In this document: in pieces, positions 1 through 40,884 of the stretch | Layout: every line of letters begins with the position of its first letter | Position numbering within the stretch: the stretch's first letter is position 1 | Assembly: GCA_017694345.1 (NCBI GenBank) | Contig: JADIMY010000077.1 | Location: forward strand, 1-40,884 | Length of the DNA: 40,884 bases | Direction: 5' to 3' | Source of the DNA: Candidatus Onthovivens merdipullorum | Lineage (GTDB): Bacteria; Bacillota_I; Bacilli_A; RFN20; CAG-826 | Made by a program: the position numbers and the translations under genes | Notes under the pieces: model-generated | Seen by the model: only the letters and a program-made list of their open reading frames with translations | What the model was told of the DNA's origin: nothing | Database searches by the model: none

Positions 1-1
1 A

Positions 2-682
2 ACTTATATAGCTTTACTTATTACTTCTCCATATTTAATTTATTTAATTATTTATGCGATAAATGATTTATTTAATAATGGGAATATGGCTTTAATTGCT
101 AGTGTTATCCCTGGAATTATTCCTATTTTTGATATTTTAATCGTTATTTTATTTTCAAGTGTTATTAATAGTAGTGCTTCGACTTTAATTTCTAACGAAA
201 AATATATGATTAGAATCTGTAAAATTATTCCAGTAAGTTATTATAAACAAGTAATCGCTAAATTATTAGTTCCTTTTATTTTAGGGACTTTATCGTTACT
301 TATTACTGTTATAACTTTAGTTTCGACTAGTTTAATTAGTTTTACTAATGGCTTAATTTCTTTTACTTTAGCTTTATTTTTAGTTTTATCTAATTTGATA
401 TTTGGGGTTTATAAAGATCTTAAAAAACCTAATTTTATCGATAATTCTAATTCGAATAATTTAGCTAGTGGAGTGCTTTATTGTTTAATTGTTCCACTTA
501 TTATTTTATTAATTGATTTAATTATAATTTTAATCTTTTATGGGTTTAAAATTGATGCGACTAATTTATTTACGATTTGTATAGTAATAGATGTAGTTAT
601 AGTCTTTATTTTATTTATATCTTCTTTAATTAATATTAAAAGAAAAGTGGATCGTTACTTTAATTTAATCGAGGTTAATTGA
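2..682 (+). CDS. ABC-2-type transporter permease, C-terminal part (5' end outside window)
   Basis: The frame is open from base 2 with no stop, so the visible part (about 226 codons) is the tail of a longer gene and the ATG at 86 is internal. The protein is almost entirely hydrophobic, with about six membrane segments. A cytosolic-type stretch (SNEKYMIRICKIIPVSYYKQ, then VIAKLL) resembles the 'EGK..wilKslPvs...i..aKl' loop of large ABC-2 permeases, and a later VYKDLKKPNFID resembles their 'iD..rP.ldw' segment. The family is therefore inferred from two short motifs. Such permeases work with a separate ATPase, which would lie upstream of the window. It ends in TGA one base before the next ATG, so the two genes are probably co-translated. 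The substrate is unknown. Confidence 0.6.
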   Translation, partial: TYIALLITSPYLIYLIIYAINDLFNNGNMALIASVIPGIIPIFDILIVILFSSVINSSASTLISNEKYMIRICKIIPVSYYKQVIAKLLVPFILGTLSLLITVITLVSTSLISFTNGLISFTLALFLVLSNLIFGVYKDLKKPNFIDNSNSNNLASGVLYCLIVPLIILLIDLIIILIFYGFKIDATNLFTICIVIDVVIVFILFISSLINIKRKVDRYFNLIEVN

Positions 683-683
683 T

Positions 684-3170
684 ATGAAAAATAAAATTTT
701 ACTTTTATTACTGATAATTCCCTTTGCGATAGTTTTTATTGTCTTTTTATCAACTGATGTTTTAATAGTTAATGTTAATACTGATATTGAAGGGATAAGC
801 TGGAAATATTTAGAAAATGAAGGCATTTTAATTGGAGAAAGATTAGATTTAGAAGCCGAAGGTATTTTTCCTAATGGCTATATTGAAAATGAAGGAAATG
901 ATTTAGTTTGGGTAAGTGAAGATACTAATATTGCTTCAATTCATAAGGAAGATGATAAATATTATTTAATTGGGAAAAATGATGGTGAAACAAAAATTAC
1001 TTGTAGTAATGAAAAAGGAAACGTTAGTAGATATTTTAATTTAATAGTTTCTAGTGGTCCAACGATTATTATTAATGATGCTAAATACTCTAATAGTGGT
1101 AATAGTATTAGTGGAATTAATTATTATGGTGAATATGATTTTGATGATAATTTTAACAAAATCCCTGCAAAAACCTCATTAAATATTAGTTTTATTGGTT
1201 TAGATGAAAATAGATATAGCTATAGAATTATAGGAAATGAAGAAGAAGTTTTAATTAGTGATAATAATGAAATTACCTTTTTAGATGGGGGAGAAATTAA
1301 AGTTAGTGTTTTAATTAATGGGACTGAGATTTCTAAAGATTACACTTTTAATATCATTAAAGATGGAGTAAATGTTTATGATTTTTATGATTTAATGCAC
1401 TGCACTAATTTATCGAGCGATGGAGAAATCGTTGTTTTAAAAACAAATTTAGTGAGTAATTCTTTTTTAACTAATCCAAATAATCAAAATATCATTAATC
1501 AAAATAAAGATATTTATCAAGTTTTTGGCGATAACTCTTTAACTAAAGTTAATAAAGATGGACAGGAACGATTAAATTTTGATGATTTTCTATATAAATT
1601 TACTTCAACTTTTAGTACTGATTATATCGATGCTTTTAATGAAGAATATAAAAATGATAATAGTGTAAATAAATTAACTAAAGAAGTTTTAGTTGGTGTT
1701 CATATTCAAAAAGATTTTTATGGTAACGGATTTAATATTAATTTAAATAATTTAGTATTTCCTAGTTCAATTCCTACAAGTATTGAAGGAAGTAATATCT
1801 ATTTACCTAGCGATGTCGATTACTTTAAAGGACCTTTAATTTATTACGCTATTAAAAGTAATGGTGGAGAATCAATTGTTGAAGTTTATGGACAAGATAA
1901 TATTGGGTTTTATATAGATGGTAATAATATAACAATTGATGATGTTATTTTTTCTAATGTTGAGCAACAAAATGTTTTAAATAATTATATTTACGCTGGA
2001 ACTGTAGTTGAATTAAATGGCGATAATATCACTTTAAAAAATTCAATATTTGAAAATGGAAGAAATGTCGTTAGAGATTTTGCTACTTTAAATAAAGAAA
2101 CGATGGATTCTACTAATGAAAATATTTTAATCGATAACTGTTTACTTAGAAATAGTCGAGAATTTTTACTTAAAGTTGGTTCTAATAGTTTTGAAAAATT
2201 AAGTGATCTAGAATATAGCGCATTAAGTTCATCTTTAAAAAATAATATGAATAATATTTTAGATAATGCCTTTAAGTATTTAAGTGGTTATCACTATACT
2301 GGAAATGAATTAACTAAAGACGAAATTAATGATTTACTTAATGATTGTCTTAGAGTAAGTCAAATTTATGATGGAGATAGTGATAAATCTTTAAATACTG
2401 ATCCTAGTTTATATAGTGGTTCTAGTAAAATTAAAGATGAAGAGAGTAATTTAATTTATACAGGTAGTACAACCATAAAAGATACGTATTTTTCTAAAGC
2501 AGGATTATTTTCTATTTCTTTAGACTCGATGTTTGATGGAAGTGTTTTATATGGTAAGCAACCTAATAGTTTAATCGAAGTAATTAATAATACTTTAAAA
2601 TCGATTACTCCTAATGTTGGTGGAACAAGTTATCCAACGATACTTAAATTAAGTGGAGATACTAGATTTTATGATTGGAAAGATATTTCTAATGTCGATT
2701 CGAGTTCTTTAATTGGTGGAACTGGGTATAATGAAAATAATGTTCGAGATTATTTTCCTTTAGAATCTATTATTAAAGATTATATAAATGAACATCCTTC
2801 TTTAGCTCACACTAGAAGCGATGGAAGAACTTTTGTTAATGGGGCAATTGCTTATTATGGAGGAGGGTTTAATTTTTCTAAATTAGATATAAGTGAATTA
2901 GTTAATAAAGATTTATTTAATTTAGTTAATGATGAACCTACTGATATTGAAGCAAATTTATTCACTTATTTTGCTTTAAATCCAAGTGAAGTAGCTACCA
3001 TTAGATTAATTCAAGGATGTATTCCTTTTGCTAGTGGATTTAATTCTTTTAGATTTAATTTATACCATAATGCTAGTTCAATTGGTGCAAAATCTAGTGA
3101 TTTATATAGTGAAACTAGTAGAGATGGAAATATAGTAATTAATATAAATGACTTAAAAAATAGGGCGTAA
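684..3170 (+). CDS. Membrane-anchored extracellular protein with Ig-like and beta-helix regions
   Basis: This 828-residue protein is not recognised as a named family. Residues 4-32 form one hydrophobic helix (signal anchor) with no lipobox cysteine, so the rest is predicted outside the cell. Residues about 40-122 look like a bacterial Ig-like (Big2) domain: a VWVSEDTNIASI strand pair followed by a DGETKITC-type strand. Residues about 405-500 contain spaced repeats (NNITIDDVIFSN, DNITLKNSIFENG, ENILIDNCLLRNS) typical of a right-handed parallel beta-helix. The start follows GAGG at 671-674, inside the end of the upstream permease gene, and the genes are one base apart, so it is probably made with that transporter. 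It could be an adhesin, a polysaccharide-binding protein or an accessory of the exporter. Asn and Ser are abundant, with little Cys. Confidence 0.65.
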   Translation: MKNKILLLLLIIPFAIVFIVFLSTDVLIVNVNTDIEGISWKYLENEGILIGERLDLEAEGIFPNGYIENEGNDLVWVSEDTNIASIHKEDDKYYLIGKNDGETKITCSNEKGNVSRYFNLIVSSGPTIIINDAKYSNSGNSISGINYYGEYDFDDNFNKIPAKTSLNISFIGLDENRYSYRIIGNEEEVLISDNNEITFLDGGEIKVSVLINGTEISKDYTFNIIKDGVNVYDFYDLMHCTNLSSDGEIVVLKTNLVSNSFLTNPNNQNIINQNKDIYQVFGDNSLTKVNKDGQERLNFDDFLYKFTSTFSTDYIDAFNEEYKNDNSVNKLTKEVLVGVHIQKDFYGNGFNINLNNLVFPSSIPTSIEGSNIYLPSDVDYFKGPLIYYAIKSNGGESIVEVYGQDNIGFYIDGNNITIDDVIFSNVEQQNVLNNYIYAGTVVELNGDNITLKNSIFENGRNVVRDFATLNKETMDSTNENILIDNCLLRNSREFLLKVGSNSFEKLSDLEYSALSSSLKNNMNNILDNAFKYLSGYHYTGNELTKDEINDLLNDCLRVSQIYDGDSDKSLNTDPSLYSGSSKIKDEESNLIYTGSTTIKDTYFSKAGLFSISLDSMFDGSVLYGKQPNSLIEVINNTLKSITPNVGGTSYPTILKLSGDTRFYDWKDISNVDSSSLIGGTGYNENNVRDYFPLESIIKDYINEHPSLAHTRSDGRTFVNGAIAYYGGGFNFSKLDISELVNKDLFNLVNDEPTDIEANLFTYFALNPSEVATIRLIQGCIPFASGFNSFRFNLYHNASSIGAKSSDLYSETSRDGNIVININDLKNRA

Positions 3171-3227
3171 AGAATTTAATTGAACGTCTTTTTCTAGTAA
3201 AAATTTTAATTATCGATATAATAACTA

Positions 3228-3252
3228 ACCGAAGACTTAGTCTTCATTTTTA
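3228..3252 (+). terminator. Weak hairpin terminator after the surface-protein gene
   Basis: GAAGA (3231-3235) pairs with TCTTC (3241-3245) around a CTTAG loop and is followed by ATTTTT. The stem is short, so termination is likely weak. It is the only terminator-like structure after the gene ending at 3170. Confidence 0.35.
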
Positions 3253-3287
3253 AATACAGAAAAAATAATTCTGGGAGAATTGTTGGT

Positions 3288-3898
3288 ATGAAGATAAAAA
3301 AGAGTTTGTGTTATCAATTTTTAGTGTATTTTCTAAAAACCTTGATTCATCATTTTTTGGTTACCATATTCATTAAGTATAGATAAAAATATTATTTTGA
3401 CAATTTGTGTTATTTTACTAATAATTTCGTGTTTCTTTTTATTTTTAAGTTTATTTAAAAAGCAATTATAAAAAGGATTTAATTCCGCGCTTTTAAGTAT
3501 TGCTTTACTTTGCTCATTAATTAGCACAATTTGCTTTTTTATATCAAAAGAAGATTTATCCATCAATGGAAATTCAAATTTAATTATTTCAACTCAATCT
3601 TCCATATACACCAACTATTTTAGGAGTAGTTGAAGTTATTTATACTTCGTTTATTTTAATAAGTTTAATATTTAATAGTAATTATTATAGTAAGATTGAG
3701 TTAGATGATTCAGTTGATAATTTTTCTTCTAATCTACATAAAATTAATGATTTAGAACAAAATAGAATAAATTTATTAATTATTGGAGCAAAAAGAATAA
3801 AACAAATTAGAAAGGATTATATTAAAGGTTATATCACTAAAGAAAATTACGATAATGAACTTCAAGATATTATTAGAGATATAAAAGATAATCTCTAA
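3288..3898 (+). pseudogene. Decayed gene for a four-helix membrane protein with a C-terminal SHOCT-like motif
   Basis: No intact frame exists, but consecutive frames join into one sensible protein. It begins MKIKK at 3288 after GGGAGAA, continues in another frame as EFVLSIFSVFSKNLD, then in a third as LPYSLSIDKNIILTICVILL. A TAA follows at LFKKQL, the frame resumes as KGFNSALLSIALLCSLIST, and a further shift near 3605 leads to PTILGVVEVIYTSFILISLI. The end, KDYIKGYITKENYDNELQDI, matches the SHOCT pattern (short C-terminal domain, 'lkeL.d.GiITeeEfe.kK..lL') and stops at 3896-3898. Two shifts sit in A and T homopolymers and one is explained by loss of a CA unit. Four hydrophobic segments are preserved, so decay is recent or some indels are assembly errors; the nonsense codon makes a pseudogene more likely. 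Confidence 0.7.
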
Positions 3899-3962
3899 AT
3901 TTGATATAGAAAAATTAGTAAATCACTATTAAAATATAGTTATATCTAAAGGAGATTTTTAT

Positions 3963-4718
3963 ATGGCAAAGACATATGAATTAGTACTTATTAGACATGG
4001 TGAAAGTGAATGGAATAAATTAAATTTATTCACTGGTTGGACTGATGTCGATTTAAGTGAAAAAGGAAAAGAAGAAGCTACTAATGGTGGTAAACTTCTT
4101 AAAGAAGGTGGATATCATTTTGATGTCGCTTACACTAGCTATTTAAAAAGAGCAATTCATACTTTAAATAGAGTTCTTGAAGCGATGGATGAAGAATATA
4201 TTCCAGTTATTAAAACTTGGAGATTAAATGAAAGACATTATGGAGCTTTGCAAGGATTAAATAAGGCTGAAACTGCTGAAAAATATGGCGAAGAACAAGT
4301 TAAGATTTGGAGAAGAAGTTATGATGTTCAACCTCCAGCTTTAAAAGAAGATGATCCAAGAAACCCAGCTTTGCAAAGAGCTTATCAAGGTGTAGATAAA
4401 AAAGATTTACCTTTAACTGAATGTTTAAAAGATACTGTTGCTAGAGTTGTTCCTTATTGGGAAGAAGTTATTAAAAAAGATATAATTGCTGGTAAAAAAG
4501 TAGTTATTGCCGCTCATGGTAATAGTTTAAGAGCTTTAGTTAAATATTTAGATAAAATTAGTGATGACGATATCGTTGGAGTTAATATTCCTACTGGTGT
4601 TCCACTAGTTTATGAACTTGATGAAAACTTTAATGTTTTAGAAAAACATTATTTAGGTAATCAAGATGAAATTAAAAAGGCAATGGAAGCTGTTAAAAAT
4701 CAAGGAAAAGCTAAATAA
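3963..4718 (+). CDS. gpmA: 2,3-bisphosphoglycerate-dependent phosphoglycerate mutase
   Basis: Interconverts 3-phosphoglycerate and 2-phosphoglycerate in glycolysis, in the cytosol, through a phosphohistidine intermediate. The catalytic RHGESEWN motif is at residues 11-18 (His12 is phosphorylated), followed by the family's [18 protein letters not shown] with Glu90, and the second histidine in AAHGNSLR (His185). At 251 residues it matches the usual length of about 250. AAAGGAG at 3948-3954 lies eight bases before the ATG, a strong ribosome site. A long upstream spacer and the pseudogene before it suggest its own promoter, but I could not find a well-spaced -35/-10 pair. The CvpA-like gene follows after 23 bases and probably shares the transcript. 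Confidence 0.97.
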
Positions 4719-4741
4719 TCTAACTTATTAATTTTTTAATT

Positions 4742-5278
4742 ATGGCGTTTTCAATTACTGATTTAATAATCATTTTAATAATTCTTATATTTACTGTTAT
4801 AGGATTTGTTAGAGGTATATTTTCTAAATTACTTGGTTTAATTAGTTTTGTTAGTGCTTTAATCATTGCTTATTATATCGCTAGTCCAATTTCAAGTTTA
4901 TTAGTAGGAACTTCATTTTATAATTCAATTGTTGGATCTATTGGTAGTAGTTGGGCTAGTACCATCTTTTTAATAGTTATTGGTTTAATTTGTTTTATTA
5001 TTATTTATATTGTATTAAGAATATTAAGTAAAACTATTATTTTAGCTATTAATAAAGGTAAGATTTTAGGAGCTATTAATAAACTTATCGGTGGAGTTTT
5101 TGGACTGATTATTGGAATCTTTATTGCGACGATTTATTTACTTATTTTTTATGGATTAGCAAAAGTTGATCCAGGAATTGGAGCATTTTATGTTGAAGAT
5201 TTAGCTATTAATTCTAATGACTTTACTTTGAGTAAATTAATGCTTAAATCGATTATGAACCTATTTGGTTCAATATAA
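4742..5278 (+). CDS. CvpA family membrane protein
   Basis: A 178-residue, four-helix membrane protein. The opening MAFSITDLIIILIILIFTVI, then GFVRGIFSKLLGLISFVSA, fits the CvpA (colicin V production) family pattern 'D..i.l.l....GyrrGf...l..l.g.v'. Later helices lie at about residues 77-100 and 115-142. The biochemical role of CvpA proteins is not established; they are linked to envelope homeostasis. There is no clear Shine-Dalgarno before 4742, and the gene starts 23 bases after gpmA, so translation may depend on the upstream gene. A bidirectional terminator follows at 5297-5330. Confidence 0.75.
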   Translation: MAFSITDLIIILIILIFTVIGFVRGIFSKLLGLISFVSALIIAYYIASPISSLLVGTSFYNSIVGSIGSSWASTIFLIVIGLICFIIIYIVLRILSKTIILAINKGKILGAINKLIGGVFGLIIGIFIATIYLLIFYGLAKVDPGIGAFYVEDLAINSNDFTLSKLMLKSIMNLFGSI

Positions 5279-5296
5279 AATTTAAATTAGTAGAAA

Positions 5297-5330
5297 ATAA
5301 AAAAGCACCGAGCAATTCGGTGCTTTTTTA
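5297..5330. terminator. Bidirectional rho-independent terminator between cvpA and rplT
   Basis: The stem GCACCGA (5305-5311) pairs with TCGGTGC (5317-5323) around a short GCAAT loop. A run of eight A on one side (5297-5304) and six T on the other (5324-5329) let it stop transcripts from both directions: gpmA-cvpA from the left and infC-rpmI-rplT from the right. Confidence 0.9.
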
Positions 5331-5348
5331 AATTCATAATAAACTTTT

Positions 5349-5699
5349 TTATTTAGCGTTTTTAGCAATAGCGACTAAATCTTTAAAGCCAGCTTCATCG
5401 TGAATTGCGATTTCACTAAGCATTTTTCTATTGATATCGATTTTATTTACTTTTAAACCGTGCATAAATTTAGAATAGGAGATATCGTTCATTCTGCAAG
5501 CAGCATTGATTCTTCTAATCCAAAGTTTTCTAAAGTCTCTTTTAATATTTCTTCTATCAATATAAGCATACATATGTGAACGCATAACCTGTTCACGAGC
5601 TGTTTTAAATAGAAGGTGTTTACTACCAAAATAACCTTTAGCTTGTTTTAATATTTTCTTTCTTCTTTGATGTGTTTGTGGACCACCTTTAACTCTCAT
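5349..5699 (-). CDS. rplT: 50S ribosomal protein L20
   Basis: Large-subunit assembly protein that binds 23S rRNA early, and in Firmicutes the autoregulator of this operon through the leader upstream of infC. The N-terminus [20 protein letters not shown] is the basic L20 tail, followed by the family's [38 protein letters not shown] and RINAACR. Its 116 residues match the usual length of about 118. The start follows AAGGAGG about ten bases upstream. It is the last gene of infC-rpmI-rplT, 14 bases after rpmI, and ends just before the shared bidirectional terminator. Confidence 0.98.
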
Positions 5700-5713
5700 C
5701 GTTATCTACCTCC

Positions 5714-5908
5714 TTATCCTTGAATTAGATATTTTACTCTCTTCATATCGCTAGCGCTTACTGAAGTTTGTTTTCTTAAATGTCTCTTTTGTTTGTGGGT
5801 TTTGTGTGGAGCAAGATGAGAAACATAAGCATGATGTCTCACAACTTTACCAGTGCCTGTAACTTTAATTCTTTTTGTTAAGGCCTTTTTAGATTTCATT
5901 TTTGGCAT
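5714..5908 (-). CDS. rpmI: 50S ribosomal protein L35
   Basis: Small basic protein of the large subunit. The sequence from the chosen start, MPKMKSKKALTKRIKVTGTG then KVVRHHAY, is the typical L35 N-terminus, and the 64 residues match the family length. The frame is open for another 28 codons upstream, but that extension overlaps infC and is not family-like, and the AGGAGG at about 5913-5918 (read on the minus strand) sits correctly for the start at 5908. It lies between infC and rplT in the conserved operon order. Confidence 0.97.
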   Translation of the reverse strand: MPKMKSKKALTKRIKVTGTGKVVRHHAYVSHLAPHKTHKQKRHLRKQTSVSASDMKRVKYLIQG

Positions 5909-5924
5909 AAATTTCCTCCTCTTT

Positions 5925-6488
5925 CTACTTTTTAATTTTGCTTGCAAGAGTGCAAGTAAGCCATTTTCCATCGAGTGATGGAGCTTTTTCAATGACTGAA
6001 TAGTCTTTAACGTAGTCGATAAATTTATTTAGAACATCTTCACCTACTTCGACATGAGTTAGTTGACGACCTCTAAATCTTACGCCGACTTTAATTTTGT
6101 TTCCATCTTGAAGGAAACGAATAGCAGCTTTGACCTTTGTTTGAATGTCATGTTCACCAATTTGTGGAGTCAATTGAATTTCCTTTATCTCAATTATTTT
6201 TTGATTTTTTTTAGCTTCTTTAGCTTTCTTTTGGGCTTCGAAACGATATTTGCCATAATTGATAATTTTGCAGACTGGTGGATTGGCATTAGGTGCTACA
6301 CACAATAAGTCTAAATCATATTCTTCAGCTTTTTTTAAGGCTGCAAAGCGATTCATTTTTCCTAAAGATTCACCGTTAGGTCCAATGACAAGCACTTCTT
6401 TAAAATGAATTTTTTCATTTACGATATCACTATTTTGTTTATCGTTTTTACGATTTTTATCCTGTTGTGGATTTTGAAAGTTTGCTAT
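5925..6488 (-). CDS. infC: Translation initiation factor IF-3, with AUA start codon
   Basis: IF-3 binds the 30S subunit, prevents premature subunit joining and rejects initiation at non-canonical codons. Family blocks are clear: VLVIGPNGESLGKM, ALKKAEEYDLDLLCVAPNAN, PPVCKIINYGKYRFEAQKKA, EIQLTPQIGEHDIQTK and VGVRFRGRQLTH. A start at the GTG at 6393-6395 would cut off the conserved N-terminal segment. The frame is open upstream and reads SDIVNEKIHFKEV, the usual 'iN..I...eV' start of the N-terminal domain. It leads back to ATA at 6486-6488, eight bases downstream of a perfect AGGAGG (6497-6502). No ATG, GTG or TTG is placed to use that site, so AUA is inferred as the start, giving 187 residues. 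infC in other bacteria starts with AUU or another rare codon so that IF-3 represses itself. Confidence 0.9.
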   Translation of the reverse strand: MANFQNPQQDKNRKNDKQNSDIVNEKIHFKEVLVIGPNGESLGKMNRFAALKKAEEYDLDLLCVAPNANPPVCKIINYGKYRFEAQKKAKEAKKNQKIIEIKEIQLTPQIGEHDIQTKVKAAIRFLQDGNKIKVGVRFRGRQLTHVEVGEDVLNKFIDYVKDYSVIEKAPSLDGKWLTCTLASKIKK

Positions 6489-6628
6489 AGTTTTTTCCTC
6501 CTAAATAAAACGGACGCAAGTAGTTGCGCCCGTTAATTGCTCTTAATAATTTAATTCATTAATAGTAGTGATTTACCAATTAATTTAATTAATCTGGTGA
6601 GAAGCAGGCGCTCTTCTTTCTACGTTCT
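6489..6628 (-). promoter_or_regulatory. infC-rpmI-rplT leader with antiterminator/terminator switch (L20-leader type)
   Basis: About 140 bases separate the promoter from infC. GCGCCTG (minus strand, 6605-6611) can pair over seven base pairs, one of them G-U, with CGGGCGC (6526-6532), which is the left arm of the terminator just before the ribosome site. The two pairings are mutually exclusive, so the leader can switch between read-through and termination. In Bacillus the same operon is attenuated by L20 binding its leader (Rfam L20_leader). The position and layout match; membership of that family is inferred, not computed. Confidence 0.75.
6503..6534 (-). terminator. Leader attenuator terminator before infC
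   Basis: On the minus strand AACGGGCGCAA (6534-6524) pairs with TTGCGTCCGTT (6519-6509) around a CTAC loop: 11 pairs including one G-U, followed by TTATTT. It ends directly at the AGGAGG of infC, so it is a regulatory terminator rather than the end of a gene. Confidence 0.85.
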
Positions 6629-6633
6629 TTAAT

Positions 6634-6661
6634 ATTGTAATATTTTTTAGATTAATTTCAA
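6634..6661 (-). promoter_or_regulatory. Sigma-A-type promoter of infC-rpmI-rplT
   Basis: Read on the minus strand: TTGAAA (6661-6656), a 16-base spacer, TACAAT (6639-6634). The predicted start of transcription is near 6627, giving the leader above. The -35 abuts the stop codon of the gene ending at 6662. Confidence 0.75.
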
Positions 6662-7597
6662 CTATTTTTTTAAGTTCCTAAAGATTAAATCAAAGTAAAG
6701 CTGCTTTTTCCCAATTTCTTTTCCATCGTAATCTATTTTTTTGATAAATTTATTTAAATTCTCGTATAAAGAAGTAGAAGTTGAGTTATTTACGATATTT
6801 AAAATATTGAAGTATTTAGTTTTAGCAATATCCATTAATTGATAAAAATTGTAATTTTGTTTTTTTAAATTGTTTGTTGGATCTAAGTAGTAAGAATGCT
6901 TAGTATTAAGATAGTCAATATCTAGTAGTTTTTTAGTAGTAGGGGTAGCAACAGCTAAAGGAGCACTTAATGGTAAAAATTTTTCAAGTAAGGACTTTTT
7001 GTAGCTAAATTTTGAATATAAAACTCGATAGGTTAATCTCATTCTTTTATAAGCGATATAAAAAGTTTTATTGTCTATATAATTTATTTTAAAAACATCT
7101 TTTAATAAACAAGCCATCATTTTAGAAACTTTTAAAATATCTTCTTTTTTATTTTTGATAGAATTAGAAGGGCTTATCTTAATGTTAAAATGATTAACAA
7201 TCAATCGATCGATTGATGACTCAATATAAGCATGAGTAAAAAAATAAAATTTATGATTATTATCATTAGGAGTAACAAAACCTGATTTATAAAATATATA
7301 AGGATGACAAGTAGAATCTAAAGCATAGTGAGCGATATATCCTTTAAAATAAGACATTAAGGTAGTATCAAAATTATGGTTTTTAATATATTCATATAAA
7401 TAGGTAAATACTCTACTAGGGTCATAATCATGAAGCAAAGTGCCGATATTTGTTATTTCTTTGGTATTTTTTCTTTTAATTAATCCATAAGGAAAAAAGA
7501 AATAAGGATCTGGACCTTGCGTTCCTAAATAAATAATATTATTTGTATCTTTTTCAATATTTTTTATGAATGCATAATGAGTTAAAATACTTGGCAT
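6662..7597 (-). CDS. Zinc-dependent phospholipase C family protein
   Basis: The 311-residue protein carries the metal-ligand pattern of the zinc-dependent phospholipase C / S1-P1 nuclease-like fold: His7 near the N-terminus (MPSILTHYAF), GPDP around Asp30, His56, the H90-Y-A-L-D94-S-T-C-H98-P motif, and H122-x3-E126-x3-D130. The H-x3-D-x3-HP block is the family signature. There is no signal peptide, which is usual for this mostly uncharacterised cytosolic branch found in Firmicutes, so phospholipase activity is not demonstrated. The start has no Shine-Dalgarno. It lies 41 bases downstream of the dehydrogenase gene on the same strand and may be co-transcribed with it. Confidence 0.8.
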   Translation of the reverse strand: MPSILTHYAFIKNIEKDTNNIIYLGTQGPDPYFFFPYGLIKRKNTKEITNIGTLLHDYDPSRVFTYLYEYIKNHNFDTTLMSYFKGYIAHYALDSTCHPYIFYKSGFVTPNDNNHKFYFFTHAYIESSIDRLIVNHFNIKISPSNSIKNKKEDILKVSKMMACLLKDVFKINYIDNKTFYIAYKRMRLTYRVLYSKFSYKKSLLEKFLPLSAPLAVATPTTKKLLDIDYLNTKHSYYLDPTNNLKKQNYNFYQLMDIAKTKYFNILNIVNNSTSTSLYENLNKFIKKIDYDGKEIGKKQLYFDLIFRNLKK

Positions 7598-7638
7598 AAT
7601 TAATAAAATACTTCAGATTTGCAGGCTTTTTACTTAAT

Positions 7639-8415
7639 TTAGAACTTTTTTAAACTATGTGCACTGATAGAATAAACTAGTTTTCTAGGGACTAGTCTTA
7701 AAGCAAAAATCATTAATTTATTTTTAAAACCAATAATTTTTAATGGCTTCTTTTTCTTTAAAGCTTTTAAAGAAATTAAAGCAGCTTTTTCACTACTAAT
7801 TGGTTTCATCTTTTTAAAAGTAAAATCATTTTTAGCGATATTTACAAAATTACTTTTAAATGGACCTGGACAAATACATGTCACATTAATATTATATTTT
7901 TTAAGTTCATAATATATAGCTTCACTTAAAAGTAAAACATAAGCTTTACTTGCGTGATATGTTGCCATATATGGACCAGCCATAAAAGCAGCAATAGAAG
8001 AAATATTTAAGATATTACCTTCACGATATTTTTTCATATCATCTAAATAGACATTAGAAAAATAAGTTAAAGCATTAATATTAACTTCATTCATTTTAAG
8101 TTCAAAGTCAATATCCATATCGACAAAATCAGTACGATCTCCAAAACCAGCACTATTTATTACAAAGTTAATAAAATAATTTTTCTCTTTCGTGTATTTA
8201 TATATTTTCTCGAGATTTTCTTTTATAGATAAATCATAAGCTAATATTTCTATCTTTATCTTATCGTTAATCTTAGTAATTTCTTCTTTTGCTTTATTTA
8301 ATTTCTGTAAATTTGAAGCTACAAGTAGTAAATTTTTATTTTCTTTAGCAAGTAAGATACTAAGATCTTTTCCTAAACCACTACTAGCACCTGTTATTAA
8401 ACAAAATTTTTCCAT
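7639..8415 (-). CDS. Short-chain dehydrogenase/reductase (SDR) family oxidoreductase
   Basis: A classical NAD(P)-dependent SDR of 258 residues. The cofactor motif TGASSGLG is at residues 8-15, NSAG at 87-90 (usually NNAG), and the catalytic Ser140, Tyr153 and Lys157 lie in NISS and YHASK. An ICPGPFKSNF segment follows, as in SDRs of the DltE/YqjQ type. The C-terminal 30 residues are hydrophobic and basic, possibly membrane-associated. The substrate cannot be told. The minus-strand start is preceded by TAGGAT about five bases away, and a TATAAT lies further upstream, back-to-back with the rimP promoter region. Confidence 0.9.
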   Translation of the reverse strand: MEKFCLITGASSGLGKDLSILLAKENKNLLLVASNLQKLNKAKEEITKINDKIKIEILAYDLSIKENLEKIYKYTKEKNYFINFVINSAGFGDRTDFVDMDIDFELKMNEVNINALTYFSNVYLDDMKKYREGNILNISSIAAFMAGPYMATYHASKAYVLLLSEAIYYELKKYNINVTCICPGPFKSNFVNIAKNDFTFKKMKPISSEKAALISLKALKKKKPLKIIGFKNKLMIFALRLVPRKLVYSISAHSLKKF

Positions 8416-8454
8416 AAATCCTACCTTTTATACTTATTATAAGATAAATATCTA

Positions 8455-8483
8455 TTGAAATACTAAAGAAAAATTATTATTAT
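8455..8483 (+). promoter_or_regulatory. Promoter of the rimP-nusA-infB operon
   Basis: TTGAAA (8455-8460), a 17-base spacer, TATTAT (8478-8483). Transcription is predicted to start near 8490, exactly at the first leader hairpin. Confidence 0.75.
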
Positions 8484-8489
8484 AGAGGA

Positions 8490-8540
8490 GACTTAAATAA
8501 GTCAATCCGAAAGGGTGCCAATAGGCATCTTTATTTTTTA
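8490..8540 (+). promoter_or_regulatory. Structured leader with attenuator-like terminator upstream of rimP
   Basis: Two structures follow the predicted start. GACTT (8490-8494) pairs with AAGTC (8499-8503). AAGGGTGCC (8511-8519) pairs with GGCATCTTT (8524-8532) around an AATA loop, with G-U pairs included, and is followed by ATTTTTTA. The second has the form of a rho-independent terminator placed before the GGGGG ribosome site of rimP. It may attenuate the operon, which encodes the termination factor NusA. I recognise no named RNA family. Confidence 0.6.
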
Positions 8541-8553
8541 TAGGGGGTAGTTA

Positions 8554-9015
8554 ATGCTAGAATTAATAGTTGTTAAAGAAAAAATTAAAGATTTATTATC
8601 TAACAATGGTTATTCTTTAGAGACATTTAATTTTAAAAAGAAAAATGGAGTTGATACTTTAGAAATTGTTATCGATCGAGATCAAGCTATTTCTATGGAA
8701 GATATCGTAAATGTTTCTAATATTATTAGCGAATTTTTAGATTTAAACGAATTTACTGATAATCCTTATAATTTAGATGTATCAAGTTTAGGTGCAGAAA
8801 AACCTATTAAATTAGAAAATATTGATAAAGCTTTAAATAAATATATCTATGTTCATTTAACTAATCCAATTGATGGATTAAATTCTTATGAAGGGGATGT
8901 TAGTGAAGTTAATGAAGATACTATTACATTAAAAATTAAAAATAAAACCCGCTATAAAGAAATTAATATCAACAAAAATAATATTGATAAATGTCATTAC
9001 GCAATAAAATTTTAG
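8554..9015 (+). CDS. rimP: Ribosome maturation factor RimP
   Basis: Needed for late maturation of the 30S subunit. The 153-residue protein has the N-terminal alpha/beta domain with LEIVIDRDQAISMEDIVNVS, the family signature NPYNLDVSSLGAEKPIK (usual form 'Y.LEVSSPGldRPL'), and a C-terminal beta-barrel region. The usual SSPG is SSLG here, a small deviation. GGGGG at 8543-8547 lies before the ATG. It is the first gene of rimP-nusA-rnpM-infB-rbfA, and its TAG overlaps the nusA ribosome site. Confidence 0.92.
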   Translation: MLELIVVKEKIKDLLSNNGYSLETFNFKKKNGVDTLEIVIDRDQAISMEDIVNVSNIISEFLDLNEFTDNPYNLDVSSLGAEKPIKLENIDKALNKYIYVHLTNPIDGLNSYEGDVSEVNEDTITLKIKNKTRYKEININKNNIDKCHYAIKF

Positions 9016-9029
9016 GAGAATTACAATAT

Positions 9030-10796
9030 ATGGCTAAAAGAACTAAAGAATATGATGCAAAAGCTTTCTTAAAAGCTTTTGAGGAATTAGGAAGCAAAAA
9101 CGGAGTATCTCGAGAAGTTATTCTTGATGCTTTAAAAGAAGCTTTTAAAATTGCTGTTACTAAAAAGTTAGAAGATGAAGACCGCATTTTTATTAGACCA
9201 ACTGATAAAGTAGTAAAAAAAGTAGAAACTAAGTTAAACGATGCTCTTGTTAGATGCGATATCGATTTAGAAAAAGGAACAATTGGAATTTATCGTCAAT
9301 TTAAAGTTGTTAATGATGACGATATTGAAGATGATTTTATTGAAATTGGTTTAACTGAAGCTAAAGAAAAAGATCCTAATTTAAAAATAGGTGATTATTA
9401 CGAAGAACCTTTTGATTTAAAAACATTTACTCAATATGATGTTAGTAGATTTAAAACTGCTTTTACTCAAAAATTATCACAAGCTGAAAAAGCTGCTTTA
9501 CTTGAGATTTATAAGAGTAAAGTTCATGAACTAGTTACTGGAACTGTTGAAAAGGCTGATCAACATGGAGTAATTGTTAATTTAGGTAGAACAAGTGCAA
9601 CTTTATATAAAGAAGATTTAATTGGTAATGAAACATTTAAACCTGGAGATAGTATTAAAGTTTATATTCAAGATATAAGCGATAGCACTAAATCAAAATC
9701 AGATAGTTTAATTAGAATTTCTAGAAGTTGTCCTGGTTTCTTAGAGAAATTATTTGAAAACGAAGTCCATGAAATTTATGATGGCACTGTTAAAATTGAA
9801 AAAATTGCTCGTAAAGCTGGTGTAAGAAGTAAAGTTTGTGTTTCTAGCAAAGCTGAAAATATTGATCCAAGCGGTGCTTGTATTGGTCAAAATGGTAATA
9901 GAATCCAAGCAATTGTTTCTCAACTTGGTAACGCTAGAGATTCAAAAGAAAAAATTGATGTTATTACTTATCACGATAATTTAGGATTATTCTTATCTGA
10001 ATGTCTTAAACCTGGTGTAATGCTTGGTGCTAATATCGATTACGAAAATAAATCTGCTGTATGTATTACTCAAGATGGTACAAGTGGCTTAGCAATTGGT
10101 TCAAAGAAAATTAATTTATTTTTAACTAAACAATTAACTGGGTTAGTTAATTTAGAAATTAAAGATGAATCAGAAGTCCCAGATTTAGAATATACCACTG
10201 TTGAAGAATTTGCTATTCAAGCTCGTGAAGAAGAAAAACGCAAATTTAGAGAAGAATCTCTTAAACTTCATAATAAAGATAATAGTATTAAAAAGACTGT
10301 TACTGAAGAAACTAACTTTACTGATAAAGATGAATATGAAGAAGATTATGATCAGCTTCCAGTAGAAGATGTGGTTACTGAAAAAGAAAATGTTGAAACT
10401 ACTAATGAAGTAAATGAGCCTGAAACTAAAGTAGAAGAAACTGAAAAAGTTGAAGAGCCTGAAGTTAAAGTTGATCCAGCTCCTAAAAAGGTTGTTGAAC
10501 CAATTGAAAAAGCTGAAGTTAGAACAACAACAACTCTTGAATCACTTGAAAAATCTTTAGAAGAAGAAAAACAAAAAGAAAAATCTAAAGAAGCAAGTAA
10601 ATCTAAGAAAAAGAAAGACCATAAAGAAAATAAAGACGCTCACGAAGAAAATGAACCTAAAAAAGAAGTCAAGAAAATGGCAATTTATACCGATGAAGAA
10701 CTTGCTGATTTCGATGATGAATTAGACGAAGAAGATAGCGCTGAAGACGAAGAAGATTATAGCGAATACGATAGCGATTCTTATTACGATAATTAA
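9030..10796 (+). CDS. nusA: Transcription termination/antitermination protein NusA with long acidic tail
   Basis: NusA binds RNA polymerase and nascent RNA, controlling pausing and termination. Order of parts: N-terminal polymerase-binding domain (residues 1-125), S1 domain (about 160-240, around TGTVEKADQHGVIVNLGR), then two KH domains with KVCVSSKAENIDPSGACIGQ and later LAIGSKKINLFLTKQLTG. After residue about 380 comes a low-complexity tail of roughly 200 residues, rich in Glu and Lys and ending in an Asp/Glu/Tyr/Ser run. Bacillus NusA stops near 370 residues, so the tail is unusual. The start at 9030 is chosen because AGGAG (9014-9018) sits before it and MAKRTKEYDAKAFLKAF is NusA-like. An upstream in-frame ATG at 8991 lies inside rimP. 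Confidence 0.94.
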   Translation: MAKRTKEYDAKAFLKAFEELGSKNGVSREVILDALKEAFKIAVTKKLEDEDRIFIRPTDKVVKKVETKLNDALVRCDIDLEKGTIGIYRQFKVVNDDDIEDDFIEIGLTEAKEKDPNLKIGDYYEEPFDLKTFTQYDVSRFKTAFTQKLSQAEKAALLEIYKSKVHELVTGTVEKADQHGVIVNLGRTSATLYKEDLIGNETFKPGDSIKVYIQDISDSTKSKSDSLIRISRSCPGFLEKLFENEVHEIYDGTVKIEKIARKAGVRSKVCVSSKAENIDPSGACIGQNGNRIQAIVSQLGNARDSKEKIDVITYHDNLGLFLSECLKPGVMLGANIDYENKSAVCITQDGTSGLAIGSKKINLFLTKQLTGLVNLEIKDESEVPDLEYTTVEEFAIQAREEEKRKFREESLKLHNKDNSIKKTVTEETNFTDKDEYEEDYDQLPVEDVVTEKENVETTNEVNEPETKVEETEKVEEPEVKVDPAPKKVVEPIEKAEVRTTTTLESLEKSLEEEKQKEKSKEASKSKKKKDHKENKDAHEENEPKKEVKKMAIYTDEELADFDDELDEEDSAEDEEDYSEYDSDSYYDN

Positions 10797-10810
10797 TTAG
10801 AGGTATCAAT

Positions 10811-11068
10811 ATGAAAAAAGTTCCATTAAGAAAATGTTTAGTCTCTAACACCATTTATCCTAAAATGGAACTTTTTCGTGTTGTTAGAACACCAGAAAAT
10901 CAAGTAATTTTAGATATCACTGGTAAAGCAAATGGTAGAGGTGCCTACATTCATAAAGATATTGATTCTATTGAAAAAGCCCGCAAATCTAAGGTATTAA
11001 ATAAGAATTTAGGTATTGAGGTACCTAATGAAATCTATGATCGAATGTATCACTTTTTAGATGTATAG
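10811..11068 (+). CDS. rnpM: YlxR/RnpM family RNA-binding protein
   Basis: An 85-residue basic protein of the YlxR (DUF448) family, recently described in Bacillus as RnpM, a modulator of RNase P. The family core is visible: the N-terminal PLRKCLVSN segment, the FRVVR strand and the signature GKANGRGAYIHKD. It lies 14 bases after nusA, preceded by AGAGG, in the conserved nusA-ylxR-infB order. The L7Ae-like ylxQ gene that often follows ylxR is absent here; infB begins 11 bases later. Confidence 0.92.
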   Translation: MKKVPLRKCLVSNTIYPKMELFRVVRTPENQVILDITGKANGRGAYIHKDIDSIEKARKSKVLNKNLGIEVPNEIYDRMYHFLDV

Positions 11069-11079
11069 AGGAGGTAATT

Positions 11080-12909
11080 ATGAAAAAGAAAAATGATGAA
11101 AGAGTAAGTAATATAAAACAAGTAGATTCTAAATCTAATAAAGATTATGCAAAAGTTAATGGAGGAGTTTTTGTTTTTACTAAATCTATAACAGTAGGGG
11201 AACTCGCTAAATCTTTAAATGTCAGTGCTAGTGATATTATTAAAAAACTCTTTTTAAAAGGAAAAATGGTAAATATCAATCAGTATCTCGATGATGATAC
11301 CATTGGTGAACTTTGTTTAGAGTTTGGCTATGATTTTAAAAAAGAAGAAACAGTTAATGAAGAAGATTTTGAAAAATTAACTTTTGAAGATAAAAAAGAA
11401 GACCTCGAGGAAAGACCACCTGTTGTTACTATTATGGGACATGTCGATCATGGTAAAACTACTTTAATTGATGCTATTAGAAATTCTAATTTAGCTGGCG
11501 AAGAATATGGTGGTATCTCTCAAGAAATTGGTGCTTATCAAAAATCATATAAAGGTAAAAAGATTACATTTATCGATACTCCAGGGCACAAAGCTTTTAG
11601 TGCGATGAGAATGAGAGGAGCTAGTGTTACTGATATCGTCGTTTTAGTTGTTGCTGCAGATGATGGGGTTATGCCTCAAACTATTGAAGCTATTGATCAT
11701 GCTAAAGCTGCTAAAGTACCTATCATTGTTGCAATTAATAAGATGGATATGCCAGGAGCTGATCCAGAAAAAGTTATTAATGAACTTATGAAATACGATA
11801 TTATCGCTGAAAAATATGGTGGAGAAAATATCGTTTGTGAAATTAGTGCTAAAAAGAAAATTGGAATTGATAATTTACTTGAAGCAATTTTACTTGAAGC
11901 CGAGATGCTTGAACTTAGAGCTAATCCAAAGCGTTATGCTTATGGAACGGTTTTAGAAGCAAATCTAGATAAAGGAGAAGGTGCAAAAGCAACTTTACTC
12001 GTTCAAAATGGAACCTTATATAGTTCTGATTATATTGTTTGTGGAACAAGTTATGGTAAAGTTAGAAGAATGACTAATGAACATAGTCAAATTTTAAAAG
12101 AAGCAACTCCAAGTACACCAGTTAGTGTTATCGGTTTAAGCGAAGTCCCTCAAGCTGGCGATCACTTTATGGCTTTTCCTACTGAAAAACAAGCTAAAGA
12201 AATCGCTAGTAAAAGACAACTTAAAAAACTTGAAGAAGAAAGAGCCTCAAATAATGGTGTTACTAGCTTAGATGATTTATATAAAAAGATTAATGAAGGC
12301 TCATTAACACAAATTAATATCGTTTTAAAGACCGATACTACAGGTAGTGCTGAAGCTTGTAAATCAAGTTTAGAAAAATTAAGTAATGACCAAGTAAAAG
12401 TTAATGTTATTAGAGCAGCAAGTGGTGGAATTACTGAAAGTGATATTTTACTTGCTAAAGCTAGTGGTGCTTTAATTTATGGATTTAATGTCCGCCCAAC
12501 TGGTTTAGTTAGAAAAAAAGCTGAAGAAGATAAAGTTGAAATTAGACTTCATCGAATAATTTACGCTTTAATTGAAGAAGTTGAAGATGCAATTAATGGT
12601 TTAACTAAAAAAGAAGAAGTTGAAAAAGTTGCTGGTCAAGCTGAAGTTAGAAATATCTTTAAGGTCTCCAAAGTTGGAACAATTGCTGGAAGTTATGTAA
12701 CCGATGGAGAAATTCACCGTGATGGTTTATGTAGAGTTATTCGTGATGGCGTAATAGTTTATGAAGGAAAAATTGAAACTTTAAGAAGATTTAAAGATGA
12801 TGTTAAAGTCGTAAATAGCGGCTTTGAATGTGGTATTAAAATTTCTAATTTTAACGATGTTCATGAAGGCGATATCATCGAAAATTACGAAATGGTCGAA
12901 AAAGAATAA
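11080..12909 (+). CDS. infB: Translation initiation factor IF-2
   Basis: GTPase that brings initiator tRNA to the 30S subunit and promotes subunit joining. At 609 residues it is a short form: only about 110 residues precede the G domain, comprising one IF2_N module (about 38-88). GTPase motifs are intact: GHVDHGKT (120-127), DTPGHKAF (from 166), NKMD (220-223) and SAKKK (from about 256). Domains II, III and the C-terminal fMet-tRNA-binding domain follow, including the [18 protein letters not shown] block. AGGAGG lies just before the ATG at 11080. It is followed by rbfA after two bases. Confidence 0.98.
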
Positions 12910-12911
12910 AT

Positions 12912-13271
12912 ATGGCAAATCAAGTTGAAAAAATAAAAGCGAATATTTCAAAAAATATTCGCGAAATTATGCAATACGAACTTGAAGTTCAAGGTTTAGA
13001 TTTTTTTACAGTTACAGATATTGAAGTGAGTAGTGATCATTCATACGCTAAAGTTTATGTTAGTTTTTTAGCTAATCCACAAAAAAATATTGAAAAATTA
13101 AATAAAGTTAAAGGATTTGTTAGAAAAGCTTTAGCTAGTAGAATTAAATTAAGAAGAACTCCAGAAATTAATTTTGTTTTAGATGATTCTTATTTAAAAG
13201 CAAAAAAAATTGAAGATATTTTAGAAAAAGAAAAGCTAGAATTAAAAAATATGGGGAAAGATAATAAATAA
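12912..13271 (+). CDS. rbfA: Ribosome-binding factor A
   Basis: Late 30S assembly factor with a KH-like fold, acting near the 5' end of 16S rRNA. The 119 residues include the family's I.....I......V tract (SKNIREIMQYEL), VTDIEVSSDHSYAKVYVSF, and LRRTPEINFVLDDSYLKAKK, which matches 'l..R..PeL.F..D.s.e....i'. It begins two bases after infB without a clear Shine-Dalgarno, so translational coupling is likely. Its stop lies one base from the end of the convergent ttcA-like gene, and the operon's terminator falls inside that gene. Confidence 0.95.
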   Translation: MANQVEKIKANISKNIREIMQYELEVQGLDFFTVTDIEVSSDHSYAKVYVSFLANPQKNIEKLNKVKGFVRKALASRIKLRRTPEINFVLDDSYLKAKKIEDILEKEKLELKNMGKDNK

Positions 13272-13272
13272 T

Positions 13273-14307
13273 CTATTCAATAAAAGTTAAAGGGTTATAC
13301 CTAGCGTATAACTCTTTTTTTAAGTCATTTAAAAATAAAGTTTTATATTCATCTTTTAAATTTAATGAATTTAATTTATAAACTCTATCTTTTAATTTAA
13401 TAATTGAAGCAGTACCAATTGTTTTACCTTTTTCACAAATTAAAAATTTAAAAGATGAATAATCTATTTCACTATAGGATTCATTATTAAATATTTTATA
13501 GGTTATTAAATCATTAATTTCTTTAATTAGTCTATAACTTAAAGTAGTATTTTCAATTTGATGATCTTCATGCATGTAAAATATATCTAGTTTTTCTTTA
13601 TTTTTAAGCATATTTAAGAAATTTTGTTTACTAGAAGGGTAAAGAGTATAGATATTATTTAAAATTTCTTTAATATGTTCTCTTTCAGTATGTTTATCAT
13701 TAGGACAAACTATACCTAAAGTAGGAATATTTTCTTCCTTAATTAAAGTTTTAATTAAAGATTCACTAACATAAATAAATGGTCTAATGAAATTAATTTT
13801 TTCGTTTTCTAAAAGCATTTTAGGAGAAAATGTAGCAATTCTACCTCCATAAATTTCATTTAGAAAAAGCGTTTCAATTGCATCATCTTTATGATGAGCA
13901 AAGCTAACTTTAGTCACATTAATTGTGTTAGCGTATTTATTAATGATAGCTTTTTTCATTCTTGAACAGATTGAACATGGTAAATGAGTAAGCTTTTGTC
14001 TTTCTTTTTGAATTTTTAAAATTTCATAAACTTGTCTTTCTTTTAAGACTTTTAATTCATATCCTAAACTATTTACATAATTAATAATATTAGTAGGATT
14101 AAAGTTATCAAATCCTAAGTCAATCATTACAGGATATATTTCATAATTTGATTTAGCAAATTTCTTATAAAGATTTAAAGTGTAAAGTAGAGCCATACTA
14201 TCTTTACCACCACTTATTCCTAAAACTATTTTATCGTTAAGTTCAATTAAATTATAATCTTTATCAGCTTTTCTAACTAAGGCTAAAATTTGTCTAATTG
14301 CTCGCAT
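13273..14307 (-). CDS. TtcA-like tRNA thiolation PP-loop ATPase with an extra C-terminal region
   Basis: A 344-residue PP-loop ATPase. SGGKDS is at residues 32-37. Three cysteines match the iron-sulfur cluster ligands of TtcA (tRNA 2-thiocytidine-32 synthesis): Cys111 and Cys114 in LPCSICSRMKK, and Cys201 in GIVCPND. TtcA-type enzymes adenylate the tRNA base and insert sulfur using a [4Fe-4S] cluster. FAHHKDDAIETLFLN is the family's second signature. After about residue 250 there is a further region of about 95 residues that TtcA lacks, with FLICEKGKTIGTASIIKL, which recalls a small acetyltransferase-like sheet but is unproven. The ATG is only eight bases from the -10 and has no ribosome site, so the mRNA is probably leaderless. 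Confidence 0.82.
   Translation of the reverse strand: MRAIRQILALVRKADKDYNLIELNDKIVLGISGGKDSMALLYTLNLYKKFAKSNYEIYPVMIDLGFDNFNPTNIINYVNSLGYELKVLKERQVYEILKIQKERQKLTHLPCSICSRMKKAIINKYANTINVTKVSFAHHKDDAIETLFLNEIYGGRIATFSPKMLLENEKINFIRPFIYVSESLIKTLIKEENIPTLGIVCPNDKHTEREHIKEILNNIYTLYPSSKQNFLNMLKNKEKLDIFYMHEDHQIENTTLSYRLIKEINDLITYKIFNNESYSEIDYSSFKFLICEKGKTIGTASIIKLKDRVYKLNSLNLKDEYKTLFLNDLKKELYARYNPLTFIE
13289..13321 (+). terminator. Terminator of the rimP-rbfA operon, inside the 3' end of the ttcA-like gene
   Basis: AAAGGGTTATAC (13289-13300) pairs with GTATAACTCTTT (13306-13317) around CTAGC: 12 pairs with one G-U, followed by a T run to 13321. On the plus strand it is a strong rho-independent terminator just after rbfA, although these bases also encode the last residues of the convergent gene. 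Confidence 0.85.
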
Positions 14308-14315
14308 AGGTTTAG

Positions 14316-14343
14316 ATTATAAAATAATTTACAATTTTTTCAA
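14316..14343 (-). promoter_or_regulatory. Promoter of the ttcA-like gene (leaderless)
   Basis: On the minus strand: TTGAAA (14343-14338), a 16-base spacer, TATAAT (14321-14316). Only eight bases separate the -10 from the ATG at 14307, so transcription should begin at or within a few bases of the start codon. Confidence 0.8.
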
Positions 14344-14355
14344 GTTTGATAAAAT
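14328..14355 (+). promoter_or_regulatory. Promoter of the 14377 gene, interleaved with the divergent promoter
   Basis: TTTACA (14328-14333), a 16-base spacer, TAAAAT (14350-14355). It overlaps the minus-strand promoter at 14316-14343, so polymerase can probably occupy only one of the two at a time. GAGGG at 14366-14370 precedes the ATG at 14377. Confidence 0.6.
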
Positions 14356-14376
14356 GTAATTTATTGAGGGTAATGT

Positions 14377-16194
14377 ATGAAAAATAGCGGACTAGAATTT
14401 GATCCTATTGATTATTATCAAAAGATTTTAAAAGATGAAGTTAATGTTAATGCAACTAAACAAATTGAAGAATTAACAAAAGTTTCTAACATCGATACAT
14501 CTGAAAATAAAATCTTAGCTAAAAAGGTTTATCAAGCAAAAAAGAAATTTGATGAACAAAGTAAGATTTTAAGTCGATATAAAATATTAAGAGGTTTTTT
14601 AATATTTTTATGTGTCGTTTGTTTTATTTTTGGAATAGTTGGTATTGTTTTGTTAGTCAATGATAATAGTAGTTTATTTCCAATACTAGCTACTACTATT
14701 GGATTTTCGGTTGGTTTAATATTACTTTTAATTATTTTATTAGTGCTAAATAAAAAAATTAAACATATTAATGATACGGTTTTAAGTTATCAAAAAGAAT
14801 ATAATAAGCAACTAGCTTTAGCACTTAATAATTTAGAAGGACTAAAAAATTTATTTAATTATCGACAATTTGTTAATCTTGTAAATAATTCAAATACGGT
14901 TATTTCTTTAGATTACGAAGTTAGTCAAAAGAAATTATTAATGTTAGAAAATATATATAATTTAAATTTAAGTTTTGATATTAATGAATCTATATTAGAT
15001 GTTTATAGTGGAAATATTGAGAAAAATCCTTTTTTAAGAGTTTTACTTAATACACAAAAAATGAAAGATGTAACTTATACTGGAACTAGAGTTGTTTCTT
15101 GGACTGAAACTTATCGAGATAGTGAAGGTCATACTCATACTAGAGTCGAAAGTGAAACTTTAGTCGCTCATTATAGCGCACCAGCACCTTTTTATAGTGA
15201 TAATTCAATTATAATTTACGGAAACGAAGCAGCTCCAAACTTATCTTTTTCTAGATTTCCTAGTGGAATAAGTAAGGAAGACGATGAAAAAGATATTGAA
15301 AAGTTTATTAAAAAGAAAACAAAAAAGATTGAAAAGAAAGCAGATAAAGCTATAAAAAAGGGAAAAAACTTTGTTAATTTAGCAAATACTGATTTTGAAT
15401 CATTATTTGGAGCACTAAATAGAGATAATGAAACGGAATATCGTTTACTTTTTACCCCTTTAGCTCAACAAAATATGACTGAAATTATTACTAGTAAAGA
15501 ACCTTATGGTGATGATTTTGCTTTTATTAAAAGAAAGAAGATTAATTTCATTTATTCTCGTCATAGTAGTAATAATATTAGATTTAACTATTACTATTTT
15601 TCTAATTACTTCGATTATGAAAAACTTAAAACTGATTATGTCACTATGATGAATAAAGAGTTTGCTAGTTTATATTTTGATGTTGCTCCAATTTTAGCTA
15701 TTCCTTTATATCAAATGCATGAAGCTGGAATTTATGATCCTGCTTTAGAAAATGAACAAATCACTTTATTTGAAGCTGAAGCTTTTGTTAATCATATGGG
15801 AGAAAATTTATTTGCTCATTCTGAATCGACTACTCGCCAGGTTTTAAAAATAAGTAGACTTCATAATAATAAAGAAAGCGATGTCTTTAAAGTTAGCGCT
15901 CATTCTTTTAAAGCAGTTAGCCAAGTAGAAGTAGTTCCAGTAATGTGTCGAAATGGAAGAATTTATGATGTACCTGTTACGCGGTATCGATATGATCCTT
16001 TAGTTAAAGAGAGTAATGTTGCAATTACAAAGATTAAAGAAAACAAGAATTATTTAGCTAGCAATAATAATGATTCAACTATATATCGCTATCACGATTT
16101 TGCTAGTTGTATGTTAGGGGATAATGATTTAAATGAAGGTGAAGATACTTCATTTGTAAATAGTGTTAGAAACAAGTATAATTTATTTAAATAG
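14377..16194 (+). CDS. Uncharacterised two-helix membrane protein paired with LemA
   Basis: A 605-residue protein whose family I do not recognise with certainty. Residues 1-70 are charged and helical. Two membrane helices lie at about 73-95 and 101-127, so both ends are probably cytosolic. A large soluble part follows, with a TGTRVVSWTETYRDSEGHTH strand pair, an aromatic SAPAPFYSDNS segment, a Lys/Glu-rich helix at about residues 300-330 (KKKTKKIEKKADKAIKK), and a Tyr/Phe-rich region near 395-420. The lemA gene follows after 18 bases, so the two are likely one operon. The two-helix plus large cytosolic domain layout next to lemA recalls DUF3137-type proteins, but that is a guess. The start has GAGGG seven bases upstream, and an earlier out-of-frame ATG at 14373 soon stops. 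Confidence 0.75.
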   Translation: MKNSGLEFDPIDYYQKILKDEVNVNATKQIEELTKVSNIDTSENKILAKKVYQAKKKFDEQSKILSRYKILRGFLIFLCVVCFIFGIVGIVLLVNDNSSLFPILATTIGFSVGLILLLIILLVLNKKIKHINDTVLSYQKEYNKQLALALNNLEGLKNLFNYRQFVNLVNNSNTVISLDYEVSQKKLLMLENIYNLNLSFDINESILDVYSGNIEKNPFLRVLLNTQKMKDVTYTGTRVVSWTETYRDSEGHTHTRVESETLVAHYSAPAPFYSDNSIIIYGNEAAPNLSFSRFPSGISKEDDEKDIEKFIKKKTKKIEKKADKAIKKGKNFVNLANTDFESLFGALNRDNETEYRLLFTPLAQQNMTEIITSKEPYGDDFAFIKRKKINFIYSRHSSNNIRFNYYYFSNYFDYEKLKTDYVTMMNKEFASLYFDVAPILAIPLYQMHEAGIYDPALENEQITLFEAEAFVNHMGENLFAHSESTTRQVLKISRLHNNKESDVFKVSAHSFKAVSQVEVVPVMCRNGRIYDVPVTRYRYDPLVKESNVAITKIKENKNYLASNNNDSTIYRYHDFASCMLGDNDLNEGEDTSFVNSVRNKYNLFK

Positions 16195-16212
16195 TCTAGG
16201 AGGATTAAACTA

Positions 16213-16878
16213 ATGGCTAATGAGTTAGATGAAATGAATGGACCTATTTCTCAAGAAGGTCGTGATGTTAATGTTATTCAAAAACAAATTCCAGTAAAAG
16301 TAGGCTGGGGTTCTAAATTTTTTGAAATAATTTTATGGTGTTTAGGAATTATTCCTGGCTTGATTTTCTTATTTATGAAAATTAATGCGAGAACTTATTT
16401 AAGAAAACTTCAACAAAAAATACAACATGATGCATCACAAATTGATAACTATTTAGAGCAAAGAGTTGTTATTTTACAAAATGCTGCTAGATTGCTCGAT
16501 AAAGCAATTGATTTAGATAAAGATGTTATGACTAAAGTTGCTTTATATCGTGGAGGTGGATCAACTAACGACGATTTAAGAAACCAAACTTCACAAGAAG
16601 TCGATAAATTATTTGGTCAAGTTAATGTTGCTTTTGAACAATATCCTGATTTAAAAGCACATAACGAAATTGAAGAATGCTTAAGACAAAATAGTTATTT
16701 ACAAAAAGAAATAACTGCTGCTAGAGAAGTTTATAATGACACTGTATATAAATGGAATAGCGATATTCAAGAGTGGCCTACTAAAATGATTGTTGCTGCT
16801 AAACTTGGTTATACTACAAGAATTCCATTTACTGCTAGTCAAGAAATTAAACAAAAAGCTAGAGATGTATTCTTTTAA
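16213..16878 (+). CDS. lemA: LemA family protein
   Basis: A 221-residue LemA protein: one N-terminal membrane helix (about residues 37-56, FFEIILWCLGIIPGLIFLFM) followed by a long alpha-helical domain. Family features include NYLEQRVVILQNAARLLDKA (usual 'l.rR.dLiPnLv') and the C-terminal block EITAAREVYNDTVYKWNSDI then QEWPTKMIVAAKLGYT (usual 'aR..YN..v..yN..i..fP...vA...gf'). LemA function is unknown; it often sits beside membrane proteins of unknown role. AGGAGG lies before the ATG. The partner gene at 14377 precedes it closely and a terminator follows at 16897. Confidence 0.88.
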   Translation: MANELDEMNGPISQEGRDVNVIQKQIPVKVGWGSKFFEIILWCLGIIPGLIFLFMKINARTYLRKLQQKIQHDASQIDNYLEQRVVILQNAARLLDKAIDLDKDVMTKVALYRGGGSTNDDLRNQTSQEVDKLFGQVNVAFEQYPDLKAHNEIEECLRQNSYLQKEITAAREVYNDTVYKWNSDIQEWPTKMIVAAKLGYTTRIPFTASQEIKQKARDVFF

Positions 16879-16896
16879 ATAAAAAATTAAAATCTT

Positions 16897-16926
16897 AAAA
16901 AGGGCATATAAAAGGCTCTTTTTAAT
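16897..16926 (+). terminator. Rho-independent terminator after lemA
   Basis: AAAAAGGGC (16897-16905) pairs with GGCTCTTTTT (within 16914-16923), with one G-U pair and a loop of about nine bases. It closes the two-gene operon before ribF. Confidence 0.75.
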
Positions 16927-16955
16927 TTTGCTAAAAAGATTAAAAATAGGTGTTT

Positions 16956-17861
16956 ATGGGTGTAATTTATTTAAAAAGTATAAATGATTTAAAAGAAGTA
17001 GTTCCAGGTACTAATCTCGTATTAGGCCTATTTGATGGAGTTCATATTGGGCATTATCAATTGATTAATGCTGCTAGATATATGACTAAAGGATCTTTAT
17101 CAATATTAACTTTTGATGTGTCTTTAAAATCTAATGATAGACAAGTTTTATTAAGTTTGGATGATAAAGTAAGAAAGTTTTTAGAGATGGGAGTAGATTA
17201 TGTTTATGTCTTTATGTGTGATGAACATTTTAGAGAGATTAGTGCTGATGATTTTATAAATAATATTCTTAAAAAGTTTGCTCCTAATAAAATTTTTTGT
17301 GGTCCTGATTTTAAGTTTGGTTATAAAGCTCTTGGTAATGTGGATTTACTTAAACAAACTTTTGCTAATGTAGTTGTTTTAAATTATGTGAATGATTACG
17401 ATGAAACAAAAATTTCTAGTAGTATTATTAAACAATATATTCGAAATGGTGAAATTGAAAATGCAAACCGCTTTTTAGGATATGACTATTATGTAAAAGG
17501 AATAGTAGTAAAAGGTAAGAAAAACGGTCATAAATTCGGGTTTCCTACAATTAATCTAGAACTTGTAGCAAATTATGTTATTCCTAAAGATGGAGTTTAT
17601 ATTACTAAAACAATTATTGGAAATAGAGTTTTTCCTTCAATGACGAACGTTGGAACTCATCCTACAATTGATGAACTTAGTAAGCCTCTTATTGAAACAC
17701 ATATATTGGGCTTTGATGAAAACATATATGGAGAAGAAGTTTCTGTTAAATTTTATAAAAAGATAAGAGACGAAATTCATTTTGAAAATATTGAAGATTT
17801 AAAAAATGAATTATATAAAAATGAACAAGAAGTAGAGAAATACTTTGAAATTACACTTTAG
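16956..17861 (+). CDS. ribF: Bifunctional riboflavin kinase/FAD synthetase
   Basis: Makes FMN from riboflavin and then FAD. The N-terminal adenylyltransferase domain has the nucleotide-binding LGLFDGVHIGHYQLI (residues 23-37) and CGPDFKFGYKALGNVDLL; the C-terminal kinase domain has GKKNGHKFGFPTINL and GVYIT...MTNVGTHPTI. At 301 residues it is slightly shorter than typical (about 310-320). A GTG at 16950 and this ATG are in the same frame. The ATG is preferred because AGGTG lies just before it. In many Firmicutes ribF lies close to rpsO, as here. Confidence 0.95.
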   Translation: MGVIYLKSINDLKEVVPGTNLVLGLFDGVHIGHYQLINAARYMTKGSLSILTFDVSLKSNDRQVLLSLDDKVRKFLEMGVDYVYVFMCDEHFREISADDFINNILKKFAPNKIFCGPDFKFGYKALGNVDLLKQTFANVVVLNYVNDYDETKISSSIIKQYIRNGEIENANRFLGYDYYVKGIVVKGKKNGHKFGFPTINLELVANYVIPKDGVYITKTIIGNRVFPSMTNVGTHPTIDELSKPLIETHILGFDENIYGEEVSVKFYKKIRDEIHFENIEDLKNELYKNEQEVEKYFEITL

Positions 17862-17926
17862 TAGAAATTTAGTATAAATCTAGTATATAATTAGTAATCT
17901 TTAAAAGATTTTTACATAAATTTTAG

Positions 17927-17955
17927 TTGTATTAGCAAAATTATTTTGTTAATAT
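17927..17955 (+). promoter_or_regulatory. Promoter of rpsO
   Basis: TTGTAT (17927-17932), a 17-base spacer, TAATAT (17950-17955). Transcription is predicted from about 17962. A weak upstream hairpin (AATCTTT paired with AAAGATT, near 17896-17910, followed by TTT) may end ribF transcription. Confidence 0.55.
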
Positions 17956-17961
17956 ATTGAT

Positions 17962-18035
17962 ACTTTTTCCTAGGTATTAACCGTTGTCCAGATTAGTTCT
18001 TGGGTTAAAGCGTATTAAAATAGGAGGACAGAAAA
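17962..18035 (+). promoter_or_regulatory. Possible S15 autoregulatory leader of rpsO
   Basis: TTAACC (17977-17982) pairs with GGTTAA (18003-18008). Inside it, CCA (17988-17990) can pair with TGG (18001-18003 region) only in an alternative fold. CCTA (17969-17972) is complementary to TAGG (18021-18024), which begins the TAGGAGG ribosome site. A fold that closes this outer pairing would hide the site. S15 represses its own mRNA through leader structures in several bacteria; assignment to such a family here is inference. Confidence 0.45.
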
Positions 18036-18305
18036 ATGGCATTATTAAAAGAAGAAAAGGCTGCTATCGTAAAAAAATTTGCTCAAGGCAAAAATGATAC
18101 TGGTAGTACCGAAGTTCAAGTCGCTTTATTAACAAGCAAAATCAAAGCATTAACTGAACATTTAAAAGCCAATGATAAGGATAACAGTGCTAGACGCGCT
18201 TTACTTGTCTTAGTTGGTAAAAGAAAATCTCTTCTTGCTTACTTAGAAAGAAAAGATCGTGATGCTTATGCTAAATTAATTGCTGAACTTGGATTAAGAA
18301 AGTAA
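18036..18305 (+). CDS. rpsO: 30S ribosomal protein S15
   Basis: Primary 16S rRNA-binding protein of the small subunit. The 89 residues match the family length exactly, with GSTEVQVALLTSKIKALTEH, LKANDKDNSARRAL and LVGKRKSLLAYLERKD as in other S15 proteins. TAGGAGG lies nine bases before the ATG. In many bacteria rpsO is followed directly by pnp; here an ABC exporter pair and an unknown membrane-protein gene intervene (18359-23001). Confidence 0.98.
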   Translation: MALLKEEKAAIVKKFAQGKNDTGSTEVQVALLTSKIKALTEHLKANDKDNSARRALLVLVGKRKSLLAYLERKDRDAYAKLIAELGLRK

Positions 18306-18320
18306 GATAACGACATTTTT

Positions 18321-18357
18321 AAAAAGATTCTATATAATATGTAGGATCTTTTTATTT
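18321..18357 (+). terminator. Terminator after rpsO; its right arm may be the next gene's ribosome site
   Basis: AAAAAGATTCT (18321-18331) pairs with AGGATCTTTTT (18343-18353): 11 pairs with one G-U. The AGGA of the right arm lies about 12 bases before the ATG at 18359 and is the only Shine-Dalgarno-like sequence for that gene. Confidence 0.75.
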
Positions 18358-18358
18358 T

Positions 18359-20095
18359 ATGGAAAAAGCTTTTAGTAGTTTAAAATATTTCAAAAAACAA
18401 TTAATATTAGGACCTCTATTTAAAGTTATTGAGGTCGTTTTTGAGTTGCTTACTCCGTTTTTAATGAAATATATCGTTAATGATGGAATTACTAATGCAT
18501 TAAATGGAAATGGGGTTGGAAAAATTGTCTTTCCAGCCTTAATTATTTTAGGTTTTTGTATTTTTGGATTATGTTCAACATTAGTTTGCCAATATTTAGC
18601 AAGTATCGCTAGTCAAGGTTATGGTACGATACTTCGAAATAAAATTTTTAAAAAAGTAAATGAATTATCGATGAGTGATATTGAAAAATTTGGTAGAGGT
18701 AATCTTATTAATTTAGTTAACAATGACACTTCTAGACTTCAAAATGCTGTTGCAGTTTTGATTAGACTTGTTATAAGAGCTCCTGTTTTAGTTATTGGAA
18801 GTTTAATTTGTTCATTTATAATTGATGTAAAAATCGGTTTTATATTTTTAGCGATAATACCAATTGTTTCATTAATTTTAGCTTTAATTACTTATATTAA
18901 TGGTAAGCAATATTTAAAAGTTCAAGAAAAAGTTGATGAAATTTCAACATATACTAATGATGGTATAAGTGGAACTAGAGTCATTAGAGCTTTCTCTAAA
19001 GAAAATGAAAATATTAAAAATTACGAGGCTAGAACTAAGGAATATTTTGATGAAACAAAAAAAGCTAATCTTATCTCAGCTTTAATTAATCCTTTAACAT
19101 TTTTAGTTGTTAATATTGCGATTATTCTTGTTATTTATTTTGGTGGAGATTTTGTTTTAAAAGGAGATTTAACGGACGGAGATTTAGTTGCATTAATTTC
19201 TTATTTAAATCAAATATTAATGGCATTAATTGTTGTTAGCAATTTAGTTATTATTTTTGCTAAAGCTTTTAGTAGTAGCAAAAGAGTTAATTATTTATTT
19301 AGCTATGAACCTAGTGTTGTTAATGCTCCTATAATAAATGATAAGAATATTAAAATAGGGGAAGAACTGTTTTCTTTTAAAGGTGTTTCTTTTAAATATG
19401 TTGATGGAGAAAATGAAGTAATTTCAAATATTAATTTTAATATTAATAAAGGAGAGTTTGTTGGTATTATTGGAGGGACTGGCGCAGGCAAAACAACTTT
19501 AATTAAATTAATGGAAAGATTTTTTGATCCTACTAAAGGAGTCATTACTTTTAAAGGGGATAATATTAAAAAATACGATTTAAAAGATATTAGAAATGAT
19601 ATTTCTTTAGTAAATCAAAGAAATATCTTATTTAATGGAACGATAAAATCTAATCTTCTAATGGCAAAAAAAGATGCTACAGATGAAGAAATTATAAATT
19701 CATTAAGACTTGCTGAAGCCTATAGCTTTATTAAAGATTATGAAGATGGTATTAATCATCCAGTTTATGAAGGTGGGAAAAATTTTAGTGGTGGACAAAA
19801 ACAAAGGATATCTTTAGCTAGAAGTGTTTTAAAAAATAGTGAATTATTGATTTTAGATGATTCAACTAGCGCTTTAGATTATTTAACTGATAAGAAAGTT
19901 AGAGATAATATTTTACATATTAAAGATATTACTGTTGTGATCATCTCTCAAAGAGCGACCAGTTTAATGCATTGTGATAAAATTATCGTGATGGATGATG
20001 GTAAGATTGATTCAATTGGTAGGCATGAAGACTTATTAAAAACTAGTGATATATATAAAGAGATTTATTATTCTCAAACACATAATAACGAGTGA
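18359..20095 (+). CDS. ABC exporter half-transporter with non-canonical ATP-site residues
   Basis: A 578-residue membrane-ATPase fusion: six membrane helices in residues 1-310, then the nucleotide-binding domain. Walker A GGTGAGKTT is at about 372-380 and the signature FSGGQKQR at about 476. In Walker B (LILDDSTSALD, about 498) the catalytic Glu is replaced by Asp, and the switch histidine is Gln (ISQR, about 530). Those substitutions are typical of the subunit that forms the degenerate site in heterodimeric exporters such as TM287/288 or BmrCD. The downstream gene supplies the complementary canonical residues, so the two are predicted to form one exporter, probably for lipids, drugs or peptides. 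The substrate is unknown. Confidence 0.93.
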   Translation: MEKAFSSLKYFKKQLILGPLFKVIEVVFELLTPFLMKYIVNDGITNALNGNGVGKIVFPALIILGFCIFGLCSTLVCQYLASIASQGYGTILRNKIFKKVNELSMSDIEKFGRGNLINLVNNDTSRLQNAVAVLIRLVIRAPVLVIGSLICSFIIDVKIGFIFLAIIPIVSLILALITYINGKQYLKVQEKVDEISTYTNDGISGTRVIRAFSKENENIKNYEARTKEYFDETKKANLISALINPLTFLVVNIAIILVIYFGGDFVLKGDLTDGDLVALISYLNQILMALIVVSNLVIIFAKAFSSSKRVNYLFSYEPSVVNAPIINDKNIKIGEELFSFKGVSFKYVDGENEVISNINFNINKGEFVGIIGGTGAGKTTLIKLMERFFDPTKGVITFKGDNIKKYDLKDIRNDISLVNQRNILFNGTIKSNLLMAKKDATDEEIINSLRLAEAYSFIKDYEDGINHPVYEGGKNFSGGQKQRISLARSVLKNSELLILDDSTSALDYLTDKKVRDNILHIKDITVVIISQRATSLMHCDKIIVMDDGKIDSIGRHEDLLKTSDIYKEIYYSQTHNNE

Positions 20096-20100
20096 GCTTT

Positions 20101-21855
20101 ATGAAAGAGATTAAATTTTTACTTAAATATTTCAAAAATAGTAAGTTAAATGTCGCACTTAGTTTTATTTGTGCTTTTATATTTGTTCCAGCTAATTTAT
20201 TTGCCTTATTTTTTTCTGGTAAAGCAGTTGATACATTTAGCTTATATTTAGATAATAGTATTACTCAAATTGAATTTCTTCATAGTTTGAACTTATACAT
20301 TGTTTTAATGAGCGTATGCATTCTTTTAACTGTTATTTTTCAATATATATTTGAGAGTTTTGTAAATATTTTTATTGAGAAGATTGTTACTAATATTCGA
20401 AATGATATTTATATTAAATTAAATAAAGTATCGATTAAACTAATCGATACTCATTTACATGGTGATATCTTATCTCGATGTGCAAATGATATTGATAATA
20501 TATCAACTGGTTTAATTAGTGGTTATAAGCAATTATACCAAGGATTTATAACTGTTTTATTTACTATTATTTTTATGTTTGTTCAAAATTGGTTACTAGG
20601 TATTGTCGTTTTACTTCTTACTCCAAGTAGTGTTTTTATTGCCTATTTAGTAACTAAATATGGCAATAAATATTTTAAAAGACAAGCTAAAAAAGTTGGG
20701 GATTTATCAAGTATTACTTTAGAAGAATTTAATAATCTCGATATTATTAAATCATTTAATTATGAAGATGAATCATTTAATAAATTTAAAAATGCAAATG
20801 ATGAGTTATATAAAGACGGACAAAAAGCACAATTTGTTTCTAGCTTTGTAAACCCAACAACGAGATTAATAACTAATTCTACATACGCAATCGTTGGGAT
20901 GGTTGGTGCTTTACTTGTAGTTTTTGGCAACAATTTATATATTGGAATCGATTTAACAGTTGGAGGAGTATTGACATTCTTACAATATACAAATCAATTT
21001 TCTAAACCAATAAACGAAGTTAGTGGTTGTGTAACCGAAATTCAAACAGGTTTAACTAGTTTAAAAAGAGTTAAAGAAGTGTTTGAATATTTAGATGATA
21101 TAGATGAAGGAAAAGAAGAGCTTGATAAAGAATTTAAATATCTTGAATTTAAAGATGTTAAGTTTAGTTACGATGAAAATAAAATAATTTTTAATGATTT
21201 AAGTTTTAAGATAAATAAAGGTATGAAAGTGGCTTTAGTTGGTCCAACAGGATGTGGAAAAACAACTATAATTAACTTAATTTTAAGATTTTATGATCCA
21301 TTAAGTGGTTCTATATATATGAATGAACAAAATATTTTAGATGTTCCTAAAAAGGAACTAAGAGATTTTTTTACTATGGTTTTACAAGATACTTGGATAT
21401 TTAATGGAACTGTTTTAGAAAATATTACTTATTCTAAACCTGAAGCAACGATGGATGAAGTAATTACTGCTACTAAAAAAGCAAAATGTTACGATTTTAT
21501 AAAAAGACTTCCAAAAGGATTTGATACTTTTATTAACGAAGATATCGGTTTAAGTGTCGGTGAAAAACAACTTATCTGTTTAGCGAGGGTTATGTTAAAA
21601 GACAGTAAATTTTTAATCTTAGACGAGGCAACAAGTAATGTTGATACTAGAACTGAAGTTTTAATTGGAAAAGCAATGGATGAGTTAATGAAAAACAAAA
21701 CATCACTTGTAATTGCACATCGTTTATCTACGATTAAAAGTAGTGATTTAATTTTAGTTATTAATAATGGAAAAATCGTTGAAAAAGGAACTCATGATGA
21801 ACTTTTAAAACTTAATGGTTTTTATAATAAACTTTATTTTTCTCAATATCAGTAA
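20101..21855 (+). CDS. ABC exporter half-transporter, catalytic partner
   Basis: A 584-residue partner of the preceding subunit with the same six-helix plus ATPase layout. Walker A GPTGCGKTT is at about 381, Walker B LILDEATSNVD retains the catalytic Glu (about 509), and the switch histidine is present (IAHRLSTI, about 540). The signature is altered to LSVGEKQ (usual LSGGQ). Together with the intact signature of the first subunit this predicts one active and one degenerate ATP site. An in-frame GTG at 20092 overlaps the upstream stop by four bases and is an alternative, coupled start; the ATG at 20101 is preferred for its codon. Confidence 0.92.
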   Translation: MKEIKFLLKYFKNSKLNVALSFICAFIFVPANLFALFFSGKAVDTFSLYLDNSITQIEFLHSLNLYIVLMSVCILLTVIFQYIFESFVNIFIEKIVTNIRNDIYIKLNKVSIKLIDTHLHGDILSRCANDIDNISTGLISGYKQLYQGFITVLFTIIFMFVQNWLLGIVVLLLTPSSVFIAYLVTKYGNKYFKRQAKKVGDLSSITLEEFNNLDIIKSFNYEDESFNKFKNANDELYKDGQKAQFVSSFVNPTTRLITNSTYAIVGMVGALLVVFGNNLYIGIDLTVGGVLTFLQYTNQFSKPINEVSGCVTEIQTGLTSLKRVKEVFEYLDDIDEGKEELDKEFKYLEFKDVKFSYDENKIIFNDLSFKINKGMKVALVGPTGCGKTTIINLILRFYDPLSGSIYMNEQNILDVPKKELRDFFTMVLQDTWIFNGTVLENITYSKPEATMDEVITATKKAKCYDFIKRLPKGFDTFINEDIGLSVGEKQLICLARVMLKDSKFLILDEATSNVDTRTEVLIGKAMDELMKNKTSLVIAHRLSTIKSSDLILVINNGKIVEKGTHDELLKLNGFYNKLYFSQYQ

Positions 21856-21857
21856 TT

Positions 21858-21890
21858 TTTTAGTATATTTTTAGTATATTTTCAGTATCT
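21858..21890 (+). repeat. Three tandem copies of an 11-base AT-rich unit
   Basis: TTTTAGTATAT at 21858-21868 and 21869-21879 are identical; the third copy at 21880-21890 differs at two positions. The 11-base period is close to one helical turn. The copies lie between the ABC pair and the unknown membrane-protein gene. The rest of the gap to 22098 holds two TATAAT matches (21949-21954, 21955-21960) without a convincing -35. Confidence 0.7.
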
Positions 21891-22098
21891 TTATTATTAC
21901 TTTTTTGCTCATCTTTTTCTAATATGGTGCATATTTAATGGTTTTTGTTATAATTATAATAGTTAATATAGTAACGGAAAAAATAAATGAACCAAAGTGA
22001 AAATATTTTAGTAGTTCAAGAAACGAATCATCAGTTTTTACAAAAAGTAGTGAAATTGCATAAATTTTTAATATAGATGGATTTATGAGGTGCTACAC

Positions 22099-23001
22099 AT
22101 GAAAGAAGAAAATAATAAAATGTATAAAAAATATTTTGATGATTTAAGTGAATATTTGAATTCAATTTTTATTTATATACCATGTAATAATCTTGAGCCT
22201 ACTAAAATTGCTGAATTATATGAATTTCTTTTCATTTACTTGTCTAATCATAAATTCAATTTAAGAAAAATAGAGAAGATTATTTATCTATTTTTATTAA
22301 ATAATTTAAATATTGATAATAAAATATTAATAAATATCTATCATAATAAATTAAATTACTCTATTCATAGAATTAAAGTAATTACTTTATTAAATAGAAA
22401 AGAAATTAAATCTTTAATTAACCCAGAAGTTTCTTTAGAAAGTAACAAGATAGCTTTTAATATTTCTTTTAATGATATAGAGTTACCAAAAAATGAATAT
22501 AAAAAGAACTATTTAACTTTAAAAATAAGTTTAAGCATTATTTTTGCTTTAATTATAGCTATTTTTTTGTTTTTAATAGGCTTTGAATTAAGCTTTATTC
22601 TTGGCGATAAAACATTAGCACCATTAATTCCGTTTAGTAACGATTTAACATTAAAACTAAGAGAAAACAACAATCCTTTATTTAATGATAACTCTCTGTT
22701 AAAAATGTACGATGAAGAAAACTTAAAAGAAAACGATATAACATACGAATTATCGGTTCAAAATTATGATGAAGTAATTTATATAGATTTTGTTGATATA
22801 AATGGAACGATAAAAGAAATAGAAAGAGGGCAATTAGTAGAAAAATCTTTTTATACAGGTTACTTAACTTATAATGAAAGTAATTACTTATATAATTTCA
22901 CTTACCATAATAAAGACAATGACTATGTAATAAATTTTCAAATGTTTAATAAAGATTTTTCTTATTATACTTCGTTTAATGTTGTTAAATTGTATAACTA
23001 A
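22099..23001 (+). CDS. Uncharacterised single-pass membrane protein
   Basis: A 300-residue protein I do not recognise. Residues 1-138 are charged, Asn/Leu/Ile-rich and mostly helical (cytosolic side predicted). One membrane helix lies at about 140-168 (LKISLSIIFALIIAIFLFLI), and about 130 residues follow, rich in Tyr, Asn and Asp, looking like an extracellular beta domain. This layout resembles membrane-anchored sensors or anti-sigma-like proteins, but no motif supports that. The ATG at 22099 is chosen because GAGGTG (22087-22092) is six bases upstream; a GTG at 22090 lies within that site. It is transcribed in the same direction as its neighbours but is separated by about 240 bases from the ABC pair and 93 from pnp. 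Confidence 0.75.
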   Translation: MKEENNKMYKKYFDDLSEYLNSIFIYIPCNNLEPTKIAELYEFLFIYLSNHKFNLRKIEKIIYLFLLNNLNIDNKILINIYHNKLNYSIHRIKVITLLNRKEIKSLINPEVSLESNKIAFNISFNDIELPKNEYKKNYLTLKISLSIIFALIIAIFLFLIGFELSFILGDKTLAPLIPFSNDLTLKLRENNNPLFNDNSLLKMYDEENLKENDITYELSVQNYDEVIYIDFVDINGTIKEIERGQLVEKSFYTGYLTYNESNYLYNFTYHNKDNDYVINFQMFNKDFSYYTSFNVVKLYN

Positions 23002-23094
23002 TTTATCAAATCTTTACTTTTTTGATATAGAAAGATAGTTTTGAAAGTGCTATATTTATTTTGTTAATTTTAAGGAAAGAAAAAAGGAAAAGAA

Positions 23095-25269
23095 ATGATG
23101 AAAAAAACATTCGAGTTAGAGTTTTATGGAAAGAAACTCGTAGTAGAAACAGGAGAAATAGCAAAACAAGCAGATGGCGCTGTTTTTACAAGATTTAATG
23201 ACACAGTTGTTTTATCAACTGCTTGCTGTAGTGATGAACCAAAAGAAGGAGACTTCTTTCCTCTCACTGTAAATTATGATGAAAAGCAATACGCAATGGG
23301 TCGAATTCCTGGTGGATTTTTAAGAAGAGAAGGTAGACCTGGTGAACACGCAACCTTAACCGCTAGATTAATTGATCGTCCAATTAGACCAATGTTTAGT
23401 GAAGGATTTAGAAATGAAGTTCAAATCATTAATACTGTAATGTCAGTTGATTTAGATGCTTCTCCAGAAATGACAGCAATGTTTGGTAGTTCACTAGCTT
23501 TATGTATAAGCGATATACCATTCGATGGACCTATTGCTGGAGTTTATGTTGGTAGAGTTAATGGAAAATTAATAATTAATCCAACCGTTGAAGAAAAAGA
23601 AAAAAGTGATTTGAATTTAGCTATTGCTGGAACTAGTGAAGCTATTAATATGGTTGAAGCTGGTGCTAGTGAATTAAGTGAAGACGAAATGCTTGATGCC
23701 ATTATGTTTGGTCATGAAGCTATTAAAAAACTTTGTGAATTCGAAAAAGAAATCGTAAAAGAAGTTGGTAAACCTAAAAGAGAAGTTAAACTTTACGAAG
23801 TTGATGAAAATATTAAAAATGATATTTATTCAAGAATCTATGATCGTATGGTTAAAGCAATTTCTATTTTTGATAAACTTGAAAGAGCAAGTGCAATTGA
23901 TGCTTTAAAGAAAGAAATAATTGACGATTACGATAATCGTGAATATAAAAAAGAAAATGAACATAAGATGACTATGTTAATGGTTAATGATGTTCTTGAA
24001 TCAATGGTTGCTAATGAAGTTAGAAGATTAATTACTGAAGAAAAAGTTAGACCTGATGGTCGTAAAATTGATGAAATTAGACCACTCGATGCTCAAGTTG
24101 ACTTATTACCTAGAGTTCATGGAAGTGCAATGTTTACTAGAGGTCAAACACAAGTTATCTCAACCGTTACTTTAGGAACAAAAAATGATGAACAAATTTT
24201 AGAAAATCTTACAAGTGAAGATAATAAGAGATTTATGCATCACTATAATTTCCCACCTTTTGCTGTTGGTGAAATTGGTCGTACTGGAACTCCTGGTAGA
24301 AGAGAAATTGGACATGGTGCACTTGGAGAAAGAGCATTAAGCTATGTGATTCCTAGTGAAGATGTTTTCCCTTATACGATTAGATGTGTTAGTGAAGTTG
24401 TGGAAAGTAACGGAAGTAGTTCTCAAGCTTCGATTTGTGCTTCTTGTATGGCTTTAATGGCAGCTGGTGTACCAATTAAAGATATGGTTAGTGGTATTGC
24501 AATGGGATTAATTACTAGTGGACCACTTGATGGAAATCACCCTTATACAATCTTAACTGATATTCAAGGTTTAGAAGATCATTTTGGCGATATGGACTTT
24601 AAAGTAGCTGGAACTAAAAATGGTATCACTGCTTTACAAATGGATATTAAGATTAAAGGTGTTACTAGAGAAATTCTTCACGATGCTTTATATCAAGCAA
24701 ATAAAGCTAGAGCACAAATTAGAGAAGTTATGTCTAAAGCAATCAGTGAACCTCGTAAAGAACTTTCAAAATATGCTCCTAAATTTGACATTCTTTATAT
24801 TGATAAAGATAAGATTAAAGATGTTATTGGAAGTGGTGGAAAAACTATTAACGATATTATTGAAAAATGTGATGGAGTTAAAATTGATATTGATGATGAA
24901 GGCAAAGTTACTTTATACCATACCGATATCGATGCGATTAAAAAAGCTCATAGAATTATTGAAAATCTAACTAGAGAAGTAAATGTTGGTGAGGTTTATG
25001 AAGGGGTCGTTACTAGAGTTGAAGACTATGGCTGCTTTGTAAGTTTATTTGGAGATAAAGAAGGTTTATGCCATGTTTCTAGAATGGCTCATGAAAGAAT
25101 TGATTCAGCTAAAAACTATGTTAGAGTTGGCGAAAAATTTAAAGTTAAAGTAATCGATGTCGATAATCATGGCAAAATAAGCCTATCACATAAAGAATTT
25201 TGTGAGCCTAGAGATGGTGAATCACAAAATACAACATTTAAAAAGAAAAAAGGTTTCTTTAAAAAATAG
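23095..25269 (+). CDS. pnp: Polyribonucleotide nucleotidyltransferase (PNPase)
   Basis: Phosphorolytic 3'-to-5' exoribonuclease, a trimer and the main 3' exonuclease in mRNA decay. The 724 residues contain two RNase PH domains: the first with GRIPGGFLRREGRPGE and LIDRPIRPMF, the second with RPDGRKIDEIRPL, RGQTQVISTVTLG and GALGERAL. The C-terminal parts are a KH domain (KDKIKDVIGSGGKTINDIIE, about 575-594) and an S1 domain (about 635-700, VGEVYEGVVTRVEDYGCFVS), ending in a short Lys/Phe tail. AAGGAAA lies about six bases before the ATG; the second codon is also ATG. A strong terminator follows, and the RNase J-like gene comes next, so the two decay genes are adjacent but separately transcribed. 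Confidence 0.98.
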   Translation: MMKKTFELEFYGKKLVVETGEIAKQADGAVFTRFNDTVVLSTACCSDEPKEGDFFPLTVNYDEKQYAMGRIPGGFLRREGRPGEHATLTARLIDRPIRPMFSEGFRNEVQIINTVMSVDLDASPEMTAMFGSSLALCISDIPFDGPIAGVYVGRVNGKLIINPTVEEKEKSDLNLAIAGTSEAINMVEAGASELSEDEMLDAIMFGHEAIKKLCEFEKEIVKEVGKPKREVKLYEVDENIKNDIYSRIYDRMVKAISIFDKLERASAIDALKKEIIDDYDNREYKKENEHKMTMLMVNDVLESMVANEVRRLITEEKVRPDGRKIDEIRPLDAQVDLLPRVHGSAMFTRGQTQVISTVTLGTKNDEQILENLTSEDNKRFMHHYNFPPFAVGEIGRTGTPGRREIGHGALGERALSYVIPSEDVFPYTIRCVSEVVESNGSSSQASICASCMALMAAGVPIKDMVSGIAMGLITSGPLDGNHPYTILTDIQGLEDHFGDMDFKVAGTKNGITALQMDIKIKGVTREILHDALYQANKARAQIREVMSKAISEPRKELSKYAPKFDILYIDKDKIKDVIGSGGKTINDIIEKCDGVKIDIDDEGKVTLYHTDIDAIKKAHRIIENLTREVNVGEVYEGVVTRVEDYGCFVSLFGDKEGLCHVSRMAHERIDSAKNYVRVGEKFKVKVIDVDNHGKISLSHKEFCEPRDGESQNTTFKKKKGFFKK

Positions 25270-25280
25270 TTGATACAAAT

Positions 25281-25310
25281 AAAAAATGCTCGAAATGAGC
25301 ATTTTTTATT
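25281..25310 (+). terminator. Rho-independent terminator after pnp
   Basis: AAAAAATGCTC (25281-25291) and GAGCATTTTTT (25297-25307) form a perfect 11-pair stem around GAAAT. The flanking A and T runs could also allow function on the opposite strand. Confidence 0.92.
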
Positions 25311-25337
25311 TAAGATTAGCTAAAAATAATATATAAT
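25310..25337 (+). promoter_or_regulatory. Promoter of the RNase J-like gene
   Basis: TTAAGA (25310-25315), a 16-base spacer, perfect TATAAT (25332-25337). AAAGGGG follows at about 25348-25354, eight bases before the ATG. Confidence 0.6.
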
Positions 25338-25361
25338 ACATTCATTCAAAGGGGATATATT

Positions 25362-27056
25362 ATGGAAAATATTAAAGTACTAGCTTTAGGTGGTTTAGAT
25401 GAGGAGGGCAAAGGTCTTTATTGTATTGAAATAAACGATAACATCTATGTAATAAACGCTGGCTTTAAATATCCAAATAAATTTACCCCAGGTATTGATT
25501 TTATAATTGCAGATTACACTTATTTAAAAGAAAATAAAGAAAAAATAAAGGCTTATATTTTACCTCGAGGAAAGAAAAATAATTTTGGGGCTTTACCTTA
25601 TATTTATAAGGAGTGTCCTGCTCCAATATATTGTACAAAACTTACTAAAATATTCTTTTTAGAATTTGCTACTTACTATAAACAAATGAGCGATTTTGAT
25701 ATTCATCTAATCACTTTACCTTCTAAAGTAATGATTAGTGGCTATCAATTTGAATTTTTCTCTACTTGTAGTAGTGTCCCTTATTCTTTTGGTTTTAGTA
25801 TTAAAACAGAATTAGGAAATATTGTTTATAGTGGTGACTTTATCGTCGAATATAATAATAGCCAATATTTTAATTTTGATTTAAATACAATTGGTAAAAT
25901 CGCCGAAAGACATACTTTACTATTGATGTGTGAATCAGTAAACGCTAGTAAACACGGATATTGTTCTCCAAACAATCGATTATATCCTCATTTACTACAA
26001 TTTTTTGAAAATGCTCCAGGAAGAATTTTCATCGCTTTAGATGATGATAATTTTTATCATTTTGAAGAAGTTTTTAGAATTTGTTATGAATTTAATAAAA
26101 AGATTTGTTTTTACGATGAATATTCTAAAAAGATTTATGATTTAAAAGATTATCGTACGAATAATGAAGAAGAAATTATTCCTAATAAGATTATTAGTAT
26201 TGAAGATATATTAAGAGTAAAAGAAAATGAATTAGTCGTCATTATGGCAGGGCAAAAAGAAGAACTTTACGATAAAGTTAGTTTATTTGCTAATAATGAA
26301 CATGAAATTAGACAACTTAGACTTCAACCTAATGATACCTTTATTTTGGCTTGTCCACCAAACGATTCTAATGAAGTTATATTTACTACGACAATTGACG
26401 AAATTTATCGTAGTGGGTGTCATGTAAATTATTTAACTAATCGACAAATTGCGACAATGCACGCTTATGAAGAAGATATTAAAATGTTACTTAGTTTACT
26501 TAAACCAGAATATTATTTTTCAATTGAAGGGTATTATGTAAATTTACTTGCTAATGCTAAAATTGCTTTTGATATGCACTTAAATTTATCTCATAAAAAT
26601 ATATTTTTATTAGATAATGGACAAACTTTAAAAATTAATGAAAAAGGTGCTGAAGTTGATTTTAATAATGACAATCACATCAAAGTTGGTGATGTAATGA
26701 TTGATGGAATTGGGGTTGGCGATGTCGTTAATGAAATTATTAATGATCGCACTAGACTTAGTGAAGATGGTGTCATCGTTTTAGGATGTGGGGCAAGTAG
26801 AGCAAAAAGATGTATTGCTTATGGTCCAGATGTCCAAATGAGAGGTTTCTTATTTTTAAAAGATAAAGATGCTGATTTAATTTTAAAAGAAGTAACAAAA
26901 TTATTTATCGAAGGAGTTAGTAATTGGCTAATGGAAACTAAAGATTTTGATACGAGCAAAATCGAATTTCGATTAAATGAAGCGATTACTAAGTTTATAT
27001 TTAAAGAAAACGGAAGAGATCCAGTAATTAAAGCAAATATAATTCTTTTAGATTAA
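25362..27056 (+). CDS. RNase J-like protein lacking the catalytic metal-binding motif
   Basis: The 564-residue protein aligns along its length with RNase J1/J2 (metallo-beta-lactamase, beta-CASP and C-terminal domains): LALGGLDEEGKGLY, GIDFIIADYTYLKENKEKIK, YSGDF, then the C-terminal VGDVMIDGIGVGDVVNEIIN. The active site is eroded. The HGHEDHIG motif of RNase J is RGKKNNFG here (residues 69-76), removing the zinc-binding His and Asp residues. The His of TTHSIPDS is Ser137, and the HGEYR motif reads EGYYV. Asp159 remains. Catalysis by the usual mechanism is therefore unlikely. In Firmicutes RNase J1 and J2 form a heteromer and J2 is weaker, so this is probably a structural or regulatory J2-like partner of an active J1 encoded elsewhere. 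The frame is intact, with a normal promoter and ribosome site. Confidence 0.88.
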   Translation: MENIKVLALGGLDEEGKGLYCIEINDNIYVINAGFKYPNKFTPGIDFIIADYTYLKENKEKIKAYILPRGKKNNFGALPYIYKECPAPIYCTKLTKIFFLEFATYYKQMSDFDIHLITLPSKVMISGYQFEFFSTCSSVPYSFGFSIKTELGNIVYSGDFIVEYNNSQYFNFDLNTIGKIAERHTLLLMCESVNASKHGYCSPNNRLYPHLLQFFENAPGRIFIALDDDNFYHFEEVFRICYEFNKKICFYDEYSKKIYDLKDYRTNNEEEIIPNKIISIEDILRVKENELVVIMAGQKEELYDKVSLFANNEHEIRQLRLQPNDTFILACPPNDSNEVIFTTTIDEIYRSGCHVNYLTNRQIATMHAYEEDIKMLLSLLKPEYYFSIEGYYVNLLANAKIAFDMHLNLSHKNIFLLDNGQTLKINEKGAEVDFNNDNHIKVGDVMIDGIGVGDVVNEIINDRTRLSEDGVIVLGCGASRAKRCIAYGPDVQMRGFLFLKDKDADLILKEVTKLFIEGVSNWLMETKDFDTSKIEFRLNEAITKFIFKENGRDPVIKANIILLD

Positions 27057-27091
27057 TATCTTTTAAAATAGAATATTTCACTAATTCGAAC

Positions 27092-27097
27092 TATAAT
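27092..27097 (+). promoter_or_regulatory. -10 element of ftsK, close to its start codon
   Basis: A perfect TATAAT lies ten bases before the ATG at 27108, with no Shine-Dalgarno between. No good -35 is visible. The transcript would carry at most a few bases of leader. Confidence 0.5.
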
Positions 27098-27107
27098 ATT
27101 TATTGTT

Positions 27108-29864
27108 ATGAGTAAAGGTGAATTATTTAATAAAATTAATCGTAATAGTTTAAAAAGAGTTCTTGGAATAAGTGTATGCTTATTAAGTATATTTATCTCT
27201 TTAAATCACGGTTATGTGAGTGGTTTTTTATTTTGGTGTATTGCTTTTATTTTTGGATCTATCTATACCTATATTATTTGTATTATTTTATTTTTATTTG
27301 GATTAAGTTATATTGTTCAAAAAAGAATTACTTTTCATAATATTAAATTTATTATTATTGGTTTAATTTTAGTTTTAATTGGTTCACTTATTGCAATTAC
27401 CAATTCATTAACGACGGTTGATGGAGTTTCTTTAACTTTTTCTAATTTTAGTGAAACATTTATTAATTCTTTATCTTTAAATGAATTTCCTATAATTAAT
27501 CGGAATAGTTGTGGAATTATTGGCTATATTTTGGTTGCTTTATTAAATAGTGCTATGACTAGTGTTGGAAGTATTGTTTTTTCAACTATTTTAATTGTTT
27601 TAGGAGTAATTTTTATTTTACTTAGACCAATATATTATTTATTTAAAACAATTAAAATAGATAATAAATCAGTTAATGAAAATAGTGAAGTAATAAACGA
27701 ATATAAAGAAGAGTCTAATTTAATTAGTGAAGAGTATGGATTTACTAATCCTTTAACTAGGGATGGTCCAAATAACGATTATTTAGATAAAGAAGAAGTT
27801 AAAGAACAAGTCATTTTAAAAGAAGAACCTAAAATAGAAATTTCTGAAACTAAAAAACCTGAAGTTAAAGTAACTAACGATATAATCGATGAAAGACCTT
27901 ACTTTAATACGAACAGTTTTAAAAATAATAGTTTAGAAAAAGTTAAATTAAATTTAAGTGATGACGATAAAAAAGTTTCTTCTAATAATATTGCTCATTC
28001 CTATCAATCTAATTTAAATAATTATCCAAATGCTTATGAAGAAGTTAAAAATAATTATATAAAAGAAACTGAGTCTACACCTAAACAAAATGTTTCTGAA
28101 AATAATTTTGTAAATAATACTAATGTAAATAATAAAAATGAAAATGATTTATCCTATAGTTTTAGTCAAAGTGAAAATAAACAAAATGAAGAAAAAGTAA
28201 TTACCGATCATCCAATTAGTAATACTAACAATTCACCTGCTTTTTCTAAAACTCAAGTGATTTCTAAATCGATTGAACCTAAAAAAACTATTAATCTAAA
28301 TCAGGTTAATTCTTTAAAAAAACCTGCAGAACACGCTTCAAATGCTCCGTATATGGAAGTTCCACTTGATATTTTGGACGATCGTACAAGTGAAAATGAG
28401 GATAAAGAAAATATCTTAGTTTGTGAAGAAAGAAAAGCAAAAATTAATAGTATTTTAAATGATTTAGGTGTTAAAGCTCGTATTGTTTCTTATAAAATTG
28501 GACCATCTGTTACAAGATTCGATTTAGAAACTGATAAAAATGTTTCGGTAAATGGAATTGAAAAATATATGAACGATATTTCAATTCGTTTAGGAGGACT
28601 TGTCGCTAGATTTGTTCCAATTGTTTTAGGAAAATCGACTAGTGGTATCGAAATTGCTAATGCTGCTAGGTCAATTGTTAATTTTAAGGATGTTTATGAA
28701 CATCTTCCTCCTAGAAAACTCGATGAACTATATATTCCTTTTGGTAAAAATATAAGTGGTGATTACATGCAAGCTAATTTATTAGATTTTCCACATATGC
28801 TCGTATGTGGAACAACTGGTAGTGGAAAATCTATTTTTATGCATTCGGTTATTTTATCAATCATTATGCGTTATGCTCCTAGTGAAGTTAGATTATGTAT
28901 GGTCGACCCTAAAAGAGTAGAATTTTCTAAATATAAAGATGAACCACATTTGCTTTGCCCAATTATAAGTGATCCTAATTTAGCTTATGCTACAACTACT
29001 AAGTTAGTCGATGAAATGGAAAATAGATTTACTTCATTTGAACTCGCTGGGGTTAGTAATATAAAACAATATAATAAATATGCTAGAGAAACTGGCCTAG
29101 AGCCTATTCCATATATCGTTTTAATTATTGATGAATTCGCTGATTTAGTAGAAAGTGTTAAAACAATTATTCAACCTGTTCAACGTCTTGGACAAAAAGC
29201 TAGAGCAGCAGGTATTCATATGATTATTGCTACTCAAAGACCATCAACCGATGTTTTACCTGGAACTGTTAAAGCTAATCTCGCCGTTAGAGTTGCTTTA
29301 ATGACTTCAAGTCCTGTCGATAGTAATGTTATTTTAGGTGAAGGTGGAGCTGAAAAACTTTTAGGAAACGGCGATATGTTAGTCATGTGCCAACTTATTT
29401 CAAAAGCAGAAAAACCTCGTGTTCAAGGATGTTTTGTCGATAATAGTGAAATTAGAAGAGTGGTTGATCTTCTTAAGAGTTGTTATGAACTCGAATATAA
29501 TAAGGATTTTGTTGGGTTATTAGATAAAGCTAAAGCTGATGAAAATACCATTGGTATCCTTCACGATAGTAATAGTGAAGACGATGAACGATATGAAGAA
29601 ATTAAAGAATATGTCATGGAAACAAAAGAATATTGTTCAATTTCGATGATCCAAAGAGAATTTAAATTTGGTTATGGAAGAAGTCAAAGAATGTTTAATC
29701 GTCTTATTGAAGAAGGAATTATTGAAAAACCACCAACTAATAATAATTCAAAAGGTGCTAAAGTTTTGATTCATACTAAAGATTTTAATGATCCAAACAA
29801 TCAAACAGTTCACCCAGGGAGTTATTCACAATCATCTTTTGAAAGTAATAATGAAAATAGTTAA
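27108..29864 (+). CDS. ftsK: DNA translocase FtsK/SpoIIIE
   Basis: Septum-anchored ATPase that pumps chromosomal DNA through the closing division site. The 918 residues comprise about four to five N-terminal membrane helices (up to about 185), a low-complexity linker rich in Asn, Glu, Lys and Ser (about 190-420), the alpha/beta motor with Walker A TTGSGKS (about 568-574) and Walker B IVLIIDEFADLV (about 670-681), TQRPSTDVLPGTVKANLAVR, and a C-terminal winged-helix gamma domain (about 825-880, SISMIQREFKFGYGRSQRMF) that reads orientation sequences. It cannot be assigned to FtsK rather than SpoIIIE from sequence alone. The start has no ribosome site; see the -10 at 27092. acpS follows after three bases. 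Confidence 0.96.
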   Translation: MSKGELFNKINRNSLKRVLGISVCLLSIFISLNHGYVSGFLFWCIAFIFGSIYTYIICIILFLFGLSYIVQKRITFHNIKFIIIGLILVLIGSLIAITNSLTTVDGVSLTFSNFSETFINSLSLNEFPIINRNSCGIIGYILVALLNSAMTSVGSIVFSTILIVLGVIFILLRPIYYLFKTIKIDNKSVNENSEVINEYKEESNLISEEYGFTNPLTRDGPNNDYLDKEEVKEQVILKEEPKIEISETKKPEVKVTNDIIDERPYFNTNSFKNNSLEKVKLNLSDDDKKVSSNNIAHSYQSNLNNYPNAYEEVKNNYIKETESTPKQNVSENNFVNNTNVNNKNENDLSYSFSQSENKQNEEKVITDHPISNTNNSPAFSKTQVISKSIEPKKTINLNQVNSLKKPAEHASNAPYMEVPLDILDDRTSENEDKENILVCEERKAKINSILNDLGVKARIVSYKIGPSVTRFDLETDKNVSVNGIEKYMNDISIRLGGLVARFVPIVLGKSTSGIEIANAARSIVNFKDVYEHLPPRKLDELYIPFGKNISGDYMQANLLDFPHMLVCGTTGSGKSIFMHSVILSIIMRYAPSEVRLCMVDPKRVEFSKYKDEPHLLCPIISDPNLAYATTTKLVDEMENRFTSFELAGVSNIKQYNKYARETGLEPIPYIVLIIDEFADLVESVKTIIQPVQRLGQKARAAGIHMIIATQRPSTDVLPGTVKANLAVRVALMTSSPVDSNVILGEGGAEKLLGNGDMLVMCQLISKAEKPRVQGCFVDNSEIRRVVDLLKSCYELEYNKDFVGLLDKAKADENTIGILHDSNSEDDERYEEIKEYVMETKEYCSISMIQREFKFGYGRSQRMFNRLIEEGIIEKPPTNNNSKGAKVLIHTKDFNDPNNQTVHPGSYSQSSFESNNENS

Positions 29865-29867
29865 TTT

Positions 29868-30185
29868 ATGAATATTGGTATTGATTTAACATATATTCCT
29901 AGGTTTAAAAATAAAGATACTTTAGCTAAAAAAATTCTTTCTATCAATGAATATAATGAATATTTAAATAGTTTTAATAAAGAAGAATATTTAGCAAGCA
30001 GGTGGTGTTTAAAAGAAGCTTATATAAAAGCTAAAGAATTAAATATTTTAGGAGTTAATTTAAATACTATTGAGATTAATAAAAAAGAAAATGGGGCGGT
30101 TTTTATTAAAGTTGGAAGTGATAGTTATAAAGCCAGTTTATCTCATGAAAAAGATTATTGTATAGGGGTAGTTTATTATGATTAA
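29868..30185 (+). CDS. acpS: Holo-[acyl-carrier-protein] synthase
   Basis: Transfers 4'-phosphopantetheine from CoA to acyl carrier protein, activating it for lipid synthesis. The 105 residues are a little shorter than the usual 118-126 but hold the key blocks: NIGIDLTYIPRF with the magnesium ligand Asp6, SRWCLKEAYIKA with Glu50 and Lys49, and the C-terminal ASLSHEKDYCIGVV strand. It begins three bases after ftsK without a ribosome site and overlaps the pullulanase gene by eight bases, so it is likely translated by coupling in a ftsK-acpS-pulA-plsC transcript. Confidence 0.92.
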   Translation: MNIGIDLTYIPRFKNKDTLAKKILSINEYNEYLNSFNKEEYLASRWCLKEAYIKAKELNILGVNLNTIEINKKENGAVFIKVGSDSYKASLSHEKDYCIGVVYYD

Positions 30186-32322
30186 CACATTTTTTAGTGC
30201 AAAACTCATCGATTTTAATACTATTAAAGTTGGTTTTTTCTCTTCGATAGGGAAAGCTGACAATGTTCCTATTATTTTATATGACGACCATGGACTAGTT
30301 GAAAAATTACAAATTACGAATCAATCTTTTTTAAGTGGTTTAGTAGTTTATGAATGCAAAACTAAAGATAAGATTAAACTTGGTAGAGATTATTCAATTG
30401 GAATAGAATCATTTGGTATTGTCCCTTTAAATGTTAATGATTTAGTTTTTTCTAGTGAATTTGATAAGGTTTATTATTACGATAAAAATGATTTAGGTGC
30501 AACTTATACTAAAGATGAAACAACTTTTAAAGTTTGGGCACCTTTGGCTAGTAAGGTAGTTTTAATGATAAAAAAACCTGGTGAATCATTTCAAACTTAT
30601 AAGATGTTTAGAGAAGAAAAAGGTGTCTACGCAATAACTTTAAAAGGAGATTATGATGGCTATTTTTATCGTTATCAAGTTAAAAATAGTGCAATAACTT
30701 ATATAACAAGTGATCCTTATGGATTAAGTAGTGATGCTAATGGAAAAAATAGTGTCGTTATTGACTTAAATAAAACTAAGATCGATTTAAACGAAAATGT
30801 TCCTCCTATTTATAAAAACTATGTGGACACAATAATTTATGAATTGAATGTTCGTGACTTTACAATTTCTCAATATAGCAATATCAAAAATAGAGGCAAA
30901 TTTTTAGGTTTAACTGAAGAAGGAGTTAAAACAAATAGTGGTTTACCTAGTGGAGTCGACTATTTAAAAAGTTTAAATATTACCCATGTACAACTTTTAC
31001 CAGTTTTAGACTTTAAAACAGTTGATGAAGAGCATCCTGATAAAACTTATAACTGGGGTTATGATCCTCAACAATATTTTACTTTAGAAGGAAGTTATTC
31101 GACTAATCCTAACGATACATACGCTAGAATTATTGAATTTAAAAAGATGATTAGCACTTTACATAAAAATGGTCTTCGAGTAAATCTTGATGTTGTTTAT
31201 AACCATGTCTATGAATATCAAATGTCAACCTTTGAAAAAATAGTGCCAAATTACTATTTCAGAAGACAAAAAAATGGATTACTTTGTAATGGAACTGGAT
31301 GTGGTAATGATTTAGCAAGTGAAAGACCAATGGTTAAAAAATTAATCATCGATAGCTTAAGTTATTTACTAAAAGAATTTAAAGTTGATGGATTTAGATT
31401 TGATTTATTTGGCATAATTGATATTGATACATCAAAAGAAATTGTCGCTTCTTTAAGAAAAATTAATCCTAATGTAATGATTTATGGAGAGGGATGGGAT
31501 ATGCCTACTGAACTTCCTCATGATAAAAAGACAACAATTTATAACTCTTTTCAAGTCCCTGATATTGCATTTTTTAATGACTTTTTTAGAGATACTGTTA
31601 GAGGTGGAAATTTTGGCGGACCAAAAGGATATCTACTTGGGAACACATCTTTAGTTAATGATTTTAAATTTTGTTTAATGGGAAGTGTAGTAGATTACGA
31701 TCATTTTAAGGCTCGATTTAAAAACCCTAATCAAAGTATTAACTATGCTGAATGTCACGATAATAAAACATTATTTGATAAAATAAGTGAGTTTTGCAGG
31801 GATATTGATGAAAAAGAGAAGTTAAGAATCTTAAATTTAGTTAATGGAGGAATCGCTTTAAGCGTGGGTGTTCCATTTTTTCACGCAGGTCAAGAAATAG
31901 GCCAAACTAAATATAATATTGATAATTCCTATAATTTAGGTGATAAATATAATATGTTTAGATGGGATTTACTTGAAGAAAGAGTAGAAAATTATTTATA
32001 TTTTAAAAGTATTTTAGATTATCGAAAAAATGTGGTAACTAATAAAATATATAATACTGAAGATGTTAAAAAAGAAACAATGTTTTTAGATTATCACGAT
32101 GGAACTATTGGTTTTATAATTCATAATATTGAAACAAGTAATGCTACAACTGAAGAATATTTAAGTTGTTTTAATCCTACTTTTGAAAATAAATATATAG
32201 ATTTAAATGATTATTATAAAGTGGTTGTAGGAATTGCTGGTCAACTTAAAAATAGTGATGTTTACACAAGAAATTTTGTTTTAGAGAAAAATTGTGTAAA
32301 TGGATTTTATAAGAAAAGATAG
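30178..32322 (+). CDS. pulA: Type I pullulanase (alpha-1,6-glucosidase)
   Basis: GH13 debranching enzyme that hydrolyses alpha-1,6 links in glycogen, starch or pullulan. The type I pullulanase signature YNWGYDP is at about residues 291-297. GH13 regions follow: DVVYNHV (about 337), DGFRFDLFG with the catalytic Asp (about 404-411), GEGWDM with the catalytic Glu (about 437), and ECHDNKTL (about 525). Residues about 100-180 form the family 48 carbohydrate-binding module (TTFKVWAPLASKVVLMIKK). With 714 residues and no signal peptide, it is cytosolic and therefore probably acts on stored glycogen or imported maltodextrins. It overlaps acpS and is followed by plsC after five bases. Confidence 0.94.
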   Translation: MINTFFSAKLIDFNTIKVGFFSSIGKADNVPIILYDDHGLVEKLQITNQSFLSGLVVYECKTKDKIKLGRDYSIGIESFGIVPLNVNDLVFSSEFDKVYYYDKNDLGATYTKDETTFKVWAPLASKVVLMIKKPGESFQTYKMFREEKGVYAITLKGDYDGYFYRYQVKNSAITYITSDPYGLSSDANGKNSVVIDLNKTKIDLNENVPPIYKNYVDTIIYELNVRDFTISQYSNIKNRGKFLGLTEEGVKTNSGLPSGVDYLKSLNITHVQLLPVLDFKTVDEEHPDKTYNWGYDPQQYFTLEGSYSTNPNDTYARIIEFKKMISTLHKNGLRVNLDVVYNHVYEYQMSTFEKIVPNYYFRRQKNGLLCNGTGCGNDLASERPMVKKLIIDSLSYLLKEFKVDGFRFDLFGIIDIDTSKEIVASLRKINPNVMIYGEGWDMPTELPHDKKTTIYNSFQVPDIAFFNDFFRDTVRGGNFGGPKGYLLGNTSLVNDFKFCLMGSVVDYDHFKARFKNPNQSINYAECHDNKTLFDKISEFCRDIDEKEKLRILNLVNGGIALSVGVPFFHAGQEIGQTKYNIDNSYNLGDKYNMFRWDLLEERVENYLYFKSILDYRKNVVTNKIYNTEDVKKETMFLDYHDGTIGFIIHNIETSNATTEEYLSCFNPTFENKYIDLNDYYKVVVGIAGQLKNSDVYTRNFVLEKNCVNGFYKKR

Positions 32323-32327
32323 TATCT

Positions 32328-33089
32328 ATGTGGAAATATATTCGTGTTATATTTTTTAATATAATTCCTATTATTTATTCTTATTTTACTTTTATATTAC
32401 CTTGTTCAAGACATCCTAACAAAATGCCTTTAGAAAAAAGATATAAAAAAATAAGAAAACTTGTTTTAAGGGTTTTAAAGTATTTTAAAGTCGACATTAG
32501 GACAAATGATTTAAAAGATTTATTTAGCCACAATAAATCTTCCTTAATTGTATGTAATCATATGAGCGATATTGATCCATTAATTTTTATTGCTTTAAGT
32601 GAAAAACCTATAACTTTTGCTGGCAAAAAAGAAACTGAAAAATATCCTTTAGTTGGTCGATGTATAAAAATTCTTGAAGGCAAATTTTTAGACCGTCAAG
32701 ATCTAAAACAACAACTTCGAGTAATGAAAGAAATACAAATTTCTTTAGAAACGAATGATAATTTAAACTGGGTAATTTATCCTGAAGGAACTAGAAATAA
32801 AAAGCCATTTGATGAAAACATTTTAGAGTTTCATCATGGAACTTTCCGTTGTGCTTATAAGGCTAAAAGAGATATTTATATTTGTGCAATGTTTGGAACT
32901 TTTAGAATCTTAAAAATTGATGATAAACACAAAAAATATCCTGTTGATTTTCAATTTCTAACAAAAATTAGTGCTTTAGATTATCAAAATATGACAACTA
33001 CAGATATATCAGAAAAAGCTTATACCTTAATTAATGAAGAAGTTAAAAAACTTCGTGAAATCGATAAAGAATTAATTAGTAAATATTAG
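32328..33089 (+). CDS. plsC: 1-acyl-sn-glycerol-3-phosphate acyltransferase
   Basis: Acylates lysophosphatidic acid to phosphatidic acid at the membrane. The 253-residue protein has an N-terminal hydrophobic helix (about 6-26), the catalytic NHMSDID (N77-H78-x4-D83), and the glycerol-phosphate-binding YPEGTRNKK (E153-G154-T155-R156). FAGKKE and GRCIKILEGKFLDR are the other acyltransferase blocks. It starts five bases after the pullulanase gene with no good ribosome site. Its stop overlaps the convergent rsmF-like gene by four bases. Confidence 0.92.
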   Translation: MWKYIRVIFFNIIPIIYSYFTFILPCSRHPNKMPLEKRYKKIRKLVLRVLKYFKVDIRTNDLKDLFSHNKSSLIVCNHMSDIDPLIFIALSEKPITFAGKKETEKYPLVGRCIKILEGKFLDRQDLKQQLRVMKEIQISLETNDNLNWVIYPEGTRNKKPFDENILEFHHGTFRCAYKAKRDIYICAMFGTFRILKIDDKHKKYPVDFQFLTKISALDYQNMTTTDISEKAYTLINEEVKKLREIDKELISKY

Positions 33090-34363
33090 TGTCTTAATCC
33101 TTTAGGATAATGATTTTTAAATTCTTTATTAACTATTTTGACATATCCTAAATTTAAATCATCATAAGATACTATTTGAAAACCTTCTTTTGTAGTATCT
33201 TTAAAAAAAGTATCGCCATGAATATATAAATCTTTTTCTTTATCTAATAAAGGGATTGATTCTTTAGAACTACAAAAATGAGCATAATGAAAAGAAGGTA
33301 TAAATTCATTTTCCTTTAAAAATGTTTTAACTTCTAATCCATACTTAATGACATTTAGTTTATCTAGATTTAAAAAGTTATTGTTATAATAAAGTTTACT
33401 TTTGACTTTAACTTGGTTAGTTATCGGAATTTTAAATAAATATTGGACTTTTGCAGGCTTTTTGTTTAATTTTAAGTCTCCTTTCTTTTTTAAAAAAGAT
33501 AAAAAGAAGCCTTCTCCTTTATATAAAAATGGGAATAAGTGAATTGCTCCTTTTAATATAGACGAACGGTATTCTCCTTGAATATGTGGTAAGTTTATCA
33601 GTTCCATATCGCTATGATCTTTAAGAAAATCAAGAATGATTTTTTCATTTTCTTCATAACTATAAGAACAAGTTGAATAGACTAATGTTCCACCTTCTTT
33701 AAGCATTTTATAAGCAATATTTATTAATTTAGATTGTATACTTGAGAAATGATTTACTTTTTTAATTGACCAATCTTCTTTAACTAAATTATTTTTTCTA
33801 AACATCCCTGAACCACTACAAGGAGCATCTAAAATGATGTAATCAAAAGTGTTTAAGTAATATTTATAAACTTTTTCAAAATCATTATTTACTAAAATAA
33901 TATTACTTAAACCAAGTCGTTCAATATTTTTTTCCATTTCTTTAATACGACTAAAAGATAAATCATTAGCTATTATATTGAGATTTTTATATCTATTTTT
34001 TAATGTTATAGAGATTGATTTACCACCCGGTGCACTACATAAATCTAAAATGTTTGTATTATCTTCAACTTTTAATAAGTGAGAAATTAGTAAACTACTA
34101 GCATCAATAATGTAATATGCTCCATTATCAAATAAAAAAGATTTACCGCATTCATCGATATTTTTATTAAAATAATAGATATCGTCAATAAAATGGTGTT
34201 TAGTTAAGGTTTTAAAATATTTAGTGAGTTTTTCATAACTAAATTTATGTTTATCAATTATTAAAGAGTGATTACTTTCCTCATTAAAAGAAGCTATCAA
34301 TTTATTGATAGTTTCACTATCTAAGTAACTTTTTAGATGGTCTTTAAAAATTTCTATATCCAT
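33086..34363 (-). CDS. RsmF/NOL1-NOP2-sun family rRNA (cytosine-5-)-methyltransferase
   Basis: A 425-residue SAM-dependent RNA m5C methyltransferase. The SAM site is LDLCSAPGGKS (106-116), the first cysteine motif is DAPCSGSGMFRKN (Cys182) and the second is YSTCSYSYEEN (Cys232, nucleophile in this family). NDLSFSRIKEMEKNIERLG between them is typical. The C-terminal 140 residues correspond to the RNA-binding region of RsmF-type enzymes (16S rRNA modification), but the exact target base is uncertain, so no symbol is given. The ATG lies six bases from a TAAAAT (34370-34375, minus strand) with no ribosome site, suggesting a leaderless mRNA. Confidence 0.9.
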   Translation of the reverse strand: MDIEIFKDHLKSYLDSETINKLIASFNEESNHSLIIDKHKFSYEKLTKYFKTLTKHHFIDDIYYFNKNIDECGKSFLFDNGAYYIIDASSLLISHLLKVEDNTNILDLCSAPGGKSISITLKNRYKNLNIIANDLSFSRIKEMEKNIERLGLSNIILVNNDFEKVYKYYLNTFDYIILDAPCSGSGMFRKNNLVKEDWSIKKVNHFSSIQSKLINIAYKMLKEGGTLVYSTCSYSYEENEKIILDFLKDHSDMELINLPHIQGEYRSSILKGAIHLFPFLYKGEGFFLSFLKKKGDLKLNKKPAKVQYLFKIPITNQVKVKSKLYYNNNFLNLDKLNVIKYGLEVKTFLKENEFIPSFHYAHFCSSKESIPLLDKEKDLYIHGDTFFKDTTKEGFQIVSYDDLNLGYVKIVNKEFKNHYPKGLRH

Positions 34364-34372
34364 AATGATATT

Positions 34373-34400
34373 TTAACTAAAAAGATGAAAAATATATAGT
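34373..34400 (+). promoter_or_regulatory. Promoter of the pyrimidine nucleoside phosphorylase gene
   Basis: TTAACT (34373-34378), a 16-base spacer, TATAGT (34395-34400). It overlaps the putative minus-strand -10 of the divergent rsmF-like gene (34370-34375). Confidence 0.5.
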
Positions 34401-34440
34401 AATTATGGTAACATTTACTTATAAATCGGAGGTAAAACCT

Positions 34441-35694
34441 ATGTTTATGGAAGACATAATTGAACATAAAAGAGATGGATTAGCATTAACTGAAGAAGAA
34501 ATACATTTTTTTATACAAAATTATGTAAATAACAAGATTCCTGATTATCAAGCTAGTGCCTTACTTATGGCAATTTATTTAAAAGGAATGACAAGTTATG
34601 AAACAGCTATTTTAACAAAAGAAATGCGCGATAGTGGAGAAGTATGGGATTTATCTGATATACCTGGATTAAAGGTTGATAAGCATTCTACTGGAGGAGT
34701 TGGAGATAAAGTTTCTTTAGTTTTAGGACCAATGGTTGCTAGTTGTGGAGCTAAACTTGCTAAGATGAGTGGAAGAGGTTTAGGTCATACCGGAGGAACA
34801 CTTGATAAACTTGAATCAATACCTTGTTTTGATATTTATGAAACTTATGAAGAATTTAAAGAACAAGTTAAAAATGTGGGTATGGCAATAATTGGGCAAG
34901 ATGAAAATTTAGATCCTGCAGATAAAAAAATATACGCTTTAAGAGATGTTACTGCTACAGTTAGTTCTATTCCTTTAATCGCTAGTTCAATCATGTCTAA
35001 AAAATTAGCAAGTGGAAGTGATTGTATCTTACTTGATGTTAAGTATGGCAGTGGTGCTTTTATGAAAACTAAAGAAGATGCGAAAAAACTTGGTGATTTA
35101 ATGGAACAAATTGGTGAACATTTAAATAAAGATGTCCGTTATGAAATTACAAGTATGGAAGAACCATTAGGTTATGCAGTTGGTAATAACTTAGAAATAA
35201 AAGAAGTTATTGAAACTTTAAATAATCGCGGACCAAAAGATTTAACATTGCTTTGCTTAAATAGTGGTGCAATTATGCTAGAGCAAGCGAAGATTTTTGA
35301 TAATTATCAAGATGGATATAATGCTTTATTAAAAAATTTAGAAAATGGGAAAGCTTTTGATAAATTTGTTGAATTTGTAAAGGCACAAAAAGGTGATATA
35401 AGCTATATCTATGACCCTAGTAAATTTAAGGTTAGTAAATATTTAATCCCAATATTTGCTGCAAAAAATGGAATAATTAAAAAAATTGATGCTTTAACAA
35501 TTGGAAAAGCTTCGATGCATCTTGGTGGAGGTAGAATGGTTTTAACTGACACTATTGATATGAGTGCTGGAATTGTTTTAAATAAAAAAGTTGGAGATAG
35601 TGTTAAAAATAACGAATTACTTTGTACTTTACATACAGATAAAGATGATGTTAAAGAGGTAATTGAAGAAGTAAAAGAAGCTTTTATTTACTAG
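34441..35694 (+). CDS. pdp: Pyrimidine-nucleoside phosphorylase
   Basis: Splits thymidine, deoxyuridine or uridine with phosphate for nucleoside salvage. The thymidine-phosphorylase signature is present: MSGRGLGHTGGTLDKLESIP; phosphate-site residues lie in KVDKHSTGGVGDKVSL. A late HLGGGRM motif and the C-terminal VGDSVKNNELLCTLHTDK (biotinyl-like) domain match the Firmicutes Pdp type. The start at 34441 is chosen because GGAGG (34428-34432) lies eight bases upstream. The frame continues to 34405, but those 12 codons cover the ribosome site. The last 11 bases overlap the end of rarA on the other strand. Confidence 0.94.
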   Translation: MFMEDIIEHKRDGLALTEEEIHFFIQNYVNNKIPDYQASALLMAIYLKGMTSYETAILTKEMRDSGEVWDLSDIPGLKVDKHSTGGVGDKVSLVLGPMVASCGAKLAKMSGRGLGHTGGTLDKLESIPCFDIYETYEEFKEQVKNVGMAIIGQDENLDPADKKIYALRDVTATVSSIPLIASSIMSKKLASGSDCILLDVKYGSGAFMKTKEDAKKLGDLMEQIGEHLNKDVRYEITSMEEPLGYAVGNNLEIKEVIETLNNRGPKDLTLLCLNSGAIMLEQAKIFDNYQDGYNALLKNLENGKAFDKFVEFVKAQKGDISYIYDPSKFKVSKYLIPIFAAKNGIIKKIDALTIGKASMHLGGGRMVLTDTIDMSAGIVLNKKVGDSVKNNELLCTLHTDKDDVKEVIEEVKEAFIY

Positions 35695-36946
35695 ATTTAA
35701 GTTTTCTTAAATTTGATGAGCGAACAATTTGTTTTAATTTTTTGTAATTTTCATTTAAAACTTTTTCATATTGTGAATTGTTTGATGGTTCATAAAATGT
35801 TTCATTTTTAATTAATTCAGGAAGATATTGAATTTTATTCCATAAGTCTGGTCGATCATAAGGATATTTATCGATTTCTAAAGTATTAACTGGAGTATAT
35901 TTTAAATAATCTAAGACATCTAAAGGCATTTTATTTACGCAATCTAATGCTTTATAAATTGAATTTGCTCCAGCTTTACTTTTAGGTGACAAAGCTAAAT
36001 CAATTACAGCATCACTTAAAGGAATTACAGCTTCAGGAAAACCAACTTCTCTAGCAACATCAATAGCAATTTTTGTTCTTAAACAAGCATTTGGATTAGC
36101 AAGACCAATATCTTCATAAGCAGTTATTACTAGTCGACGAGCAATTGATTCTAAGTCGTTAGCGGCACATAGTCTAGCTAGATAATAAAGTGCAGCATCG
36201 ACATCACTTCCACGAATAGATTTTTGTAAAGCACTTACAGCGTTATAATGATCATCTTCATTTTTATCCATTTGAATATTTGATACTTTAGTGATTGATT
36301 TAACTTTTTCTAAATCGATTTTTTCTTCATTAAAAGTTAAAGATAAAACTTCTAAATAATTTAATGCAAAACGCATATCGCCATTAGAAGTTTTTGCGAT
36401 AAACTTCAAAGATTCTTCATCGATATCAATTTTATTATCGAGGCCATTTGGACTGGAAATCGCCATTTTTAAACCAAAAAGTATGCAGAACTCTTCTAAT
36501 TTTTTAACTTCTAATAAATGGCAACGACTACGAATTGCCTTATTTATTGATATATAAGGGTTAGCAGTAGTTGCTCCAACTAAACAAATTGTGCCATCTT
36601 CGATATAAGGCAAAAGAATATCTTGTTTATCTTTATTGATACGATGAACCTCATCAATAATTAATAAATATGGCGGATTTAGCTTAGCTTTATTAATAGC
36701 ATCTTCTAAATCTTTTTTATTAGAAGCTACTGCGTTAAGTTTTATATAAGGAATTCCTAAATCATTTGCATAGCACATCGCAATAGTAGTTTTACCTGTT
36801 CCTGGTGGACCATAAAGTATCATTGATAATGGTAATTTTCTTTTAACACTGTTTGTTAAAAATCCTTTTTCTCCGACTAAATGATCTTGACCAATAATAT
36901 CTTTTAAAGTGACTGGTCGAACACGAAAAGCTAGTGGTTTAAGCAT
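35684..36946 (-). CDS. rarA: Replication-associated recombination protein A (AAA+ ATPase)
   Basis: RarA/MgsA/WRNIP1-family ATPase acting at stalled forks. Of its 420 residues, Walker A is GPPGTGKTT (46-54) after PLAFRVRPVTLKDIIGQDHL, and Walker B is LLIIDEVHRI (about 94-103). VGATTANPYISINKAIRSRC contains the sensor and arginine finger. The C-terminal SAL..SIRGSDVDAALYYLARL and AYEDIGLANP blocks define RarA as distinct from clamp loaders. The ATG at 36944-36946 is six bases from its -10 and has no ribosome site. It faces dtd across a 23-base gap holding a shared palindromic -10. Confidence 0.95.
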   Translation of the reverse strand: MLKPLAFRVRPVTLKDIIGQDHLVGEKGFLTNSVKRKLPLSMILYGPPGTGKTTIAMCYANDLGIPYIKLNAVASNKKDLEDAINKAKLNPPYLLIIDEVHRINKDKQDILLPYIEDGTICLVGATTANPYISINKAIRSRCHLLEVKKLEEFCILFGLKMAISSPNGLDNKIDIDEESLKFIAKTSNGDMRFALNYLEVLSLTFNEEKIDLEKVKSITKVSNIQMDKNEDDHYNAVSALQKSIRGSDVDAALYYLARLCAANDLESIARRLVITAYEDIGLANPNACLRTKIAIDVAREVGFPEAVIPLSDAVIDLALSPKSKAGANSIYKALDCVNKMPLDVLDYLKYTPVNTLEIDKYPYDRPDLWNKIQYLPELIKNETFYEPSNNSQYEKVLNENYKKLKQIVRSSNLRKLKSSK

Positions 36947-36952
36947 AAAATT

Positions 36953-36962
36953 ATTATATAAT
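36953..36962. promoter_or_regulatory. Palindromic bidirectional -10 for divergent rarA and dtd
   Basis: ATTATATAAT is its own reverse complement and contains TATAAT on each strand: 36957-36962 for dtd and 36958-36953 for rarA. The ATG of dtd lies 7 bases away on one side and that of rarA 6 bases on the other, so both transcripts would be leaderless. The -35 matches are poor on both sides. Confidence 0.65.
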
Positions 36963-36969
36963 ATCAGTT

Positions 36970-37419
36970 ATGAAATTAGTAATACAAAATGTTTTAAATG
37001 CAAATGTAAAATGTGATGGTAAATTAATTAGTGAAATTAATCGAGGTTTTTTAATTTTAGTTTCTTTTACACAAAGTGATACATTAGAAATTATTAAAAA
37101 GATTGCCTTAAAAGTTTCTAAACTTCGTGTCTTTATGGATGAAACAGGGAAAACCAATAAATCTTTAAAAGATATTGATGGAGAAATTTTATCTGTTTCT
37201 CAATTTACCTTATATGGAAGTGTAAAAGATGGTAATCGACCATCTTTTACCATGTGTCTAAATTTTGATAAGGCTAAAGAATACTATTTATTATTTAACG
37301 AAGAACTTAGAAATTTAGGATTTAAGGTTAAAGAAGGAATTTTTGGAGAAGATATGAAAATATCTTTAGTTAATGATGGTCCTTTTACATTAATCATCGA
37401 TAGTGAGGAATTATTATGA
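36970..37419 (+). CDS. dtd: D-aminoacyl-tRNA deacylase
   Basis: Hydrolyses D-aminoacyl-tRNA so that D-residues do not enter proteins. The 149 residues match the family, with the SQFTLYG motif at 77-83 and NDGPFT at 135-140 (usual NxGPxT with the cis-proline that checks chirality). VFMDETGKTNKSLKDIDGEI is the expected middle region. The N-terminus MKLVIQNVLNANVKCDG replaces the usual MR.V.QRV..A.V. The gene lacks a Shine-Dalgarno and has its -10 only seven bases upstream. It overlaps mnmA by four bases (ATGA). Confidence 0.93.
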   Translation: MKLVIQNVLNANVKCDGKLISEINRGFLILVSFTQSDTLEIIKKIALKVSKLRVFMDETGKTNKSLKDIDGEILSVSQFTLYGSVKDGNRPSFTMCLNFDKAKEYYLLFNEELRNLGFKVKEGIFGEDMKISLVNDGPFTLIIDSEELL

Positions 37420-38546
37420 AAATAATGGTTGGATTAAGTGGTGGTGTAGATAGTGCAATTGCTGCTTATTTATTAAAAAAAGATGGCCACGAAGTTATTT
37501 GTGGCTTTATGAGAAATTGGGATAGTGATTTAAATAATGATTTTTTAGGAAATCCCACTTTAGATGATGATATTTGTCCACAAGAAAAAGACTATCGAGA
37601 TGCAAAAAAAGTAGCTGACAAACTTGGTTTACCATTATTAAGAATCGATTTTATAAAAGAATATTGGGATAATGTTTTCAAATATTTTTTGGATGAATAT
37701 GAAAAAGGTCGAACCCCTAATCCAGATATTTTTTGTAATAAATATATTAAATTTGATTCGTTTTTAAAATTTGCTAAAGATAATGGATGTGAAAAAATAG
37801 CGATGGGACATTATGCTAAAAGAGTTGATGTTGGTGATAAAACATTTTTATATAAAGCTAAAGATAAGAATAAAGATCAAACTTATTTTTTAAGTCAAAT
37901 TAGTTTAGAACAATTAAAAAGTTGTTATTTTCCACTTGGAGATTATTTAAAAGAAGAAGTAAGAGAGATAGCTCATAAATTGGATTTAGAAAGTGTTGAA
38001 GATAAGAAAGATTCAACTGGAATTTGTTTTATTGGAGAAAGAAATTTTAAAGAATTTTTAAAAAATTATTTGCCTGCTAAAAAAGGCGATATTGTTGATA
38101 TAGAAACTGGTAGAGTTTTAGGAAGTCATGATGGGGTCATGTATTACACTTTAGGACAAAGAAAAGGACTAGGAATTGGTGGAATAAAAAATGAAGTCGC
38201 TAAAGGATGGTTTGTTTGTAAAAAAGATGCAAAGAATAATATATTATATGTCGCTAGCGGTAGTGAAGATGTTCATTTATTTAGTGATTCTTGTTATGTC
38301 AATAAAGTAAATTTATTTAATGGCAAAATTAAAGATGGAACACATTTATTTGCTAAATTTAGATACCGTCAAAAAGATTTAGGTGTAACTATTTTTAACG
38401 AAAGCGAAGATATTGTAAAAGTTATTTTTGATGAACCATATAAAGCGATTACTCCAGGTCAAGCGGCAGTATTTTATGATGGTGAGCTCTGTTTAGGTGG
38501 AGGAATAATCGATAAAGTTTATTATAAAGGCAAACTAAAAAATTAG
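37416..38546 (+). CDS. mnmA: tRNA-specific 2-thiouridylase MnmA
   Basis: Thiolates U34 of Lys, Glu and Gln tRNAs, taking sulfur from a cysteine desulfurase relay. The PP-loop SGGVDS is at residues 8-13. The two catalytic cysteines are Cys107 (NPDIFCNKYIKF) and Cys204 (STGICFIGER). GRTPNPD, KAKDKNKDQTYFL and YTLGQRKGLGIGG are family blocks, and the 376 residues are a typical length. GAGGA lies before the ATG, which overlaps the end of dtd by four bases, so the two tRNA quality genes are co-translated. Confidence 0.97.
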   Translation: MKIMVGLSGGVDSAIAAYLLKKDGHEVICGFMRNWDSDLNNDFLGNPTLDDDICPQEKDYRDAKKVADKLGLPLLRIDFIKEYWDNVFKYFLDEYEKGRTPNPDIFCNKYIKFDSFLKFAKDNGCEKIAMGHYAKRVDVGDKTFLYKAKDKNKDQTYFLSQISLEQLKSCYFPLGDYLKEEVREIAHKLDLESVEDKKDSTGICFIGERNFKEFLKNYLPAKKGDIVDIETGRVLGSHDGVMYYTLGQRKGLGIGGIKNEVAKGWFVCKKDAKNNILYVASGSEDVHLFSDSCYVNKVNLFNGKIKDGTHLFAKFRYRQKDLGVTIFNESEDIVKVIFDEPYKAITPGQAAVFYDGELCLGGGIIDKVYYKGKLKN

Positions 38547-38547
38547 A

Positions 38548-38576
38548 TTTACAAATAAATTTAATTTTTATATACT
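38548..38576 (+). promoter_or_regulatory. Promoter of alaS
   Basis: TTTACA (38548-38553), a 17-base spacer, TATACT (38571-38576), placed so that transcription begins at the first bases of the T-box. Confidence 0.8.
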
Positions 38577-38580
38577 TTTA

Positions 38581-38768
38581 GATGAAAAAGAAATACTACT
38601 TATTTCTTTTTAGAGAATGTAATGTTTGGTGAAAGTTACATAAGAAAGGTAGTATGAGCCGCTTTCATTATTTTAATTAATTTAAATTAAGTGCTTAGTT
38701 TATATCTAAACTAGGAATTAGGATGGTACCACGTATAAGCGTTCCTAAATTATAGGAACTTTTTTATT
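38581..38768 (+). promoter_or_regulatory. T-box leader of alaS, alanine specifier GCC
   Basis: T-box RNAs sense uncharged tRNA. Stem I is closed by GATGAAA (38581-38587) with TTTCATT (38663-38669). Above it an internal loop carries GAGCCGC (38656-38662), with GCC (38658-38660), an alanine codon, as the likely specifier (GCT directly overlaps and is also alanine). ATACTAC pairs with GTAGTAT next, then the AGAGA bulge and the GGTGA distal loop (closed by ATGTAA with TTACAT). The T-box sequence is AGGATGGTACCACG (38720-38733), which would pair with tRNA-Ala NCCA. The antiterminator uses TAGGA with TCCTA. Confidence 0.93.
38741..38768 (+). terminator. T-box terminator of alaS
   Basis: GTTCCTA (38741-38747) pairs with TAGGAAC (38753-38759) around AATTA, followed by TTTTTT. 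Its left arm is the partner of the T-box antiterminator. Confidence 0.92.
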
Positions 38769-38787
38769 TTGAAGGAGAGTGTTTATT

Positions 38788-40884
38788 ATGAAATATATGA
38801 CTAGTCAACAAATTAGAGAAACTTGGTTAAATTTCTTTAAAGAAAGAGGACATATGATTGAACCTGGAGCCAGTTTAATTCCTCATGATGATCCAACTTT
38901 ATTATGGATTAACGCTGGAGTTAGTGCTTTAAAAAAATATTTTGATGGAAGTGAAATTCCTGAATCAAAAAGAATTGTTAATGTTCAAAAATGTATCCGA
39001 ACCAATGATATTACTAATGTAGGAAAAACAGCTCGTCATCATACTTTTTTTGAAATGCTAGGTAATTTTTCTATAGGTGATTATTTTAGAAAAGAAATCA
39101 TACCTTGGGCATTTGACATTTTAACAAATCCTAAATATTTTTCTTTAGATAAAAATAAGCTTTATATCACTTACCATCCAAGTGATTTAGAAACTAAAAC
39201 TTTATGGATGAAAGAAGGAATTTCTGAAGATCATTTAATTCCTTTAGAAGGTAATTTTTGGCAAATTGGTGAAGGACCATGTGGACCAAATACAGAAGTT
39301 TTTTATGATCGTGGTGAAAAATATGATCCAAAGAAATTAGGTAAAAAACTATTAATTGATGATATTGAAAACGATCGTTATATTGAAATTTGGGGTATTG
39401 TTTTTTCACAATTTAATGCAGTTAACGGTGTAAAAAGAGAAGATTATAAAGAATTACCTCATAAAAATATAGATACAGGGGCAGGACTAGAAAGAATTGC
39501 TTGTATTTTACAAGAAACGGAAACAAATTTTGAAACTGATTTATTTTTACCAATAATTAAAGATACAGAAAAAATTGCAAATAAACCTTATGTTGAACCT
39601 TATTTAATGCCATATCGTGTTATTGCTGATCATATTAGAGCCTGTGTTTTTGCTTTAGCAGATGGGGCCAGCTTTTCTAATGAAGGTAGAGGTTATGTTT
39701 TGAGAAGATTACTTCGTAGAGCAATGCGTTATGGTCAATTAATTGGATTAAATGAACCATTTTTATATAAACTCGTCGGTAGTGTTATTAATGTAATGAA
39801 AGATTTTTATCCTTATTTAATCGATAAAAAGAATGAACTTGAAAAAAGTATTAAAGTAGAAGAAGAAAAATTTATTAAAACATTAATTAGTGGCGAAAAC
39901 ATTTTAAAAGATTTAATTAAAACTAAAAATAGTATTACTGGATCTGAAGCTTTTAGATTATATGATACTTATGGTTTTCCAATTGAACTTACAAAAGAAA
40001 TTTGTGATGATAAAGGTATTAGTATTGATTTAGAAGAATTTAAAGAATGTTTAGAAAAGCAAAAAGAATTAGCTAGATCTTCAAGAAAAGTTATTGAATC
40101 TTTTAATAAACAATCAAAAGATTTATTAGATTTTAAAGAAGAATCTATTTATAACTATGAAGAAAACGATATTAAAGGAAAAGTTATTGGATTATTTAAA
40201 GATGGTGTTAAGGTTAATGAAATAACAGATGAAGGTTTAGTTATTTTTGATCACACTAATTTTTATGCTGAAATGGGTGGGGAAGTTAGTGACACTGGAA
40301 CTATTGAAAATAAAGAAGCTTTAGCTGAAGTTATAGGTGTTTCTAAAGCTCCAAATAAACAACATCTTCATCATGTTATAGTTAAAAAAGGAAGTATTAA
40401 ACTGGGAGAAGAATTTACTTTAAAATTAGATATTGTTAAACACGAAAATATCAAAAAGAATCATAGTGCAACCCATTTATTACAAAGTGTTTTAATTAAA
40501 TATTTAGGCAAAGATGTTAAACAAAAAGGTAGTTTTGTTAATGAAAACTATTTAAGATTTGATTTTTCTTATCCTAGTAAAATCGATAAAGATACTTTAT
40601 TAGCAATAGAAAAAGAAGTAAATGTTTTAATTAATAAAGATATAAAAAGAGAAACTAAAATTTTGCCAATTGAAGAAGCGAGTAAACTAGGAGCTATTGC
40701 TGAATTTGGTGAAAAATACAGTAACGAAGTTAGAGTTGTTTGTTTTGGAGATGAATCGATTGAATTTTGTGGCGGATGTCATGTAAATAGAACTAGTGAA
40801 ATTGGTTTATTTGTCATTCAAAGTGAAGAATCAATTGCTAGTGGAGTTAGAAGAATTCAAGCAATTACCGGTTATAGAGCTTAT
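38788..40884 (+). CDS. alaS: Alanyl-tRNA synthetase, partial (3' end outside window)
   Basis: The frame is open from ATG 38788 (after AAGGAGAG) to the window edge, 699 codons. Class II catalytic blocks: MTSQQIRETWLNFFKERGH, then RTNDITNVGKTARHHTFFEM and LGNFSIGDYF, and the middle IAVDHIRA-type segment (VIADHIRACVFALADGASFS). The editing domain has the zinc ligands: HSATHLL (about residue 560) and CGGCHVNRTSEIG (about 661). The window ends shortly after, so the C-Ala dimerisation domain is missing. AlaRS attaches alanine to tRNA-Ala and clears Ser and Gly mischarging. Expression is controlled by the T-box leader. Confidence 0.97.
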   Translation, partial: MKYMTSQQIRETWLNFFKERGHMIEPGASLIPHDDPTLLWINAGVSALKKYFDGSEIPESKRIVNVQKCIRTNDITNVGKTARHHTFFEMLGNFSIGDYFRKEIIPWAFDILTNPKYFSLDKNKLYITYHPSDLETKTLWMKEGISEDHLIPLEGNFWQIGEGPCGPNTEVFYDRGEKYDPKKLGKKLLIDDIENDRYIEIWGIVFSQFNAVNGVKREDYKELPHKNIDTGAGLERIACILQETETNFETDLFLPIIKDTEKIANKPYVEPYLMPYRVIADHIRACVFALADGASFSNEGRGYVLRRLLRRAMRYGQLIGLNEPFLYKLVGSVINVMKDFYPYLIDKKNELEKSIKVEEEKFIKTLISGENILKDLIKTKNSITGSEAFRLYDTYGFPIELTKEICDDKGISIDLEEFKECLEKQKELARSSRKVIESFNKQSKDLLDFKEESIYNYEENDIKGKVIGLFKDGVKVNEITDEGLVIFDHTNFYAEMGGEVSDTGTIENKEALAEVIGVSKAPNKQHLHHVIVKKGSIKLGEEFTLKLDIVKHENIKKNHSATHLLQSVLIKYLGKDVKQKGSFVNENYLRFDFSYPSKIDKDTLLAIEKEVNVLINKDIKRETKILPIEEASKLGAIAEFGEKYSNEVRVVCFGDESIEFCGGCHVNRTSEIGLFVIQSEESIASGVRRIQAITGYRAY

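Follow-up and report, generated by a model that had tools for sequence, protein, structure and literature searches.

Recurrent erasure of the metal site in RNase J2 points to a probable non-catalytic partner of RNase J1

A gene encoding a full-length RNase J-like protein whose metal-binding motifs have been erased raises the question of whether its product can still be a ribonuclease, and, if not, why the gene is kept. The ORF occupies positions 25362–27056 (+) of the window, by which we mean the whole stretch of 40,884 nucleotides analyzed from Candidatus Onthovivens merdipullorum, and encodes 564 amino acids from an ATG start in an intact frame. RNase J profile matches span the full length of the protein with scores below the profile cut-offs (NF047419 RnjA, 334 bits versus 820; TIGR00649, 315 bits versus 400), and the Pfam matches comprise the β-CASP and C-terminal domains only. 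The architecture is that of RNase J, with a metallo-β-lactamase (MBL) domain, a β-CASP domain, and the RNase J C-terminal domain in approximately 550 residues. In the structure of S. epidermidis J1, metal A is bound by Asp78, His79, Asp164, and His390, and metal B by His74, His76, His142, and Asp164 (PMC7864078). Using this numbering, site 1 is defined here as His74, His76, His142, and Asp164, and site 2 as Asp78, His79, Asp164, and His390. The combination that characterizes a catalytic RNase J (HxHxDH together with His142, Asp164, His390, and two metal ions) is absent from the window protein, which has R69, K71, N73, N74, S137, and E389 at the ligand positions and D159 as the sole survivor. 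Thus, RGKKNNFG (residues 69–76; 25566–25589, +) stands in the place of HGHEDHIG in motif 2, and Ser137 (25770–25772, +), within FSTCSSVPYSF (residues 133–143), in that of the metal-1 ligand His142. The sequence EGYYV (residues 389–393; 26526–26540, +) replaces HGEYR, with loss of the metal-2 ligand His390. Asp159 (25836–25838, +; residues 155–161, VYSGDFI) is retained where S. epidermidis J1 has its bridging ligand, Asp164, and the β-CASP motif-B histidine, His367 (26460–26462, +; J1 His368), is kept as well. Both metal sites are gone, and the aspartate common to the two is the only ligand left. An earlier note on this DNA had read the altered motifs and Asp159 identically, residue by residue, without mentioning His367, and its description of an intact ORF with RNase J architecture over the full length agrees with the unbroken frame, the profile matches, and the predicted fold.

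A tree built from 127 RNase J proteins separates J1 from J2 with a support of 100 and places the window protein on the J2 side, where it forms one clade with 23 orthologues from its genus (support 100) inside the J2s of their family. The gene lies between pnp, encoding polynucleotide phosphorylase (23095–25269, +), and a gene for an ftsK/spoIIIE-type DNA translocase (27108–29864, +). This pnp-J2-ftsK order recurs at every other locus checked in the genus and in much or most of the family, so that the position near both neighbours is conserved at the family level, and J2-ftsK also occurs in some other families. The B. subtilis neighbourhood is similar, with rnjB flanked by pnpA and spoIIIE, though with additional genes in the interval. 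Judged from tree placement and synteny, the window protein is an ordinary RNase J2 (rnjB) orthologue and not an extra copy, as the term paralogue used in the earlier note could be taken to mean. An AlphaFold2 model of the protein (mean pLDDT 90.2, pTM 0.78) has an intact RNase J fold. Its closest structure match is S. epidermidis J2 (6k6w; Z 46.7, 437 residues, 2.2 Å), and its best full-length Foldseek match is the B. subtilis RNJ2-RNJ1 model (9a5v; 548 residues aligned). The structural check that had been proposed was thereby answered in part, with a confident fold nearest to that of S. epidermidis J2.

The genome from which the window derives (1.46 Mb in 137 contigs, 86% complete) encodes RNase Y and, at another locus, a canonical J1 with a complete site (HGHEDHIG, THSIPDS, TGDFK, HGEYH), which settles the proposed search for a canonical rnjA and shows that J2 coexists with such an enzyme. 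Between pnp and rnjB there is a terminator-like hairpin (25277–25311, +; −15.9 kcal/mol, z −6.1), followed by a σ70-like promoter, TTAAGA-16-TATAAT (25310–25337, +), identified by consensus match only, and by a ribosome-binding-site-like AGGGGA read by eye (25350–25355, +). Sites resembling this promoter were no more frequent than in shuffled sequence, so that the match alone is not above chance. The promoter previously assigned to the gene is plausible, as is the ribosome site, and together with the hairpin they would fit separate expression of rnjB. Upstream of pnp, a 303-aa ORF (22090–23001) without an NCBIfam match contains one hydrophobic segment and looks like a membrane-anchored protein.

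To place the loss of the metal site, we compared the J2 orthologues of the genus, which were found in 24 of 26 genomes with 56–77% identity and no internal stops. All 24 have lost the metal-1 histidines and retain one of the four metal-1 ligands. None has the complete set of ligands with which S. epidermidis J2 holds a single metal (His74, His76, His142, and Asp/Glu164), and none keeps HGHEDH, whose retention in homologues of the same clade the earlier note had named as an observation that would speak against its reading. The absence of J2 from the 2 other genomes (G011 and G019) is uninformative because the contigs end: one stops at pnp, and the other continues with an unrelated gene before its end. 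An alignment of 22 species of the genus has Lys at position 69 (Arg in the window protein), an invariant Lys at position 71, and Ala or Ser at position 137, with Asp159 and His367 invariant. At the level of identity, His69, His71, His137, and Pro50 are the only residues common to J1 and the other J2s but absent from the genus. At the level of residue class, 14 of the 138 core positions conserved in J1 and the other J2s are lost, among them 4 of the set's 5 ligand positions (Fisher p 3e-4 in a post-hoc test). Another of the 14 is position 227, F in J1, Y/F in the other J2s, and N/H/P/D/A in the genus, which by our own reading of the alignment we take to be F241 of S. coelicolor RNase J. That residue is an aromatic residue of the RNA pocket (PMC4652760). 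As read from these alignments, the genus-wide loss of the site is more than a chance event in one genome.

The sequences show a stepwise loss. His390 is present in 0 of 158 J2 sequences examined, a count that is true partly by definition, since a complete motif was the criterion for excluding J1s, although the J2 clade of the trees agrees with it. Most J2s in the order of the window organism have HGHDD(Q/E/N), that is, an intact site 1 and a lost site 2, and the J2s of the order are also without the GSQGE loop and the J1 residues of the 5′-phosphate pocket. Of the 158 sequences, 92 retain the full set of four metal-1 ligands. The comparison thus indicates that the J2s of the order first lost site 2 (His79, His390) and several residues of the RNA channel, and that the genus then lost site 1. 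The earlier proposal of a full conversion is correct in that both sites are gone from the window protein, but this was not a single conversion, site 2 having already been lost across the order's J2s.

In a tree of 113 rows from which the motif columns had been removed, the state of the metal site changes six times, the placement of some single losses being unsure because of long branches (L068, L252, L263, L266). The tree suggests six or more separate losses of the site, one of them at the root of a TGA-recoding Mollicutes-type clade; the firm losses are those of the window genus (g1), of a sibling genus (g7), and of the Mollicutes-type clade. Grouping of g1 and g7 as one clade was rejected (p-AU 0.012, on a 31-row subset under a simpler model). 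Across nine species of g7, J2 retains 3, 2, 2, 1, 1, 1, 1, 1, and 0 of the four site-1 ligands, and the protein with 0 of 4 still has a confident predicted fold (pLDDT 89.8). This graded decay of the site inside one genus (L077, L079, L094, L095, L185–L189) is apparently erosion in progress. Members of three families (f7, f14, f26) likewise have little or nothing left of site 1. The metal site is erased in all 22 sampled J2s of TGA-recoding Mollicutes-type genomes (L248, L252–L254, L256, L258, L259, L261, L263, L264, L273, L226–L234, L244, L274) and in Spiroplasma platyhelix, whose J1 is canonical; the label Mollicutes-type rests on TGA recoding and this one named genome. In these genomes the replacement residues vary by family and the partner J1 is canonical where read. 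A Lys at ligand position 69 or 71 arose independently in several site-losing lineages. The loss is thus neither a lone oddity of one genome nor unique to the window protein. Two further observations concern the presence of the gene. One J2 (G044; L078/L184) is split by frame breaks, probably sequencing errors because the adjoining gene for an FAD-dependent oxidoreductase is broken too. Three genomes approximately 91–93% complete (G075, G149, and G159) have well-covered regions downstream of pnp without J2 (L181, L182, and L183, respectively), and J2 may have been lost or moved there.

The gene was said to be maintained, and this is borne out by the substitution pattern. The closest J2 pairs of the genus have a dN/dS of approximately 0.06–0.16 at a dS of 0.4–0.65, which is high for the Nei-Gojobori method used, and approximately 145 residues are invariant over the 22 species, indicating purifying selection on the gene. 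When J2 and J1 distances between the same two genomes are compared, the J2/J1 ratio has a median of 1.76 in the genus (45 pairs), within the range of 1.3–2.25 of genera keeping site 1, and overall constraint is thus unchanged by the erasure. Such a pattern is as would be expected if J2 were not kept for catalysis.

The window protein therefore combines the features of a β-CASP pseudonuclease partner, namely lost ligands, a conserved fold and gene, and a paralogue with a complete active site in the genome. We consider it quite probable that it is the RNase J2 subunit of the RNase J machinery, now a metal-free pseudonuclease acting as a non-catalytic partner of J1. It would pair with the catalytically complete J1 of its own genome and stabilize or position it for 5′-3′ RNA decay, and would itself cut no RNA. 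The suggestion made earlier was of a non-catalytic scaffold or RNA-binding partner. The scaffold is the better supported reading of the sequences because the motif is absent from every homologue in the genus, selection on the gene is purifying, and the genome encodes a canonical J1; RNA binding is less likely because the aromatic pocket residue is lost and the β-CASP face of the cleft is acidic.

That face was characterized by summing charges at hand-picked positions. On the metal side of the cleft the mean charge is −3.3 in J1, −2.0 in the other J2s, and +0.7 in the genus, and on the β-CASP side it is 0.0, −0.9, and −3.3, respectively. The metal-free cleft of the genus would thus have about the charge of J1 with two divalent metal ions. 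Lys69 and Lys71 may have taken over the charge-balancing role of the metal beside Asp159, and the acidic residues across the cleft could pair with these lysines or exclude RNA. Invariant polar residues persist in the old cleft (K71, C136, D159, H367), and these residues and charges can be read in other ways. In one, lysines 69, 71, and 365 replace the metals in a pseudo-active site that binds RNA or phosphate, and J2 guides substrate to J1. The invariance of K71 and of the motif-B His367, the near invariance of K69 and K365, and the net positive metal side would suit this, but the genus has lost the aromatic at position 227, the GSQGE loop, and J1 His364, the β-CASP side has become more acidic than in the other J2s, position 365 is Thr in the window protein itself, and the charge sums rest on positions chosen by hand, so that we regard this as unlikely. 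It is more doubtful still that the old site became a lysine-based one free of metal (K69, K71, D159, H367, C136) that acts on RNA, either as a nuclease with no need of metal or by sensing phosphate and so gating J1. In a related and highly improbable form of this idea, K69, K71, C136, D159, H367, and Y391 would make a new acid-base site of a ribonuclease or other hydrolase. All six show little or no variation in the genus and would surround the former active site of a well-predicted fold, but D159 and H367 were already present in ordinary J2s, C136 is present in some J2s that keep the metal, and the other site-losing lineages use different residues with no common replacement set. Decay into a pseudogene after loss of J2 function, at which the faster divergence of J2 than of J1 (ratio approximately 1.8) and the few more distant genomes without J2 beside pnp might hint, has next to no probability and was rejected in view of the intact ORFs in all 24 orthologues, a dN/dS well below 1, the many residues invariant in the genus, and a relative rate the same as in metal-keeping J2s.

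The reading of J2 as a non-catalytic partner has genetic precedent. In S. aureus, a J2 active-site mutant has no phenotype and a J2 deletion has one, and plasmid-borne inactive J1 partly complements the loss of J2 (PMC3937233). The natural erasures, as read from sequence, fit this model of J2 as a structural partner of J1. However, 92 of 158 J2s keep all four metal-1 ligands, and the site therefore has some use in most lineages. Moreover, J2s are not inert everywhere: the single-metal (Mn) J2 of S. epidermidis acts as an endonuclease in vitro (PMC7864078), and the J2 of S. mutans is active as well (PMC6759994).

Several known proteins resemble the window protein. The J2 of S. aureus and S. epidermidis (HGHEHA; 6k6w) is a full-length relative with the same fold, a paralogue of an active J1 in which the position of J1 His390 is lost and the catalytic motif is degenerate, and in S. 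aureus its structural role is the one backed by genetics. In contrast to the window protein, which keeps the acidic residue only, the staphylococcal protein binds one Mn via H76, H78, H80, H144, and E166 (PMC7864078). B. subtilis J2 (rnjB; 9a5v), the best full-length match, is reported to form a heteromer with J1. It is cited as having residual endonuclease activity (PMC4652760), whereas the window sequence has no metal site. The J2s of Mollicutes, such as that of Spiroplasma platyhelix, belong to the same orthologous group and likewise combine an erased site with a canonical J1 where both were read, but they lost the site independently, and their seven ligand positions carry different residues (NAYNSDK, KSECTDK, DKESGNQ). 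A survey counts J1 and J2 in the small set of RNases common to all Mollicutes and discusses both as active enzymes (PMC4014445). The minimal cell Syn3.0 retains RnjB (MMSYN1_0257; PMC4993169), the loss described here having been read from the 22 sampled sequences and S. platyhelix. In the same MBL/β-CASP superfamily, INTS9 and CPSF100 are inactive partners of the active paralogues INTS11 and CPSF73, and INTS9, in which NYHC has replaced HxHxDH, has been called a pseudoenzyme (PMC7980224). They differ in acting in eukaryotic 3′-end processing with other dimerization domains and scaffold partners, and they stem from a separate duplication, which makes them a parallel and not the same family.

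J2 as a weak or structural partner and β-CASP pseudonucleases in eukaryotes are thus already known. In the open literature, with subscription journals outside the scope of the search, we found no paper calling these J2s pseudoenzymes and no account of the J2 metal site being erased completely and repeatedly, or of Mollicutes J2 as a pseudoenzyme. The role of J2 is disputed, being structural according to S. aureus genetics and active according to the biochemistry of S. epidermidis and S. mutans. Evolution appears to have performed the active-site knock-out at least six times with the gene kept, including in mycoplasma-type genomes. If this is true, a purely structural J2 would be a clean tool to learn what J2 does for J1, the label ribonuclease J now given to these proteins should be revised, and J1 with J2 would be a bacterial parallel of CPSF73-CPSF100 and INTS11-INTS9.
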